Below are positions 1 through 64,000 of a stretch of DNA of 64,000 bases, in pieces; within the stretch, counting starts at the first letter, position 1, and each line of letters starts with the position of its first letter. Position numbers and translations under genes: made by a program. The stretch comes from a bacterium (GTDB lineage: Bacteria; Elusimicrobiota; Elusimicrobia; Elusimicrobiales; UBA9959), in contig JAJYJH010000002.1 of assembly GCA_021789695.1 (NCBI GenBank), positions 1 through 64,000 of the forward strand. The letters run 5' to 3'. The notes under the pieces are model-generated. The model made no database searches. It was not told where the DNA came from and saw nothing but the letters and a program-made list of their open reading frames with translations.

Positions 1-93
1 AGACAGGACGCCGTGGGAGATGTTCAGGGCAGGGATAGACTGGCGTGTTAACGACGGGAGAAGCGGGCTGATGCAGTCCACCTTAGGAAGGGC

Positions 94-477
94 TTAGAAC
101 TGGTCTAGACTCTCCCGACCAGCGCAAACTATCCTCGGCAATTCCGTCATGGTGCGGGAACCTTTCAGAACAAAATAGTCCGCCTTGCACTCGGCATAGG
201 CTATTATCTCCGCGGTTGGGTCGGAACTTACAACTATCACAGGGAATCTGGGGCACTCTGCGCCATACTTAAGTGCCGTACACACATCGACAGCGCTCCC
301 GTCCTCCAGGTGGAAGTCCAGCAAAATGCAGTCAGGCTTGTACATCTCTGCCAGCCGGACACCCGCTCTGCAAGTGGCGGCGCAATGGACATCATAGCCC
401 ATTTCGGCGAACAAATCCCTAAGGAGCCTGTGCCATAACAGGTCGTCGTCAACCACCAATATCTTCCGCTTGTCCAT
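94..477 (-). CDS. Stand-alone response regulator receiver (cassette 1)
   Basis: This 127-residue protein is a single CheY-like receiver domain with no output domain. The acidic pocket is in ILVVDDD (residues 7-12), the phospho-acceptor is D54 in ILLDFHLEDG, the switch serines are at 84-85 and the conserved lysine is K105 in FVLKG. I start at the ATG at 477, because a G-rich ribosome site lies just before it and the receiver fold begins at once; the reading frame is open further upstream but that stretch is promoter. It is transcribed away from the XRE gene at 597. It is clearly paralogous to the receiver at 8824-9195: both share DDDL.WHRLLR, SSDPTAE and AYAEC. Without an output domain it probably acts on a partner, and the adjacent XRE protein is the obvious candidate (inference). 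Confidence 0.9.
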   Translation of the reverse strand: MDKRKILVVDDDLLWHRLLRDLFAEMGYDVHCAATCRAGVRLAEMYKPDCILLDFHLEDGSAVDVCTALKYGAECPRFPVIVVSSDPTAEIIAYAECKADYFVLKGSRTMTELPRIVCAGRESLDQF

Positions 478-492
478 AACGCCCCCCCGTAT

Positions 493-589
493 AGTATAAC
501 AGACCTCTCCGTCGTTGTCAATACTTTTGGTGTGTGTAATAAATGAACACAATTGGTATGTAGACCGCCACGGGGAGAGGTTATACAAT
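493..589. promoter_or_regulatory. Divergent promoters between receiver and XRE gene
   Basis: On the minus strand a near-consensus sigma-70 promoter is visible: TTGACA (516-521), a 17-nt spacer, then TATACT (493-498), driving the receiver gene with a leader of about 9 nt. On the plus strand TAGACC (561-566), a 17-nt spacer and TACAAT (584-589) lie 7 nt before the ATG at 597, with no Shine-Dalgarno sequence. The XRE transcript is therefore probably leaderless. The two promoters are about 40 bp apart, so one bound regulator could affect both. Confidence 0.65.
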
Positions 590-596
590 TTCAGCT

Positions 597-956
597 ATGC
601 ACTCTGGGGATTACCGCATCGCCATAGGGAAGACTGTCCGCAAAGAACGCCTTAAACACGGCTGGACGCAGGAAGAACTGGCTGAAAAGATTGACGCCCA
701 CCCCTCTTTCATTGGCCAGATAGAGCGCGGTCTCAAGGCCGCCAGCCTGGATACGCTGAAGCGCTTAAGCACAACCTTCGACATACAGCCCGCAGACCTA
801 TTAAAGGATGCCGAAAACGGAGCTCCACACTGTGGGCAGCAGCCCGTGGAGCAGAGAATACTCAATCTCCTGAAAGGCTGTTCCACTCGCGAGCAGGAGG
901 CCGTTTACCAAACCATAAAATATATCCTTCGCAGAAAACGCAAACTGCACAAGTGA
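597..956 (+). CDS. Small XRE-family transcriptional regulator (cassette 1)
   Basis: This 119-residue protein has an N-terminal Cro/CI-type helix-turn-helix (residues 6-68; GWTQEELAEKIDAHPSFIGQ and the recognition-helix end IERGLKAAS), a short linker and a helical C-terminus ending in a basic run (RRKRK). The C-terminal segment (VEQRILNLL...REQEAVYQTIKYI) matches the same region of the XRE protein at 9348, so the family has a conserved C-terminal helix pair, perhaps for dimerising or receiving a signal. It diverges from a receiver gene. The ATG at 597 has a -10 box 7 nt before it and no ribosome site, which fits a leaderless mRNA. A repressor role is family knowledge; the partnership with the receiver is inference. 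Confidence 0.88.
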   Translation: MHSGDYRIAIGKTVRKERLKHGWTQEELAEKIDAHPSFIGQIERGLKAASLDTLKRLSTTFDIQPADLLKDAENGAPHCGQQPVEQRILNLLKGCSTREQEAVYQTIKYILRRKRKLHK

Positions 957-1116
957 ACCGCATAACACACCGCACCTCACCCATGAAAAAGCATTTTCCA
1001 TCAGCCGAAAACCGAAATCCCCCCGCCACCACCGCCCCCCCTATAGCGCGAAATGCGACAGCCCGGCCGCCGGAACAACAGTTCCTGGCGCGATCCGAGT
1101 TCGCACAGAAATAACC

Positions 1117-1145
1117 AGCGATATTGTCTTAACGACAATATCGCT
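1117..1145. promoter_or_regulatory. Perfect 12-bp inverted repeat, likely operator
   Basis: AGCGATATTGTC (1117-1128) and GACAATATCGCT (1134-1145) are perfect inverted repeats around a 5-nt TTAAC spacer. The site lies about 20 bp upstream of the -35 region of the XRE gene at 1210. It has no T-tract, so an operator is more likely than a terminator. Confidence 0.55.
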
Positions 1146-1163
1146 ATATAGTCTTAAGGAATG

Positions 1164-1192
1164 TTTTGTTGTCAGTGCATTATGCTTATAAT
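1164..1192 (+). promoter_or_regulatory. Promoter of the second XRE gene
   Basis: TTTTGT (1164-1169) and a perfect TATAAT (1187-1192) are separated by 17 nt. The expected start point is about 10 nt before the ATG at 1210, which leaves a very short leader with at best a poor ribosome site. Confidence 0.5.
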
Positions 1193-1209
1193 GTCTTTAG
1201 GGCAAGACT

Positions 1210-1614
1210 ATGGACCAGTTACGCATCATTGTGGGCACTAGGATAAGGCATCTGCGCAAACAGGCGGGGTTGACCATCTGTCAGCTCTCGGAAATATCCG
1301 GGGTTGACGGCGGGTTCATCAACTGCATAGAAAGAGGCAAAAAAACCCCCAGCCTTAATACGCTCCTTAAGATTACAAATGCGCTCCACGTCAACATTAT
1401 AAGCGCATTTTCCAATCAGGGCCCAAAGATTGAAGAGCCCTACGATTACCAGGTTTCCAGCCAAATCCGGGCGATCTTGAACGGAAAACCGCACGAAGAA
1501 AGGGAAAAATTCCTTGCAGTGCTCAAAACGCTGAAGGACAAGACTATGCTTTCTGCCATCTTCGATATCCTGCGCAAGTCGAACCGCACCCGGGACATCC
1601 TTCGGACGGAATAG
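1210..1614 (+). CDS. XRE-family transcriptional regulator
   Basis: This 134-residue protein has an N-terminal Cro/CI helix-turn-helix (residues 5-62; LTICQLSEISGVDGGFINCI, then ERGKKTPSLNTLLKI). A C-terminal region containing an EEREKF segment resembles the C-termini of the XRE proteins at 597 and 9348, although more loosely. Unlike those two, it has no divergent receiver gene. Instead it lies 97 bp upstream of the hybrid kinase at 1712 in the same direction, so it may regulate or be co-transcribed with that kinase (inference). A perfect inverted repeat at 1117-1145 upstream is a plausible autoregulatory operator. Confidence 0.85.
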   Translation: MDQLRIIVGTRIRHLRKQAGLTICQLSEISGVDGGFINCIERGKKTPSLNTLLKITNALHVNIISAFSNQGPKIEEPYDYQVSSQIRAILNGKPHEEREKFLAVLKTLKDKTMLSAIFDILRKSNRTRDILRTE

Positions 1615-1711
1615 TGTTCCCCGGACCCGCACGGCATAAACCGCGCCGCCACGGCCGGCAAATTCACTGATTAAACCACACGACAACCGCTCAACCGCAC
1701 GGAAAGGGGTC

Positions 1712-3787
1712 ATGACCACCAATAGGCTCAAACTTCTTGCCATCGACGACGACACGGAATGCCTCGAGGCGCTTAGCGTGGCCTTGAGGGCAGTGTTCCC
1801 GGACGGGGACCTCGCCACGGCCCAGGACGGCAAGAATGGGATACTGGCAGCCCTGGAATCCGACCCCGACATAATCCTGCTGGACGTGGTCATGCCGGAG
1901 ATGGACGGTTTCGAGACCTGCCGGCGGCTGAAAGAGGACATCCGGCTCAAGGATATTCCGGTGGCGCTCCTGACAGCGATAAAACCGGACAAGGATATAT
2001 GCGAAAAGGCCATCTCCGCCGGGGCGGGAACTTTCATCTCGAAACCGTTCGAAATGTGGGAACTGGCCATACAGCTCCGAGCTATGCTTAAACTCCGGGA
2101 CGCTAACCTAGCGCAGCGGCTGGAGAGAGAGCACCTGCAGCGCATGGTCGCCCAACGCACACGGGAGCTCGCGGAACAACTGGAACTCAGAGAAAAGGCT
2201 CTTGAGTCATTAAAGGAAAGTGAAGCGCTGTTCAAGGCCGTATTCACGGAAGCCCCACTGGGCATATGCCTGCTTGATGCCGGGACAGGTTTATACCTGC
2301 GAGCAAATCCGATGCTCGCCAAGATAGTGGGGCGCGCGCCGGAAGAGCTGGCAGGGGTGGACTGGCGTGCGATAACCCACCCGGACGACGTTCAAGCCCA
2401 GCTTGAATATCTGAACAAACTCTCGTCGGGCAGCGGCAGGGTGGCCAGCATGGAGAAACGCTATCTGCGCCCCGACGGCAGCATAGTTTGGGCAAAACTG
2501 ACCGCCACACTATTGCCGTATTTCGACAACTCCCACCCGCAGCTTCTTGTTATGGTGGAGGACATCAGCACGGGTAAAGCCGCAGAACAGGAAAGAAAAC
2601 AGCTTGAGGGGCAATTGCGGCAGTCCCAGAAAATGGAGACCGCCGGCAGCCTGGCTGGCAGTATCGCGCACGACTTCAACAATATCCTTTCAGCTATCCT
2701 GGCTTACAGCGATTTCCTAATAGCTGGTATGGGAAAAGACGATCCAAAACGCAAAGACGCAGAGGAAATAAAGAATATCAGCCTGCACGCCGCCACGCTA
2801 ACGCGCCAGCTCCTGGCCTTCAGCCGCAAGCAGGTGCTGCGCCCCAAGACCTTGGACCTAAACCAGGTAATCATAAACATGAAGCCCATGCTCAGGCGCC
2901 TGATTGGAGAGAACATAAAACTCACAATGCTCACTTCTCCCGTGCCAGCCTTCCTGAAGGCGGACCCGGGCGGCATGGAGCAGGTCATACTGAACCTCTG
3001 CGTTAACGCACGGGATGCCATGCCGAAAGGCGGAAAACTCACCTTAGAGTCCTCCCTCGCCTGTATCGACGCGGAATATATCCAGCGCCATGACACCCTT
3101 GCACCCGGCACCTACGTCCGGCTGTCCGTGAGCGACACCGGCCTCGGCATGACCCCGGAAACCAAGGCGCACATATTCGAACCATTCTTCACCACCAAAC
3201 CGCACGACAAGGGGACCGGCCTGGGACTCTCTACGGTACACGGCATAGTCCGGCAGAGCGGCGGCACCATAGTGGTGTACAGCGAAGAAGGGCGCGGCAC
3301 CGTTTTTAAGATCTATTTCCCGCAGACGGCCAGCGACTCAGTAGAGCAGGACCGGCAGCGACCGGGCAGCAAGTACCCCGCGGCACACGGCACGGTACTG
3401 GTGGTGGACGATGATATCCAGATACGCACTCTCTCCCGGCGCGCTCTGGCGATGGATGGACTTACCATATTCGAAGCTTCCAGCGCCGAAGAAGCCCTGG
3501 CCATACTGCACCGCCGCAATGGGAAGATAGACCTGCTGTTGACGGACATGGTGTTGCCCAAAATGACCGGGGTGGAACTCGCCGGGGAACTGGCGCGCCA
3601 GTTCGTCGCGCTCAAAATCATCTATATGTCCGGCTATACCGACCACACCGTGCTCACGAACGGGATGCTGCCTGCCGGCATGAATTTCATCCAGAAACCG
3701 TTCACGCTCGACCTGCTCATCCAGAAGGTCCGCGAAGCGCTCAGAATGCCTCCTCCGGGGACCTCTGGCCGAACAAAGCGCCATTGA
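1712..3787 (+). CDS. Hybrid histidine kinase REC-PAS-HisKA-HATPase-REC
   Basis: This 691-residue cytoplasmic kinase is built as follows: an N-terminal receiver (residues 6-125; D58, K111 in ISKPFE), a coiled coil (about 130-172), a PAS domain (about 172-292), HisKA with phospho-acceptor H320 in GSIAHDFNNILS, an HATPase with the N-box (VILNLCVNARDAM), SDTGLGM and GTGLGLSTV, and a C-terminal receiver (about 560-675; VLVVDDD, LLLTDMVLPKMTG, IQKPF). No membrane segment or signal peptide is present. The GGAAAGGGGTC ribosome site supports the ATG at 1712. Receivers at both ends suggest that the kinase is both controlled by phosphorylation and a node in a phosphorelay. The N-terminal receiver may receive phosphate from another kinase of the island (inference). 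It lies downstream of an XRE gene. Confidence 0.95.
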   Translation: MTTNRLKLLAIDDDTECLEALSVALRAVFPDGDLATAQDGKNGILAALESDPDIILLDVVMPEMDGFETCRRLKEDIRLKDIPVALLTAIKPDKDICEKAISAGAGTFISKPFEMWELAIQLRAMLKLRDANLAQRLEREHLQRMVAQRTRELAEQLELREKALESLKESEALFKAVFTEAPLGICLLDAGTGLYLRANPMLAKIVGRAPEELAGVDWRAITHPDDVQAQLEYLNKLSSGSGRVASMEKRYLRPDGSIVWAKLTATLLPYFDNSHPQLLVMVEDISTGKAAEQERKQLEGQLRQSQKMETAGSLAGSIAHDFNNILSAILAYSDFLIAGMGKDDPKRKDAEEIKNISLHAATLTRQLLAFSRKQVLRPKTLDLNQVIINMKPMLRRLIGENIKLTMLTSPVPAFLKADPGGMEQVILNLCVNARDAMPKGGKLTLESSLACIDAEYIQRHDTLAPGTYVRLSVSDTGLGMTPETKAHIFEPFFTTKPHDKGTGLGLSTVHGIVRQSGGTIVVYSEEGRGTVFKIYFPQTASDSVEQDRQRPGSKYPAAHGTVLVVDDDIQIRTLSRRALAMDGLTIFEASSAEEALAILHRRNGKIDLLLTDMVLPKMTGVELAGELARQFVALKIIYMSGYTDHTVLTNGMLPAGMNFIQKPFTLDLLIQKVREALRMPPPGTSGRTKRH

Positions 3788-3944
3788 TCGAGCGCCTATT
3801 GACCCGTGTCATGGGTTCTACAGCCCGCCCGACGGCGGGCCATCATCAGCACCTGTCCCCGCAGTGTACCTTTAGTTACACTCCTACTGTAGCCGGGGGG
3901 CTGCGCAGCGGTTGATGGATCTGCGGGGTAATGGGAGGGAAGAA
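3788..3944. other. Intergenic region with two hairpins
   Basis: This non-coding spacer follows the hybrid kinase. It contains a GC-rich hairpin (GCCCGCC/GGCGGGC, 3823-3840) without a T-tract and a second inverted repeat (AGTGTA/TACACT, about 3861-3881). The first could be a weak terminator. No intact gene was seen. Confidence 0.4.
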
Positions 3945-4040
3945 ATGCCCGGGAAAATACTTGTGGTCAACGACGGCACACCCATGCCCGATATCCACAC
4001 TCGGCACGGACTTGATAAAACTTTTCGAGAGAAAAACTAA
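3945..4040 (+). pseudogene. Truncated response-regulator N-terminus
   Basis: A 31-codon reading frame begins MPGKILVVNDGTPMPDI and then stops. The first eleven residues match the first strand and acidic loop of a receiver domain, with the usual DD changed to ND. A strong ribosome site (GGGAGGGAAGAA) precedes the ATG. After about residue 17 the receiver similarity is lost and a stop follows. I read it as the decayed 5' end of a receiver gene, since the island is full of receivers beginning this way. A functional small protein cannot be excluded. From 4041 to 4222 nothing further is recognisable. Confidence 0.6.
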
Positions 4041-4222
4041 AGGGGCCCAAAACCTGCTGGTGACCGGCTCCGTGTGAAAGAAGCAGCCCCTTCCCTTCTG
4101 CCAGGCATGTATTTTAAAAAACCTTTCCGGCCCGAAAGATTTTCTAGCCAAGGGGGAAAAACACTGCGGGCCGACACGAACACGGGCGGAGCAAGGGCGG
4201 CGCGATCCCTCGCCGAAACGCA

Positions 4223-4951
4223 TCACCTAAAAGCAGCCAACGCCTCGTTTATCGCATTCCTGAGCACTGCATCGACATCCCGCGCACGAAGAGAGACCAG
4301 CAGTGCGACAGCGCGTCTGAGGCGCAATTCCTTTATCTTCATCACGGCCACGAACTGCTCGTTCTGCGTGCCGGTCTCCAGCCGGTCCAGGAACAACCAC
4401 TGTTTTTCTTGCGTGACCGGGGGCTTAAGATGCGCCATGCAGACGGCGCGCACGTAGGAATTGCCGTGCGCCACCGCGTTGCTCAGAAGAAAATCCTGCG
4501 CGGCCGCGGAATCGCACATCCCGAGCGCACCGGCAACTTCACCGTCGAACCCGGAACCCCAAAGCCACATCAGCGCCCTGACCGCGGCCTCATCTCCTAT
4601 ACCGCCCAAGGTCTTGAGTATCCGCACCGGCGGGTCTTCAGCCAGCGTCTCCCGGCGCTCCTCGAATGCTTCCAGCAACCGCCCTATTGCGGAAGGGTGA
4701 AGCACACGCGCCATAATATCCCCGGCCCGGGCGCGCAATTCTGAAGGCGGCGCATGGCGGACTATCTCGAGAAGCGCCTCGAAAACCTGCGCCCCGACTA
4801 CTGCCTTAAACTCGCGCCACGGCTCGCGGGAGCCAGACACCGCGCGGCACTCGCACGCGGTCCCGGACAATTCCGCCAGCACGGTAAGCTTTTCACGCTC
4901 AGTACCGGACTGCAAGCGCGCGCTCAGCCTATCAACATCAGCAGACAGCAT
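4223..4951 (-). CDS. HEAT-repeat-like helical protein
   Basis: This protein of about 242 residues looks all-helical, with repeated helix pairs typical of HEAT or armadillo scaffolds (for example PPVRILKTLGGIGDEAAVRA, then NSYVRAVCMAHL and RRAVALLVSLRA). No catalytic motif, signal peptide or membrane segment was seen. The ATG at 4951 overlaps the TGA of the preceding gene by one base (TGATG), so translation is probably coupled. It is the last gene of a leftward operon with DUF4912, a 51-residue protein, a receiver and an Ig-like protein. A protein-protein interaction role is the usual one for such repeats; the partner is unknown. Confidence 0.75.
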   Translation of the reverse strand: MLSADVDRLSARLQSGTEREKLTVLAELSGTACECRAVSGSREPWREFKAVVGAQVFEALLEIVRHAPPSELRARAGDIMARVLHPSAIGRLLEAFEERRETLAEDPPVRILKTLGGIGDEAAVRALMWLWGSGFDGEVAGALGMCDSAAAQDFLLSNAVAHGNSYVRAVCMAHLKPPVTQEKQWLFLDRLETGTQNEQFVAVMKIKELRLRRAVALLVSLRARDVDAVLRNAINEALAAFR

Positions 4952-5310
4952 CAACGCCCCTTGGCGCCAAAGACCACCTTGAAGTCAACAGGTCCGTCAG
5001 TCAGCGTTCGTCCGTTCTTCAGGCACGCCCTGACCTCGGCCCGATGCCGGCCCTCGGCGTAACCACCCCAGTCATACCACCAGTAACCCACAGAATGGCG
5101 GCAAGGCCGCCAGTCCCCCTGGTCGATAGATATCTCCACTCGCTCCGCGTCGCCTACGGTTCCAGCACGCAAGGTATAGCCCGGAGCCGTGATTTTTTCA
5201 GCGTTTACCGGGTAATCCAGCGTTACCCGTCCGCCGGCATCCCGTGCAGGTGCGGCTAGAGGCATTACCCGCTTATTGCTTATTTTCTTTATCAACTTGC
5301 CTATTACCAT
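4951..5310 (-). CDS. Small Ig-like beta-sandwich protein
   Basis: This protein has about 119 residues if it starts at the ATG at 5310, which follows GGGGGAAAAAGAAC. A later ATG at 5265, just beyond the stop of the upstream receiver gene, is the alternative. The C-terminal 80 residues look like a single Ig-like or glycan-associated beta-sandwich: an Ala/Gly-rich lead-in, a GYTLRAGTV strand, VEISIDQGDW, a WWYDWGG loop, GRHRAEVRA and a final VDFKVVF strand. With the 5310 start it overlaps the receiver gene by 38 bp. No signal peptide was seen. DUF4912 in the same operon is often found beside glucan-metabolism genes, so a carbohydrate-related role is possible, but this is inference. Confidence 0.65.
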   Translation of the reverse strand: MVIGKLIKKISNKRVMPLAAPARDAGGRVTLDYPVNAEKITAPGYTLRAGTVGDAERVEISIDQGDWRPCRHSVGYWWYDWGGYAEGRHRAEVRACLKNGRTLTDGPVDFKVVFGAKGR

Positions 5311-5737
5311 GTTCTTTTTCCCCCTCGGCCAACCGCCTGCCCCCCAATATACTGCGCAGTACGCCTCTGAGCGCTTGTGGACTGACAGGCTTTTCAATGA
5401 ACTCTTTCACATTGGGTTCGTTTTTAAGTATGTCCAGCGTGGTCTGGTCTAGCCGGCGGCCGGACACTATCACTATCTGGATATTCGCCGTGTGGTCCGT
5501 CTGCAATTCGCGCAGGATCTCATAGCCTCCGGTCTTGGGCAGCATCAGGTCCAGAATGATAAGCGACGGGTGCAGGAGCCTTGCCTTGGCCATGGCCTCC
5601 TCCCCGTCCACGGCTTTTTCCACTCTGAAGCCTTCTTTACGGACTATAAAACAGAGGATGTCACAGACCGACTCGTCATCGTCCACGATCAGCACCAATT
5701 TTTCTTCCGACTTCACCTCTTGTTGTTTTCCGTTCAT
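5273..5737 (-). CDS. Response regulator receiver protein
   Basis: This 154-residue protein has one receiver domain (about residues 13-130) with VLIVDDDESV, the acceptor aspartate in LIILDLMLPKTGG, the switch in IVIVSG and the lysine in FIEKPVS. It ends in a charged tail of about 25 residues. The start is the ATG at 5737 behind a GGCGGGGC site; the open frame upstream has no domain content. There is no output domain. It lies between the 51-residue protein and the Ig-like protein in the DUF4912 operon, so it may gate that operon's products by protein contact (inference). Confidence 0.88.
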   Translation of the reverse strand: MNGKQQEVKSEEKLVLIVDDDESVCDILCFIVRKEGFRVEKAVDGEEAMAKARLLHPSLIILDLMLPKTGGYEILRELQTDHTANIQIVIVSGRRLDQTTLDILKNEPNVKEFIEKPVSPQALRGVLRSILGGRRLAEGEKEHGNRQVDKENKQ

Positions 5738-5832
5738 CGTGCCCCGCCAGGTATCCCCGATTTCAAACTGCCGATCAACTGATTCATGACACGCCGCCAG
5801 CACGTGGCTATGGCCCGGCAATTCTCGCAATT

Positions 5833-5988
5833 CTAATCATCTTCCGCAGGCTCCGGGCAATCGACTAAAGCCTCCGCCTCCTGTTTCAGCCGCCTAGCCA
5901 GCCGCAGCTTCCCGCAGTGGCCCTTAACGCGGGCCAGTTGCGCCGCACGCGCCTGCATAGCGGCGTCTTGCTCTGGGATTTTCGGCAT
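5833..5988 (-). CDS. Small charged helical protein (51 residues)
   Basis: This short gene starts at the ATG at 5988, only 7 nt after the TAG of the DUF4912 gene, and ends with TAG at 5833. The product begins MPKIPEQDAAMQARAAQ and is a basic, alanine-rich helix followed by an acidic tail (EPAEDD). Codon use is GC-rich like the neighbours and the spacing suits translational coupling, but the ribosome site is weak. I do not recognise a family. It could be a small partner of the DUF4912 or receiver protein. Confidence 0.5.
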   Translation of the reverse strand: MPKIPEQDAAMQARAAQLARVKGHCGKLRLARRLKQEAEALVDCPEPAEDD

Positions 5989-5995
5989 GGCATAG

Positions 5996-6853
5996 CTACC
6001 GCGGCTGCTCCGTCTTCCTGCCGATGACTATATTCATCTCGCGGGAATCCCTTTCATCCGCGGCCATAGCGCGTATCGGCAGCGACATGCCTCCGTCGGG
6101 CACGGCGAAGCGCATCGAGAAGGTTCCGTCCGTATTTAGAACCGCCTTGCGGCCGGCCACCGTCACGGAAGCGTCCGGCGCCGTAGTTCCGTACAGGATC
6201 AGCTCGCAGTCGGCTACCAGCCAGAATTTCTTTTCCGCCTGGATGCCGCCGGCCTGCGCGGCCATCGAACTGACGCCCCACGAAGCCCCCCTGGAAAACA
6301 CGGCCCGCAGCATCTCCCAGCGCTGGGCCAGGGATTTGGCCACCTCGCCGGAGCCCTTTCCTATATACTCCACTCCGGAAAGTTGCAGCAGTTTCTCAAA
6401 ATCTTCGTTTACAGCCATCCACTTCTCGTCCATCACGCCAGAAACGCGGCCGGACGGCAATACCACCGTATTGCTTTTCACTATCCCCACAAACTTTCCG
6501 TCCGGCAGCAGCAGGCCAAGCTCGCAGCAATAAGACCGCCCCGGTTCGTGCACGCGCGCGTACCAACTTCCCTCGTCCAGCATAACCGGCGTATCCATAT
6601 ATTCTGGACCACCGCCGGCCCGCGCGGTCATGTCGTGAACGCGCAACACCTGCCGTGAGCTCTCAAAGATATCGAAGCCGTGCGCGCGAACAAGCCGCGT
6701 CCGCGAAACCGGAGCTATCTCCCAGTAAACAAAAATCCAGTTAGGGTCCCTGGGCAGCGCCGACGCCATGGTTTCCCCGTATTTCCGCGGAAGCGCTGTC
6801 CGGCCTTCATCCGCCAGTTTATCCTTATCATCTAGAGAACCCGATGATGTCAT
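5996..6853 (-). CDS. DUF4912 domain protein
   Basis: This 285-residue protein carries the DUF4912 signature: LPRKYGET, then RDPNWIFVYWEI, a VHDMT strand and the GSWYARV/YCCELGLLLPDGKF segment (residues about 20-150). The C-terminal 100 residues form another beta-rich unit with an Ig/filamin-like pattern (LILYGTTAPDASVTVAGR). No signal peptide was seen. I choose the ATG at 6853; a GTG two codons earlier is possible. DUF4912 is widespread and often encoded near glucan branching or GH57 genes, but no enzymatic role is established. It heads a leftward operon: DUF4912, 51-residue protein, receiver, Ig-like, HEAT. Confidence 0.85.
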   Translation of the reverse strand: MTSSGSLDDKDKLADEGRTALPRKYGETMASALPRDPNWIFVYWEIAPVSRTRLVRAHGFDIFESSRQVLRVHDMTARAGGGPEYMDTPVMLDEGSWYARVHEPGRSYCCELGLLLPDGKFVGIVKSNTVVLPSGRVSGVMDEKWMAVNEDFEKLLQLSGVEYIGKGSGEVAKSLAQRWEMLRAVFSRGASWGVSSMAAQAGGIQAEKKFWLVADCELILYGTTAPDASVTVAGRKAVLNTDGTFSMRFAVPDGGMSLPIRAMAADERDSREMNIVIGRKTEQPR

Positions 6854-7152
6854 AACCACTCGCTATAAAGCCCTGCAGAAGATGTATGTCGACGCCTTAA
6901 GAGACTGTTACCCCTAAATAGTTTCCCGTTCTCCAACGCGGACCGGCTCCCCGCCACTCCGCCGCCATAACACCAACGCCAGAGCCGGAGCATAAATTTG
7001 TCCGAACCACACCACCGATTAATATTTTCAAGAAAGCCCGAAGAAATCTTCTCACCCAAGAGCAAATATACACGTTTTAAAACCAAATTGCCTATAGGGG
7101 AAAAACAGGTAGAAAATAGGTAGAAGAAATACCTTCTCATCCGAAGACGGGA
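6854..7152. other. AT-richer intergenic spacer
   Basis: This 299-bp region between DUF4912 and the MEDS regulator is visibly lower in GC than its flanks. An open frame on the minus strand (6850-7140) shows no domain and atypical AT-rich codons, so I do not annotate it. The spacer probably contains the DUF4912 promoter; a TATAGC element lies about 15 nt upstream of its start codon. Confidence 0.4.
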
Positions 7153-8637
7153 TCAAAGATCCCGAAGGTAGGATACAAGGTTGACGCCTTGGTTCGCCAA
7201 GCCCAGCTTGCGACGGATATTGCTGCGGTGTTTATCGACGGTTTGCGTGGAGGCGTTCAGCAGCCCGGAAATTTCCTTGGTGGTCAGGCCCGATTTAACC
7301 ATATTGGCGACTTCCATCTCTTTTGGCGTCAGCCTAAGGTCGCTCTCGGTCAGCCTGCGGCCGAATGAGGACACCAGCGCGCCCAGGCTCTTCTCAAGCA
7401 GGTCCAGCAGTTCGCGCGAAGTCCCGCCCTTCAACCTGATACGCTTTACGATAGGCAGGACGATCTTGTTGATGTTTACGATAACCTCGTCCCTCATCTT
7501 GTTCTTTTCGGTTTCCACGGCGTTCATGGCCTCGCGGAAAGCGATGTTCTTCTCCTCGAGACGCCGCTTCTCCACTTCCAGGGCGGCGCAGGTATGCTTC
7601 AGGTCCTCTTCCGCTTTCAGCCGCCCGCTGATGTCGCGCTCCACCGAGATTATCAGCCGCTTGCCCCCTATCACCAGCTCCTGCCCGGAGACCCCCGCCG
7701 TGAATACCGTACCGTCCTTGCGCTTATGGCGCACGATAAAACTAAAACCGTTCAGACTCCCGCCTTTAGCCGCCATCTCGCGCGCGGCCTTTTCGTCCGC
7801 GTTCAGCAGCGACACAGGCTTGCCGATCAGTTCTTCGCGGGAGTAGCCGAACGTCTTTACCGCCATGGCGTTGACATCCCTTATTATCGGGGGACCGGGA
7901 GGAGATATCTCAAGCAAAAGTATGGAATCATGTATCTGCCTGAAGAAAGCCCTGTACATCGCCGCGCTCTCATGCAGCGCAGATTCCGCTCTTCTGCGCC
8001 CGCCGGCGATCTTGCGCCAGACGCCGCGGCTCCTAGCGATGGCGTATTCGTGGGTATCAAGCACCTCCACCAGGTCGGGCAGGAGGCATTTTTTCACAGG
8101 ATACGCGCAAAACGCCAGCACCCGGTGCCCGCCGATAACCTCGTCCACCGCCCGTTCATAACCTAGGAACGAGCCCCAGCTCCCGTCGTCCAGCCAGGAG
8201 GCATTCCCTGTCACGCGCACACCGGCGTAACCGCCACCCATGCTCCGCGCCTCCGTTTTCATGTACTTTTTTAGCGCCTTGTTCACGTCGAAACGGCCGG
8301 AAGCGGTATACCACCGGTCATACGGAAGTATCTCCAACTGGCCGCGCGCTTTGCACTCCGCCAGGTCCGGCACCACGGCGGACAGCGCGCGTTCGGCCTC
8401 CTCCGGCCCCAGCGGGGCAGCCGTGATCCAAAGGCAGAACTCATTATTCTTCAGCCCTGCGGCGAAGTAGGGGAGCAGCAGTTCCAGCAAATCGCGTTTG
8501 GACTCATAAAAAAGGCAGACGTGCGCCCCCCACCGGAGCGGGCCCAGGATCTTAATACCTGACTGTCTCAAGGGAATCTGTTGGGCGGAAAGTCCGCCGC
8601 CGGCGGACTTAGTTTTGAAGTTTTTCTCTGCTTTCAT
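7153..8637 (-). CDS. MEDS-PAS-LuxR sensor-regulator
   Basis: This regulator of about 494 residues has three parts. The MEDS (DcmR-type sensory) domain covers about residues 25-210, with WGAHVCLFYES, LLPYFAAGLKNNEFCLW and the DRWY segment. A PAS domain covers about 225-350 (DISGRLKAEEDL at its end). A coiled coil (about 350-420) leads to a LuxR/GerE helix-turn-helix at the C-terminus (LTPKEMEVANMV, then GLTTKEISGLLNAS and VDKHRSNIRRKLGL). The long EKRRLEEKN...EKNKMRDEV stretch supports dimerisation. The start is set at the ATG at 8637; another ATG at 8700 lacks a ribosome site. MEDS domains sense small organic compounds in DcmR-type regulators; the ligand here is unknown. This is one of only a few DNA-binding outputs in the island. 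Confidence 0.9.
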   Translation of the reverse strand: MKAEKNFKTKSAGGGLSAQQIPLRQSGIKILGPLRWGAHVCLFYESKRDLLELLLPYFAAGLKNNEFCLWITAAPLGPEEAERALSAVVPDLAECKARGQLEILPYDRWYTASGRFDVNKALKKYMKTEARSMGGGYAGVRVTGNASWLDDGSWGSFLGYERAVDEVIGGHRVLAFCAYPVKKCLLPDLVEVLDTHEYAIARSRGVWRKIAGGRRRAESALHESAAMYRAFFRQIHDSILLLEISPPGPPIIRDVNAMAVKTFGYSREELIGKPVSLLNADEKAAREMAAKGGSLNGFSFIVRHKRKDGTVFTAGVSGQELVIGGKRLIISVERDISGRLKAEEDLKHTCAALEVEKRRLEEKNIAFREAMNAVETEKNKMRDEVIVNINKIVLPIVKRIRLKGGTSRELLDLLEKSLGALVSSFGRRLTESDLRLTPKEMEVANMVKSGLTTKEISGLLNASTQTVDKHRSNIRRKLGLANQGVNLVSYLRDL

Positions 8638-8823
8638 GACGCGCGCGCTCCGCAGTGACCAGCCAAAACGGCTGAAAATTACCGCCGGTACTGCCCGCAT
8701 GCTGCGTATCGGATGTGTCTAGGGGTAGTGTAGTCAAAACGTCCACATTAGTCAACACGCGGCGGCCCCGGGACGGACAAGGCGAGCTACCGCAGGCAGC
8801 GCCGCCAGTCCCGGACGCGCCCG

Positions 8824-9195
8824 TCAGGCGCTCTCCGGCAGCAATCCGGAGATTATTCCCGGGAGTTCCTTTATGATGTAAGCCCCCTTAAGTATGAAAT
8901 GCCTGGCCCGGCATTCCGCATAGGCCGAATACTCTGCAGTAGGGTCGGAACTGATCACAACCACCGGGGTATTGTCCAGAGTGGAATTTTTTCGCAATTC
9001 CGAGCAGACAAGCACAGCGTCGCCGTCGTCCAGATGATAATCCAGCAGGATACAATCCGGCTGGTACTGCGCGGCCATTCGGACCCCCTCCAGGCAACTG
9101 GAGGCAAAATAGGCCTCATATCCGACCAGCACCCTCCGCAACAACCTGTGCCAGAACAGGTCATCGTCAATAACAAGTATTTTGCGTTTAGCCAC
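8824..9195 (-). CDS. Stand-alone response regulator receiver (cassette 2)
   Basis: This 123-residue single receiver domain has ILVIDDDLFWHRLLR, the acceptor D52 in ILLDYHLDDG, VVISSDPTAEY and the lysine in FILKG. It starts with GTG at 9195 behind a GGGGCGGGG ribosome site. It is a clear paralogue of the receiver at 94-477, sharing the WHRLLR, SSDPTAE and AYAEC segments and the same divergent layout with an XRE gene. The MEDS regulator lies downstream on the same strand after a 186-bp gap and could be co-transcribed. Confidence 0.9.
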   Translation of the reverse strand: MAKRKILVIDDDLFWHRLLRRVLVGYEAYFASSCLEGVRMAAQYQPDCILLDYHLDDGDAVLVCSELRKNSTLDNTPVVVISSDPTAEYSAYAECRARHFILKGAYIIKELPGIISGLLPESA

Positions 9196-9264
9196 GTTCG
9201 CCCCGCCCCTTTCGGCGCAGCCCCCGTGCGGTAGCACCTACCCCTACCCCTCCCGCCCGCTGAA

Positions 9265-9338
9265 TTTATACCATCTATAAATGGTTGTGTCAATGCCGTC
9301 TATAAATTATTGTAAGAACCTGCGATTTGCCCTAAACT
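9265..9338. promoter_or_regulatory. Divergent promoters with two direct operator-like repeats
   Basis: The minus-strand promoter is TTGACA (9288-9293), a 17-nt spacer and TATAAA (9265-9270) for the receiver gene. The plus-strand promoter is TTGTAA (9310-9315), a 17-nt spacer and TAAACT (9333-9338), 9 nt before the XRE ATG. Two direct repeats of TCTATAAAT occur at 9274-9282 and 9299-9307, 25 bp apart. The first sits in the spacer of the receiver promoter and the second abuts the -35 box of the XRE promoter, so a factor bound to both could shut off both genes. Confidence 0.65.
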
Positions 9339-9347
9339 ATTACATCT

Positions 9348-9698
9348 ATGAAGAATCTCATCACGAGGGACATCGGACTACGCATAAGGGAATTAAGGAA
9401 GAAGAACGGCCTGACCATTGAAGAAGCGGCCCACATGGCAGGCGTCCACCCCAACTACCTGGGCGACGCCGAGCGCGGAAAAAAGAATTTTTCCATAACC
9501 ACTCTGGAAAAGCTAGCCAGGGTGCTGAGTGTGTCAATCTCGGAGATATTTTCCAGGAAAGCCCCGGCGCACACGGAAAAGCCCTCCCCCGTAGACCCGC
9601 GGCTAGTAGCCCTTTTCAAGAGCGCCACACAGGAAGAGCGGGATTTTATAATTCACACAGCCAGCTTCATTACCCGGAACAGATCCCGGGCGAAGTAA
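9348..9698 (+). CDS. Small XRE-family transcriptional regulator (cassette 2)
   Basis: This 116-residue protein has an N-terminal Cro/CI helix-turn-helix (residues 6-66; GLTIEEAAHMAGVHPNYLGD followed by AERGKKNFS) and a conserved C-terminal segment (VDPRLVALF...EERDFIIHTASFI) ending in basic residues. The same C-terminus is present in the XRE protein at 597. The -10 box lies 9 nt from the ATG and there is no ribosome site. It diverges from the receiver gene at 9195 and two TCTATAAAT repeats lie between them. It is probably an autoregulator of the cassette (inference). Confidence 0.88.
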   Translation: MKNLITRDIGLRIRELRKKNGLTIEEAAHMAGVHPNYLGDAERGKKNFSITTLEKLARVLSVSISEIFSRKAPAHTEKPSPVDPRLVALFKSATQEERDFIIHTASFITRNRSRAK

Positions 9699-9824
9699 GT
9701 CTTCTTAGCGTGCGGGCGCATATAAATCCCTAGTTCCGCCACAAAGTGTGAGGCCGGACCAGCCCGGCGCCCCGCCAGCCGCCGGGGGAAGGATAGGCAA
9801 GGCCACCAGGCAGAAAGACGTTCT

Positions 9825-10583
9825 TTAGGAAGATCGCTGCAGGAAAAGACGGTATTTGACTATGCGCTCAAGGGCGTCCAGGTCAGGCGGCTTCGGAAGA
9901 TAATCGAACGCGCCTTTGCTCAGGCACTCCCGGGCGATCTCCTCGTTGTCGTTACCGCTTATCATCATTATGCCGGTATCCGGCATCTCCAGGGAAAGGG
10001 TTTCTAACACCTCTAACCCGTTCTTGCCAGGCATGAAGATATCCAGCAGGATGAGGTCCGGCTTTTTCTCGCGGGCCAGGCGCTCCGCGGCCAGGCCGTC
10101 CCCGGCCCTTATCACGAAATATCCGGCGGCCACCAAACTGCGCGAGAGAACGCCCAGCATCCCCTCATCGTCCTCCGCGATAAGTATGGTCGCCGGGCCC
10201 TTGACCGAAACGGGGAATTGGGCCGCGGACGGCAGCAGTTTCTCCACGGAGTCGAGCGCGCTGGAAAGGCCGTCTCCCTTGGAGAGGAAGGCGGCGGCGC
10301 CGCGCTTTAGGTACGCGCGCCCCTCCTCTGGGTCGTCGTTGCCGGTAAGGACCACGATGGGCACGTCGCTGGAAATCCTGCGTATTTGCTCGAAGACGCC
10401 GGAGCCGGTCAGGAAAGGCAGGTCGCGGTCCAGCACCACCAGGTCCGGCCGCTCCGCCCGGAAAACGTTTACGCCGCTGACCCCGTCCGCCGCCGAGATC
10501 ACCTTGTGGCCGTCGCGCATCAGGAAGACCGTGAGCGCGTCGCGGACTATGCCGTCATCTTCGATTATGAGGACTTTAGCCAT
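9825..10583 (-). CDS. Tandem-receiver response regulator without output domain
   Basis: This 252-residue protein consists of two consecutive receiver domains. The first (about residues 2-118) has VLIIEDDGIV, LVVLDRDLPFLTG, VVLTGND and FLSKGDG. The second (about 130-250) has ILIAEDDEGM, LILLDIFMPGKNG, MMISGND and YLPKPPD. Both keep the acidic pocket, acceptor aspartate and lysine, so both could be phosphorylated. No DNA-binding or enzymatic part follows. I start at the ATG at 10583 behind GGGAACA; an ATG three codons earlier lacks a site. It is the last gene in a leftward run of signalling genes and may be a phosphate sink or adaptor (inference). Confidence 0.88.
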   Translation of the reverse strand: MAKVLIIEDDGIVRDALTVFLMRDGHKVISAADGVSGVNVFRAERPDLVVLDRDLPFLTGSGVFEQIRRISSDVPIVVLTGNDDPEEGRAYLKRGAAAFLSKGDGLSSALDSVEKLLPSAAQFPVSVKGPATILIAEDDEGMLGVLSRSLVAAGYFVIRAGDGLAAERLAREKKPDLILLDIFMPGKNGLEVLETLSLEMPDTGIMMISGNDNEEIARECLSKGAFDYLPKPPDLDALERIVKYRLFLQRSS

Positions 10584-10620
10584 TGTTCCCATATGTGATT
10601 ATAGTAAAAAAGTCCTCCGG

Positions 10621-11574
10621 TCACACCTCTCTCAGTCCGTCGCGGCGCCTGTCTTTCAGGAAGACGCTGCCGCCCGTGGTCCGGCGCCCTTTTAGGAATT
10701 TCTTTATTTCCGCGGCTATATCTACTATCTTGGCGTAATGCCCCAGCCTCCGCCGCTCGTTGGTGACTATGGCTATGGAAAGGGACATCAGCGGGAAGCG
10801 TCTCTCGATGCCGGAGCGGTCCGCGGAGGTTATATAGCCACTCTCCGCGTCCCCGGCCCGGTAAAGCCCGGGCGCGCGGGAATCGAACCTTGACGCAACG
10901 CGCCCGGCCACGGCCTCGGCCTTATCCGGCGGGCACATCAGCACGAAGTCGTCCCCGCCGATATGCCCCACGAAGAGGTCGTCCAAGGAGAACTCGTTCT
11001 GGACCTCGGTAAGCAGCCGCGCCACCGCCCTGATGGCCTCGTCGCCCTTGAGATAGCCGTAGTTGTCGTTGTAGGCCTTGAAGTTGTCAATGTCGATGTA
11101 GAAAAAAGCCAGCGGGGCGCCCGAGGCTATGCGCGCGCCGGCCTCCTCCTCTATCGCCGGGCCGCCGGGCAGCAGGGTCAGCGGGTTGGCGGCCAGCAGG
11201 CGTCGTGCCCTGCGCGCCGCGGCCTCCACCCTGGCCACCAGCTCGACCGAGTCGAAGGGCTTAGAGACAAAATCGTCCGCGCCTATCCCGAATTCCGCCG
11301 CCTTTTCCCCCGGGCTGTTCTCGCCGCTGATCACTATAACTGGGACCACCGCAGTGCGCGGGTTCCTGCGCAGGCTGGCCAGCAGCTCCCTGCCCCCCAG
11401 CCCCGGCATATTCAGGTCCAGCAGTATCACGTCGGGCAGTTCGGCCGCTATCCTCTCCAGCGCGGAGAGCCCGTCGTCGGCGGTGCGAACCCTCCAGCCT
11501 CTGCCGTTAAGCAGCCGGCACACCACCTCCTGCATCGCCTTGTCGTCGTCCGCAACCAGGATCTTCCCTTCCAT
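10621..11574 (-). CDS. Response regulator with GGDEF diguanylate cyclase
   Basis: This 317-residue protein has an N-terminal receiver (about 1-118; ILVADDDKAM, VILLDLNMPGLGG, FVSKPFD) and a C-terminal GGDEF domain (about 130-300). The active-site signature is GHIGGDDF, and the metal/substrate loop reads IDIDNFKAYNDNYG. The aspartate in the following KGDEA is retained where cGAMP-making (Hypr) cyclases have serine, so it should make cyclic di-GMP. I see no RxxD inhibitory site just before the signature. The ATG at 11574 follows GGGGGGGG and lies 8 bp after the stop of the upstream lipoprotein-like gene; the open frame extending upstream is a shadow of that gene. A PilZ-like protein at 60641 is a possible effector in the window. 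Confidence 0.92.
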   Translation of the reverse strand: MEGKILVADDDKAMQEVVCRLLNGRGWRVRTADDGLSALERIAAELPDVILLDLNMPGLGGRELLASLRRNPRTAVVPVIVISGENSPGEKAAEFGIGADDFVSKPFDSVELVARVEAAARRARRLLAANPLTLLPGGPAIEEEAGARIASGAPLAFFYIDIDNFKAYNDNYGYLKGDEAIRAVARLLTEVQNEFSLDDLFVGHIGGDDFVLMCPPDKAEAVAGRVASRFDSRAPGLYRAGDAESGYITSADRSGIERRFPLMSLSIAIVTNERRRLGHYAKIVDIAAEIKKFLKGRRTTGGSVFLKDRRRDGLREV

Positions 11575-11582
11575 ACCCCCCC

Positions 11583-12482
11583 CTACCTGGACCCGCAGCG
11601 GTCTATAACCTCGTCCTCCCTCTCCATGAACTCCTCCAACTTGGCCTTCTGGGCCTCGGGAATGGCCGGGGCGTTCGCCTTGTCGTAATAGGAGGACAGC
11701 AGGTTGTAGAACTTCTCGCGCACCGAGGGGTCCCTGATCTCGCTTCCCGGATTGCGCGTCAGGCTGCCCATGACAAAGGACGGGGCCTTGAGCTTGGCCG
11801 CCCAGTAACGGGCCTTGAGGTCCACAGCCGCGGCGTTTATCTTGTTCATCTGCCTGAAGGCCGCGGCGCAGTTGACGGCGTCGTCGGCAGGAGCGTCCCT
11901 GAAATCCCCGGCCGCGGCGAACGAAGAGGATTTGTCCCACTTGGCGCCCGGCAGCGGCGGCAGGCCGGCCAGCTTGGCGGAGGAGGGCGGCTCCCCCCAG
12001 TCTATATCCGGCAGCGGCGGCAGGGAGGTGCCGAAGCGGGCGAAAGATCTCACCTCGGCAGTCCCATAAATCCGTCCGCTCCTCGGGTCCACCAACTTCG
12101 CCAGCAGCGTCACGTCCTCTCCCGACCTGAATATACTGCCCTGCACCAGGGCCTGCGGCCTGAGGTCGCGAGGCAGCTTCTCCCAGGAAGCAGGCGTCTT
12201 GTAGGCGGCGTAGCCGTCCTGATCCAGCACCACCAGGCCTTTGACCGCCGAAAGCCCCGCGGCCGTCTTTTCTCTGGCGAAGCTCGCCTCCTGCCCGGCA
12301 CCGTCCGCGGCCGAAAAAGGGACTACCGCCAGCCGCGTTATCCCGTTGACGGAGGCCGCCGCGGCCAATCTCCCGGCCAGGGCCCCGTAGCCGGAGGAGG
12401 AGGCGCTGCCGGCCGCCGGAAGGGCCGGAAGAACGCTTCCCGCCAAGCTCGCCGCCAGTATCGTTTTTATAAAAAGTTTCAT
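11583..12482 (-). CDS. Secreted FlgO/CsgG-like protein
   Basis: This 299-residue protein has a classical signal peptide (MKLFIKTILAASLAGSVLPA, cleavage near residue 25). The next 120 residues resemble the FlgO/CsgG/LpoB alpha-beta fold: RLAVVPFSAADG, GLVVLDQDGY, RPQALVQGSIF and LLAKLVDPRSGRIYGTAEV. A proline-rich linker (PPLPDIDW...PPLPGAKW) leads to a helical C-terminal part. Periplasmic location is likely, and there is no lipobox cysteine. It lies immediately upstream of the REC-GGDEF gene (8 bp) on the same strand. The family is linked to envelope assembly; the actual role is unknown. Confidence 0.7.
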   Translation of the reverse strand: MKLFIKTILAASLAGSVLPALPAAGSASSSGYGALAGRLAAAASVNGITRLAVVPFSAADGAGQEASFAREKTAAGLSAVKGLVVLDQDGYAAYKTPASWEKLPRDLRPQALVQGSIFRSGEDVTLLAKLVDPRSGRIYGTAEVRSFARFGTSLPPLPDIDWGEPPSSAKLAGLPPLPGAKWDKSSSFAAAGDFRDAPADDAVNCAAAFRQMNKINAAAVDLKARYWAAKLKAPSFVMGSLTRNPGSEIRDPSVREKFYNLLSSYYDKANAPAIPEAQKAKLEEFMEREDEVIDRCGSR

Positions 12483-12556
12483 AACTCCCCCTTGCTTAAG
12501 TATAAGAAGAGGAGTTAATGTAAACTTCCGGTTATGTTCAGATTTTGCTCAGATCT

Positions 12557-13261
12557 TCAGGAAGGGACGGCTTTGCCGGGCAAAGGCAGGAAAACGGAGA
12601 ACTCGGAACCCCGGCCCCCGGCGGTGGAAACCTCTATCCTCCCGCCGTGCTGCCTGGCTATGCCGTACGCCTCGGCCAGGCCCAGGCCGGCCCCTTTTCC
12701 CTTCGGCTTGGTCGTGAAGAACGGCTCGAAGAGGTGTTCCGCCACTTCCGGCGGCATGCCCTGCCCATGGTCGGAGACCGACACCTTCACGAACCCGCCC
12801 GCCTCGGCGGCGGCCAGGCCGATGGTTCCGCCGGCCGGCATGGCGCCGGCCGCGTTGAGCAGCAGATTGGAGAAGAGCCGCTCCAGACGCTGCGGGTCGC
12901 CCTGCACCTCGGGAAGGCCAGGCTCAAAGGACCTCTCTATCCTTATCTCCTGCGGGAGCCCGGCGCCTAACCGCGCCGAAAGCCCCTCCAGCAATGGGGG
13001 GAGCTCCACCGTTATTTTCACGGCCGGCTGGCGGCTACTGAACAGGGTGAGCCTTTTCGTCAGAGAGGAGGCCCTGGCTACGGCTTTCCGGATCTCCTCC
13101 ATGTCGGAGTGCAGCTGGGAGGACGGCTGCAACCCGCGCTGGGACAGCGTGGCATAGCCTTCTATGGCGCCCAGCATATTGTTCATGTCGTGCGCCACAC
13201 CCCCTGCCAGGCGCGCCAGCGCGTCCATCTTCCGCTCCAGCTCTTTTTCGTCAGGTGCCAT
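12557..13261 (-). CDS. Small soluble histidine kinase
   Basis: This 234-residue protein is a bare kinase core. HisKA has the acceptor histidine in LAGGVAHDMNNMLG (about residue 24), and the HATPase has the N-box LFSNLLLNAAGAM, SDHGQGM, FFTTKPKGKGAGLGL and a final GGRGSEFSVFLPL. No sensor domain or membrane segment is present, so it must be regulated by another protein. It is encoded 9 bp downstream of the OmpR-type regulator gene on the same strand, which is its most likely partner. Confidence 0.9.
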   Translation of the reverse strand: MAPDEKELERKMDALARLAGGVAHDMNNMLGAIEGYATLSQRGLQPSSQLHSDMEEIRKAVARASSLTKRLTLFSSRQPAVKITVELPPLLEGLSARLGAGLPQEIRIERSFEPGLPEVQGDPQRLERLFSNLLLNAAGAMPAGGTIGLAAAEAGGFVKVSVSDHGQGMPPEVAEHLFEPFFTTKPKGKGAGLGLAEAYGIARQHGGRIEVSTAGGRGSEFSVFLPLPGKAVPS

Positions 13262-13270
13262 GATCGAACC

Positions 13271-13957
13271 TCATTCCAACTTATAGCCGTGCCCGGTAAC
13301 GCTGTGTATGCGGGCCGCGACGGCGGGCCCCAGTTTTTTCCTCAGCGAGGAAATGTGGGTCTCCACGGTATGGGGATTGTCGTAGGAGGCCATGTCGTAG
13401 CCCCAGACCGTTTCCAGAAGGTACGGCACGCCAAGGACCCGGCCTTTCCTTTCCAGCAGCAGCGCCAGCAGATCGAACTCCTTGCGCGTGAGTTGCACCG
13501 GCCTGCCGTCCGCCTTCACGGTCCTGCCCTCCGGGTCCAGTTCTATGCCTTCCTCCTTTATGCCGGAGGACCGGCAGCCGGCGTATCGCCTCAGCACCGC
13601 GGAGATCTTGGCCATGAGCACGGGGTAGGCGAAAGGCTTGGGCAGGTAGTCGTCCGCACCGCGCTCATAACCTTCGACTATGTCCTCGTCCCCGGTGCGC
13701 GCCCCGGATATCAGTATCACAGGCGTCTGGGCCGTGGCCGGGGAATCCTTCAGCGCCCTGCAGAGAGCGAAGCCGTCCAGCCCCGGCAGGCCGGCGTCGG
13801 CCACCACCAAGTCCGGCCGGGAGTCCCGGGCGATGATGAGCGCCTCGCTGCCGTTGTCGGTGAAAACCACAGAGAAATCATGGTTCTCAAGGTAGCGGCG
13901 CAGCACCGCCAGCATCTGGCGGTCGTCTTCCACCAGCAGTATCTTTTTCTGTGCCAT
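13271..13957 (-). CDS. OmpR/PhoB-family response regulator
   Basis: This 228-residue protein has a receiver (residues 1-120; ILLVEDDRQM, LVVADAGLPGLDG, ILISGA, YLPKPFA) and a winged-helix DNA-binding domain (about 130-228; VQLTRKEFDLLALL, VETHISSLRKKLG, RIHSVTGHGYKL). The acceptor aspartate in LVVADAG is retained. The ATG at 13957 has no clear ribosome site and lies 14 bp after the stop of a decayed receiver gene. A soluble histidine kinase follows immediately. It is one of few direct DNA-binding regulators in the island. Confidence 0.92.
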   Translation of the reverse strand: MAQKKILLVEDDRQMLAVLRRYLENHDFSVVFTDNGSEALIIARDSRPDLVVADAGLPGLDGFALCRALKDSPATAQTPVILISGARTGDEDIVEGYERGADDYLPKPFAYPVLMAKISAVLRRYAGCRSSGIKEEGIELDPEGRTVKADGRPVQLTRKEFDLLALLLERKGRVLGVPYLLETVWGYDMASYDNPHTVETHISSLRKKLGPAVAARIHSVTGHGYKLE

Positions 13958-13971
13958 ATGTGTATATGTAA

Positions 13972-14183
13972 TTATATCTTAGAGACCTTCACGATAGAAA
14001 TGAAGAGGCCGAGCCTTTTCAGCACACCGGAGAACCCGGAGAAGGCCGCCGGCTTGGTAAGATAATTATTGCATCCGGCCTGGTAACAGGCATCCACGTC
14101 CCGCGGGGCGTCGGTAGTAGTAAGCAGTATCAATGCCGTCCACCCTGGGCATCCTTTATGCCCAGCGGCAAGTTGTGGTTCAT
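13972..14183 (-). pseudogene. Frameshifted Rcp1-like response regulator
   Basis: An ATG at 14183 overlaps the TGA of the upstream kinase (ATGA), as expected for a coupled kinase-regulator pair, but its frame stops after 17 codons. Two other frames carry receiver pieces: RMPRVDGID, the loop after the acceptor aspartate, and then ALILLTTTDAPRDVDACYQA through NNYLTKPAAFSGF to KRLGLF and a TAA at 13972. The start and this C-terminal frame differ by two bases. Most of the N-terminal half, including the acceptor aspartate, is missing. This is the remnant of a CheY-like regulator of the Rcp1 type that normally partners kinases with an ASHDLRGP box, which is what lies upstream. Confidence 0.8.
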
Positions 14184-17068
14184 GCGTCCCTCCACCCCGG
14201 CAGGCGGACGATCATGGTCGCTCCTCCTGCCGCGTTCCTTTCGGCGAAAATGGTGCCGCCGTGCTTCTCGATGATGCGCTTCGCCGCGGTAAGCCCTATC
14301 CCGTCCCCGTTCACCGGCCCTTTGGGGTCCGCGCGATAGAAAAGGGTCCAGATCTTCCCGGCCGCCTCCTCCTCCGTAAGACCAATGCCGTTATCAGCGA
14401 CGCGATATTCGGCAGAGCCGTCGTCCAGCTTCCCGCCGGTTATCCGCACGCGCAGCGTCTTTTCATGGGAGCGGTACTTCACGGCGTTGTCCAGCAGGTT
14501 GCCGAACACCTGGGAAAGCTGGTCTTTGTCGCCAAGACAGGGCGGCAGTTCCCCGGCTTCCGCTTCCGCCCCGGCCTCCCTCAGCTGGTAATTAATAGAC
14601 CCCAGAAGGGTCTTCACAAGGTCGTTCATGTCGACGCGCTCCTTCCTGAACTCGCCACGGCCTATCCGGGAGACCTTCAACAGAGCGTTGATGAGCGAGT
14701 CCATCCTGGCCGCGCTGGTCAGCAGGAAGCCGATCGCCTCCGGCACATTCTTATCCAGGAGCTCGGCAGCAGTCCCGGGGGAGCTCTTCTTTACCGCGGA
14801 GGAAATCTCCGCGCAGTATTTCCGGAGGTTCCGCGAAAAGCCCTGTATATTTACCATGGGCCCGCGCAGGTCGTGGGAGGCGACGTACAGGAAGTCCTCC
14901 AGTTCCTTGTTCTTGGCGCCCAGCTCCGCGGAATATCGCTTTAGCTCGAACTCGGCCTGTTTTATCCTGGTGATGTCCTGGAGCGTTCCGTGAACCCTTA
15001 ACGTGCGGCCGTCTTTCACAACAACCTGCCCGACCGTGTGCACCCATTTACGCGCGCCTTTCGCGGTGATTATCTCCAGTTCCAGGTCGTACGGCCTGCC
15101 CTGTTCCACGGCTTCCCTGACCGCCTTTTCTATAAGCGGCCTGGACTCCGGAGCGTAATACGCTATCCCGCGCGCCGGAGTTATGGGCGAACCGGCCGGC
15201 AAGTCGTGGATTAGGGCGACCTCGTCGCTCCAGGTCCCCGACCCTGTCTCCGGGTCGAAGCTCCAGCTGCCGAGCTGGGCCATATGCTGCGCTTCATTGA
15301 GGGCCTGCTCGCTGGCGCGCAACCTCTCCCCGGACAGTTCGCGCTCCGTTATGTCCGTGATTATCTCGAAGTTCAGCCTTCTGCCGCCCACCGATATGGA
15401 AGAGGAGCGAACCTCCACCGTTCTCCGCTCACCGCAGGCGAGCCTGTGGTTTAAGACGAAGAAATTCTCCTCCCCGCGCATTATCCGGCCCTGTATCCCG
15501 GCGCTTTCCTTTTCTGGAAGTATGTTGATGTCGTTTATCTTCATGGCCCGCAGTTTTTCCGGCGGATAGCCGTAGAAGTCCGAGGCCGCCTTGTTGGCGC
15601 GGACTAGGGCCCCGGAAAAAGGGTCCACCAGCAGCATCACGGCGCTGTGTTCCTCGAACATCAGGCGAAACTGTTCCTCGCTCTCGGCCAGCGCCTTTTC
15701 GGCCTTCCTGCGCCCGGTGAGGTCGCGGATTATCGCCCACATCCCGGCAAGACGCCCGTCCCTATCCCGGTCCAGCACGCTCAGCAGTTCAACCGGCACC
15801 ACGGAGCCGTCCTTGCGGATAAATTCCTTCTCGTAGACCCCGGAAGCGCCCTGCCCTATTATCTTCTCCTCCACTATCCGTTTTTCCGCGGCGCGCCACT
15901 TTTCCGGAGTGAAGTCGACGTAGCTGAGTTTTTTCAGTTCCCCCAGCGCGTAGCCGGTGAGCTGCTCGAAAGCGGCGTTGCATTCGACTACGCGACCCTT
16001 CATGTCCGTATAGACGTAGCTGTCCAGCATCTGCCGGTAAAGCCGCGTGAAGCGCGCCTCGGCCGACATGAGCGTGGAGGCGTATTCCGCCTCTCTGCGC
16101 GTCATGATGGAGTAGGTCACGGCGCCGCCGGCGGCGAGCAGGGCCAGCACCAGCGCCAGCAGCAGCGCGGCGCTCCTGCGCAGCTGACCGAACGCCTCCG
16201 ACAGGTCTATCTTGGAAACGATGAACCAGGGGGAACCTTCTACCGGGCCTGCGTAGGCCAGCACGGGCACCCCCCGGTAATCCCTGCCGCGCAGGACCCC
16301 TGTGAACCCGCGCAGGACCGCCGCGGCGGGGAGGTCTTTCTCGGTGACAGGACGGCGGAATCTCAGGGCTGAGCCGGAGCGGTGGCGCAGCTCGTTAAGG
16401 AAAAGGACGTCCTTAGCGTCTCTTCTGACCAGCAAGGTCTCCGCCGAGGGGCTGGAGGTGGGCCACTTCCGTATGAGCGGATAGAGGTACAGGGAGGGAT
16501 CGAGCTTGACGGCCAGGTACAGCTTCCCCGCGCCGCTCTCTGCGGCCAGTACCGCCAGGTAGATGGCCGGCCTGCCGGCCCTGTCCGGCACCAGGTCAGA
16601 CATCACGACGGCGCGCGGGTCTACGGCCCTGCGCAGCAGGGCCGCGGCCTGCGGGTTCAGCGTCGCCTCTTTCTCCCCGCCCCAGGCCAGCACCCTGCCG
16701 TCGGGAGCGGTAAAATAGGCCGAACTGAAACCGCTGTAAAGCACGAAGGAGTCCAGCCGCTCCTTTATAAGCCGGAGCAATCGCTCGTCGTGCGGGGCGG
16801 CAAGCAGCCGCCGCAGGTAGATGCGCATCACAGGGCTCTGCGACATCGAGACCAGATGCGCCTTGCGTTCCGACCTCCAGTCGGATATGTCCTGCGCTTT
16901 GGATTCGCCGATGACGGTTATCAGGTCGCTCTCCTCCCGTACCGCCGCGGCGCTGTAGCGCAGGTAATAGGCGTAACCGCCGCCGATTATGCCGGCGGAG
17001 AACAGCAGGAAGACGGCTAGCAGGCCGCGGCGCTGCGGCGCGGGGCTGTAGCCGCTCCTCGCCGTCAC
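14180..17068 (-). CDS. Membrane sensor histidine kinase (Cache-PAS3-HK)
   Basis: This 962-residue kinase has a transmembrane helix (about 14-36), a periplasmic dCache-like region (about 40-300; AYFTAPDGRVLAWGG, IYLAVLAAESG, SPWFIVSKIDL), a second membrane helix (about 302-325), three PAS domains (about 340-740), HisKA with the acceptor in YVASHDLRGPMVNIQG, and an HATPase (GNLLDNAVKYRS, VADNGIGL, GDGIGLTAAK). It starts with GTG directly after the TGA of the preceding gene. The ASHDLRGP box is typical of phytochrome-type kinases paired with small Rcp1-like regulators. The regulator gene that overlaps its end is broken, so this kinase may now be an orphan or use other receivers of the island. 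Confidence 0.93.
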   Translation of the reverse strand: MTARSGYSPAPQRRGLLAVFLLFSAGIIGGGYAYYLRYSAAAVREESDLITVIGESKAQDISDWRSERKAHLVSMSQSPVMRIYLRRLLAAPHDERLLRLIKERLDSFVLYSGFSSAYFTAPDGRVLAWGGEKEATLNPQAAALLRRAVDPRAVVMSDLVPDRAGRPAIYLAVLAAESGAGKLYLAVKLDPSLYLYPLIRKWPTSSPSAETLLVRRDAKDVLFLNELRHRSGSALRFRRPVTEKDLPAAAVLRGFTGVLRGRDYRGVPVLAYAGPVEGSPWFIVSKIDLSEAFGQLRRSAALLLALVLALLAAGGAVTYSIMTRREAEYASTLMSAEARFTRLYRQMLDSYVYTDMKGRVVECNAAFEQLTGYALGELKKLSYVDFTPEKWRAAEKRIVEEKIIGQGASGVYEKEFIRKDGSVVPVELLSVLDRDRDGRLAGMWAIIRDLTGRRKAEKALAESEEQFRLMFEEHSAVMLLVDPFSGALVRANKAASDFYGYPPEKLRAMKINDINILPEKESAGIQGRIMRGEENFFVLNHRLACGERRTVEVRSSSISVGGRRLNFEIITDITERELSGERLRASEQALNEAQHMAQLGSWSFDPETGSGTWSDEVALIHDLPAGSPITPARGIAYYAPESRPLIEKAVREAVEQGRPYDLELEIITAKGARKWVHTVGQVVVKDGRTLRVHGTLQDITRIKQAEFELKRYSAELGAKNKELEDFLYVASHDLRGPMVNIQGFSRNLRKYCAEISSAVKKSSPGTAAELLDKNVPEAIGFLLTSAARMDSLINALLKVSRIGRGEFRKERVDMNDLVKTLLGSINYQLREAGAEAEAGELPPCLGDKDQLSQVFGNLLDNAVKYRSHEKTLRVRITGGKLDDGSAEYRVADNGIGLTEEEAAGKIWTLFYRADPKGPVNGDGIGLTAAKRIIEKHGGTIFAERNAAGGATMIVRLPGWRDA

Positions 17069-19900
17069 TCAGTTCTTTCCATCCAGCAGTTTTGCCAGCG
17101 TATCGGCCAGCTCCTTGAACCTGTACGGCTTCGGCAGCATTGCGTCGAAGCCGCTTTCGCGGTAGTCGGAAAGTTCGGCGTCGTCGGAATAACCGCTGGA
17201 AACGATCACCTTGGCCGCCGGGTCAGTCTTGCGCAGCTCCATAACGGCGGCCTTCCCGCCCATACCGCCGGGGATGGTGAGATCCATGATCACCGCGCTG
17301 AAAGGCCTGCCCGCGGCCTGCTCTTCCCGGTATCGCCTCACGGCTTCAGCGCCGTCCCGCACTATCTCGTTCTCGTAGCCCAGTTCCATCAGCATCCGGC
17401 GCACGGCGTTTATTACGATCTCCTCGTCCTCCAGGACAAGCACCCGCCCCGTACCCCCGGCGGGCTTGCGGGCCGTCTCCCCCGGCGCCGCCAGGCAGCG
17501 CCCCATGGCGGGCAGGAACAGCTCGAACCTGGTGCCTTTGCCGGGCTCCGAGGCCAGTTCTATATGGCCGCCGTGGTTCTTCACTACGGACCAGGCCATG
17601 AAGAGCCCCAGGCCGTGGCCTTTTTCTTTTGTGGAAAAGTAGGGTTCGAACACATGGGAGAGGTATTCCCCCGGAATGCCGATGCCGGTATCGGAGACGG
17701 TTATGCGCACATAAGCGCCTCCCGGCAATACCCCGGGCAGAGGCGCGCCCGCCGGAAGGTTGCGCGCTTCCAGCCTTATGGTCCCGCCGGAAGGCATGGC
17801 CTGCAGCCCGTTCATCAGCATATTGTTGACCGCCTGCTTGAGCTGGTTTTCGTCGCCATCCACGCTCCAAAGGCCGGCGGGCACGTCCAGTTCCGCGGCG
17901 GCGTTGGCTCCGCGGGTGGCCAGCGTGAAGATATCGGAAAGCATTTTCTCCACGCAGACCTCCTTCTTTATCGGCTTGCCGCCCTTGGAAAAGGCCAGCA
18001 GGTTGGTAGTCAGGATCTGGGCGTTGCAGGCGGCCTGCAGCGTGTCCTTGATTATTGCCACGCTTTCAGCGTCCTTCGCGCAACGCACCTCGAGCAGCGA
18101 GATATTGCCCATTATTCCCGTCAGCATATTGTTGAAGTCGTGGGCTATGCCGCCGGCCAGCTGCCCGAGCGATTCAACGCGCTGCATAGCGGACATCTCC
18201 AGCATCAGTTTCCCCGATTTCTTCCTTTCGGAGACGTCATGAAAGAACACCACGGTGCTGCCCTCGGAGCCGAACAGGAGACGCCGGCTGCTGATCTCCA
18301 CGGAGAGTCTCTCCCCGTCCATCGCCGTCACCTCTATCTCCATCGGGGGTAAGACGGCGCCCTTGTCCACGGCGGCGATCCTGCCGGCGACGCTCTCCCT
18401 GTACTTAGCGGTTATCCGCTCTAGGATGTCGCGGCCCACGTAGTCCTCTTCGCGCAGCGAACGCATAATCTCCATGCCGGACTTGTTGATGTACGTGACC
18501 CTGGTGCCTTTGCGCACCACCACGCCGTACGGAGCCGCGTCTATCAGCGTCTGAAAGCGGGCTTCGGAGTTCTTCATGGTAGTTATGTCCGTCCAGGAGC
18601 CAATTAGCTCCCCTGGCCGCTCAGGCGTGGCCCTGAACTGGGAGTGTATCCAGGCCACACTCCCGTCCTTGCGTTTTATGCGGAAGTCCTGAGTTGTCGA
18701 GCCTGTCCTGAGGATGTCGGCCTTCTCCGCCCGCACCCGTTTCCTGTCCTCCGGGTGGAGCACAGCCGACAGCCAGGCGGGGTCCAGGATCTCTGCCGCT
18801 TCATAGCCGGTGATGGCGACCGTGTCGCCGCTGACCCATTCCGGTATGCGCTTCCCGTCGGAAGCTGCGCGCGCCCTGATAAGCATAACCTGCGTGGACT
18901 CCATGACGTGGGAGAGCTCCGCCGCGGTGCGTTCCAGCGAGGCCTGGGCCGCGGCCCGCTTTTCCTCGTTCTTCAGCGCGCCAAGGGCCAGCGAAATATC
19001 CCCCTGTATCTCGGCCAGCAGCTGCAGTTCCTCCCGGCTGAAGAACTCCTTTTCTGCGGCGTAAAGGCTCAGCACGAAAGGGATCTTGCCGTTGAGAAAA
19101 AGCGGAATGGCCGAGGAGGAGGCGTAACCCCGGGCCCTGGCCGCCTCCCGCCAGGGCGCCATACGCGGGTCGGAAGCGATATCCGAACAGACGACTATGC
19201 CGCCGCTCTTGAAAGCCGTCCCGGTAGGGCCGTTCCCCTCATCATCGCCGAGCGGGATCTTGATCTTGTCGAGGTAGCCGTCGACGAAGCCGTCCGAGCA
19301 GAAAGGGACGAACCTCTTTATATCCGGGTCCAGAGCCCCCACCCAGGCCATGCGCAGCCCCCCGGCCTCAACCGCGATACGGCAGACCTTCCTAAGCAGT
19401 TCCCCCGGATCGCTCGCGCGCGCCGCGGCCTGGTTAACCTGAGCCAGCACGTTGTAAATGCGTACGCTTTTCCGGAGATCGGCCTCCGTCCTTTTGAGCT
19501 TCCTCTGAAGGCCGGACCTCTCCAGCGCCTTGGAGACGGTGGGGAGCAGATTGTCCAGGAAGGCGGAGTCCTTGACTATGTAGTCCAGCGCCCCGCCCTT
19601 CATGGTCTCCACCGCGACCTTCTCTCCGCCCCGGCCGGTGGCTACGATGAAAGGCGGCACCGCAAGGCCCTGCTCCCTTATGCGCGAGACTAAGTCCAGG
19701 CCGGTCATGCCCGGAAGAGAATAGTCCAGCACCGCTATTTCCACCGGCCTGCGCCTTACGACCTCCAGGGCCTCCTCGGCCTTTAAGGCGCCGACCATCT
19801 CGAGCCCCAGGCCGCTTAGCCTCTGGCGCTCGAGTTCCATCATTCCGGGATCGTCCTCGACTATCAGGAGACATCCTTTCCCGTTATTGTCGTCCGGCAT
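17069..19900 (-). CDS. Hybrid histidine kinase REC-GAF-PAS-PAS-HK-REC
   Basis: This 943-residue soluble protein begins with a receiver (residues 9-125; LLIVEDDPGM, IAVLDYSLPGMTG, YIVKDSA), then a GAF domain (about 150-320), PAS domains (about 335-450 and 455-575), HisKA with the acceptor histidine in LAGGIAHDFNNMLTG, an HATPase (NNMLMNGLQAM, SDTGIGI, GHGLGLFMAW) and a C-terminal receiver (VLVLEDEEIV, AVIMDLTIPGGMG, MLPKPYR). The ATG at 19900 follows GGGGAGGGGGAA, and a TATAAT element lies about 60 bp upstream. The next gene starts directly after the stop (TGAGTG). It is probably a phosphorelay hub co-transcribed with the membrane kinase. Confidence 0.93.
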   Translation of the reverse strand: MPDDNNGKGCLLIVEDDPGMMELERQRLSGLGLEMVGALKAEEALEVVRRRPVEIAVLDYSLPGMTGLDLVSRIREQGLAVPPFIVATGRGGEKVAVETMKGGALDYIVKDSAFLDNLLPTVSKALERSGLQRKLKRTEADLRKSVRIYNVLAQVNQAAARASDPGELLRKVCRIAVEAGGLRMAWVGALDPDIKRFVPFCSDGFVDGYLDKIKIPLGDDEGNGPTGTAFKSGGIVVCSDIASDPRMAPWREAARARGYASSSAIPLFLNGKIPFVLSLYAAEKEFFSREELQLLAEIQGDISLALGALKNEEKRAAAQASLERTAAELSHVMESTQVMLIRARAASDGKRIPEWVSGDTVAITGYEAAEILDPAWLSAVLHPEDRKRVRAEKADILRTGSTTQDFRIKRKDGSVAWIHSQFRATPERPGELIGSWTDITTMKNSEARFQTLIDAAPYGVVVRKGTRVTYINKSGMEIMRSLREEDYVGRDILERITAKYRESVAGRIAAVDKGAVLPPMEIEVTAMDGERLSVEISSRRLLFGSEGSTVVFFHDVSERKKSGKLMLEMSAMQRVESLGQLAGGIAHDFNNMLTGIMGNISLLEVRCAKDAESVAIIKDTLQAACNAQILTTNLLAFSKGGKPIKKEVCVEKMLSDIFTLATRGANAAAELDVPAGLWSVDGDENQLKQAVNNMLMNGLQAMPSGGTIRLEARNLPAGAPLPGVLPGGAYVRITVSDTGIGIPGEYLSHVFEPYFSTKEKGHGLGLFMAWSVVKNHGGHIELASEPGKGTRFELFLPAMGRCLAAPGETARKPAGGTGRVLVLEDEEIVINAVRRMLMELGYENEIVRDGAEAVRRYREEQAAGRPFSAVIMDLTIPGGMGGKAAVMELRKTDPAAKVIVSSGYSDDAELSDYRESGFDAMLPKPYRFKELADTLAKLLDGKN

Positions 19901-19988
19901 TTTCCCCCTCCCCAAGCAACCGCCCCGGCTGTAACGCTGCACCCTGCCCGCTCACATTATATAAAAATCGGCTGGCTGGCCCCCGTAC

Positions 19989-21260
19989 TCAGGCCTTGGG
20001 GCCGTCCAGCGGGAGGAAGAGGCGCACCAGGGCGCCGCCCTCTTCGCCGCGGGCCAGCTCCAATCTTCCACCGTGCCGCGCCGCTATCTGGGAACAGACA
20101 AAAAGCCCCAGCCCGGTGCCGCCAGTTTCCTTGCGCGTGGTGCCGAAGGCCTTGATCCCCTCGCTGAGCATCTTTTCGGGGAACCCGGGGCCGTTGTCGG
20201 AGATCTCTATCTTCACGCCGTCCGTCTCCGCCGAAGCCGAAAGGCGCACCAGCCCCTTCGCACGGACAAACGAGAGGGCGTTCAGGATGGTGTTTATGAA
20301 TATGCGCTCCAGATGCACGCGGCTGCCCCTGATTATGGGAAGGGACTGAGGGATGTCCGCCTTTATTTCGGCCCCGGCCTTCCTGGCGGCGTAGCTGGTG
20401 AGCATGCAGGCCGATTCCGCCACCTCGCCCAGAGAAACCGGTTCAAAAACGTAATCCTGGCCGCGCACTATGCCCATCGCGTTTATGATCATGGCCTTGG
20501 CCAGCCTGGCGGCCTTCAGCGTGCGTTCCAGATCCGCCTTTTCCGGTCCTTCCGCTTCGGCCGCTATTTCGGAGCTGAGCAGAATAACTGAAAGCACGTT
20601 GCCGAGGTCGTGCAATACCCCCCCGACAAGAGTCCCCAGCTCGCTGGAGGAGGCGCTTTTTACGAGTGCAGTCTCTTTGGCCTCTATGTCCCTGGAAAGG
20701 GCCTCCACCTGCGCGCGTTTGAAGGCCAGCCCCGCCTCGGAGACCTTCCTGGCCTGCGCCGTAGTGAAAACCACCCGGGCCGAGAACGAGACCACGGCTA
20801 TTTTGGCGGACAGGGCCAGCAGCCCTGCGAGGTCCCAGATGGAGACCGGCCAGCTCAGGACGACCAGGCTTATGGCGCAGAGCACAACCATGCCGGCCGC
20901 GTCTTTGGCCCTGGCCATGAGGGCGGCCGCGAACACCGGCAGCAGGTAAAGCACCCAGAAATACGAGTCGCCGCCGCCGGAGTAGACCAGGATGGCCGTT
21001 ATGGTCCAGAAATTCACCAGCAGTATCAGGTCCACCAGCCAGGTGTTCACCGCCGTGCGGCTGCGCAGCAGGTAATTGAAGACAAGGTTGGAGCCCAATA
21101 GTATCAGGAAGCAGTACAGTACGGCGGGATAGACGATCAGCGGGTTCCCCCTGTAAAGCCATGCCAAGGCCACCATGAAGACGGAGAACACGGTCTCGTA
21201 GGAACTGCGCGAGAAGGTGGTGACCTGTCCCCTGTCCAATGCGCTGATTATTTTTTTCAT
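19989..21260 (-). CDS. Membrane histidine kinase with multi-TM sensor
   Basis: This 423-residue protein has five or six predicted membrane helices in the first 170 residues (FSVFMVALAWLY, YPAVLYCFLILLG, LILLVNFWTITAILV, FWVLYLLPVFAAAL, AAGMVVLCAISLVVL). A coiled coil follows, then a HisKA-like region with the acceptor in LVGGVLHDLGNVLSVI and an HATPase (FINTILNALSFV, SDNGPGF, GGTGLGLFVCSQ). The H-box context HDLGN is a variant. It lies 37 bp downstream of the cytosine deaminase gene on the same strand. No cognate regulator is adjacent on its 3' side; the hybrid kinase at 19900 lies 88 bp beyond its stop. Confidence 0.88.
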   Translation of the reverse strand: MKKIISALDRGQVTTFSRSSYETVFSVFMVALAWLYRGNPLIVYPAVLYCFLILLGSNLVFNYLLRSRTAVNTWLVDLILLVNFWTITAILVYSGGGDSYFWVLYLLPVFAAALMARAKDAAGMVVLCAISLVVLSWPVSIWDLAGLLALSAKIAVVSFSARVVFTTAQARKVSEAGLAFKRAQVEALSRDIEAKETALVKSASSSELGTLVGGVLHDLGNVLSVILLSSEIAAEAEGPEKADLERTLKAARLAKAMIINAMGIVRGQDYVFEPVSLGEVAESACMLTSYAARKAGAEIKADIPQSLPIIRGSRVHLERIFINTILNALSFVRAKGLVRLSASAETDGVKIEISDNGPGFPEKMLSEGIKAFGTTRKETGGTGLGLFVCSQIAARHGGRLELARGEEGGALVRLFLPLDGPKA

Positions 21261-21297
21261 ATCAGGCCCGGTCCGCCGCCAGAGCCACGGGCGGCCC

Positions 21298-21750
21298 CTA
21301 CGCCCCTATGTCCTCGTTCCAGAGTTCAGGGCGCGCCTTTATAAAACCACGCATCAGCTTTTTGCATTCCTCCGAATCCAGGTTTATTAACCTGACGGAC
21401 TTCCTGGAGTAGCTCTCCGGCCCCTTGAATGTCGCGTTCTCGCCTATCACTACGGTCGGGATCTTGTAGAGCAGTATGGCCCCGGTGCACATGGAGCATG
21501 GCGAGAGTGTGGAATAGATGACGCACCTCTTATAGTCGGCGGCTTTCAGACGGCCAGCGTTCTCCAGGCAGTCCATCTCGGCGTGCAGGATGGCGGACCT
21601 CTTCTGCACGCGTCTGTTGTGCCCGCGGCCTATTATCCTGCCGTCCTTTACCAGCACCGCGCCTATCGGGATGCCGCCTTCCTTCAGCCCCCTGCGGGCC
21701 TCGATGACGGCCTCGGCCAGAAATTTGAGATGCTCAGCCCGCTCCTTCAT
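21298..21750 (-). CDS. Cytosine deaminase, yeast FCY1-like
   Basis: This 150-residue zinc deaminase of the CDA fold has the HAEMD motif (zinc ligand and catalytic glutamate) and SPCSMCTGAILLY (two zinc cysteines). The C-terminal half (VVIGENATFKG, EECKKLMRGFI, ARPELWNEDIG) closely follows yeast cytosine deaminase, which has the same CKK-M--FI and RP--W-EDIG layout, rather than TadA. The likely reaction is cytosine to uracil for pyrimidine salvage (EC 3.5.4.1). The ATG at 21750 has a strong GGGGGAAGG site. It lies 37 bp after the RlmI-like gene. A related guanine or nucleoside deaminase activity is the alternative. Confidence 0.85.
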   Translation of the reverse strand: MKERAEHLKFLAEAVIEARRGLKEGGIPIGAVLVKDGRIIGRGHNRRVQKRSAILHAEMDCLENAGRLKAADYKRCVIYSTLSPCSMCTGAILLYKIPTVVIGENATFKGPESYSRKSVRLINLDSEECKKLMRGFIKARPELWNEDIGA

Positions 21751-21787
21751 CCTTCCCCCTTGCCCCGCTATTGCCGGACACCGCGCG

Positions 21788-22975
21788 TCAGAAGACGCGG
21801 CAGAAGATGCATTTCAGATATTCCCCTTCCGGGTAGTCGGCCGCGACCGGGTGGTCGGGCCCTGCCCCGGCCTTCTTGAGGATCTGCACGCGGCGTCCGG
21901 TGTTGGAGGCCGCCCCCCTCAATATGAACGAGAACTCCTCCATCGACACCATCCCGCTGCAGGAACAGGTGACGAAGACACCCCCCTCCTCCACCAGCGA
22001 CAGCGCCAACCGGTTGAAATCGCGGTACTTGAAGATGCCCTTATCGCGCTCCTCGCGGCTCGAGACCAGTTTGTACGGGTCCAGCACGACGAGGCCGTAA
22101 CGGCGCTTCTGTTCCAGCATCTGCCGCATATAGGTGAACGCGTCGGCGCAGACGGCGTCTACGTTCACTTTGTTGATGTTGGCGTTGCGTTTGGAAAGCG
22201 CGCTGGCCTCCGGGTCAAGTTCAACGCAGGTAACCTGCTGCGCCCCGCCGAGCCGGGCCGCGTAGACGCCGAAGCCGCCCGTGTAGGCGCAGATGTCTAT
22301 CATCCGGCGGCCCGCGGCCAACGACGAGGCGTACAGCCGGTTCTCTCGCTGGTCGCAGAAAAAGCCCGTCTTGTAGCCGGACTTGAGGTCCAGTTCGAAC
22401 TGGACCCCGTTCTCGGAGATGCGCGTCTTGTGGGACGCCGCGGCCTCCGGCTTTATCGCGAAGCCCTCCATCTCCTGAGTGTAGGAGCTGGCGCGGTGAT
22501 GAAAAACGGCCTCCGGGAACTGCTTTTTAAAGGCGGCCTGTATGGCCGGCCAGAGACGGTACATGCCCAGCGAATAAAATTCAAGAACGATTTGGTCCTT
22601 GTAGATGTCAGCGGTCAGGCCGGGCAGGCCGTCGGCGTAGTCGTGGACGAGCCGGTAGGCGTCGGTGCGCTCCGGCAGCCTCAGCACGCCACGCCGCAGT
22701 AAGACCGCCCGTGAGACCTTTTCGTCCAGAAACTTCTCCACGGAAAATTCATCCGGGTTCTCCCGGCTGATTATGCGCAGCGTGATCTGGCTGCGCGGGT
22801 TGTAGATGGCCGTGCCGTAGGGATTGCCGTTCTTGTCGTAGACGGCCACCAGCTGGCCGGGCTCGGCCCGGTCGGCCGTATCTATCATCCTTTTAAAAGC
22901 GTTGGGCCCCGCCGGGGCGTGCGACAACTTCACCCTCGGAAGTCCGCCCGCCCTAGAGTAAATCTTATCGCCCAT
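21788..22975 (-). CDS. RlmI-like class I SAM-dependent rRNA methyltransferase
   Basis: This 395-residue protein has an N-terminal PUA-type region (about 1-80), a linker domain (about 80-190) and a Rossmann methyltransferase domain (about 200-395) with FFCDQRENR, MIDICAYTGGFGVYAARLGG (SAM loop), the acidic VTCVELDPEA, LVVLDPYK and the catalytic-cysteine region CSCSGMV. The layout matches RlmI/RlmK-type enzymes that make m5C in 23S rRNA. I start at the ATG at 22975, which has TATAAT 7 nt upstream and no ribosome site, so a leaderless transcript is likely. The frame is open further upstream but that stretch has no domain content. Confidence 0.88.
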   Translation of the reverse strand: MGDKIYSRAGGLPRVKLSHAPAGPNAFKRMIDTADRAEPGQLVAVYDKNGNPYGTAIYNPRSQITLRIISRENPDEFSVEKFLDEKVSRAVLLRRGVLRLPERTDAYRLVHDYADGLPGLTADIYKDQIVLEFYSLGMYRLWPAIQAAFKKQFPEAVFHHRASSYTQEMEGFAIKPEAAASHKTRISENGVQFELDLKSGYKTGFFCDQRENRLYASSLAAGRRMIDICAYTGGFGVYAARLGGAQQVTCVELDPEASALSKRNANINKVNVDAVCADAFTYMRQMLEQKRRYGLVVLDPYKLVSSREERDKGIFKYRDFNRLALSLVEEGGVFVTCSCSGMVSMEEFSFILRGAASNTGRRVQILKKAGAGPDHPVAADYPEGEYLKCIFCRVF

Positions 22976-22982
22976 AGTCAGA

Positions 22983-23010
22983 ATTATACAAATCCTGGCG
23001 CGGCCGTCAC
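22983..23010 (-). promoter_or_regulatory. Leaderless promoter of the methyltransferase gene
   Basis: On the minus strand, GTGACG (23005-23010), a 16-nt spacer and a perfect TATAAT (22983-22988) precede the ATG at 22975 by 7 nt. No Shine-Dalgarno sequence is present. The promoter overlaps the end of the CYTH gene. Confidence 0.6.
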
Positions 23011-23522
23011 GCGCGGACCGGCCACGGCATATCCGCGTAGGCGCCGGCAAGCAGGTCCTCGCGCCTTACGCCCAGCTCCTTCATCAGGGCCCGGGCTTCC
23101 CTGCGGCCGGAGGCGGCGGATTCCCGCGGCCTAAGCACGACCTCCAGCTCGATGAAGCGCCCGAGGCCGTTGACCTCGTCGAAATGCACGCGCGCGCGTC
23201 CGACGAAACAGACCAGGCGCTTCTTAGCAACGGTCTTTCCCGCTCCCAGCTTCCGGGAAAAGAACCTGAGCGCGGAGGCGCCGTCCGCCACGGGAAGGAG
23301 CACGTAGTCCGAGATTTTAGGTCCGCCGGAAACTGGGCGGCGGTAGAAGATGAGCGTGGCGCCGCGCCCGCGCTCGCGGCGCAGCTTCAGCCTTCCGTTG
23401 GCGCAACCGAAGAAGGTGTCGGTCTGGAAAAGGAGTTCGCTGGAGGAGGCTAGCTCGAGTCCCCTGCGGAGCTGGGCTTCCCAGTCAGAGGCGCGGGCCT
23501 TTACCTCAACGTTCCGGCCCAT
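23007..23522 (-). CDS. CYTH-domain phosphohydrolase/cyclase-like protein
   Basis: This 171-residue protein has the CYTH (CyaB/ThTPase) fold. It begins RNVEVKAR, the usual NxExK variant of the ExExK signature, continues with GRLKLRRERGRGATLIFYRR (basic residues for triphosphate binding) and contains VHFDEVNGLGRFIELEVV, a typical late metal-binding strand. Members bind nucleotide or inorganic triphosphates; they include class IV adenylyl cyclases, thiamine triphosphatases and tripolyphosphatases. The exact substrate cannot be told. The ATG at 23522 overlaps the TGA of the preceding small membrane protein gene by one base. Confidence 0.85.
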   Translation of the reverse strand: MGRNVEVKARASDWEAQLRRGLELASSSELLFQTDTFFGCANGRLKLRRERGRGATLIFYRRPVSGGPKISDYVLLPVADGASALRFFSRKLGAGKTVAKKRLVCFVGRARVHFDEVNGLGRFIELEVVLRPRESAASGRREARALMKELGVRREDLLAGAYADMPWPVRA

Positions 23523-23799
23523 CAGAACCTGTCCAGGATGAACGGGGCCGCTGTCAGCAGCGCGCCGACCAGCACCGTATAGAGAGTGCCAGAGACGAAG
23601 AAGGTGTAGCTCATCAGCGCCACGCCGCAGACCATGCGCGTGACGTCGGCCCGCTCGCGCCCCTGTTTGAGGTAGACAAGCCCGACGAGGGAGAACAGGA
23701 CGGCGGCTATTACCGAGCCGGCGCTCAGCCCCGACAGCAGCGCGGCGCCTTTCGAACCGCCCTCAGTCCCCTGCAGGCCCGCCATCGTCAGGTTGTCCA

Positions 23800-23800
<1 letters not shown>
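23522..23800 (-). CDS. Small two-helix membrane protein
   Basis: This 92-residue protein has two or three hydrophobic segments (GSVIAAVLFSLVGLVYL, residues about 28-45; then MVCGVALMSYTFFVSGTLY and LVGALLTAAPFIL). A short basic loop (KQGRERADVTR) separates the first from the rest. Such YLKQGR...D..RM--G.ALM-Y.-F patterns occur in small uncharacterised bacterial membrane proteins. Its ATG at 23800 overlaps the TypA stop (TGATG) and its own TGA overlaps the CYTH start, so the three genes are tightly coupled. Function unknown. Confidence 0.8.
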
Positions 23801-25638
<1,838 letters not shown>

Positions 25639-25704
25639 TTTCTTCAGTGCTCCTTAGATCTTAGTCGCTGCCTGTTTCGCCGCTGGGCAGCCGCCGGTTC
25701 GTTA

Positions 25705-27507
<1,803 letters not shown>

Positions 27508-27684
27508 GGGAGCGGACGCCACTAGGGCTATGAAGCAGCTTGATTTTCCGGGGACCAAAGACCGAAGAGACCAGGGGTGCCGGGACTGCTGACGTTATAT
27601 TTTAGCATTTTATCCCGCCCCATGCCCGCGGCGGCAGGGAGGCCTGCGTCTCCAGCGGCGCGGAGGGACCAGAACTGGGGGGCA

Positions 27685-28041
27685 TCAGCCTATGAGACGG
27701 ACCTTGTAGCCGGAGGCCTCCAGCTCGGCCCTGATAAATCCCCTTCGGTCGCCCTGCAGTTCCAGCACGCCGTTCTTAACGGTGCCGCCGGCGCCGAGAC
27801 GCTTCTTGAACTTCTTCAGCAGCTCCTCTTTGCCGGCAGGGTGCATCGGCAGCTTTTCCACCAGAGTGAGGCCGCTGCCTTTGCCGGTGCGCCGGAAGGA
27901 GACCCGCACGGGCTCGGTCTGGGTCCGTATGCGCGGCTCCCCTGCCAGCCCTTCGGCGCATTCGCAGGGGGATCTCCCGCAGTCTCGGCAGACAATCCTG
28001 CCGTCAGGCCCGGAGGAGTAGACCAGCCTGTCCACATCCAT
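27685..28041 (-). CDS. SUI1/eIF1-like protein (YciH family)
   Basis: This 118-residue protein has a short N-terminal cysteine cluster (CRDCGRSPCEC) and a C-terminal SUI1 domain (VRVSFRRTGKGSGLTLVEKL, then LLKKFKKRLGAGGTVKNGVL and LQGDRRGFIRAELEASGYKV). The layout matches bacterial YciH proteins, homologous to eIF1 and thought to affect start-codon selection. The ATG at 28041 follows directly on the TAA of the PAP2 phosphatase gene (TAAATG), so they share a transcript. Confidence 0.9.
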   Translation of the reverse strand: MDVDRLVYSSGPDGRIVCRDCGRSPCECAEGLAGEPRIRTQTEPVRVSFRRTGKGSGLTLVEKLPMHPAGKEELLKKFKKRLGAGGTVKNGVLELQGDRRGFIRAELEASGYKVRLIG

Positions 28042-28761
28042 TTACTTCTTCGCCGGCTCAACCGGCGCTCCCTTTTTTACCAGCCTGCGCAGCGTTTCAA
28101 GGTCCCGCCGGAAGGCGTGGCTTTTCCTGAAGGCGGAGTAAAGCATGTCGGCCAGTTTCTTGCCGGCCTCCACGTCGGACGGGTAATGCACCCCTCCTAT
28201 GACCCGGTACAGGGCGGCCTGATCTGCCCGCGCCAGGAACTCCCCGCGCATGGACGGCCTCACATCGGAAAGCACCAGTGCGTAAAGGCGGGAGATCGTG
28301 GCGTGGCCGCTTGGATAGGAGAGCCCTCCGACCCTGCCGAGACAGGGGTCTAGGGATTGGTCCTTCCGGAACGGCCTCTCGCGCGCAAAACGCTTCTTGG
28401 TGATGTCCGCGGCCGTGTCGGCGTCGTCCCTTATACGTCCCAATATCGCCGCCGCGGCCGGCGGCAACGGTCTGGGGAAGGGGCTGATGTCCCCGAAAAA
28501 CTCGTCGTAAGTGGCGTATTTCTCCGAGAGCGCCCCCTGGCACTGCTGCGTACTGCGCTTAAGCTCCCAGTCGCGCATGGCCGTCATGTCGGCGCGCTCC
28601 TCCGGGGAACCTGCCGCCGGAGGCGGCGGGAAACCGTGGAAACTCTCCTCTTTCGCGGTGATATAATAGGCGGTGTGCTTTATCACCCATTCGCCGCAGC
28701 GCAGCGAGGGCTGCAGGAACAGCACGAAGGCCAGGGATAACAGCAGTTTGCTCTGTTTCAT
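28042..28761 (-). CDS. PAP2-family acid phosphatase, class A type
   Basis: This 239-residue exported protein has a signal peptide ([20 protein letters not shown]). The PAP2 phosphatase motifs are [23 protein letters not shown] and [17 protein letters not shown], with the histidine and aspartate of the third motif. The order and length match class A non-specific acid phosphatases of the periplasm. I start at the ATG at 28761: TACAAT lies 6 nt upstream with no ribosome site, so it may be leaderless. Two TTGTACAA palindromes overlap this promoter. Confidence 0.88.
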
Positions 28762-28767
28762 GTTCAG

Positions 28768-28785
28768 ATTGTACAAATTGTACAA
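28768..28785. promoter_or_regulatory. Pair of TTGTACAA palindromes at PAP2 promoter
   Basis: TTGTACAA occurs at 28769-28776 and again at 28778-28785, one base apart. Each is a perfect 8-bp palindrome. On the minus strand they supply TACAAT -10-like sequences just before the PAP2 start. They may be a repressor operator. The ahcY gene starts 120 bp away on the other strand. Confidence 0.5.
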
Positions 28786-28904
28786 AAACTGCGCCCGTTC
28801 ACAGGTGTCCCGCCGAAGCCGGGTACCGGCCGGAGTCAGCTATTCCCCCCCCCTCGCCCAAAAAGATACAATGGTCCAAGATAGGCAGACAGCAGGGAGG
28901 ACAT

Positions 28905-30338
28905 ATGACCACCGCAGCCGGGAGCAGAACCGCCACGAAGATGGACGATTTTAAGATAAGGGACATCGCGTTGGCCGACTGGGGCCGCAAGGAGATAGAA
29001 ATCGCCGAGAAGGAGATGCCAGGCCTGATGGCCATCCGCGAGAAACATGCGGCGAAAAAGCCGCTCAGGGGGGCGCGCGTGATGGGTTCGCTGCACATGA
29101 CCACGCAGACCGCCGTGCTGATAGAGACGCTCTCCGCCCTCGGCGCCGAGGTGCGCTGGTGCTCGTGCAACATCTTCTCCACGCAGGACCAGGCCGCCGC
29201 GGCCATCGCCAAGGCTGGCATCCCCGTCTTCGCCTGGAAAGGCGAGACGCTCTCCGAGTACTGGTGGTGCACCGAGCGCGCGCTGGACTTCGGCGGCGGC
29301 AAGGGCCCAAACCTGATAGTGGACGACGGCGGAGACGCCACGATGATGCTCCACCGCGGCTACGAGGCCGAAAACGACGCGAAGGTCCTTGACAGGAAGA
29401 CCTCGGGCGAGGACGAACTGGAGCTTAACAGCTGCCTGAAGCAGATCCTGAAGAAGGCCCCTCGACGCTGGCACCAGGCCGCCAAGGACTGGAAGGGCGT
29501 CTCCGAGGAGACCACCACCGGTGTGCACCGCCTCTACCAGATGCACGAGGCCGGCAGGCTGATGGTCCCCGCGATCAACGTGAACGATTCCGTGACCAAG
29601 TCCAAGTTCGACAACCTCTACGGCTGCCGCGAGTCGCTGGTGGACGGCATAAAGCGCGCCACCGACGTGATGATCGCCGGCAAGGTCGCGGTCGTCTGCG
29701 GCTACGGCGACGTGGGCAAGGGCTCGGCCAAGTCGCTGCGCGGCTTCGGCGCGCGCGTGGTCGTCACCGAGATAGACCCGATCTGCGCGCTGCAGGCAGC
29801 GATGGAGGGCTTCGAGGTCAAGACCGTCGAGGACACGCTGGGCGAGGGCGACATCTACGTCACCACCACCGGCAACCGCGACATCATCCGCCTCGAGCAT
29901 ATCCTGAAGATGAAGGACCAGGCCATAGTCTGCAACATCGGCCATTTCGACAACGAGATACAGGTGGACGCGCTGAACCGCGCCAAAGGCGTCAAGAAGG
30001 TCAATATCAAGCCGCAGGTGGACCGCTACGACCTGCCGAACGGCCGCGCCATCTACCTGCTCGCCGAAGGACGCCTCGTGAACCTGGGCTGCGCGAAGGG
30101 CCATCCGTCTTTCGTGATGAGCAACTCCTTCTCCAACCAGACGCTCGCGCAGATAGAGCTCTGGACTAAAAAGATGGATGTGGGCGTATATCGCCTGCCG
30201 AAGCATCTCGACGAGGAAGTCGCCCGCCTGCACCTGGAGAAGATCGGCGTAAAACTGACCAAGCTCACGCAGGCGCAGGCCGACTACATCGGCGTGAAGA
30301 CGCAAGGCCCGTACAAGCCGGACCACTACCGCTACTGA
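28905..30338 (+). CDS. ahcY: Adenosylhomocysteinase
   Basis: This 477-residue enzyme reversibly hydrolyses S-adenosylhomocysteine to adenosine and homocysteine, clearing the product of SAM-dependent methylation. Recognisable parts are the substrate region [46 protein letters not shown], the NAD loop [20 protein letters not shown] and the C-terminal KPDHYRY that reaches the neighbouring subunit. It has the insertion (about residues 150-190) found in the long alphaproteobacterial and eukaryotic type. A GGGAGGA ribosome site precedes the ATG. A strong terminator follows at 30355. Confidence 0.97.
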
Positions 30339-30354
30339 GCCAGACGGACCAGCG

Positions 30355-30386
30355 AAAGCCCGGGGCAGCTCCCGGGCTTTTTGCTT
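30355..30386 (+). terminator. Intrinsic terminator after ahcY
   Basis: AAAGCCCGGG (30355-30364) and CCCGGGCTTT (30371-30380) form a perfect 10-bp stem with a 6-nt loop, followed by TTTGCTTT. Confidence 0.85.
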
Positions 30387-30391
30387 TAACG

Positions 30392-31630
30392 ATGAAATTC
30401 GAACAGTTCCATCCCACCACCAGACGCCTCATGCTGGCCCGGGCCTTCCGCAGCGTGGGCCAGGGCGCCCTGGTCGTAGACCTGGCGCTCTACCTGCACT
30501 CCCTGGGCTGGAGCGGCTTCAGGATAGGCCTGACGCTGAGCGCGGCCGGCCTCTTCGGCGCAGCGGTCAGCCTGAGCGCAGGGGTGCTGAGCGACAGGCT
30601 GCGCAGGCGCCCGTTCCTGCTGTTTTACGAGGTCCTTACGCTGGTCTGCGCCATGGCGGCCTTTCTGGTCCACGGCGGCCCGCTGCTGGCGGCCGCCGTG
30701 GTGCTGGGCGGCTTCGGCCGGGGCGCCAACGGCGCGGCCGGCCCCTTTTCCCCGGTGGAGCAGGCCTGGCTCGCCGAGGAAGTCCCCGCCGCGAGGCGCG
30801 CCGGGGTCTACAGCCTCAACACGGCCATGGGCTTTTTCGGCATGGGGCTGGGCTCGCTGCTGGCCATGCTCCCCTCCCTGCCCGGCCCGTTCGGCGGGAA
30901 CAGCGGCTACAGGCTGCTCTTCCTGGCCGCGGCGGCGGCCACGCTGGCGAACCTTTCCATGCTCTTCAACGCCTCGGAAAGGCACGACGGCAGGACGCCG
31001 CGCGGCGCGAAGAACGGGACTGGGGACGCCCCTATCCGGAGCCGCGAGAACAAGATGCTCACAGGGCTCGCGCTGCTGAACTCACTGAACGGCCTGGCCG
31101 TGGGGCTGACGGGGCCGCTGATCTCCTACTGGTTCGCCCGGCGCTTTCACGCGGGGCCCGAGACCATCGCCCCGGTAATGGCAGCGGGGTTCCTGGTGAC
31201 GGGCGGGGCCGCGCTGCTCTCCGGCAAGCTCAGCGAGCGCATCGGCATAGTCTCCTCCGTGGTCTGGGCCAGGGGCCTGGGCCTCGTCCTGCTGCTGGCT
31301 CTGCCGCTGGCCCACACTTTCACGCTGGCCGCGGCCGCCTATATCCTGCGTTCTGCGCTCAACCGCGGCTCGGTGGGCGCGAGGCAGGCCCTGACCGTCG
31401 GGCTGGTGCGCGACGAGCGCCGCGGCCTGGCCACCAGCCTTAACGCCGTCTCCATGCAGCTGCCGCAGTCGCTAGGGCCCAGCGCGGCCGGCTTTCTGTT
31501 CGGCGCCGGCGAGCTGGAGCTGCCGTTCTTCGCCGGGGCCGTTTTCCAGGGCGCCTACCTGGCCGCCTATGCGTGGTTCTTCCGAGGCCACAACAAGCCG
31601 CGGGACGAATCCACCGAAGCCGCGGCCTGA
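30392..31630 (+). CDS. MFS transporter
   Basis: This 412-residue integral membrane protein has about twelve predicted helices, including GALVVDLALYLHSLGWSGF, AFLVHGGPLLAAAVVLGGFG and LVLLLALPLAHTFTLAAAAYI. The cytoplasmic loop after helix 2 has GVLSDRLRRRPFLL, the MFS motif A (GxxxDRxGRR), and the second half has LSGKLSERIG at the equivalent place. The substrate cannot be predicted. It starts 12 bp after the ahcY terminator hairpin, so a separate promoter or read-through is needed. Confidence 0.88.
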   Translation: MKFEQFHPTTRRLMLARAFRSVGQGALVVDLALYLHSLGWSGFRIGLTLSAAGLFGAAVSLSAGVLSDRLRRRPFLLFYEVLTLVCAMAAFLVHGGPLLAAAVVLGGFGRGANGAAGPFSPVEQAWLAEEVPAARRAGVYSLNTAMGFFGMGLGSLLAMLPSLPGPFGGNSGYRLLFLAAAAATLANLSMLFNASERHDGRTPRGAKNGTGDAPIRSRENKMLTGLALLNSLNGLAVGLTGPLISYWFARRFHAGPETIAPVMAAGFLVTGGAALLSGKLSERIGIVSSVVWARGLGLVLLLALPLAHTFTLAAAAYILRSALNRGSVGARQALTVGLVRDERRGLATSLNAVSMQLPQSLGPSAAGFLFGAGELELPFFAGAVFQGAYLAAYAWFFRGHNKPRDESTEAAA

Positions 31631-31669
31631 CGGCGGCCCGGAGCGGATTTGGTATCATATCCGGGGGAT

Positions 31670-32482
31670 ATGAAACTCACCTTCCTGACGATAAACGCGC
31701 ATAAGGGTTTTTCCGCTCTGAATCGCCGCTTCGCGTTGCCGGAGCTGCGCGAGGCCGTGTACGCCGCCGGAGCCGACATCATCTTCATGCAGGAGGTGGT
31801 AGGCCAGAGCCTTCACCACGCGAAGAGATACTTCGACTGGCCTGAGAAGCCCCAGCACGAGTACATGGCGGAACTCTCCGGCTTCCACCACGCCTACGGC
31901 AGGAACGCCGCCTATACGACCGGCCACCACGGCAACGCCATACTGTCGCGTTTCCCTATCCTCAGGTCCGAAAAGGTGGATATCTCCACCAACCGCCTGG
32001 AGAAGCGGGGCTTACTATACGCCAGGATAAAGCTGCCGGAGGAGAAGCCGCCGCTGCACTGTGTCTGCGTGCACCTTGGCCTGCTCTGCGTCTCGCGCGC
32101 CAAGCAGTTCCGCAAGATACGCGATTTCATCCTTCGGGAGGTGCCGGACGGAGAACCGGTGATTGTGGCCGGCGACTTCAACGAATGGCGCAAGCGCAGG
32201 CACGATCTGCTCGAAACCGAGCTGATGATGAAGGACGCCGGACTCTCCCTGCACGGGCGCAAGTTGAGGACCTTTCCGGCCGCCCTGCCGGCGCTGCCGC
32301 TGGACCGCGTCTACCTGCGCGGCTTCAGGGTACTCAAGGCACAGGTGCTCAGCAAAGGACTCTGGAAAGACCTTTCCGACCACGCCGCCTTCCTGGCGGA
32401 GGCAGAATACGACTGGCCCGCAAGCGGCGGGCCAAAACGCAAAGCGGATACATCAGCGCGGGACCGCTCAGGAAGCCGGTAA
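31670..32482 (+). CDS. Endonuclease/exonuclease/phosphatase-family hydrolase
   Basis: This 270-residue protein has the DNase I-like EEP fold: LTINAHKGF (first strand), the metal-binding glutamate in IIFMQEVVG, HHGNAILSRFPI, HCVCVHLGLL, GDFNEWRKR and the late SDHAAF aspartate-histidine pair. The ATG at 31670 follows GGGGGAT. No signal peptide was seen. Members include nucleases, sphingomyelinases and phosphoinositide phosphatases; RTFPAALPALPLDRVYL resembles those EEP proteins that act on phospholipids or nucleic acids, but the substrate is open. It is followed by an AIM24 gene after 32 bp. Confidence 0.88.
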   Translation: MKLTFLTINAHKGFSALNRRFALPELREAVYAAGADIIFMQEVVGQSLHHAKRYFDWPEKPQHEYMAELSGFHHAYGRNAAYTTGHHGNAILSRFPILRSEKVDISTNRLEKRGLLYARIKLPEEKPPLHCVCVHLGLLCVSRAKQFRKIRDFILREVPDGEPVIVAGDFNEWRKRRHDLLETELMMKDAGLSLHGRKLRTFPAALPALPLDRVYLRGFRVLKAQVLSKGLWKDLSDHAAFLAEAEYDWPASGGPKRKADTSARDRSGSR

Positions 32483-32514
32483 ACTCCGGCGGGCCCCTGG
32501 ACTAAGGAGACCAC

Positions 32515-33303
32515 ATGAAAAGCAACGAGATAGACTACAAGCTGTACGGCGGCGACATCCAGGTCCTGGAAGTGGAACTGGACCCGGGCGAGACCGTAGT
32601 GGCGGAAGCGGGTGTCATGAACTGGATAGAGGACGGAATCTCCTTCGAGGCCCGCTTGGGGGACGGCTCTCATCCGGGGAACGGTTTCTTCGACGACCTG
32701 CTGTCTGCCGGCAAGCGCGCGTTCTCGGGCTCGTCGCTGTTCCTGACCCATTTCACCAACGCCGGGCAGGGCAAAAGCAAGGCGGCCTTCGCAGCCCCCT
32801 ATCCCGGCAAGATAATGCCGCTTAACCTCGCTCAGCTGGGCGGCAGCGTGCTGTGCCAGAAAAGCGCCTTCCTTTGCGCCGCGGCCGGCACCGAGATCAG
32901 CGTCGCCTTCACCCAGCACTTCGGGGCCGGGTTCTTCGGCGGCGAAGGTTTCATACTGGAGAAGCTCTCCGGGGACGGGCTGGCTTTCGTGCACGCCGGC
33001 GGCACCGTGATAGAACGCCAGCTCAACGGCGAGACCCTGCGCGTGGATACCGGCTGCATAGTGGGCTTCACGCCAGGCATAGATTACAGCATACAAAGGT
33101 CCGGCGGGCTAAAGTCCATGCTGTTCGCGGGCGAGGGCCTGTTCCTGGCGACGCTGCGCGGAACCGGCACGGTCTACTTGCAGACCATGCCCTTCTCGCG
33201 CCTGGCCGACCGCATCCTGGCGGCGGCGCCGAAAGCGGGCGGCAAGAGCGTGGGAGAGAGTTCGGTGCTGGGCGGCCTTGGCGGCCTGCTCGGCGGAAAC
33301 TGA
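32515..33303 (+). CDS. AIM24 family protein (TIGR00266)
   Basis: This 262-residue beta-rich protein matches the AIM24/TIGR00266 family: [79 protein letters not shown] and [14 protein letters not shown], with the glycine-rich end [10 protein letters not shown]. The fold is a tryptophan-RNA-binding-attenuator-like beta-roll. The function of bacterial members is unknown; the yeast namesake affects mitochondrial inner-membrane architecture. A terminator follows at 33330. Confidence 0.92.
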
Positions 33304-33329
33304 CCAGCCGGACGGGCTTGCCCGCTTGC

Positions 33330-33360
33330 GGCCCCGGGCGCTGCTCCGGGGCCGTCTTTT
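33330..33360 (+). terminator. Intrinsic terminator after the AIM24 gene
   Basis: GGCCCCGG (33330-33337) pairs with CCGGGGCC (33346-33353) around an 8-nt loop and is followed by GTCTTTTTT. Confidence 0.8.
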
Positions 33361-33370
33361 TTGGGATAAT

Positions 33371-35854
33371 ATGAGCATGACGCTGCCGATACAGCGGAGC
33401 GCGGAACGGATACTAAAGGCCGCCGCGAAAAGCCGCCGCCTGATAATCTCCTCCCCTCCGGGCTCTGGCAAATCCACCAAGGTCCCGCAGCTGCTGCTCG
33501 ACGGCCTGAAGCTGCCGGGCCGCATAGCCGTACTGGAGCCGCGGCGGCTGGCCGCCCGCATGCTGGCCGACCGCGTGGCCAAGGAACGCGGCGGGACGGC
33601 CGGCGGCGAAGTAGGCTGCCGGGTCCGTTTCGAGGACAGAACAGGGCCGAAGACCAGGATTATCTTCGAGACCGAGGGGATCCTGCTGCGCGAGCTGGTG
33701 AGCGATCCGCAGCTTAAAAGATATTCTGCGGTGGTGCTGGACGAGTTCCACGAGCGCCACATACACGGAGATATAACACTGGCCGCTTGCCTGGCCCTGC
33801 AGGCGGGCCCCAGGCCGGACCTGCTGGTGGTTGTGATGTCGGCTACGCTCGACGAAAAGAAACTAGCCTCCTACCTGGCCCCCTGCGAGACCGTGCTGGC
33901 CGAGGGCCGCGCCTACCCGGTGACAGTGGCTTACTGCGGCCCGGAAACCGCGCGCCTGCCTGTCTGGGAAGCCGCGGCCAGGACCTGCGCCCAGGTGGCC
34001 AGCCAGGTCGGCGCGGGGCACACCCTTGTCTTCATGCCGGGCGCCTACGAGATAGGACGCACCGTTTCCGAGCTGGCCAAGGACCAGCGCTTTTCCGGTT
34101 TCTCTGTGCTGCCGCTGCACGGAGAGATGCCGGCCAAGGACCAGGACTCGGCGGTGGCCCCGTCGGAAAGACGCAAGATAATAATCTCCACCAACATAGC
34201 CGAGACCTCGCTGACCATAGACGGGATAACAGCCGTCGTGGACAGCGGGCTGGCCCGGGTGGCGCGCTACGACGGCGTCCGCGGCATCAACACACTGTTC
34301 ATGGAGAAGATCCCCGCGGCCTCGGCCGAACAGCGCGCCGGTCGAGCCGGACGCACGGCCCCAGGAGTCTGCGCCAGGCTCTGGACCGAGCGCGACAACC
34401 CCGGGCGCCCGGCCGCGCTGGCGCCGGAGATCCTGCGCCTGGACATCAGCGAGGCGCTGCTGACGCTCAAGGCCTGCGGTTTTTCCGGCTTCGGAGCCCT
34501 GCGCTGGCTGGACCCGCCGGCAGAAGCCGACGCGGAACGCGCCGAACGGCTGCTAAGGGAACTGGAGGCCGCGGACGGCCGGGGGCGCCTCACCGACGAG
34601 GGACGCAGGATGGCAGACTACCCGCTGCATCCCCGCTACTCCCGCATGATGGTGGAGGGCGCGCGCCTTGGCTGCGTACGGGAATGCGCGCTGATAGCCG
34701 CCGCCGCCCAGAGCAGAGGCGTCTGGCTGGATGAGGCAGCCAGGCACGAGGCCGGAGCCGAGGCCCGCTCCGACCTGGCCGCCGTAGCGCTCGCCCTGGA
34801 ACGCTGCGCGGACTCGGATTTTGACTATTTCGCCTGCCAGAAGGCAGGGCTGAGGCAGAACGCGGCCCGCGACGCCTGGCGGCTCGCCGGCCGCCTCTCC
34901 GGCGGGGCCCCGCCCTCCGGGCCCAAGGGCCTGGAGCTGGCCTCCAAGTGCTTCCTGCGCGCCTTCCCGGACCGCGTCGGCGCGCGCTTTTCCTCCGGCG
35001 GCCGCTACGAGCTTCCTGGCGGCAGGCGCGCCCAGCTGTCGGCCTCGAGCGCGGCCTCCGGAGCCGGGCTCATCTGCGCCGGAGAAGCCCTGGAGAGGAT
35101 GCGCAAGGGCGGCGCCGAAATAGAGCTCTCATTCGCGGCGGAGATCAGGGAGGAGTGGCTGCGTGAGGCCTTTCCGCAGCAGCTGGAAACCGTCTCGCGG
35201 ACGGCGCTGGACGCCGTGATGCGCACGCCGGTCACCGAAACGCTGACGCTTTACCGCGGCCTGGTGGTCCGGCGCGAAATGGCGGCCGCTAAGCCGGCCA
35301 AGGATTCCTCCGAGCTCATCGCGGACGAATTCATAAACGGCGGCCAGAAGCTCCAGCACTGGGACGAGGAGGTGGAGGACTGGCTGGCCCGCGTGGATTT
35401 CCTGGCCAGGGCCTGTCCGGACTTCGGTCTGGAGCCGCTCTCCGAGGAGGACCGGGACCTTATCATCCACGACATCTGCTCCGGCGCGCGCAGCGTCTCT
35501 GAGGCGAGGACCCGTCTTGTACTGCCGGCCCTGCAGGAGTGGTACGGTCGGGAGAAAGTGCGCCTGCTGGACAGGCACGCACCGGCCCGGCTGGAGATGC
35601 CGGGAGGCAGGCGCGCCCAGATCCGCTACCCCAAGAACGGCGAGCCCTACCTGGAGGCCAAGATACAGGACCTCTTCCCGCTCACCGACACGCCGCGGAT
35701 AGCGGCCGGGCGCGTGCCGCTGGTAATCCACATACTCGCGCCATCCATGCGCCCTGTGCAGGTGACCAAGGACCTGAAGAGTTTCTGGGCCGAAAGCTAT
35801 CCTAAGTTGAAGCCGGCCCTGGCGCGCCGCTATCCTAAACACAAATGGCTTTGA
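33371..35854 (+). CDS. hrpB: ATP-dependent helicase HrpB
   Basis: This 827-residue DEAH/RHA helicase has Walker A PPGSGKSTKVPQLLL, motif Ia EPRRLAARM, the DEAH-variant box DEFHERH, SATLD, the motif V region STNIAETSLTIDGI, AEQRAGRAGRTAPG, then the HA2/OB region and the HrpB C-terminal domain (NGGQKLQHWDEEVEDWLARV; HDICSGARSVSEARTRLVLP). The start at 33371 follows GGGAT. HrpB is a widespread bacterial RNA helicase-like protein of uncertain substrate. It lies just after the AIM24 terminator. Confidence 0.95.
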   Translation: MSMTLPIQRSAERILKAAAKSRRLIISSPPGSGKSTKVPQLLLDGLKLPGRIAVLEPRRLAARMLADRVAKERGGTAGGEVGCRVRFEDRTGPKTRIIFETEGILLRELVSDPQLKRYSAVVLDEFHERHIHGDITLAACLALQAGPRPDLLVVVMSATLDEKKLASYLAPCETVLAEGRAYPVTVAYCGPETARLPVWEAAARTCAQVASQVGAGHTLVFMPGAYEIGRTVSELAKDQRFSGFSVLPLHGEMPAKDQDSAVAPSERRKIIISTNIAETSLTIDGITAVVDSGLARVARYDGVRGINTLFMEKIPAASAEQRAGRAGRTAPGVCARLWTERDNPGRPAALAPEILRLDISEALLTLKACGFSGFGALRWLDPPAEADAERAERLLRELEAADGRGRLTDEGRRMADYPLHPRYSRMMVEGARLGCVRECALIAAAAQSRGVWLDEAARHEAGAEARSDLAAVALALERCADSDFDYFACQKAGLRQNAARDAWRLAGRLSGGAPPSGPKGLELASKCFLRAFPDRVGARFSSGGRYELPGGRRAQLSASSAASGAGLICAGEALERMRKGGAEIELSFAAEIREEWLREAFPQQLETVSRTALDAVMRTPVTETLTLYRGLVVRREMAAAKPAKDSSELIADEFINGGQKLQHWDEEVEDWLARVDFLARACPDFGLEPLSEEDRDLIIHDICSGARSVSEARTRLVLPALQEWYGREKVRLLDRHAPARLEMPGGRRAQIRYPKNGEPYLEAKIQDLFPLTDTPRIAAGRVPLVIHILAPSMRPVQVTKDLKSFWAESYPKLKPALARRYPKHKWL

Positions 35855-35878
35855 CGGAAGGCCAGCCTAGGCGGCGCA

Positions 35879-36409
35879 TCAAACCTGTCTGGAGGAGAGA
35901 AGGAACGCCAGCAGCAGCTGCGCAAGCAGCGCCGGCACGCAGGAGAGCGAAAAGAGGCGCTGCTTGCGCACTACGGCCCGGGCCGTCACGGCTATATGTC
36001 CCACTATGTCCTCGTAGTACGGCGTAGCCGTCACGCCGCCGCCAAGATATCGGTCCAGTTGGTTCACCAGTTCCATGTGCGGGCGGCTGGCCAGGTCCCG
36101 CGCAGAGATCAGGGAATCTGCGCCGTCCTGGTCCAGGCGATGGTCCCGCAGAGGAGCCCTGGCCACCGTTTCCACGAACGGCGAGACGGCGAAAAGGCAA
36201 ATCACCAGGACTACGGCCATGAGAAAAACTATCGCCGTGGCGATGAGACCGAAGGCGGAGTCCAACCGCAGCAGAGCTATCTCCAGCAGGGAAAAGAAAG
36301 CCAGTGCGCCCAGCTTGAAGTCAGCGATAACGGCCGCGCGCCGCATATTATCGTGTATAGTCCAGAGCCTTCTTTCCGGCTCCGGGTTAAGGTGGGAAGA
36401 TACGCTCAT
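35879..36409 (-). CDS. DUF5706/SLATT-like membrane protein
   Basis: This 176-residue protein has a short N-terminal helical stretch, then two adjacent membrane helices (GALAFFSLLEIALLRL and GLIATAIVFLMAVVLVICLF, about residues 32-82), a soluble helical middle (about 85-145) and a final membrane helix (ALLAQLLLAFLL, about 160-173). ADFKLGA before the first helix and YYEDIVGHIAVTARAVVRKQ before the last fit the plan of DUF5706 and SLATT proteins, which serve as membrane-disrupting effectors in Pycsar, CBASS and related defence systems. No nucleotide cyclase is adjacent, so a defence role is only a possibility. Confidence 0.6.
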   Translation of the reverse strand: MSVSSHLNPEPERRLWTIHDNMRRAAVIADFKLGALAFFSLLEIALLRLDSAFGLIATAIVFLMAVVLVICLFAVSPFVETVARAPLRDHRLDQDGADSLISARDLASRPHMELVNQLDRYLGGGVTATPYYEDIVGHIAVTARAVVRKQRLFSLSCVPALLAQLLLAFLLSSRQV

Positions 36410-36784
36410 CGTGCCCCCTGAAAACCGCCTTTTCCGGCCGCGCCGGCATAGTGACTCCGGCTATTTTGTAGCAAAAGCCGTAAGATTTTACAACATCTCC
36501 AAAAGCAAGAGGCACGCTTTTACGGGATCCTTGACCCGGCCATGAACGGCGCGAGTCGGCGCTGGATAGCGACAGGCCGTAATAGCCGGTATCGGCGCTC
36601 TTCCGCAAACCGCCGCGGCCGCCCGGATTGACCGGATGATACGTCCGCGGTTTTATCGGGTAAGAAGGCGGGGACCCGCCGGATCAGAAGAAGCTGCGCT
36701 TGAAGGTCAGGTTGGCCTCGCCGCCGCGCAGCACGTAGTGGATGTCGCCGGCGGTCTCGCAGGCGTCGCACGGCGCTCGGTTTT
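36410..36784. other. Intergenic region with a possible gene remnant
   Basis: This 375-bp stretch has no convincing gene. On the minus strand just after the DUF421 stop, a reading frame without a good start codon gives CDACETAGDIHYVLRGG followed by about 13 residues ending KRSFF and a stop near 36686. Its GC-rich codons look like the 3' end of a former gene. The rest (36410-36680) shows nothing recognisable. Confidence 0.35.
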
Positions 36785-37267
36785 TCAGGACCTGTGGCCG
36801 TTCACCAGCACGCTGATGTGCCCGTTCTCTTCTAGGACAGCCGCGCGCACATGCAGCGGGTCGCTCACGCCGCTGTCGCGCAGGGCGGCCATCAGCGCGT
36901 CCATCGTGACCCGCTCCCTGTTCATGTTGGAGGAGAGGATCCTGCCGTCGTGTATCAGCAACACCGGCTCGCTTTCGAGCAGCCTGCGCAGCCTCTTGGA
37001 ACGGAAGCTAAGCAGGTTTATAAGCCAGTTGATAACAAGTATGGCCACGGCCCCCACAAGGCCGCCGCCTATGGAGTTGTCGTTGCCGATAACGGCGTTC
37101 TGCACCACGTTGGCGATGATGAGAAGGAACACGAGGTCGGAAGGGGTCATCTGCGCCACCTGTCGTTTGGCGAAGATGCGGACGCTCAGGTACAGAAAAA
37201 TGTAGATGATGGCCGACCGCAGCAGTTTCTCGCTGATCGACACATCCGGAACGAACAGGTGCCACAT
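36785..37267 (-). CDS. DUF421/YetF-like membrane protein
   Basis: This 160-residue protein has three membrane helices in the N-terminal half (LLRSAIIYIFLYLSVRIFAK, SDLVFLLIIANVVQNAVIG, GLVGAVAILVINWLINLL) and a C-terminal soluble alpha-beta domain (LLESEPVLLIHDGRILSSNM, VTMDALMAALRDSGVSD, VRAAVLEENGHISVLV). FAKRQVAQMTPSD and the GN-NSI motif are characteristic of DUF421 proteins. The ATG at 37267 follows GGAAGGAGG, a strong ribosome site. The family includes YetF and spore-associated paralogues; its molecular role is not established. Confidence 0.9.
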   Translation of the reverse strand: MWHLFVPDVSISEKLLRSAIIYIFLYLSVRIFAKRQVAQMTPSDLVFLLIIANVVQNAVIGNDNSIGGGLVGAVAILVINWLINLLSFRSKRLRRLLESEPVLLIHDGRILSSNMNRERVTMDALMAALRDSGVSDPLHVRAAVLEENGHISVLVNGHRS

Positions 37268-37404
37268 ACCGCCTCCTTCCGGCCGGCGCAAGACCGGATG
37301 GTACATTCTAACAAAAAGACGCCCGTTGCGGAGCCGCCGCCCCGAAGCGCTAATTTTGTACGATTATACAGGGCCGGCGTTACCTGAGCGGCCTGGAATA
37401 CGGG

Positions 37405-37698
37405 ATGGACCAGCCACAAAAACCCCAAGACCACGGCGGCGGCCTGAGCAGAAGGACAGCGCGCTTGCTGCTTATACTGTGCTCCGGAGCGGTCCTTTTC
37501 TTCCTCGGCGCCCGCTCCTCAGGCTACAGCGTGAAATACATCCTGCTGCGCGTCCCTGTCATTTTCGTCCCTATCGCGGCGTACCTGCTGCTCAACGAAC
37601 TTATGCGCCGAAACCTACTGAGAAGCGCCGCCCCGGCGCGCCGGGACGAAAAGCCCGGCACGGACTCCGGGAAACCACAGGCCGGGGGCCCGCGCTGA
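37405..37698 (+). CDS. Small two-TM membrane protein
   Basis: This 97-residue protein has two predicted membrane helices (LLLILCSGAVLFFLGA, about residues 20-36, and YILLRVPVIFVPIAAYLLL, about 44-63), flanked by polar, arginine- and proline-rich ends. A short loop (RSSGYSVK) joins the helices. No family is recognised. It diverges from the DUF421 gene with a 137-bp spacer carrying AT-rich promoter-like sequence. Confidence 0.55.
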   Translation: MDQPQKPQDHGGGLSRRTARLLLILCSGAVLFFLGARSSGYSVKYILLRVPVIFVPIAAYLLLNELMRRNLLRSAAPARRDEKPGTDSGKPQAGGPR

Positions 37699-37991
37699 AA
37701 TTCATCGTTCCGCGCGCCGTCCGGCCAAGAGGCCGCCGCAGCCGGCTGACGCAGATACGCGGCTAAGGGGACTGCTCCACGGCAGACAGGCCCCGGACCT
37801 CAGAGAGCAGGCGCCGCCGCGGCGCCACTTTCCCGGCGTGATTGACCAGGGCCTTCCTGAAGGAGAAGTTTATCTCCAGCGGGCCGGGCCGGAATGCCGC
37901 GGCCTAGCGCGGGCTCACGCGTTAGACCGGGAAGAACGCGGCCGGCCATGCGGGGCCGGCCTTAGCTATGTGGTTACGTCCAGGCTCCGCC
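37699..37991. other. Intergenic region, convergent, no intact gene
   Basis: This region lies between a rightward small membrane protein gene and the leftward chagasin-like gene. A GGCCGGCC repeat pair (near 37940-37965) can form a hairpin and may terminate transcription. A minus-strand frame near 37767-37905 encodes LEINFSFRKALVNHAGKVAP with an upstream stop and no start, perhaps an old gene end. Confidence 0.35.
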
Positions 37992-38453
37992 CTACCGGGC
38001 GTCCGGGGCGGAGATGTTCACCGTCACGAAAAAAGAATCCACTGCCTGGCCGGGGTTTTCCCAGGAGCGCCTCAGCCGCAGAAGCAGTTTTACCGACCCA
38101 GGCGCTTTAGCCGAGAATGTCAGTTCCCTGAGACCTCCGGCGCCTACGACACCGCCGCCCTGCCGGGCCGGCACATATTCATCCTTTACCGCGCTCAGGT
38201 ACTGCGACGTATCCCCCGTCTGCTCCCAGCGATAGCCGGTGGTCGGGTTCTCCGGCAGCGATACCAGGAAGGTCTCCCCGACTTTCAAAGCCAGTTGCCT
38301 GGCGTCGTCGTTCTTAGTTACCGTCAGCATCGGCTCTCCTTTGGCGGCGGGAACCGCCGCGGGCGCCTGGCGGGGCCGGAGGCCCCCGCAAGCCGACAGC
38401 GCGGCCCCCAGCAGAAGCGGCGTCCCGCAAATTATCCAGAAGGACCTTTTCAT
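37992..38453 (-). CDS. Chagasin-type cysteine protease inhibitor lipoprotein
   Basis: This 153-residue lipoprotein has a signal peptide and lipobox (LLGAALSAC, cysteine about residue 22). The mature part is one chagasin (I42) domain: LKVGETFLVSLPENPTTGYR (first loop NPTTGY), GVVGAGGLRELTF (second loop with GxGG) and LRRSWENP (third loop, RPW in typical members, here RSWEN). Such proteins inhibit papain-like cysteine proteases by pushing three loops into the active site. The C39/NlpC protein at 52808 is a cysteine peptidase in the same window, but it is not a papain-type target. Confidence 0.85.
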   Translation of the reverse strand: MKRSFWIICGTPLLLGAALSACGGLRPRQAPAAVPAAKGEPMLTVTKNDDARQLALKVGETFLVSLPENPTTGYRWEQTGDTSQYLSAVKDEYVPARQGGGVVGAGGLRELTFSAKAPGSVKLLLRLRRSWENPGQAVDSFFVTVNISAPDAR

Positions 38454-38656
38454 AGTTTTTCTCCTAACACCTCCCGTCGCACCGGAAGGTCCGTATTAGA
38501 CTATACCAAACAAAAAGGCCCGGGAGGAACGCCGGGGGCGCGGGAGAGAGTAGCCGTTCGAGCGGGGGAACTTCCCTGGCCGCGGCGGAAGAGACGGCCA
38601 AAGGCGCCGCTTCCAGCGGAATGGCATTTCTTTGTATTATTAACCAGGAGCGGAGC

Positions 38657-38689
38657 CTGCGCGTTTTTAAGGACACTGAAAACGCGCAG
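38657..38689. promoter_or_regulatory. Perfect 11-bp inverted repeat upstream of the OPT gene
   Basis: CTGCGCGTTTT (38657-38667) and AAAACGCGCAG (38679-38689) are perfect inverted repeats around an 11-nt loop. The site ends 43 bp before the OPT start codon. It is followed by AATTATTTAC rather than a T-run, so an operator or a leader hairpin is more likely than a terminator. Confidence 0.55.
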
Positions 38690-38732
38690 CCAGAATTATT
38701 TACTCGCGCGGTTAAGGACCGGAGATAAAAAG

Positions 38733-40616
38733 ATGAAAGAACTCAACTGGCGTCTGCTGCTGCTGGGCGGGGTGTTGTGCGCCGTGGCGGCCGCAGCGAC
38801 CCCCTACGTTACGCTGAAGCTCGGACAGAGCGTTGACCTGACGATGGGCGGCATGTTCCTGGCCGCCGCGCTGCTGGGCAAGCGCATGCAGGGCCAGGAA
38901 CTGGCCATAGAGCTCAACATCATCCAGGCCATGATCGGCCTGGTCTCCAGCATCGCCTTCATGGTCGTGATCCTCGCCGCGTTCTACTATATCCAGAACG
39001 TTTTCGGCCGGAACATCGGCTTCAATCTGACGACCTGGCAGATGTTCATCTGGCTGTTCATTTCGGCCAACCTCGGCGTGTTCATGGGGGTTTTTCCGAG
39101 GAGTTCCATCCTGAAGGACCACTCCATCCCCTGGCCCGGCAGCAAGGCGACGCTTAGCGTGGCGCAGACGCTGACCGACCCAAAGGCCTCCGTCTCCACC
39201 AAGCGCCGCCGCGACGTGCTGCTGATCAGCACCGGAGTGGCAGGCTTCCTCACCTTCCTGCGCGACGGCCTCGGAGTACTTCAGCCCATAGTCGCCAATC
39301 CCGCCCTGGACATAGCGCTAGGCCCAGAGTTCGCCGCCTTCGGCATAGGTATGCTGGTGCCGCTCTCCGTAGGCCTCTCCTCCCTGTTCGGCACCTGGAT
39401 AGTGGCCGCCTTCGGCGAGACCGTGGCCAAATATTCCGCCCTCTCCGGAGTGGCGCAGGCGAATTTCTCCAACTGCCTCAGCACGCTCAACTCGGTCGGC
39501 GCCCTCGCCGGCGCGCCGAAGGAGCAGGCGATGAGCTTCCTCGCCTCCTCCTGCGGCCAAGCCTCCGAGTACCTGGGCGCCGCCTCGCATTTTAAGTACG
39601 TGGTACAGTGGATGATGTGGCCCGCCACGGCCATGATGATAGCCGCCGCGCTGACCAGCGTAATCATCCCTATCATCCAGCACTTCCTGCACAAGGACAA
39701 GGACGAGGGCAAGTTCGAGAAGCACGAGTTCAAGTCGCTGGCCGACGAGGAGATACCACTCTGGTGGACCGCCACCGGCATCACCGTCTGCGTGACGCTG
39801 ACCGTCTGGCTGACCAGCAAGTGGTTCAACATGCCATGGGAAGAGGTATTGCTGGCCGTGGCGATACAGCCGCTGCTGATAGTCGCCGGCCTGCGCGTGC
39901 TGGGCATTACCGGCTCCGGCCCGGTCTCGCTGATGGCCAACGCCACCCAGTTCCTGTTCGGCCTGCTGTGGCCCGCGCAGATCCGTTCCAACCTGACCGC
40001 GGCCTACGTCAGCGCCAACCCGCAGGCCACGTCGGAGAACGTCGTGCCGTCCTTCTGGGTGGCGCAGCGCCTGGGCGGCAAGTTCAAAACGCTGATTCTG
40101 GCGCAGCTTATCGTGATCCCGATAGGCGCCATCCTGACGCCGTTCATGTTCACGATGCTGGAGAAAACCTACGGCATAGGTTTGAACCCCGGCCAGCTGG
40201 CCGCGCCCACCGGCCTCAAGATAGCCACGCTGGCCATCGTGATGGAGAAGGGGCTCTCCTACCTGCCGCACGGCGCGCTGACGGCCTCCGCCGTAGCCAT
40301 AATCATAGGCATCCTCTGCGAGGTCCTGCTGGCTTTCAAGAAGACCGACGAGAAGGGCCACGAGGTCAGCCGCTTCTGGTTCGTACCGATACCGGCTGCC
40401 GTGGGCTTCGCGCTGATCCTGCCGGCCTCGCTGAACATCGGCACGGCCATCGGCAGCGTGATCTCGGCCGTCTGGAACAAGTTCTCGCCCGACGAGGGCG
40501 GCTCGTTCGACCTGTACGCCACCCCGCTGGCTTCCGGCCTGGTGGCCGGCGAGGCCATAATCGGCTCGATACTGATGCCGGCCCTGGCCGCGGCCATGCA
40601 ATTCTTCAACCACTGA
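38733..40616 (+). CDS. OPT-family oligopeptide/metal transporter
   Basis: This 627-residue membrane protein has about 14-16 predicted helices and the features of the OPT family: YVTLKLGQSVDLTMGGMFLA at the N-terminus, VFPRSSILKDHSIPWPGSKA (the NPG-like/IPWP segment), FCS-like SSCGQASEYLGAA, and LPASLNIGTAIGSVISAVW near the end. OPT members move oligopeptides or metal-chelate complexes with protons. The ATG at 38733 follows GGAGATAAAAAG; the frame is open far upstream but that part is not coding. A perfect inverted repeat at 38657-38689 suggests regulation. Confidence 0.9.
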   Translation: MKELNWRLLLLGGVLCAVAAAATPYVTLKLGQSVDLTMGGMFLAAALLGKRMQGQELAIELNIIQAMIGLVSSIAFMVVILAAFYYIQNVFGRNIGFNLTTWQMFIWLFISANLGVFMGVFPRSSILKDHSIPWPGSKATLSVAQTLTDPKASVSTKRRRDVLLISTGVAGFLTFLRDGLGVLQPIVANPALDIALGPEFAAFGIGMLVPLSVGLSSLFGTWIVAAFGETVAKYSALSGVAQANFSNCLSTLNSVGALAGAPKEQAMSFLASSCGQASEYLGAASHFKYVVQWMMWPATAMMIAAALTSVIIPIIQHFLHKDKDEGKFEKHEFKSLADEEIPLWWTATGITVCVTLTVWLTSKWFNMPWEEVLLAVAIQPLLIVAGLRVLGITGSGPVSLMANATQFLFGLLWPAQIRSNLTAAYVSANPQATSENVVPSFWVAQRLGGKFKTLILAQLIVIPIGAILTPFMFTMLEKTYGIGLNPGQLAAPTGLKIATLAIVMEKGLSYLPHGALTASAVAIIIGILCEVLLAFKKTDEKGHEVSRFWFVPIPAAVGFALILPASLNIGTAIGSVISAVWNKFSPDEGGSFDLYATPLASGLVAGEAIIGSILMPALAAAMQFFNH

Positions 40617-40690
40617 CGCTGGCCGCAGTATAACCGCGCGCCCCGGGCAGCAAAGTCTAGAGCGGGAGAACCGCCCGGTTCCGCGCGGAG

Positions 40691-41405
40691 TTGCGGCGTC
40701 TGCGCGGTATCCTCGCGCGCGAGCGTAAGTAGCACCGCGGCAGGATAGCCCTCTTCTACAAGGCCATCTCTACCAACGACCTCCGCCAGGTGGGCGAGGA
40801 TATGTACCGCCACTTCTTCCGGGAATTCGGCGTTTGCCGCGGCGACATCGCAATCCCAGCGGATTGCGACGAACGCGCCTTCTACGACGTCACCGGCCCG
40901 GATCCCAAGGCGCCGCTCCCCTCCGAGGCCGGGTTGCAGAAGCTGTCCGAAAAACACAGGGGATACCTCAACAGCCGAGTAGCAGATCTTCATCGGGTAT
41001 ATCCGCGGCGAGGAGGCCGAAATGAGAGCATCCGGCCTGGTGGAGAAAAGCCTGCTGGAATGTATGCTCGCCAGGAAGCCGCGGATAGTCAACTACGTCT
41101 TCGCCAACTTGACGCCGGCGGAGCAGAAGAAGGCCCGGACCCGGAAGACCAGGGCCTGGGTGAATCTGGCGGTGCTGCATCCCGACAACGGCAAACTGAT
41201 GGCCAGGACGAACATATCCTTCGGGACCAGGAAGAAGTGCACCGCCGCGCGGCTGGCCGACGAGCTGGGACCGTTAGAGAACCCGTTGCGGCGCCGCATC
41301 CTGCACACCGGAGATTTCAGGCGCGTGAAGTACCTCTCGGAGTGCGACAACCGCTGCTCCCGCCTGGCCCCCGCCGGCGCGGTAAGAACTAAAAGATCCG
41401 CTTAA
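40691..41405 (+). pseudogene. Decayed gene of unknown family
   Basis: A coding-like stretch is broken twice. The first segment (LRRLRGILARERK) meets an in-frame TAG at 40730, then continues as RIALFYKAISTNDL through FFREFGVCRGDIAIP and HRGYLNS to about 40975. The rest continues in another frame from QIFIGYIRGEEAE through LLECMLARKPRIVNYVFANL to GDFRRVKYLSECDN and a stop at 41405. Together they would encode about 240 residues. I do not recognise the family. The second segment alone (from an ATG at 41022) could still make a 127-residue protein. The 3' end overlaps the end of the phosphatase gene on the other strand by 4 bp. Confidence 0.55.
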
Positions 41406-42097
41406 CGGCGGGGCTGCCCGGCGGAGGCGGCGCGCTGCTGGGCGTGCGCGACATAGCCCTGAAGGTAGGCAGTGATGTTCTCGAAGTGAGGATCGCTGTA
41501 GCCGAACTGCAAGGCTTCCGAGGCGGCCTGATCCACGCTCCAGCCCTGCACCGTCACGCGGTAGGCCGCCACCACGGCTCCGGTCCGGTCGTGACCGAGT
41601 TTGCAGTGCACGAGCACCGGCTGCTTCGACGGGTCATTGATCACCGCCAGCGCCTGGTCTATCTGGTCGTAAGAAGGGGACTGCTGAGTGCCCATCAGCA
41701 TCGGCGCGAATCCAATCCCGTCGTCCGAAGCCCACTGCGACTCGGCGGGATTATTGTCGTTGAGTTTAAGGATGGTCTTAATCCCGTAGCTCTTAAGCTG
41801 ATCCATACCGGCCTGCGTAGGCTGGCCAGAACGGTAAAGCGCGTCGCTGACCTTGGCGAAGTTGGGGAGCGGGGAGGCCTTGCGTGCCGCGGCGTCTCCG
41901 GCCGGGACCGGGGCGCGGACACCCGGAACGGCCGAGGCGCCGGCCGGCCCCATGGAAGCCGCCGAAAAGCCGTCCAGCACGGCTCCAGCCCTGAGGGTCT
42001 CCATTGTACACGCCGACGCCCTCGCAGGCCCGGCCATGAAAGCCCAGGCCGAGATCGCCGCCGCGGAGAATATCAATTTTAAAGTTCTGGCTATCAT
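41402..42097 (-). CDS. Secreted Siw14/DSP-type tyrosine phosphatase
   Basis: This 231-residue protein has a signal peptide (FSAAAISAWAFMAGPARA, cleavage near residue 28), an alanine/proline-rich linker and a phosphatase domain (about 78-220). Family motifs are PNFAKVSDALYRSGQP, YGIKTILKLND and the catalytic VHCKLGHDRTG (C165, R171 of CX5R). SPSYDQIDQAL and GYSDPHFENITAYL complete the fold. The ATG at 42097 has a GGAGGAG site. It is about 70% identical by eye in its catalytic domain to the phosphatase part of the protein at 48109, but lacks the HNH domain. A T8-ended hairpin lies directly before its ribosome site. Confidence 0.9.
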   Translation of the reverse strand: MIARTLKLIFSAAAISAWAFMAGPARASACTMETLRAGAVLDGFSAASMGPAGASAVPGVRAPVPAGDAAARKASPLPNFAKVSDALYRSGQPTQAGMDQLKSYGIKTILKLNDNNPAESQWASDDGIGFAPMLMGTQQSPSYDQIDQALAVINDPSKQPVLVHCKLGHDRTGAVVAAYRVTVQGWSVDQAASEALQFGYSDPHFENITAYLQGYVAHAQQRAASAGQPRR

Positions 42098-42110
42098 GGC
42101 TCCTCCGAAT

Positions 42111-42205
42111 AAAAAAAAGGGGAGCTGGCGCGACTGCCGCCGCTTCCCCTGGGAACGCCGGATTCCGGTCCGGCGGTGGATGCTCCCCGGCCTATTCCGG
42201 GGATT
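42111..42205 (-). promoter_or_regulatory. Structured 5' leader with terminator-like hairpin
   Basis: Read on the minus strand, the leader of the phosphatase gene holds three stem-loops in a row. CCCCGG/CCGGGG comes first (about 42184-42201), then AGCATCCACC, then CGCCGGA/TCCGGCG (about 42157-42176), and finally a long GC-rich hairpin ending TCCCC followed by eight T residues (to 42111). The T-run lies a few bases before the GGAGGAG ribosome site. This is the layout of a transcription attenuator or riboswitch. It does not match the cyclic di-GMP-I, fluoride, TPP or cobalamin consensus that I checked by eye. It could instead be the terminator of the MacB operon. Confidence 0.45.
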
Positions 42206-42303
42206 ACAAGGTCTGCGGCTATACTTTAGCTGACGAAGGTCAACCGGCCAAGGGCCGCAGGACCTACCAGCACGTAGGACTAAAGTCCCGGGCGGGGAAA
42301 AAG

Positions 42304-44277
42304 CTACTCGTACCTTAAAGCGGCAATGGGAGAAAACAGCGAAGCCTTGCGGGCCGGCCACAGGCCGAAAATTATCCCCGCTCCGGCAGAGAAGCCGAAG
42401 GACAGCAGGACGGCGGGCAATGTCACAGCGACCGCCCAGCCGGCGAAAATGGAAAGGGCTTCTGAAGCCAGCCAGCCCAGGGTTATCCCCGCCGCCCCTC
42501 CCATGACCGAAAGCAGCAGAGTCTCTATCAGGAACTGGGCCATTATGGCCCGCCTGGAGGCCCCCACCGCCTTTCGCAGGCCTATCTCGTGCGTGCGCTC
42601 GTTCACGGACACCAGCATTATGTTCATGATGCCTATGCCCCCGATGACCAGGGAAATAGCGGCTATGACCCCAAGCAGGAGGGACATAGTCCTGGCCGTC
42701 CCGGAGACGATGTTCTGGAACTCGGCGTTGTCGCGTATCCGGAAATCGTCGTCCTGGTAGGAGTTAAGGCGGCGGCGCTTGCGCATGAACTTCTCCAGCC
42801 TGTCCATGACCGCGGGGATGATCTCCGGAGAGGCGCACTGGATGGCCATCTCATGCAGATATTTCACTCCCAGGACCCTCGTCATGGCGGTATTGATGGG
42901 GACAAAGATGAGATTATCCTGGTCCCCGCCTCCCCCCCCGCCCCTGAGCGGCAGCACGCCTATCACCCGGAACGCAACCTTGTTTATCTTTATCGTCTGC
43001 TCCAGCGGGTTTTCATCCCCGAACAGGTCCTGCACCACTTCGGCCCCCAGCACGGCCACGCGTTCCCTGTCCCGGTTTTCCTCACTGGAGAAGAACCGGC
43101 CGTATTCAGGCCAGGAGTTGCGGATGGAGGCGTAATTGCTGGTGACGCCCTGCATCTCTACGATGGTGTTCCTGTTCCCGTGTATGGCCTGCACGTCTCC
43201 CTCGGCCTCGGGATACATATCGATTATGCCGGGAATGGATTTTCGGATGGCGGCGGCGTCATCAAGCGTCAGACGACTGTAAGAGGCGTTGCCGGTGCTG
43301 ACCCCGCGGAAATTCTGTGCGTGGGCAAACAACATGATTACGTTGGAGCCAAGACTGGCCAGCCTGGTCTTTATGGCTTCCTGAGCGCCGCGGCCCACGG
43401 CGAGCATGGTTATGACGGCGGCGACCCCGATCATGATGCCCAGCATCGAAAGCCCGCTGCGCATCTTGTTGGAGGCAACGCCTCTAAGCGCAGAAGCGGC
43501 GTACTCGGCCGCGCGGGCCAGGCGCGCCCCGGTCGTGACCGGGCCAGGCGCGCGGGGGAAATGCGCCGGGCTCCCAGCCCAGCCTTCCTGCGGCGCCGCG
43601 CGCCTCGCGTCGGAGACTATCTCCCCGTCCCTGAGCGTGATGACCCGGCCGGCATAGGCCGCGATGTCGGGTTCGTGCGTCACCATCACTATGGTCACGC
43701 CATCGCGATTGAGCTTCGTCAGCAGTCCCAGTATCCCCTCCGCCTGGTCGGAGGCCAGGTTGCCAGTGGGCTCGTCGGCGAAGATTACGCTGGGGTGGTT
43801 GACCAGCGCGCGGGCTATGGCGACGCGCTGCTGCTGCCCGCCGGAAAGCTGGTTAGGCCTGTGATCGCGCCTGTCTCCAAGGCCCACTTCCTCCAGCAGC
43901 TTGCCGGCGCGTTCGCGCCGAGAGAGGACGCCTGAGTAGATCATCGGCAGTTCCACGTTCTCCAGGGCAGGGGTCCTGGGCAGCAGGTTGAACATCTGGA
44001 AGACAAAGCCAAGCGTGTGCAGGCGGACCCGCGCGCCCTCGTCGTCGCTCATCGCGGTGACGTCCCGGCCCAGCAGCCTGTACGTTCCGCCGGTGGCCCT
44101 GTCCAGCAACCCCAGGATCTGCAGCAGCGTGGATTTTCCGGAACCGGAAGGGCCCATTATGGCCAGGAACTCCCCCGGCTCCACCGTGAGGTTTATCCCT
44201 TTAAGCGCCACGAGTTCCTCTCCGCCGACCGGATAGGAACGCGTTATGCCCTGCAGTTGTATCACCGGCGTATTCAA
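42304..44277 (-). CDS. MacB-type ABC transporter (ATPase-permease fusion)
   Basis: This 657-residue protein has an N-terminal ABC ATPase (about 1-225; [37 protein letters not shown]) and a C-terminal FtsX/MacB permease with a first membrane helix ([18 protein letters not shown]), a periplasmic MacB domain (about 300-520) and three further helices. [20 protein letters not shown] is the FtsX-type coupling loop. It probably starts with TTG at 44277, 6 nt after GGGGG and overlapping the TGA of the aminotransferase gene; a GTG four codons later is the alternative. MacB proteins drive export of lipoproteins, toxins or macrolides from the periplasm. No MacA partner is adjacent. Confidence 0.92.
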
Positions 44278-45455
44278 ACGCGGCCCCCGCGGAAATCGGC
44301 AAGCGCGCAGACCAGCGCGTCCATGTCGGCGCGGGTGTTGTAGGCCTGCACGGAGACGCGCACGAAGCGCCTGTCGCCAAAGCCGGTCACCGGCACCTCT
44401 ATACGCCGCGCGCGGAACAGCCATTTAGAGAGTTTTTCCGCGCCCGCGGCCGGCACCGGGATGGCCAGCATCTGCAATTGTCCCTCGCCGGTTACAGGGG
44501 CCAGGCCGTTGTCCGCCAGCACGCGGCTCTGCGTCAGCGCGGCCAGTTCGCGGCAGGTCTTCTGCCGCCCGGCCCAGCCGTACTTTCGCCTGAAGCCTAT
44601 CGCGGCGGGCACCGCCAGAAAAGGCGCTATATCGCGCGTGCCCTGCCACTGGTGCCGGCGTTCGAAGACTCCGGTGCCGGCGTAGGCCTCTTGGTCGGCG
44701 TTGGCGGCCGTGCGCTCGCTGTAGCCCCAGCTGGTCACCAGCCCCTCCACCAGCCCCTGAGCCGCACCTCGGGCGTAGAAGAAGGCGCTGCCCTTGGGCG
44801 CCATAAGCCACTTGTGGCAATTGCCCACGTAGAAGTCCGCGCCCAGACGGCGCAGGTCCAGGTCTATCTGGCCGGGGACGTGGGCCCCGTCCACGAAGGT
44901 CAGGATGCCGGCCTTGCGGGCCCTGGCGCACAACTCCGCGGCAGGGAAGAGCAGCGCCGTGGCCGACGTGATGTGGCTGAAGAAGATCAGCCGGGTGCGC
45001 GTCGTCACCTTCTCCCACACGCGGTCTGCGAACTCCGCCGGCTCGAAAGGCAACGGCACGGACGCCTTCACATAACCGGCCCCGCGGGCCGCGCAGGCCA
45101 GCCGCCAGGCGTTGTCGCAGGCCCCATACTCATGATCGGTGGAGAGCACCTCTTCTCCGGGCTTGAGCGCCAGCGACTTGGCCACCGCGTTGACGCCCGT
45201 GGTGGAATTGGTGGTGAAAACCAGGTCCCGCGGCCCGGCGCCCAGAAAAGCCGCCAGTTCGGAACGCGCGTTCCAGAGCAATTCCCCGGAGCGGCGGCCC
45301 AGAAACTCCACGGGATTGCGTTCCAGTTCCAGCTGCCAGCGCTGATAATCACGGAAAACCTCGCGCGGGCAGGCGCCGAAGGAGCCGTGGTTCAGGAAGA
45401 TCACGTCGGGCGACAGCAGGAACAGGCGCCGTATGCGCGAGGCGGAAAGGGGCAT
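44274..45455 (-). CDS. Class V aminotransferase (isopenicillin N epimerase-like)
   Basis: This 393-residue PLP enzyme has LNHGSFGACPREVFRDYQRW, VFTTNSTTGVNAVAKSL, the cofactor region STDHEYGACDNAW, FVDGAHVPGQIDLDL and the PLP lysine in GNCHKWLMAPKGSAF. The layout matches the isopenicillin N epimerase-like branch of class V aminotransferases, not IscS, since the catalytic cysteine loop is absent. The substrate is unknown. TAAGAT lies 6 nt before the ATG and no ribosome site is seen, so the mRNA may be leaderless. The TGA overlaps the start of the MacB gene, so an ABC exporter is co-translated. Confidence 0.88.
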   Translation of the reverse strand: MPLSASRIRRLFLLSPDVIFLNHGSFGACPREVFRDYQRWQLELERNPVEFLGRRSGELLWNARSELAAFLGAGPRDLVFTTNSTTGVNAVAKSLALKPGEEVLSTDHEYGACDNAWRLACAARGAGYVKASVPLPFEPAEFADRVWEKVTTRTRLIFFSHITSATALLFPAAELCARARKAGILTFVDGAHVPGQIDLDLRRLGADFYVGNCHKWLMAPKGSAFFYARGAAQGLVEGLVTSWGYSERTAANADQEAYAGTGVFERRHQWQGTRDIAPFLAVPAAIGFRRKYGWAGRQKTCRELAALTQSRVLADNGLAPVTGEGQLQMLAIPVPAAGAEKLSKWLFRARRIEVPVTGFGDRRFVRVSVQAYNTRADMDALVCALADFRGGRV

Positions 45456-45565
45456 GCGGATATCTTACCAATTCCGCGCAAAGCGCGTAACCTGGAGGGC
45501 AGGCCCCGCGCGCGCCGTTGTCCCCGACGGCCGCAACTATGATATCATTAATCCCAGGACCAGCC

Positions 45566-46237
45566 ATGAAACGAGCCTTTCCACTTCTCCTCGCCGTCTT
45601 CCTTTTCTCCGCCTGCGCCACCCAGACCTCGGTCATCAGCCGCGGTTACGACTGGGCGGACTTCAAGAGCGTCTGCGTGATGGCCTCGCCCGGCACGCCG
45701 GCCGTCCTGAACGGGATAGACTCGATCTTCGACAAATACCTTATCAGCAACGGCCTCTCCGTGATAGAGCGGGAAAGGATAAACGCGGTCCTCACCGAAC
45801 AGAAGATGTCGCTGGAAGGCCTCCTGAAGGGCGGCCAGAGAATAGACCCCGGAGTGCTTGGCGCCGACGCGATAATGGTAGTGCAGGTGCTCTTCTTCAA
45901 GCCCAACAAGAAGGAAACGGAGAGCATGCTTCTCACCGACGAGACCAGGACCCCGTTCCTGGCCAGGTCCACGGAAAGACTGCCCAACGGCAGGCTGGTC
46001 CAGAGGACGCGGAGGGAAGAGCGGGTCACCTACAGGACCCGCCACCGCAACGAGGTGGTGGGGGAATACTCCCAGATCTCGGTGACGGCGCGCCTGATAG
46101 ACATCAAGAACGGCGCAGTCGTCTGGGTGGACTCCGACGACGGCCGCGGCGACACCCCCCTGCAGGCGGTGGAGAACGCCGCCGCCACGATGATGGGGGA
46201 CTTCGCCAGGGACCTCCGTAAAGCCGGCGGCCGCTAA
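45566..46237 (+). CDS. CsgG/FlgO-like outer-membrane lipoprotein
   Basis: This 223-residue lipoprotein has a signal peptide and lipobox (LLAVFLFSAC, cysteine about residue 17). The mature part has YDWADFKSVCVMASPG, FDKYLISNGLSVIERERINA and VLGADAIMVVQVLFF, the pattern of CsgG-family and related periplasmic assembly lipoproteins, and ends with SVTARLIDIKNGAVVWVDSD and a final helix. A polar insertion (ETRTPFLARSTERLPNGR) in the middle is unusual. The ATG at 45566 follows AGGACCAGCC. A second, more distant FlgO/CsgG-like protein is encoded at 11583. Confidence 0.82.
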   Translation: MKRAFPLLLAVFLFSACATQTSVISRGYDWADFKSVCVMASPGTPAVLNGIDSIFDKYLISNGLSVIERERINAVLTEQKMSLEGLLKGGQRIDPGVLGADAIMVVQVLFFKPNKKETESMLLTDETRTPFLARSTERLPNGRLVQRTRREERVTYRTRHRNEVVGEYSQISVTARLIDIKNGAVVWVDSDDGRGDTPLQAVENAAATMMGDFARDLRKAGGR

Positions 46238-46251
46238 AACTCCCTCAGGGG

Positions 46252-46605
46252 CTACTTAACGTTCAGAACCTCGCCTATGGCCTTTTCGATGATATCCTTG
46301 GGCAGCGCGCCCATGGCCATCTGCGGTTTCCCGGACATCGGCACGAAGAGCATGCTCGGGATGCTCTGTATACCGAACGCCGCGGCCAGCGACTGCTCCG
46401 CGTCGGTATCCACCTTGTAGACGTCCAGTTTGCCGGCGTATTTTTCCGACAGTTCCTGCAGCACCGGCGAGACCATGCGGCACGGGCCGCACCAGTCCGC
46501 GTAGAAATCCACTATACACGGCTTGTCGCCGGAGAATTTCCACTCCGTGTTCTTCTCGAAGTCGAAGACCCTTGTCTTGAACGTTTCGGTGTCTATCTTC
46601 TGCAT
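46252..46605 (-). CDS. Thioredoxin
   Basis: This 117-residue protein is a thioredoxin fold with the active site ADWCGPCRMV, the preceding WKFSGDKPCIVDFYA strand, VYKVDTDAEQSLAAAFGIQ, the cis-proline in SIPSMLFV and a terminal helix. It is predicted to be cytoplasmic because there is no signal peptide. It lies 10 bp downstream of a DUF6132 gene on the same strand, a pairing that suggests a role in sulfur or redox chemistry (inference). Confidence 0.95.
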   Translation of the reverse strand: MQKIDTETFKTRVFDFEKNTEWKFSGDKPCIVDFYADWCGPCRMVSPVLQELSEKYAGKLDVYKVDTDAEQSLAAAFGIQSIPSMLFVPMSGKPQMAMGALPKDIIEKAIGEVLNVK

Positions 46606-46615
46606 TTTCCCTCCG

Positions 46616-46783
46616 TCAACGATTAAGCGCGAAAGCCAACCCCAGCGCGGCGCCCCAGATTACGCTGAGATAGGGGCTGCGCACTATAGGACAGGCCCCG
46701 GTGGAGCAGCCCACCAGCCTGTGCCAGAGATACCCCAGAACTCCCCCCGCCGCCGTCCACGCCGCGACTCCAATGCCCTGCAT
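46616..46783 (-). CDS. DUF6132-family small membrane protein
   Basis: This 55-residue protein has two glycine-rich membrane helices (GVAAWTAAGGVLGYLWH and LSVIWGAALGLAFAL) joined by LVGCSTGACPIVRSPY, the conserved two-cysteine loop of DUF6132. I start at the ATG at 46783, 7 nt after GGAG; the longer frame upstream adds no family sequence. The neighbouring thioredoxin gene is typical company. The cysteines may take part in thiol exchange (inference). Confidence 0.85.
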   Translation of the reverse strand: MQGIGVAAWTAAGGVLGYLWHRLVGCSTGACPIVRSPYLSVIWGAALGLAFALNR

Positions 46784-47074
46784 CAGCGCTCCTTCATATC
46801 CGCGAACTTGACCCGCACTGATTTGATGCGCTGCGCGCCCAAAGGTTACAGCCGGCAAAAAATATCCTTAGCGCGGCCCGACTTTCCTCCGGACTGGCCC
46901 GGGAGCCAGGAGACAGTTCCCCCCCCCCCGTTCAGCGCGGGGAAAGCGGCATAATGTCTTTACCTGGGGAGACAACAGGGGGAAATGCTTATGTTTGCCG
47001 CCGGGGGAAGAAAATGGCCGCTCGCTCTACAGCCGCCTCTTTCACGCATAGAGGGCCCCGGATCCAATCCCGCA
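46784..47074. other. Intergenic region, convergent, no clear gene
   Basis: This 291-bp region lies between the DUF6132 gene and the terminator at 47075. A run of ten C residues (46920-46929) stands out. On the plus strand an AGGGGGAA site precedes an ATG near 46986 and a 36-codon frame with no recognisable content; I do not annotate it as a gene. Confidence 0.35.
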
Positions 47075-47107
47075 AAGAAAAACCCCGGGGCGTGATGCCC
47101 CGGGGTT
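47075..47107 (-). terminator. Intrinsic terminator of the secreted protein gene
   Basis: AACCCCGGGGC and GCCCCGGGGTT (47081-47107) form a perfect 11-bp stem with a 5-nt loop. Read on the minus strand the stem is followed by TTTCTTTGC. It ends the transcript of the gene at 47128-47832. Confidence 0.85.
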
Positions 47108-47127
47108 CTGTCCTGGGATATCAGACG

Positions 47128-47832
47128 TTACTGTATCGCATAAGAAACCAGTTTAAGCGTCTCCCGGGCGGCCTCGCCGGCCACGTTCTCGTACACAAGA
47201 CCGATGCCGGGGGCATAATACCGCTCGGAGATGCCAGCATCCCCCCCGCCCAGTTCGGTAGTCACTTTGAGGCAGTTGGAGAAGTCGCCGGCAGGCACTC
47301 CGACCCTGGCGCTGAGCGACTCTATCGTGCTGCCGTTGGAGTCCTTGCGCCAGGTGCTGCCGACCCGCTCCGGCAGGGAGAACTCCATCCGGTCGCCGCC
47401 CAGCAGTCCGTTCACGGAATAAACACCGGACTGGTTGGCGTGCGCGCCATAGACCTCGTTATAGGACGTGCCGTTATAGTAGGTGGTCCGCATGAACGTG
47501 GCCGCGTTGTCCTTGGGGAAGTAACGCAACTGCTCCACTCTTATCGTCTTGGCGCCGGAAAACTCGCTGGACGTATACCTGTAGACCAGGACGAGGCGCT
47601 TGTTCAGCGGGAAATAATCGCTTTTGGACAAAGCGGACTGTTGTTCCTCCGCGACCGCGGCCGGAGCGGACACCGCAGGGACTGCCGGCAGCTCGGCCAC
47701 TACGTTTATCGACGGCGACAACTGCTTATCGGTGCGGGCAATAACGCGGCTCAGGACGCTGGTCTGAGCGAACGAGAGGGCCGGAATCAACAGAACCAAA
47801 GAAGATATAACGGACTTAACAGATTTACGCAT
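47128..47832 (-). CDS. Secreted protein, DUF3108/TapB-like
   Basis: This 234-residue protein has a signal peptide (SVISSLVLLIPALSFA, cleavage near residue 23), an alanine/proline linker (about 48-66) and a beta-rich domain starting SDYFPLNKRLVLVYRY. VGVPAGDFSNCLKV and RYYAPGIGLVYEN are typical of the DUF3108/TapB-like fold found in many periplasmic and lipoprotein-like proteins. It is lower in GC than its neighbours. A perfect palindrome overlaps its promoter at 47850-47868 and a strong terminator follows it. The role is unknown. Confidence 0.8.
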   Translation of the reverse strand: MRKSVKSVISSLVLLIPALSFAQTSVLSRVIARTDKQLSPSINVVAELPAVPAVSAPAAVAEEQQSALSKSDYFPLNKRLVLVYRYTSSEFSGAKTIRVEQLRYFPKDNAATFMRTTYYNGTSYNEVYGAHANQSGVYSVNGLLGGDRMEFSLPERVGSTWRKDSNGSTIESLSARVGVPAGDFSNCLKVTTELGGGDAGISERYYAPGIGLVYENVAGEAARETLKLVSYAIQ

Positions 47833-47849
47833 AGGAACAAGCCTCCGAA

Positions 47850-47868
47850 ATATAATTCTGAATTATAT
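47850..47868. promoter_or_regulatory. 19-bp perfect palindrome overlapping a -10 box
   Basis: ATATAATTC and GAATTATAT flank a single central base (47850-47868), 18 bp before the start codon of the gene at 47832. On the minus strand its first arm contains TATAAT, so a repressor bound here would block the promoter directly. The AT-rich site sits in a 276-bp spacer (47833-48108) with no gene. Confidence 0.6.
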
Positions 47869-48108
47869 TCCCGATACTTTGTGCTAAGTTCCTATGAGGT
47901 AGGTGGAAACTTAACGCGCCTTCCGAATACTTTGGAAGGACATCACCGCGGCAGGTAGTCTTAGGTCTTTAAGGATACCAGCACGGCTTGTAAGATACGG
48001 AAACTACGATGCAGCCTTACAACGACGACACTTAATTCTACCAAATCCAGGGGCCGGTTAACAACTCAACCCCTGGAACATCACCCGATCACCGGGCTCC
48101 TCCCCGGC

Positions 48109-49224
48109 TTAATTACCAAGCGTCGAGAGCTTCGTCCGAAGTTGAGCGGGCAGTTCCGGGTGGCGCGCCGCATAGCCCTGGAACCAGTCGTATATCTGCT
48201 GCACCGCGGCCTTCTGGGTTATGGTGCCGGCAGCCATCTCTTTGTAAAGCTGATTTTCCAACTTATCCTTGTCGTCAGACCCGCCGTTCATCCCGCGGGG
48301 CTGAGGCCAGAGATTATCCACGCTGCTGTCGCCGCCTATGCACAGCGGAATCAGGTGATCGAATTCGTAGCTGGACCAGTCAGACTGTGGCACATTATAT
48401 TCGGCGGCGACCTGCTGCTTCATCTGCAAGGTAACGTTCCTGTTGCAGTAAGCGATGTGCTCTGTATAGCGGTATTCTTTGAAGTTGGGGTCGCCGGGGG
48501 TGCACAGGTTGCCGGGGGTTACGCTCCAGTTGGGGACGGCCATGGGGGCCCGGGTGGCAGTAGAATCCACGCTGCGCTGCTGAAGATGCTGCACATAGCC
48601 CTGCAGGTAGGCGGAAATCTCCTGGAAGTAGGGGTCGCTGTAGCCCATCTGCATGGCTTCGGCGGCGGCCTTGTCTACGCTCCAGCCCTGCACGGTAACG
48701 CGGTAGGCGGCTACCACGGCTCCAGTACGGTCGTGGCCAAGATGGCAATGCACCAGGACAGGTTGATTGGCCGGGTCGTTAATGAAGGCCAACGCCTGGT
48801 CTATCTGGTCGTAGGAGGGCGACTGCTTGGTGGGCATCAGCATGTAGTTGAAGCCGATGCCGTCCTGCTGCGCCCAATTTGACTCCGAGGGGGTGTTGTC
48901 GTTGAGCTTGAGTATGCTCTTAATTCCTGCGGCTTCTATCTGGGCCATTCCGGCGTATGTCGGCTGCCCGGAGCGATAGAGCGCATCGCTTACCTTGGCG
49001 AAGTTGGGAAGCGCCGAAGCCGCGGCCTTATAGGCGGCATCAGGCACCGGAGCCGCGGCCGCCGGGATATCGGGGGCGGCCGTCTTAAGGTCGAACCCGG
49101 CAAGCGGGTTCTGCGCCCTGAGGCCTTCCATGGAGCCGGCGGATACGCGCGCCGGCTGGAACAAGAACGCGGCAGCGGCGAGGATGACACCGGCGAACAG
49201 CGTCTTTGAAATTCTATCGTTCAT
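48109..49224 (-). CDS. Secreted phosphatase fused to an HNH nuclease domain
   Basis: This 371-residue protein has a signal peptide (residues 1-29; VILAAAAFLFQPARVSA). A Siw14/DSP-type phosphatase domain (about 72-215) has PNFAKVSDALYRSGQP and the catalytic VHCHLGHDRTG (C160, R166). After a linker, a C-terminal HNH-like domain (about 235-345) has NLCTPGDPNFKEYRYTEHI, YCNRNVTLQMK and the active-site region YEFDHLIPLCIGGDSSVDNL (D289, H290, N304). The HNH part matches a known family of secreted or phage-like nucleases with LCTP...YCxRNV...DHxIPL..GG..NLWPQ. The phosphatase paralogue at 41402 lacks it. The fusion is unusual; both active sites look intact. The combined role (extracellular nucleic-acid use, toxin or biofilm processing) is inference. 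Confidence 0.9.
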   Translation of the reverse strand: MNDRISKTLFAGVILAAAAFLFQPARVSAGSMEGLRAQNPLAGFDLKTAAPDIPAAAAPVPDAAYKAAASALPNFAKVSDALYRSGQPTYAGMAQIEAAGIKSILKLNDNTPSESNWAQQDGIGFNYMLMPTKQSPSYDQIDQALAFINDPANQPVLVHCHLGHDRTGAVVAAYRVTVQGWSVDKAAAEAMQMGYSDPYFQEISAYLQGYVQHLQQRSVDSTATRAPMAVPNWSVTPGNLCTPGDPNFKEYRYTEHIAYCNRNVTLQMKQQVAAEYNVPQSDWSSYEFDHLIPLCIGGDSSVDNLWPQPRGMNGGSDDKDKLENQLYKEMAAGTITQKAAVQQIYDWFQGYAARHPELPAQLRTKLSTLGN

Positions 49225-49310
49225 AGCCCCTCCGTAGTGTGGAGGACACCAGCGCGGGACGCGGAGCGTCCCGGTTTAAGTGGATGTGGCCGCTAACGGC
49301 CGCGGACTGC
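49225..49310 (-). promoter_or_regulatory. Leader with two hairpins before the phosphatase-HNH gene
   Basis: On the minus strand the segment between the small secreted protein gene and the ATG at 49224 forms a GGCCGTTAGCGGCC hairpin (about 49279-49292), then ACATCCACTT, then a GGGACGC/GCGTCCC hairpin (about 49256-49272), and ends in GGAGGGG before the start. The order hairpin, CATCCAC, hairpin is the same as in the leader of the paralogous phosphatase at 42097, although this one has no terminal T-run. Confidence 0.4.
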
Positions 49311-49592
49311 TCAGGAAAGGACGGCGCCGGGCGGCGCCCTGGAAGTTTCGGAATACGTTTTTTCGGCGGAAACGGCCGTCAGCGGTTGAAGCCGCTCTAC
49401 CCGCAGGAAGACCAGGCCGGCGTCCACCCGCACGGCCGCGCCCACGGAGGTGCCTTGTATGTCGCTGCAGAGACTGCACGCGGCGTACGATCCGGCGGTA
49501 AGGACCGTACAATGCGCGTAAATATGGCCGGCAACGGCTAGCGCGGCGGCCATCAGCGTCAGCAACCCTAGTTTGCGGGCCAGGCTCTTCAT
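49311..49592 (-). CDS. Small secreted cysteine-containing protein
   Basis: This 93-residue protein begins with a signal peptide-like segment (LGLLTLMAAALAVAGHIYA). The mature part has three cysteines (AHCTVLTAG, AACSLCSDIQG) and a beta-strand-like AAVRVDAGLVFLRVERL. The ribosome site is weak. It lies 86 bp upstream of the phosphatase-HNH gene on the same strand. No family is recognised, and the C-terminus (SETSRAPPGAVLS) is disordered. Confidence 0.5.
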   Translation of the reverse strand: MKSLARKLGLLTLMAAALAVAGHIYAHCTVLTAGSYAACSLCSDIQGTSVGAAVRVDAGLVFLRVERLQPLTAVSAEKTYSETSRAPPGAVLS

Positions 49593-49715
49593 GGTCTTAC
49601 ATAGTCTACCCCGCCCCTGATTTTCGTCAAGACCCGGAAGGCCCAGCTACAAGTAGGCCTTTGGCCCCGGGTATCAATTTTTGTAAGATACGTGGGAAGG
49701 ACGGCGGGAGGGACC

Positions 49716-50303
49716 ATGAACGGACATACAGGCGGCAAAACAATACTAATCGGCCCGGGCCTCCTGCTGGCCTCGCTGCTCGCCGTCCCGGTCTTCTCCG
49801 GGCCTCCGGGACCTGTTAAACCGGGGGCGCAGGCCGTCATCACGCAGGCCGAGGCCGAAGCCATAGCCGTGGCCGTCAGCAAGCCGGCCGTCTACGTGGC
49901 CCGTTTCGGCTCGGCGTCAGCTATGGCGCGGGTAAAGCTGATCCGTCAGCTGCGGGAACGCTTCCCGCGCCGCGAGGCCCCGGACCGCGAGCTGGTGCGC
50001 GTCTGTATGCGCCTGACGCTGCGAGTCAACAACACGTGGCTGGAAACCATTTCAGGCCGCCGCGTTTACCCCGGCCAGGAGGATTTCGACCGCTTCGCGA
50101 ACGCCGCCCTGGCCGAGTTAAAAACGTACTACGGCCGGCTGGGCAAGGGGCATATCTGGGGCCCCGCGGACGACAAGGCCGCCGGGGACATCCTAGACCG
50201 CGAACTGCGCCGCGGCATCAACCGCCTCCCCGTCTACCGCGGCCGCGGCTGGCCGCCTGAGCCGCAGCCCTCCCCGGAAGAGCGGCAATACCTGGGCCAA
50301 TAG
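49716..50303 (+). CDS. Secreted protein of unknown function
   Basis: This 195-residue protein has an N-terminal signal or anchor segment (ILIGPGLLLASLLAVPVFSG), followed by a helical domain (ITQAEAEAIAVAVSKPAVYV through LRERFPRREAPDREL, then VCMRLTLRVNNTW) and a basic, proline-rich end. The ATG at 49716 follows GGCGGGAGGG. No family was recognised. It diverges from the small secreted protein gene and is followed by the tRNA-Gln terminator on the other strand. Confidence 0.65.
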   Translation: MNGHTGGKTILIGPGLLLASLLAVPVFSGPPGPVKPGAQAVITQAEAEAIAVAVSKPAVYVARFGSASAMARVKLIRQLRERFPRREAPDRELVRVCMRLTLRVNNTWLETISGRRVYPGQEDFDRFANAALAELKTYYGRLGKGHIWGPADDKAAGDILDRELRRGINRLPVYRGRGWPPEPQPSPEERQYLGQ

Positions 50304-50474
50304 CGGTCCGAAGGGCATGTCTATATCCCGCTGTGGTACCAGCACCGGCACGTAATACAGCGAGAATGTAAAAAAGTCTGTGTAAACGCCGATTTTCCCC
50401 CAGCCTGACCCTCCCTTCAAAAAAACACTGCCAGTTGGAAAATCGTCGCGGCCCAGTTCTGGATGGGCGACTAT

Positions 50475-50507
50475 ACAAAAAACCCTTTGACCTGTTGGCC
50501 AAAGGGT
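50475..50507 (-). terminator. Terminator of tRNA-Gln
   Basis: ACCCTTTG (50482-50489) pairs with CAAAGGGT (50500-50507). Read on the minus strand the stem is followed by TTTTTTG. It lies 14 bp beyond the tRNA-Gln end. Confidence 0.75.
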
Positions 50508-50520
50508 CTTCTGTTCAATC

Positions 50521-50594
50521 TGGCTCCGGGACTAGGATTCGAACCTAGACAAAGAGATTCAGAGTCTCTCGTGCTACCGTTACACCATCCCGGA
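50521..50594 (-). tRNA. tRNA-Gln (anticodon CTG)
   Basis: The minus strand folds as a 74-nt cloverleaf with encoded CCA. The acceptor stem is TCCGGGA/TCCCGGA, the D-arm contains GTGTAACGGTAGCAC, the anticodon stem AGAGA/TCTCT encloses CTCTGAA with anticodon CTG, and the T-arm is CTAGGTTCGAATCCTAG. The U1-A72 pair expected of glutamine tRNAs is present. Confidence 0.93.
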
Positions 50595-50647
50595 ATATAT
50601 TTGTTATTATATATTTTTCCTGAGATTTGTTCAAAACACGGGGGGGT

Positions 50648-51964
50648 ATGCACGGTTTCTGGGCGGAACTGGCCGTCATCGCGCTTATGCTCGTCTTCAA
50701 CGCCGCTTTCGCGGCTTACGAGATGGCGCTGGCCGCCGTGCCAAAGGCACACATAAGGCATCTAAAGGAGAAGAACGTCCCCGGGGCGGCCTCCGCCTGG
50801 TTCATGAAGGAGAAGCTGGAGGCCAGCTTCTCGCTGATACAACTGGGAATAACACTGGCCGGGGCGGCCGCGGCGGCCACCGGCGGCGCCGGGATAAACG
50901 AATACCTTGTCCCGGTCCTGAGCACGCGCTACGGGCTTACGGCCGGGGCGGCCGAGGCCGCCGGCATAGTACTGTTCGTGCTGCCGCTGACGACCGTCAC
51001 TATCGTCTTCGGGGAGCTGGTCCCGAAGGTTTTCGCGATGGAGAACAGGGAGTTAATCCTGCTGAACGCCTCACCGTTCTTCAGTGCCCTGCACACTCTC
51101 TTCTACCCGCTGCTGTTCGTTTTCGAACGCACCGTTAAGTCGGTCATGGGGGCCATCAACCTGCTGCTGCCTTCGGGACGCAGGCGGGGCGAGAAGGCCG
51201 CGCTGGCGGAGCTGCGCCACGCGGCGGCCCAGGCCCGGGACGAGAGCCTCATCGGGGGCATGCAGGAGCGCATCGTCAACGCTGCCGCGGAACTCGGCCT
51301 GCGGAAAGTGGAGGAGCTGCTAATTCCCCTTTCGGCTGTCTCCTCCATCCCGTCGGACATGAGCCTGACGCAGGCGCTGATAAGGGCGCACATGGACCTG
51401 CACACGCGCTTCCCGGTGACCAGGACGGACTGGAACGCGTCAGAGATAATCGGCTACCTGAACTTCAAGGACATAGTCAACGCGCTGAAGATGAAGGCAC
51501 GTTCGCCCGACGCGGCCGGCATAACCCGGCCCATAGAGAAGGTGCGCGCCGGCACGCCCGCACCGAAGGCCCTGGAGGAGATGATCTCGCGCGGAGTGCA
51601 TATGGCGCTGGTGACGGAAGGCGACGGCACGGCGCTGGGCCTGCTGACGCTCGAGGACCTTATCGGCCAGCTGGTGGGCGGCCCTATAAAGGACGAGTAC
51701 GACCGCCTGCCCCCCCACCTCTACACGGCAGGCGGCGGCCTGATTGCCGGAGGCGGAGCGGATATGGCCGAGGTGATGCGCAAGTTGGGACTGAAGCCAG
51801 ATGCAGGCAACGTCACTCTGGCCGCCTGGCTGGAGAGAAGCCTGGGCCGTCAGCCAAAGGGCAGCGAGAACTTAAGGATAGGGCAGTTGGAGATAATGGT
51901 GCGCAAGACGCGCCGGCATAAGGTCTCGGAGGCTTTTATCAGCAAGTCCCGCCTGGCTATTTAG
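50648..51964 (+). CDS. CNNM/CBS-domain protein (HlyC/CorC family)
   Basis: This 438-residue membrane protein has a DUF21/CNNM domain with three or four helices (AELAVIALMLVFNAAFAAYE, LGITLAGAAAAATGG, GIVLFVLPLTTVTIVFGELVPK), a CBS-pair region (IPLSAVSSIPSDMSLTQALI, FPVTRTDWNASEIIGYLNFK, HMALVTEGDGTALGLLTLED) and a C-terminal CorC_HlyC domain. FGELVPKVFAMEN is the hallmark of the CNNM family, whose members handle Mg2+ or Na+ efflux. The ATG at 50648 follows GGGGGGG. It lies just after the tRNA-Gln gene on the other strand. Confidence 0.93.
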   Translation: MHGFWAELAVIALMLVFNAAFAAYEMALAAVPKAHIRHLKEKNVPGAASAWFMKEKLEASFSLIQLGITLAGAAAAATGGAGINEYLVPVLSTRYGLTAGAAEAAGIVLFVLPLTTVTIVFGELVPKVFAMENRELILLNASPFFSALHTLFYPLLFVFERTVKSVMGAINLLLPSGRRRGEKAALAELRHAAAQARDESLIGGMQERIVNAAAELGLRKVEELLIPLSAVSSIPSDMSLTQALIRAHMDLHTRFPVTRTDWNASEIIGYLNFKDIVNALKMKARSPDAAGITRPIEKVRAGTPAPKALEEMISRGVHMALVTEGDGTALGLLTLEDLIGQLVGGPIKDEYDRLPPHLYTAGGGLIAGGGADMAEVMRKLGLKPDAGNVTLAAWLERSLGRQPKGSENLRIGQLEIMVRKTRRHKVSEAFISKSRLAI

Positions 51965-52046
51965 TAGAATATTCTGGTTCTTTATGCCGCGCGGGCCCGC
52001 GCTTGCTTACACGGCAAGCGGTCAGGCTCGCCGGCGAGGCCCAGGT

Positions 52047-52118
52047 CGGGGCATGGTGAAATGGTTCTCACGCGTGCTTTGGGAGCATGAGTTCTGGGTT
52101 CGATTCCCGGTGCCCCGA
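52047..52118 (+). tRNA. tRNA-Pro (anticodon TGG)
   Basis: This is a 72-nt cloverleaf without encoded CCA. The acceptor stem is CGGGGCA/TGCCCCG with discriminator A, the D-stem is GTGA/TCAC, and the anticodon stem CGTGC/GCATG encloses TTTGGGA with anticodon TGG. The T-arm contains GGGTTCGATTCCC. The C1-G72 pair and A73 fit a bacterial tRNA-Pro. Confidence 0.93.
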
Positions 52119-52170
52119 TAAAATTCCCTAAAGCCTCCTCATGCCACCGCCCGGCGCAAGGGCGCGGGCC

Positions 52171-52734
52171 CTATGACTTGCCCAGCAGGCCGGCCTTCAG
52201 AGCCTTGTCCGCCGGTTTCTTCCCCACCCAGACCCTGAAAAGCATATCGGCGAAATCCTTGCCCTCTATGCTCCCCGCTCCGGAGCCGTCTACCAGAACC
52301 TCGAGGCCGGCGCCTGGCCTGTAGACGAAACTCATCCGCCCGCCCTTCCTGACGTCGGGGATTAACTTCTCGAACCTCTCTATGCGGGCCTTCAGCGCCG
52401 GCATCGCGTCGCCCGCGTTGTTGGCGAAATCCTCGGCCAGCGCCTCCGCCACCGTCTTGCCGCCTACGGAACGCAGGAAGACCAGGTCCAGGCGCTTGAG
52501 CTGTTCGGAGGAAGCCACCTCCTCGCCGGCGGAGCAGGGCTTCTCCAGGTAAAGACCGGCTACGTAGACCTTGAAGAAGAACTTGGTGCGCAGGCCCATG
52601 CCGTTTAGGACCAGCGTCTTGCCGTCCAGTTGCACGGAGAGCGGCATAGCAACGCCCTTCAGGGTCCGCTGCCCCTCCGCGGCGGACAGCCAGAGGGGTA
52701 ATGACAGCAAGGTCAGCAAAGCCAGTTTTTTCAT
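52171..52734 (-). CDS. Secreted chalcone isomerase-like protein
   Basis: This 187-residue protein has a signal peptide (LALLTLLSLPLWLSAAEG) and a chalcone isomerase-like domain: VAMPLSVQLDGKTLVLNGMG, RTKFFFKVYVAGLYLEKP, RLDLVFLRSVGGKTVAEAL and SFVYRPGAGLEVLVDG. Bacterial members of this fold (PF16036) are periplasmic and not known to isomerise chalcones. A good AAGGAG site precedes the ATG. It diverges from the C39/NlpC gene. The catalytic residues of plant enzymes were not checked; the function is unknown. Confidence 0.88.
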   Translation of the reverse strand: MKKLALLTLLSLPLWLSAAEGQRTLKGVAMPLSVQLDGKTLVLNGMGLRTKFFFKVYVAGLYLEKPCSAGEEVASSEQLKRLDLVFLRSVGGKTVAEALAEDFANNAGDAMPALKARIERFEKLIPDVRKGGRMSFVYRPGAGLEVLVDGSGAGSIEGKDFADMLFRVWVGKKPADKALKAGLLGKS

Positions 52735-52807
52735 TTTTTCTCCTTATAACCGGAAGCGTAAATGGTATATATTCTAAAAAACCTTTTCAATTTGATACGA
52801 TAACCCC

Positions 52808-54637
52808 ATGCCGCGCACTAACAATTCCTCCGCGCCGCGTTCCTGGACGATGGTCCATTTCCTCCCCGGGGATTTCTCCGGCTTCCGCGCCGAAAACCTG
52901 ATCCAGGCCGCCTTCCCGGGGGCGGTTTTCAGGGTAAAGGACCAGCGGCGCCAGGCACGCCTCACCTCCCCTGAGATAGCCACCCTTTTCCCATTCGACC
53001 AGTTGCTGCTCTCGGCCAACGTCGTCTTTCCTTCCGGCGGGGAGCTGGAGGCGCAGGCCCGCGCGAAGACACCGCTCGGCTGGAGCCCGTGGTTCAGCTG
53101 GGGAACCTTCAGGCCCGGCGGCTCGGCCAGCCGATCTACAGAGAACCGCTTCGGCAGGATGGAGACCGACGTGCTGAAGCTGGCGCGCAAGGCTTCGGCC
53201 TTCCGCTACCGGCTGCTGCTGCGCCCGAAAGGCCCCAAACCGCCGCTGTTGCGCCTGGCGGCCGCCTGCTATACTGATTCTTCGCTGCCTTTCAGGCCGC
53301 AGACCGCGGCAGGGACCGGGGCGATGAAACTGGACCTGCCCAAGCGCTCCCAGATAGCGCTCAACGCGCCGCATTCCCGCGACATCTGCAGCCCGGTCTC
53401 GCTCTCGATGGTGCTGGCCGGGCTAGGCAAGCGCAGCCCCGCCCTTCACACCGCAGCGGCTGTGCGCGACAAGGCCCGGGCCATCTTCGGCAACTGGTTC
53501 TTCAACACCGCCTACGCCGGCTCGCTGGGGCTGCACTCGGTACTGACCAGGCTGAACTCGCTGGATGAGGCCAGGGCTTATATCGAAGCCGGCGTGCCGG
53601 TGATAGCCAGCCTGACCTTCGGCCCCGGCGGGCTGCGCGGAGCGCCGCTGAAGAGGACCAGCGGCCATCTGATGGCAATTACCGGCTTCGCCGGGAACGG
53701 GGACGTCGTAGTTAACGACCCGGCAGCCCCCGACAACAGCACAGTGGAGCGGGTCTACAACAGGCGGCAGTTCGAAGAGGCCTGGCTGGGCAACAAGTTC
53801 GGACTCTCATACATAGTGACGGAGGACCTGGGCAGGTTCCTGGCGGTGAAATGGCCGTACGCGGAACTTTACGAGACGCCGCCCGGCGGCAGGCCTGGGC
53901 GGCGCAAGCTGATAGAGAGCCAGTTGCTGCTCAACGAAAGGGTCGAACTGGCGGAGCTCTCTGGCCGCTGGGCCAGGGTGCGGGCCTGTGAACAGAAGAG
54001 CCTGCGCGCCGACGGCCGCACGCTGGCTCCGTACGAGGGCTGGACGGAAGCCGCGGCCCTGGCCTTCAGGCCGCCGCTGCCTCCGGACAGCGTAGTGAAA
54101 GCGAAAACAGCCTCCTCGGGCGGCAGGAGTTTCTCTCTCGGCGTGAAGTTGAACTCCTCACTGCCGGAGCGCAATCCCTCCGCCCGCTCGCTCAACAGGC
54201 TGACGCCGCCGGCGCCGGCGGTGCTGCGCCGGGGGGCGCTCCGCACGGCCCGCCTTTTTCTCGGGGACAAGTACTACTGGGGAGGGCGCTCGGCTTGGGG
54301 CGTGGACTGTTCCGGTCTGGTGAGCCTGGCCTTCAGGGCCTGGGGCGTGGATCTTCCGCGCAACGCCGGAGACCAGTTCTACGCCTCCCGCAGGATAGCC
54401 AGGGCGGAGTTGCTGCCCGGAGACCTGATCTTCTCCTCCGACGCCTCGGAGCCCATGGACATAACGCACGTCATGCTCTACTCCGGGCGCGGCAGCCTGA
54501 TAGAGGCCACCGGGGACAGCAACTCGGTACGCGAGGTGAGCTTCAAGAAGAAGTTCGGGGTCCCCTTCCGGGCGGCGGAGAACGCCATGGTGGCCGGAGG
54601 TAAAAAAATTTTCTTCAGGAGAGTAATCGAGCCATGA
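52808..54637 (+). CDS. C39-like peptidase fused to NlpC/P60
   Basis: This 609-residue protein combines several units. The N-terminal region (about 1-170) is beta-rich. A C39-like papain-fold domain (about 172-345) has catalytic C194 in RDICSPVSLS, H287 in TSGHLMAI and D304 in VVNDPAA. An SH3-like segment (about 350-420) and linker lead to an NlpC/P60 domain (about 470-609) with C501 in WGVDCSGLVS and H554 in ITHVMLY. NlpC/P60 domains cut peptidoglycan peptides. No signal peptide is evident, which is odd for a wall hydrolase. TACGAT lies 6 nt before the ATG without a ribosome site. Its stop overlaps the start of endonuclease III (ATGA). Confidence 0.88.
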   Translation: MPRTNNSSAPRSWTMVHFLPGDFSGFRAENLIQAAFPGAVFRVKDQRRQARLTSPEIATLFPFDQLLLSANVVFPSGGELEAQARAKTPLGWSPWFSWGTFRPGGSASRSTENRFGRMETDVLKLARKASAFRYRLLLRPKGPKPPLLRLAAACYTDSSLPFRPQTAAGTGAMKLDLPKRSQIALNAPHSRDICSPVSLSMVLAGLGKRSPALHTAAAVRDKARAIFGNWFFNTAYAGSLGLHSVLTRLNSLDEARAYIEAGVPVIASLTFGPGGLRGAPLKRTSGHLMAITGFAGNGDVVVNDPAAPDNSTVERVYNRRQFEEAWLGNKFGLSYIVTEDLGRFLAVKWPYAELYETPPGGRPGRRKLIESQLLLNERVELAELSGRWARVRACEQKSLRADGRTLAPYEGWTEAAALAFRPPLPPDSVVKAKTASSGGRSFSLGVKLNSSLPERNPSARSLNRLTPPAPAVLRRGALRTARLFLGDKYYWGGRSAWGVDCSGLVSLAFRAWGVDLPRNAGDQFYASRRIARAELLPGDLIFSSDASEPMDITHVMLYSGRGSLIEATGDSNSVREVSFKKKFGVPFRAAENAMVAGGKKIFFRRVIEP

Positions 54638-55269
54638 AGAACCGCGCGGACGCCGCGGAGCTTATAAGACTTCTCAGGAAAGCCTACCCTGAAGCCTCCT
54701 GCTCCCTGGACCACCGGAGCCCGTACGAACTGTTGATGGCCACGATACTCTCGGCGCAGTGCACCGACGAGCGCGTGAACATGGTGACCCCGGCGCTGTT
54801 CAGAAAATACCCAGGCCCGGAAGAGCTGGCGGCCGCTCCGCTGCCCGAGATAGAGGCGATGATCCGCTCCACCGGTTTCTACAGGAACAAGGCGCTCTCG
54901 CTCAAGGAAGCCTCCCGGGCCATAAAAGAAAACTTCGGCGGAAAGGTGCCTGGGACGATGGAGGAGCTGCTGACGCTGCGCGGCGTAGCCCGCAAGACGG
55001 CCAACGTGCTGCTGGGCTCGGCCTACGGCATAGCGGCGGGCGTGGTGGTGGACACACACGTCAAGCGCCTGGCCTTCAGGCTCGGCCTCACTGGGGAAAC
55101 CGACCCGGCGCGGATAGAGCGGGACCTGATGAAGGCCGTGCCGAGGGGAGACTGGATCTGGTTCGCGCACGCGTTGGTGCTGCACGGCCGGGCGGTCTGC
55201 GGCGCCCGGAAGCCACTCTGCCCCGGGTGCCCGCTGGCCGCGCTCTGCCCTAAGAACGGCTTAAAGTAA
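54634..55269 (+). CDS. nth: Endonuclease III
   Basis: This 211-residue DNA glycosylase/AP lyase has the helix-hairpin-helix LLTLRGVARKTANVLLG with the catalytic lysine, VVVDTHVKRLAFRLG with the catalytic aspartate, and a C-terminal iron-sulfur cluster CGARKPLCPGCPLAALC (C-x6-C-x2-C-x5-C). It removes oxidised pyrimidines in base-excision repair. The ATG overlaps the TGA of the upstream peptidase gene by four bases. Length is normal. Confidence 0.96.
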   Translation: MKNRADAAELIRLLRKAYPEASCSLDHRSPYELLMATILSAQCTDERVNMVTPALFRKYPGPEELAAAPLPEIEAMIRSTGFYRNKALSLKEASRAIKENFGGKVPGTMEELLTLRGVARKTANVLLGSAYGIAAGVVVDTHVKRLAFRLGLTGETDPARIERDLMKAVPRGDWIWFAHALVLHGRAVCGARKPLCPGCPLAALCPKNGLK

Positions 55270-55445
55270 CCCCTCCGCCTAAAATCCGGCGGCGCCCATT
55301 TAGGAGCGCTGCCGGACTGGACCGCATCCTGAACTTCCAATCTCCCTCCCGTGAACTCCGGAGCGGCCGCGGCAGAGCCGTGCCCCCGGACACGGACGGC
55401 ATATCGGCCTATCCGCGCCTGGAACTTCACGGGCCGGCTGCGGCG

Positions 55446-56300
55446 TCAAAGGTCGGTTATGTCCTGGAATATTACACCGGCGCCGATAATCTTCCCGTCG
55501 ACGCCCTTGATATTGATGGAACTGTACCCGATTGTCTTTTCTTGGCCGTTGACCTTGCACCGGAACTCCTGTCTGCGCACGGTCTTGCCTTGCTTGAGCA
55601 CGTCGCCGATGGCCCCGACCACGTCGGGGCAGAGCTGGAACAACTCCACCACCGGTCTGTTGATGTACTCCTGGCCGACTTCGAAGATCTCGCAGGCTTT
55701 CGGGTTGAAGAAGATCACTTTGCCTTCCATGTCGGCTCCGATGAAGCCGCCGGAAAGGTTGTTAATAGTGCTCTCTCCCTTAAGGTTCAGTTGCTTTATC
55801 GTGGCCTCCAGACGCCTTATGTAGACCTCGCGCGCCGTGACGGCCGTGATCAGCTCGGCGGCCTTCAGTTCTTCTTCGCTGAACTGCCCGGGGATGGAGT
55901 TGATGTACTCTATCACTCCGAGCAGCTCAGAATTGGCCACCGCCGGGACGGCGATGACCGTCTTGGTGGTGAAACCGGAGCCCTTGTCCACCTTCTTGGT
56001 GAAGAGCGGGCTGGTCTCAGCGTCGTTGACCAATATGGCCTGCTTGGACTCCGCGCAAAAGCCCGCCACACCCTGATATCCGAAACTGACCCCGACCAAC
56101 GACTCCCCGACGGGGCCGATGCTTTTGCGGAAGGTAAGCCGCTTTTTCACCTCGTCGGCCTCGAAAAAACTGGCGGCGTGGCAGTTGACGATGCCCGCGC
56201 CGCGCTTGGCCAGGTACTCCCAGAGAGCCTCTTCGCCCTTGGCGGCCTCCTCCGACAGGCCTTCCGCGAACTTCAGTATGAATTCAAGCATCTCGCTCAT
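55446..56300 (-). CDS. GAF-PAS signalling protein without output domain
   Basis: This 284-residue protein has an N-terminal GAF domain (about 15-150; IVNCHAASFFEADEVKKR, VGVSFGYQGVAGFCAESKQ, VIAVPAVANSELLGVIEYIN) and a C-terminal PAS domain (about 165-284; NLSGGFIGADMEGKVIFFNP, KTIGYSSINIKGVDGK, VIFQDITD). It contains no kinase, HTH or cyclase part. Its ATG overlaps the stop of the amidase gene (ATGA), so a sensor protein is produced together with a cell-wall amidase. The sequence from 55270 to 55445 shows no gene. Confidence 0.88.
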   Translation of the reverse strand: MSEMLEFILKFAEGLSEEAAKGEEALWEYLAKRGAGIVNCHAASFFEADEVKKRLTFRKSIGPVGESLVGVSFGYQGVAGFCAESKQAILVNDAETSPLFTKKVDKGSGFTTKTVIAVPAVANSELLGVIEYINSIPGQFSEEELKAAELITAVTAREVYIRRLEATIKQLNLKGESTINNLSGGFIGADMEGKVIFFNPKACEIFEVGQEYINRPVVELFQLCPDVVGAIGDVLKQGKTVRRQEFRCKVNGQEKTIGYSSINIKGVDGKIIGAGVIFQDITDL

Positions 56301-58123
56301 TTTTTCACCTTTTTGGCGGCCGGGTGCGCCGGGACCTTGAACAGACCGAGCAGCCCATCGGAAACCGCGCCGGCGAGCTTATCCTGGAACTGAGGACTGT
56401 TGAGCAGCTCCTCCTGCTCCGGCAGGATCATATACGCGCTCTCTATGAGCGCCGCCGGCATCCAGGTCAAGCGCGCGACCAGATAATCGCCATAGCGAAG
56501 CCCCTCGTCAGGCAGCGGGACGTCGCGCAGATAGGCCGAGTGCAGCGCCTCCGCCAGCGCCAGACTCTGGCGATGATAGTAATAAACGGTAAAGCCGCGC
56601 GGGGAGCCGAAAGGGTCCTCCCCGTCCGGGATGGCATTGTTATGCAGGCTGATGAAGATGTCGCCGCCAAGCTCCTTGGCGATCTTGGGCCGGTTCTGGA
56701 GCTCCACGTCCTCGTCTCCGGAGCGGGTCATCTTCACGACTGCGCCCAAAGCCTCCAGCCTGTCGCGCACGCGCTGCGCTATCGCCAGGTTCACGTTCAC
56801 CTCGAAGGTCTCCATCGGACCCACCGCGCCGTCCAGCGAACAGCCCGACGGCATGGTCGAGAACGAATAGTCCTTCATCGGGACCCGTCTCTCGCCGCAC
56901 TTGTAATAGACCGAATGCCCCGGGTCCAGGACCACGACGAGACCGGAAAGCGGCTTGGGCCAGGCCAGGGATGGCTTAGGGGCGGAGCGCAGGTCCACCT
57001 GCAGGGAGGTACTGCCCTGAGGGTAGGAAACGTCATAGCCCCACAGCGCGCCCGGCGCCGTCTCGAAATCTATCTCGGCCCTGTCCGTGGAGACCTGGCG
57101 GAACGTCACGTTCTTGACGAAGGTATCGGAGGAGTCGTACATGACGTAATTGGTGTGAAGGTGCGCGTAATACAAGGTCAGGCGCAGCCCCCAAGGCGTG
57201 ACCTCGGCGCAATAGGGCAGCTTGCTGTAAAGGCCGACGGAAGCTGAGGTGCCGAAGGCGGTCCTAGAGAGTTTTATCGAGCCTGTCTCGCTGCCGTAGC
57301 CGAACGGGAACGGGAGCCCTCCGGGCGGCTCGACCTTTGAGGCCTCCACCCATGCGGTCTGCCCCGGGGCCAGATAGACCCGGCGGTAGCCGCCGGAGGC
57401 CCCATCGGAGACGAGTTTCACCCCCTCGGGCAGGAACATCAGGTAGCCGCCGTCTGGGGCGTCCTTCAGCACCACCGTGTCGGTGGAGGTCTCGAGCAGT
57501 TCCGGGCGGGCCATAATCCGCACCTTTCCCTTGGCCCGCGCCTCGGCGTTCCTGCCGAAAAGCCCCGTCCTGAAGCGGGCGGTCAATTCCCCTCCGCCTG
57601 GCTTGCCCGCCAAGTAGGAGCCGTAGTATTTGCCAGAATCCGGAGGGACTTCCTGCATCTCCCTGTCCTCGAAGACCCCTTCCAGCGAAAACAGCGCCTT
57701 GTGTCCCGGAGTTCCCACGGCCGTCACCTTGAGATAGTCGCCGGGAGAAAGCTCCTCGTCGGAGAGGTTGGAGGTGAACCGCAAGCTGAGTGTCCCGGTC
57801 GAAGGCGCAGGGACTGGTTCCTCCTGGCCGACGCGTATGGAACGCTGCGCCGTAGTGCCGTCGCCAAGCTCTCCCCTGAAGGTGAAGGTGCCGCCCTGCA
57901 CCGGCAGATAGGCGATGAAGCCTCCGTCCTTGTACACGTCGGTCTTTTGCCCGTTTATGGTCAGCGTGGCCGTGGAAGGCGAGACGTTGCCGAAAACGAA
58001 GGTCTTCGCCACCGCCGGCAGGGCAGCCCCCTCCGGCGGATAGACGAAATTGATCCGGCCGGCCAGAAGCGGCGGCGCGGAACAGAGCAGGATGAAAACT
58101 GGAAGTGCCGGGTTTCGAATCAT
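56297..58123 (-). CDS. N-acetylmuramoyl-L-alanine amidase (AmiC type)
   Basis: This 608-residue exported protein has a signal peptide (ALPVFILLCSAPPLLA). Several beta-rich domains follow (an Ig-like domain around 25-100, further beta modules to about 370, and an AMIN-like stretch). The C-terminal Amidase_3 domain (about 390-600) has VVVLDPGHS (zinc histidine), GAVGPMETFEVNVNLA (zinc glutamate), DIFISLHNNA (zinc histidine) and the catalytic glutamate in AALIESAYMI. It cleaves the bond between MurNAc and L-alanine during cell separation. I start at the ATG at 58123. It is divergent from the barrel-LysM gene. Confidence 0.92.
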   Translation of the reverse strand: MIRNPALPVFILLCSAPPLLAGRINFVYPPEGAALPAVAKTFVFGNVSPSTATLTINGQKTDVYKDGGFIAYLPVQGGTFTFRGELGDGTTAQRSIRVGQEEPVPAPSTGTLSLRFTSNLSDEELSPGDYLKVTAVGTPGHKALFSLEGVFEDREMQEVPPDSGKYYGSYLAGKPGGGELTARFRTGLFGRNAEARAKGKVRIMARPELLETSTDTVVLKDAPDGGYLMFLPEGVKLVSDGASGGYRRVYLAPGQTAWVEASKVEPPGGLPFPFGYGSETGSIKLSRTAFGTSASVGLYSKLPYCAEVTPWGLRLTLYYAHLHTNYVMYDSSDTFVKNVTFRQVSTDRAEIDFETAPGALWGYDVSYPQGSTSLQVDLRSAPKPSLAWPKPLSGLVVVLDPGHSVYYKCGERRVPMKDYSFSTMPSGCSLDGAVGPMETFEVNVNLAIAQRVRDRLEALGAVVKMTRSGDEDVELQNRPKIAKELGGDIFISLHNNAIPDGEDPFGSPRGFTVYYYHRQSLALAEALHSAYLRDVPLPDEGLRYGDYLVARLTWMPAALIESAYMILPEQEELLNSPQFQDKLAGAVSDGLLGLFKVPAHPAAKKVKK

Positions 58124-58141
58124 AGACTTTAAAAAAAATGA

Positions 58142-58179
58142 AACATAAATTCGACAACGGACCGTTACAATGATAATAT
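58142..58179. promoter_or_regulatory. Overlapping divergent promoters
   Basis: For the amidase, the minus strand has TTGTAA (58165-58170), a 17-nt spacer and TATGTT (58142-58147). For the barrel-LysM gene, the plus strand has TCGACA (58151-58156), a 17-nt spacer and TAATAT (58174-58179), leaving a leader of about 9 nt. The two promoters overlap face to face, so they should compete for polymerase. Confidence 0.5.
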
Positions 58180-58194
58180 ACAAAACCGGCGACT

Positions 58195-59508
58195 ATGAAA
58201 AAAATACCCCTGGCCAGCCTGGCCGCTTTTATCCTCCTTCTACCGGGCCTTTCCGCCGCGTCGGATTTCACTTTTATGATGCCCTGCACCCGCGCCAACG
58301 CCGTGGGCAGCGCCTTCTCCACCGTGACGGGCGACCCGTGCGCTGTCTTCTACAACCCGGCCGACCTGACCACTCTGAGCGACATGGGGGTCAACGTGGA
58401 GACGGCCCGCCGCCTTACCCCGGACGCCCCGGAAGGAGAATCCACCCTCACCTATGTGAGGCCCGTCCCCGACACCCAGAACAAAGTGGCCGGCTTCGGC
58501 TATTACGCGATAAGGCAAAAGGGCGGCAACGCGCTGGACTCGCTCACCTTCAGCCTCGGCGACCGCACGGTCATAAAATACCTTCAGAAGCCGCTCTTTT
58601 ACGGAGGCGGCTTCAAGCTGATGAGCCTGCGCGGGGACAAGAGCCACCTGGCTCTGGGCGGCGAGGGCGGCCTGCAGATAGAGAATAATCTGGGGCTCAG
58701 GACCGCCCTGGTCTTTTCCAACGTGCTGCTTGGCGCAGGGCGCCCGCTGATGACCATAACCCTGGGCAACTCCTTCCGGATAGGCGACCTGACACTGCTG
58801 GCCGATCTGCGGGCGCGCGGCTCATACTCGGAGCTCTTCTTCGGGGCGGAGCGGTCGCTGTTCAACGGCCTGCTGGAGGTCCGCGCCGGCAAGGGGCAGT
58901 CGCTCGGCGGCGGACAGTATCTGGCCATGGGCCTTGGCGTGAACGCCTCCCCGTGGCAGACAGACTTCACGTGGTCGCTGCCGTGGGCGGGCTACCACGA
59001 GCTCTACGGTTACTACGGTTTCGACGTAGGCTACCGCTTCGGCGCCCCTCCCTTCAGCGAGAAGTTCGTTGGCGACGCGGCCAGAACGGCCAGCGACCTG
59101 CGCACGCAGATCGACGATTTGCGCACGCAGCGCGCCGCTCTGGATAACGACATCGCCACTTACCGCGTCAACAAGGGCATGCTCGCCTCCGACCTCACGC
59201 TGATGCAGGGCCGTATGCGGGACCTGGAGGACAAGATAAAGGTGCTGCAGGCCCAGGCGGTGGAAGCCCTCTATAGGAAGGAGAATCCGCCGGTCCCGAA
59301 GAAGGTGTACATCCCCCCGCCGCCGCGCTGGCCCAGGCTGCACAAGGTGGCCCCCGGAGAGACGCTGCGCTCCATCGCCTCAAAGTACTACGGCGACCCC
59401 AACCTCTGGGAACGCGTCTACCAAGCCAACGAAAAGCACATTTCAAGGGGCCTGCCGGTCGAAGGCTCTGTTCTGACCATCCCCCCTCCTCCGGCCGACG
59501 GGGAATAG
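58195..59508 (+). CDS. Outer-membrane barrel with coiled coil and LysM
   Basis: This 437-residue protein has a signal peptide (LASLAAFILLLPGLSAA), then an OMPP1/UPF0164-like beta-barrel (about 22-295; CTRANAVGSAFSTVTGDPCA and AVFYNPADLTTLS, the usual first-strand motif). A coiled coil follows (about 298-365; LRTQIDDLRTQRAALDND), then a proline linker (KKVYIPPPPRWPRL) and a C-terminal LysM domain (HKVAPGETLRSIASKYYGD, NLWERVYQANEKHI). It would sit in the outer membrane and reach the peptidoglycan through the coiled coil and LysM, a mechanical or assembly link like OmpA. The ATG has no good ribosome site. Confidence 0.85.
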   Translation: MKKIPLASLAAFILLLPGLSAASDFTFMMPCTRANAVGSAFSTVTGDPCAVFYNPADLTTLSDMGVNVETARRLTPDAPEGESTLTYVRPVPDTQNKVAGFGYYAIRQKGGNALDSLTFSLGDRTVIKYLQKPLFYGGGFKLMSLRGDKSHLALGGEGGLQIENNLGLRTALVFSNVLLGAGRPLMTITLGNSFRIGDLTLLADLRARGSYSELFFGAERSLFNGLLEVRAGKGQSLGGGQYLAMGLGVNASPWQTDFTWSLPWAGYHELYGYYGFDVGYRFGAPPFSEKFVGDAARTASDLRTQIDDLRTQRAALDNDIATYRVNKGMLASDLTLMQGRMRDLEDKIKVLQAQAVEALYRKENPPVPKKVYIPPPPRWPRLHKVAPGETLRSIASKYYGDPNLWERVYQANEKHISRGLPVEGSVLTIPPPPADGE

Positions 59509-59514
59509 GATGCC

Positions 59515-60654
59515 ATGTTAAACACCGTACAGATTATCTGCGCTTCGGAAAAGGACCGGGCCGTGCTGCGCGGCATCTTCTCCGCGCTGGGGGCCGACGC
59601 CGTCTTCTCGTTAGACCTCAACGACGCGCTGGCGCTGCTGGAGAAGACCCGCCCCGCGGCGGTCTTCGTGACCGACGGCGAGGAGCCGCCGGCGGAGATA
59701 ACGCTGCGGGAGCTGCGCCGCGTGGCCCCGTTCCTGCCGGTGATACCGCTGCTGAAGCGTCGCGACGCCTCGCGGGCCGTGGAGCTGATGAAGGCCGGGG
59801 CGCTGGACTGCGCCCAGGGCCCGTGGACGCAGGAGGAACTGCGCCCGTTATACCGCAAGGCCCTGAGCCTCGGCGGCACGCTCATAGAGCTCGACAGCCT
59901 GGGCCTGCGCCGCAAGCGGCGCTCTCTGGCACTGGCGTTGGCCGTCGCAGTGGGGCTGGCGGGCTTCGCGGGAGGCCTCTATTACGGCTTCCGCAGGTTC
60001 TCCCCCCGGGCCCTGGCCCCACACAGTTTCTATCTGCCGTACTTCCACCCCACGGGCATAGTGGCCAAGACGCACACCGTGCTGATAAGCGACTGGTTCA
60101 GCCAGGGGCTCTACGAGCACAACATGAAGACCTTCGGCATAAGGCGCGTGACCAGCCTGCCGGACATCACGCCGGTGGCGATGACAGCCTCGCGGGACTC
60201 GCTCTGGATAGTTCGCTCCGACGGGGTAATAGAGCGGCGCCTGCTGGACCGGACTTACACGAAAGCGTCGCAGACCAAGCCTTTCAGGCCTGTCCCTGAC
60301 AGCGCCTGCTTCGACGGCCTCTATTTTTGGACGGCCGATTCCCGCTCCGGCACTATAGCCAAGCATATGCCCGGCGACAGGCTGGAGGTCATCAAGGAGT
60401 TCAAATACCCGGGCAAGGAACTCTCCGCCATAGCCTGCGATACCCGCTTCCTCTGGGCGGCAGACGCCGGGTTGAAGGCGGTCGTAAAGCTTTCGCTCGA
60501 CGATCCGGAACGCATCGTCTCCGCCACGCCGGTGGATGAGTACGGGTCTCCCTCGCTCAAGGTCACGGCTATGGACTCAAAGGACGGCAGGCTTTGGTTC
60601 ACGGCGGAGGACGGGAACAAGGCGCTGGCCTTCTTCAGAAATGAGCCGAAATAG
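59515..60654 (+). CDS. Pseudo-receiver, TM anchor and propeller-like protein
   Basis: This 379-residue protein has an N-terminal receiver-like domain (about 1-125) whose acidic pair is replaced by SE (IICASEKD), whose acceptor-position aspartate D54 sits in VFVTDGEE and whose switch lysine is missing (Q101, AQGPW). One membrane helix (about 137-158; LALALAVAVGLAGFAGGLYYG) follows. The C-terminal 220 residues are repeated beta-strands (DSLWIVRSDGVIERRLLDR, FDGLYFWTADSRSGTIA, RFLWAADAGLKAVVKLSLDD, GRLWFTAEDGNKALAFF), typical of a propeller facing the periplasm. A phosphorylation-independent signalling role is inferred. Confidence 0.75.
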   Translation: MLNTVQIICASEKDRAVLRGIFSALGADAVFSLDLNDALALLEKTRPAAVFVTDGEEPPAEITLRELRRVAPFLPVIPLLKRRDASRAVELMKAGALDCAQGPWTQEELRPLYRKALSLGGTLIELDSLGLRRKRRSLALALAVAVGLAGFAGGLYYGFRRFSPRALAPHSFYLPYFHPTGIVAKTHTVLISDWFSQGLYEHNMKTFGIRRVTSLPDITPVAMTASRDSLWIVRSDGVIERRLLDRTYTKASQTKPFRPVPDSACFDGLYFWTADSRSGTIAKHMPGDRLEVIKEFKYPGKELSAIACDTRFLWAADAGLKAVVKLSLDDPERIVSATPVDEYGSPSLKVTAMDSKDGRLWFTAEDGNKALAFFRNEPK

Positions 60655-60952
60655 GGCCGATTCCTGGATTCCGGTCTCCTTCCGGACCGCGTTGGACCTG
60701 CCTCAGCTCTGGGGGCGCCTGGCCTATCTCTCGCCCTCCGACGCCGAGCTGGTCAGCCATTTCCACCTGCCTGAAGGCAGGGAGCTGGTGCTGGATTTCG
60801 AGCTTGGCGGGGCCGTTTTTCCCGCGATACGAACCAGGATAGCCGAAGCCGCGCGCGACCGGGAAGGCTACTGCAACTACCGCCTAGTCATTCTGGACCG
60901 GGAGCAATCCTCCCTGCTGAGGACCACCATCGCAAAGGCGATGCCGCGCTGA
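60641..60952 (+). CDS. PilZ-like small protein
   Basis: This 103-residue beta-rich protein (IPVSFRTALDLPQLWGRLAY, then ELVLDFELGGAVFPAI) has the strand order of a PilZ domain, but the RxxxR and (D/N)xSxxG motifs that bind cyclic di-GMP are not clear, so it may not bind the nucleotide. Its ATG overlaps the end of the preceding gene by 14 bp, so the two are translationally coupled. A REC-GGDEF enzyme is encoded at 10621. Confidence 0.45.
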   Translation: MSRNRADSWIPVSFRTALDLPQLWGRLAYLSPSDAELVSHFHLPEGRELVLDFELGGAVFPAIRTRIAEAARDREGYCNYRLVILDREQSSLLRTTIAKAMPR

Positions 60953-60968
60953 GGCGGGCCGGCCGTCC

Positions 60969-60998
60969 TTGCCCAGCGCTCCGCTAAGAACCTATAAT
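60969..60998 (+). promoter_or_regulatory. Leaderless promoter of the AsmA-like gene
   Basis: TTGCCC (60969-60974), an 18-nt spacer and a perfect TATAAT (60993-60998) lie 6 nt before the ATG at 61005. No ribosome site is present, so transcription should start at or next to the start codon. Confidence 0.65.
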
Positions 60999-61004
60999 TT
61001 ATCC

Positions 61005-62225
61005 ATGAGACCGCCACGCGCGCGCATCTTCCTGCTTTTCCTGACGGCGCTGCTGCTCTGCTCCGCGGCCCTGCTCTACCTCAAATACCGGCGTCTCGCG
61101 GCCTTCATAGCGGACCAGGCCGGCGCGCAGGCGTCCAAAAGGCTTGGCCGCGAGGTACGCCTGAGCGGCGTCTCCTTCTCGCCGCTGAGCGGTGTGACCA
61201 TACGGGGAGCCTGCCTCTCGCGCAGACCGGATTTTTCAAAGGGGGAGTTCTTCTGCGCCGACCGGGTCATAGTACGCCCGCGCCTGGGCGCCCTCCTGAG
61301 GGACCGCTTCGACCTCGCCCGCGTCGAACTGGACAAGCCGGTGATAAGGCTGCGCGAAAAGGACGGCCGCTGGGACTTCGAGGACCTCCTGGCGCTGCTG
61401 CCAAAAACGAACAAAGGCCTGCACCTCACCTGGAACACCAGCGAGCTCTATCTCAGGAACGCCTCCGTGGAGGCCGACATGGGGACTTCCGGTTTCTCCC
61501 TGTCCGTCCAAAACGCGGACCTGGACCTGACGCACTATTCCGCCTTCGGCGGCAACTATTCGGTCAGGGCCTCGGGCCTGGTCAGTACGGCGGTTGGCGG
61601 CCGGCTGCTCTCCGGCGCCGCGAAGCTGGACGCGGAGGCCGACTTCGATTACGGCGGGCTCTCCTCCACGAACGGCAGTTTCGCGGCCAGCGACATTGTC
61701 TACGGCGCCGCGACTTTGGGATCTTTCAACGCCGCCTGGAAGCTCTTCAATATCCGCAGGCCGCTGCCGGACAAGAACTACTCCGTCGACGCGGCCGCGG
61801 CGGACCTCCTGGTGCCGGCCCACGACAGCGAGGCCGCCGGCAGTATCGCTGAGGCCCTGCGCCTGTTCTCCAGGGTGACGGGCAGGCAGCTGCCTGCTGG
61901 AGGCGACTTCAAGGCCGGCTCACTGAAGGCCGCGCTCTCACTGAAGGGCTCCAGTCTCTGCCTGAGCGGCGTCTCGCTGCGCTCCGATCCGTTTTCGCTA
62001 GACGCCGCGCTGGAGATCGACGGCAAAGCCCGGACAGCCGAGGCCAGGCTGGACGCCGCGCTGGGCGGCGGAAGACTGAATCTTTCCGCTTCCGGCCCCC
62101 TTGCCAGGCCGGAGATAAAACCCCTGCTCTCCTCCACGCTGGAGGCCGAACTGAGGAAGGGTCTGACCGCGCTGGAGAATTCGCTTTTGAGAATATTCCC
62201 TGTAACCGGAGAACAACATGTCTAA
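61005..62225 (+). CDS. AsmA-like inner-membrane-anchored protein
   Basis: This 406-residue protein has one N-terminal membrane helix (IFLLFLTALLLCSAALLYL, about residues 8-26) followed by long beta-strands (LGREVRLSGVSFSPLSGVTI, ADRVIVRPRLGALLRD, RVELDKPVIRLREKDGRWDF) typical of AsmA/TamB-type proteins in the periplasm. The DGRWDFEDLL motif is characteristic of AsmA N-terminal domains. AsmA-like proteins are linked to lipid transport to the outer membrane. The stop overlaps the lpd start by 8 bp. Confidence 0.82.
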   Translation: MRPPRARIFLLFLTALLLCSAALLYLKYRRLAAFIADQAGAQASKRLGREVRLSGVSFSPLSGVTIRGACLSRRPDFSKGEFFCADRVIVRPRLGALLRDRFDLARVELDKPVIRLREKDGRWDFEDLLALLPKTNKGLHLTWNTSELYLRNASVEADMGTSGFSLSVQNADLDLTHYSAFGGNYSVRASGLVSTAVGGRLLSGAAKLDAEADFDYGGLSSTNGSFAASDIVYGAATLGSFNAAWKLFNIRRPLPDKNYSVDAAAADLLVPAHDSEAAGSIAEALRLFSRVTGRQLPAGGDFKAGSLKAALSLKGSSLCLSGVSLRSDPFSLDAALEIDGKARTAEARLDAALGGGRLNLSASGPLARPEIKPLLSSTLEAELRKGLTALENSLLRIFPVTGEQHV

Positions 62226-63582
62226 AAAGATTATAGTAATAGGGTCCGGCCCCGGCGGCTATCCAGCCGCGCTGCGCCTGAAGGAGCTAGGCGCGGACGT
62301 CTCGATAGTGGAAGAGTTGGACTTCGGCGGCACCTGCCTCAACCGCGGCTGCATCCCGTCAAAAGCCTTCCTGGACACCGGGCACCGCATACACGCCTTC
62401 GAAGGCCTGCGGAAGCTTCTGAAGGACGGCTCAGGCGTCAATTTCTCTCCGGATATGCTGGACTGGGAAAAGGTGAAGGCCCGGCGCGCGGACGTAGTGT
62501 TTAAACTGCGGACTTCGCTCGAGAAACTATTCCAGGCCAAGCGCATTGAGGTCGTACGCGGCAGGGCCGCCTTCTCCGCCCCCGACGAGGTAACGATAAC
62601 AGGCCCCCAGGGAGAAGCGAAGAGGGGCTTCGACGCGGCAATACTCGCGGCCGGCACCAGGCCCTCGTTCCCCCCGCCGTTCCGGGACTGCCGCGAGCGG
62701 CTGAGCGACTCCGATACCATCTTCGACCTGCCGCGGCTGCCCAAGTCCCTGCTGATAGTGGGAGGCGGCGTGATAGGGCTGGAGTTCGCCTGCTTCTTCA
62801 ACTCGATCGGGGTAAAGGTGGAGGTGCTGGAACTGCTGCCGGACATCCTGGCCGGCGAGGACCCGCAGGTGACGCGCGCGGTGCGTTCCTCGTTCGAGAA
62901 ACGCGGGGTCAAGTTCCACCTCGGCAAAAAGACGGAAAAGCTGGAGTTCTCCGGCGGCCTCAAAGCGGCGGTGTTGGAGGACGGCGCGCGCCTGGAAGCC
63001 GAGGAAATACTGGTCGGGGCCGGCCGGGCGGCCGACCTGACCGGGATGGGCCTGGAGAGCATAGGCCTGACCTGGGACCGTAAGGGCGTGAAAGTGGACG
63101 CCGGCATGCGCACCGCGGTCCCCGGCATCTACGCCGTCGGCGACGTAAACGGCGTCTCGCTGCTGGCTCACTCGGCCAGCCGCCAGGGGGAGATTGCCGC
63201 CGAGAACATCATGGGCGCCTCCCACGTTTTCGACGACTCGATAGTTCCAAAATGCGTCTACTCCTGGCCGGAGGTGGGCTCCGTCGGGCTGAACAAGGCG
63301 CAGGCCGAGGCCAAGGGCCTGCTGGTTAAAACCTCCCGTTCCTTCTACCTCGGCATCGGCAAGGCGGTGGCCACTGACGAGACCGAGGGCTTCGCACAAC
63401 TGGTGTTCGACGCCGCCGACGAGACCGTGCTGGGCGCGCAACTGGTGGGCGGCCAGGCCACGGAACTCATCCACGTAATCGCGCTGGCGGTAAAGCTCAG
63501 GCTCAAGAAAAAGGAGCTCCGAGAGATCATCTACGCGCACCCGACCATGGCCGAGGCCATACACGAGGCGCTGCTGAAATAA
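62218..63582 (+). CDS. lpd: Dihydrolipoamide dehydrogenase
   Basis: This 454-residue flavoprotein has the FAD loop IIVIGSGPGGYPAALRL, the redox disulfide GGTCLNRGCIPSK (C40, C45), the NAD loop IVGGGVIGLEFACFF, a second FAD motif (GIYAVGDVNGVSLLAHSA) and the C-terminal HPTMAEAIHEAL with the catalytic His-Glu pair. It reoxidises dihydrolipoamide in 2-oxoacid dehydrogenase or glycine-cleavage complexes. No E1, E2 or glycine-cleavage genes lie in this window. The ATG overlaps the end of the AsmA-like gene. Confidence 0.93.
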   Translation: MSKKIIVIGSGPGGYPAALRLKELGADVSIVEELDFGGTCLNRGCIPSKAFLDTGHRIHAFEGLRKLLKDGSGVNFSPDMLDWEKVKARRADVVFKLRTSLEKLFQAKRIEVVRGRAAFSAPDEVTITGPQGEAKRGFDAAILAAGTRPSFPPPFRDCRERLSDSDTIFDLPRLPKSLLIVGGGVIGLEFACFFNSIGVKVEVLELLPDILAGEDPQVTRAVRSSFEKRGVKFHLGKKTEKLEFSGGLKAAVLEDGARLEAEEILVGAGRAADLTGMGLESIGLTWDRKGVKVDAGMRTAVPGIYAVGDVNGVSLLAHSASRQGEIAAENIMGASHVFDDSIVPKCVYSWPEVGSVGLNKAQAEAKGLLVKTSRSFYLGIGKAVATDETEGFAQLVFDAADETVLGAQLVGGQATELIHVIALAVKLRLKKKELREIIYAHPTMAEAIHEALLK

Positions 63583-64000
63583 TGAGGCTGCTCTCCTGGA
63601 ACGTCAATGGCTACCGGGCCGTCCTCAAGAAGGGCTTCGCCGGCTTTCTGGCGGCTTCCGGGGCCGGCGTGCTGGGGCTGCAGGAGGTGAAGGCCTGCGA
63701 GAGCCAGCTGACCGAGGAGGAGCGGTCGGTGGCCGGCTACGCCTCCTCCTGGAACTGCGCGGAACGCAAGGGCTACAGCGGCGTCGCGGCGTTCTACCGC
63801 GAAGCCCCCCTCGCAGTCAGGAACGGCGTCGGCGAGCGACGTTTCGACGCTGAGGGCCGCGTGATGGAGCTGGAGTACCCGGGGTTCCGCCTGCTCAACG
63901 TCTATTTCCCGAACGGCGGGCAGGGCCCGGAGCGGCTCAGGTACAAACTCGAGTTCTACGACGCCTTTTTGGAGCACATAGAAAAACTCCGCGGCAAAGG
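63582..64000 (+). CDS. xthA: Exonuclease III, 3' end outside window
   Basis: The first 139 codons are visible and the gene continues past the window edge. They encode LLSWNVNGYRAVLKKGF (first strand with the catalytic asparagine), the metal-binding glutamate in VLGLQEVKACESQL, GYSGVAAFYR and LLNVYFPNGGQG. These match exonuclease III-type AP endonucleases (EEP fold). The ATG overlaps the TAA of the lpd gene by one base (TAATG). Together with nth at 54634 it points to base-excision repair functions in this region. Confidence 0.92.
   Translation, partial: MRLLSWNVNGYRAVLKKGFAGFLAASGAGVLGLQEVKACESQLTEEERSVAGYASSWNCAERKGYSGVAAFYREAPLAVRNGVGERRFDAEGRVMELEYPGFRLLNVYFPNGGQGPERLRYKLEFYDAFLEHIEKLRGK

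Follow-up and report, generated by a model that had tools for sequence, protein, structure and literature searches.

Stand-alone receivers of Elusimicrobiota keep a divergent XRE neighbour through repeated exchange of the regulator with its operator-like DNA

When the gene of a stand-alone receiver faces that of a small XRE protein, do the two proteins form a switch, or is the XRE a local regulator of its neighbour? The question arises twice in the window, the 64,000-nucleotide stretch of DNA analysed here, with which contig C2 of an Elusimicrobiota genome of 2.45 Mb begins. At both places the receiver and XRE genes are divergent (Table 1), and the two receivers share the motifs WHRLLR, SSDPTAE and AYAEC, as the first-pass annotation had read. 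That annotation took the two places for duplicated cassettes, in which phosphorylation of the receiver toggles the facing XRE. The neighbourhood of the first cassette additionally contains a third XRE (P0005) and a hybrid kinase, neither of which that annotation mentions.

Table 1. Genes, promoter elements and operator-like repeats at the two receiver/XRE loci
Feature	Positions	Strand	Remarks
Stand-alone receiver 1, P0001, 127 aa	94-477	minus	Single Response_reg domain; phospho-acceptor D54, K105
Receiver-1 promoter -10, TATACT	493-498	minus	17-bp spacer
Receiver-1 promoter -35, TTGACA	516-521	minus	Exact consensus
Pair-1 operator-like repeat O1, AATACTTTTGGTGTGT	520-535		Overlaps edge of receiver -35; kept in type A homologues
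Pair-1 operator-like repeat O2, AACACAATTGGTATGT	546-561		26 bp from O1; abuts weak XRE -35
XRE-1 promoter -10, TACAAT	584-589	plus	7 nt before ATG; kept in all type A homologues
XRE type A, P0002, 119 aa	597-956	plus	HTH_3
Third XRE, type C, P0005, 134 aa	1210-1614	plus	Directly upstream of hybrid kinase
Hybrid histidine kinase, 691 aa	1712-3787	plus	REC-PAS-HisKA-HATPase-REC
Stand-alone receiver 2, P0003	8824-9195	minus	Single Response_reg domain; GTG start at 9195
Receiver-2 promoter -10, TATAAA	9265-9270	minus	
Pair-2 palindromic operator-like repeat O1, CCATCTATAAATGG	9271-9284		Wholly inside receiver -35/-10 spacer, filling most of it; kept in type B homologues
Receiver-2 promoter -35, TTGACA	9288-9293	minus	
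Pair-2 operator-like repeat O2, CCGTCTATAAATTA	9296-9309		25 bp from O1; just upstream of receiver -35
XRE type B, P0004, 116 aa	9348-9698	plus	HTH_3

The receivers have the make-up of single-domain response regulators, with an acidic pair, a phospho-accepting aspartate, an S/T residue and a lysine, and no output domain. D11, D54, D59 and K105 are invariant in the alignment of the family, and the AlphaFold model of P0001 is a canonical receiver (pLDDT 90). Protein comparison gives ~56-57% identity between P0001 and P0003. Their most likely starts are ATG 477 and GTG 9195; a 164-aa frame of receiver 1 opening with TTG (to 588) appears too long, because ATG 477 is preceded by a Shine-Dalgarno-like GGGGGG run. 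The genome holds exactly two members of this receiver subfamily (next match E 8e-10), and both face an XRE. While receiver domains are matched ~69 times in the genome, HTH_3 is matched only four times, and two of these four matches are the XREs that face the window receivers. The pairing of receiver and XRE in this genome is more than chance.

Of three cysteines of P0001, C36 is kept in 25 of the 29 paired receivers, and C50 and C66 in all 29. Among 28 other receivers of the genome, equivalents occur in 1, 1 and 12, respectively. The cysteines, which may have a redox or metal role, are also present in OmpR-like relatives. Five receivers of the same subfamily (L050, L051, L054, L057 and L062) carry a C-terminal domain that, judged by eye, resembles an OmpR-type winged helix. 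The lone receivers may have lost an output domain, or never gained one.

The XRE proteins facing the two receivers score 52.4 and 61.6 bits against HTH_3, for which the curated cut-off is 23. The AlphaFold model of P0002 (mean pLDDT 82) comprises an HTH domain, a disordered link (74-80) and helices 84-91 and 97-118. Its nearest solved structures are C.BclI, ClgR, C.AhdI and SinR, with the likeness lying mainly over the HTH (for C.BclI, 2b5a, TM 0.88 over the HTH of P0002). SinR (1b0n) is also the best sequence match of the XRE profile (E 4e-18, alignment spanning SinR positions 1-87), but superposition of the model with SinR is poor beyond the HTH (rmsd 11). Given the two modelled helices, the C-terminal helix pair that had been described as conserved is plausible as a structure, but its sequence is poorly conserved between XRE types.

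P0002 and P0004 are only 29% identical over an aligned stretch that includes the C-terminal part, and their closest XREs in other genomes are 67% and 84% identical to them, respectively. The term "duplicated" is misleading, because neither XRE resembles the other one of the window nearly as closely as it does XREs from other genomes. A recent tandem duplication of the cassette is ruled out by the different XRE types (A and B) and by the position of the two receivers in different clades.

Is the arrangement kept elsewhere? Among the best 12 receiver matches from other genomes, 11 are divergent from an XRE, the exception being the second copy of genome G008. A scan of named genomes found 17 of 18 receivers with at least 46% identity paired with an XRE, so that homologues are mostly together rather than apart. 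A phylum search gave G008:C95 as the only unpaired receiver among the best 24 (E up to 3e-45), of which all but G030:C79 had their neighbourhood checked. After removal of repeats, 29 distinct divergent pairs remain, spread over one Elusimicrobiota family and at least five of its genera. The pairing is thus not peculiar to this window, and a conserved divergent receiver/XRE gene pair is supported. Close receivers without an XRE do exist (L061/L140, L047).

Around distant relatives of the receiver (54 loci, nearly all in other phyla), the only XRE-like match was a Spirochaetota fusion protein, in a scan whose HMM was built on Elusimicrobiota XREs and could miss remote ones. The fusion joins HTH_3 and receiver in one protein (L161:5704-6606). 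The one pair assigned to 'Parcubacteria' (L138) was rejected as a sign of spread beyond Elusimicrobiota; its contig carries other genes with up to 82% Elusimicrobiota match and is probably misbinned.

The XRE family is broader than its receiver pairing. We tallied 35 XRE-family loci, namely those matches down to ~E 2e-20 whose neighbourhood was examined. Fifteen face a receiver of the same subfamily and two another receiver; six adjoin a hybrid kinase. The remaining 12 lie opposite or next to other genes (secreted proteins, lipoproteins, AAA proteins).

The facing XREs of the 29 pairs fall into six types, A-F, each of which is one clade, except for the single-member type C. The types are only ~30% identical to one another, and their C-terminal parts are divergent. 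On the receiver tree, XRE type changes at least 11 times, as compared with a minimum of five and a mean of 17 after shuffling; the types are more clustered than random. A dedicated, co-evolving protein pair would have congruent trees or correlated distances, and neither was found. Receiver and XRE identities are uncorrelated over the 29 pairs (Mantel r=0.02, p=0.36), although identities between distant receivers are saturated, so that the test has less force at long range. Similarity of the intergenic DNA goes with that of the XREs (r=0.56, p<=0.0005) but shows no correlation with that of the receivers (r=0.04, p=0.25).

A close case is independent of saturation, because the receivers of G018 and G008 are 92% identical, whereas the XREs facing them share 37% identity. 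The DNA of the two genomes is 85% identical up to ~8 bp past the receiver start codon. The following 617/647 bp, which comprise only the intergenic region and the XRE, have no similarity at all, and 81% identity resumes just before the second XRE and continues into the kinase. In a third genome, G026, the XRE is of the G018 type, and the receiver region matches that of G008 at 92% identity. The clean replacement and the G026 combination therefore indicate that the regulator travels together with its operators and leaves the receiver in place.

What is exchanged with the XRE can be seen in the intergenic DNA. An exact TTGACA stands in 26/29 receiver promoters, the spacer is nearly always 17 bp and the -10 is TATAAT-like; most receiver promoters score above all 100 shuffles. 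The -35 boxes of the XRE promoters are poor. Mostly, just 6-9 nt separate the end of the XRE -10 from the ATG in types A and B, suggesting leaderless XRE mRNAs, and the XRE-1 transcript is probably leaderless. In types B and E a palindrome lies inside the receiver promoter spacer, and in types A, D and F an operator-like dyad lies beside the -35, near -41. A strong promoter with a candidate site inside its spacer is most simply read as a repressed promoter. In the whole genome, the type A repeat pattern matches only the two copies of pair 1, and the type B pattern only the two of pair 2; the patterns were derived from these very copies, so that the informative part is their absence elsewhere in the 2.45 Mb. 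As for a local divergent regulator, the operator-like repeats thus lie in the shared intergenic DNA, track the regulator and are absent elsewhere. No RNA element was found at Rfam cut-offs in window positions 1-11000.

Beyond the pair, the neighbourhood of the first cassette recurs. A P0005-like XRE lies just upstream of a hybrid kinase in the window and at three other loci (L239, L240, L242), and in G018, G008 and G026 the hybrid kinase and a second XRE have stayed together with the pair. Upstream of P0005, a large palindrome (GCGATATTGTCTTAACGACAATATCGC, window 1118-1144) is a likely operator. No hybrid kinase of this type is adjacent to the second cassette. The second pair is adjoined by a MEDS-PAS-LuxR protein (window 7153-8700), in a signalling-rich region. 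Type F pairs at L075, L076, L077 and L230 lie near a ~1040-aa gene that resembles UvrD/RecB-type helicases by its Walker motif. A large serine recombinase of ~507 aa is multi-copy in the genus, with five matches in this genome, and very often lies at contig ends (loci G000 C14, C10, C55, C4 and C41, L063:5637-7157 and L064:8352-9872). It has a conserved ~670-bp leader and adjoins receivers, Fic and other genes.

We consider it likely that the XRE is a local autoregulatory repressor, which sets the dose of a stand-alone receiver that works with nearby kinases, and that the repressor and its operators are exchangeable. Made from a weak, probably leaderless promoter, the XRE would bind the candidate operator pair, 25-26 bp apart, between the two genes. 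There, it would repress the strong receiver promoter (TTGACA-17 bp-TATAAT-like), thereby setting the amount of receiver, and would probably control its own expression. The receiver would diffuse as a phospho-protein and exchange phosphate with kinases encoded nearby, which for the first cassette may be the hybrid kinase. It would act through protein contact, and its targets would not specifically be the facing XRE. Conservation of the pair, exchange of XREs together with their operators, the consensus receiver promoter and the uniqueness of the operators are seen in the sequence itself; repression, autoregulation and the phosphotransfer partner are inferred. XRE and operators together form an exchangeable unit, replaced repeatedly beside a conserved receiver gene. 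Relatives of the facing XREs are also found opposite unrelated genes or ahead of kinases, which fits the expectation for local regulators.

Several observations would also suit a switch in which the phosphorylated receiver binds the facing XRE and so frees it from DNA, or the reverse; the repressor would then be switched by phosphorylation and would feed back on receiver expression. The divergent pairing is strongly conserved, all phosphorylation residues are kept in the receivers, and the XREs have a SinR-like HTH with C-terminal helices; SinR is controlled by a small protein that contacts its C-terminal part. HTH_3 and receiver are naturally fused in the Spirochaetota protein of L161, and single-domain receivers can bind DNA-binding proteins (McvR, PMC8995066). 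Nevertheless, we regard such a switch, which is in essence the toggling of a dedicated facing XRE put forward in the first-pass annotation, as unlikely. Receiver and XRE show no co-evolution, there are at least 11 type changes, in which the XRE is replaced by another with a divergent C-terminal part, and XRE and operators were cleanly replaced beside a 92%-identical receiver. Moreover, related XREs sit opposite non-receiver genes, and a few close receivers have no XRE. That the pairing survives XRE exchanges could mean that any XRE of the family can be contacted by the receiver. The receiver might then be a general phospho-dependent anti-repressor, recognising something shared by every XRE type of the family, which seems quite improbable to us. 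If it were true, any XRE could slot in, and the pair would be a modular phospho-switch that tolerates exchange of its DNA-binding half.

The position of the dyad near -41 in types A, D and F is one from which a lambda-cI-like protein could activate, and the XRE might then be a cI-like activator of the receiver gene and the pair a positive switch. This is very doubtful, since a consensus -35 and a 17-bp spacer are already present in the receiver promoter, which sets it apart from typical activator-dependent ones, and since the palindrome lies inside the spacer in types B and E. Finally, the pair could be cargo or a control module of a mobile element with the large serine recombinase, which lies beyond the receiver in the same relative orientation in four genomes (G018, G008, G007, G012). 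We hold this to be extremely improbable: the recombinase is a separate multi-copy element with a leader of its own, it also occurs next to Fic and other genes, and the majority of pairs lack an adjoining recombinase.

Taken together, we favour the exchangeable local repressor. The parts are known, and so is the way in which the receiver is likely to be controlled; what is new is a pairing that stays conserved while its regulator-operator unit is exchanged again and again. The locus provides a clear natural case of a gene that has retained a divergent local regulator although that regulator, with its operators, was replaced many times, and of regulatory modules swapped as units. It also illustrates that a conserved gene neighbourhood alone is no evidence of a co-evolved protein contact. 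A conserved receiver/XRE arrangement is now placed in the poorly studied, uncultured Elusimicrobiota; in the open-access literature we found no account of a conserved divergent pair of this kind, in agreement with the first-pass annotation.

Known systems share parts of this arrangement. In the LovK-LovR, SpdR and RtrA/RtrB network of Caulobacter, the response regulator SpdR activates XRE genes by transcription (PMC6530869, PMC10688885). As here, XRE and two-component proteins belong to one circuit and the XRE family has radiated, but no divergent receiver/XRE pair was found in the descriptions of that network. McvR of Xanthomonas, which contacts HpaR1, Zur and HU-like proteins (PMC8995066), is likewise a lone receiver with a conserved phospho-Asp and no output domain; for the receivers here, the co-evolution test argues against a dedicated XRE contact. 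The XRE side resembles autoregulated XRE repressors with a divergent neighbour, such as lambda cI/Cro-type repressors, the C proteins of restriction-modification systems and SinR. Common to them are the HTH_3 fold, paired operator-like sites in divergent intergenic DNA, a local target and, in type A, a weak and probably leaderless promoter of the repressor's own. Unlike in those systems, the neighbour gene here encodes a lone two-component receiver, and repressor and operator have been exchanged between types at one conserved place.
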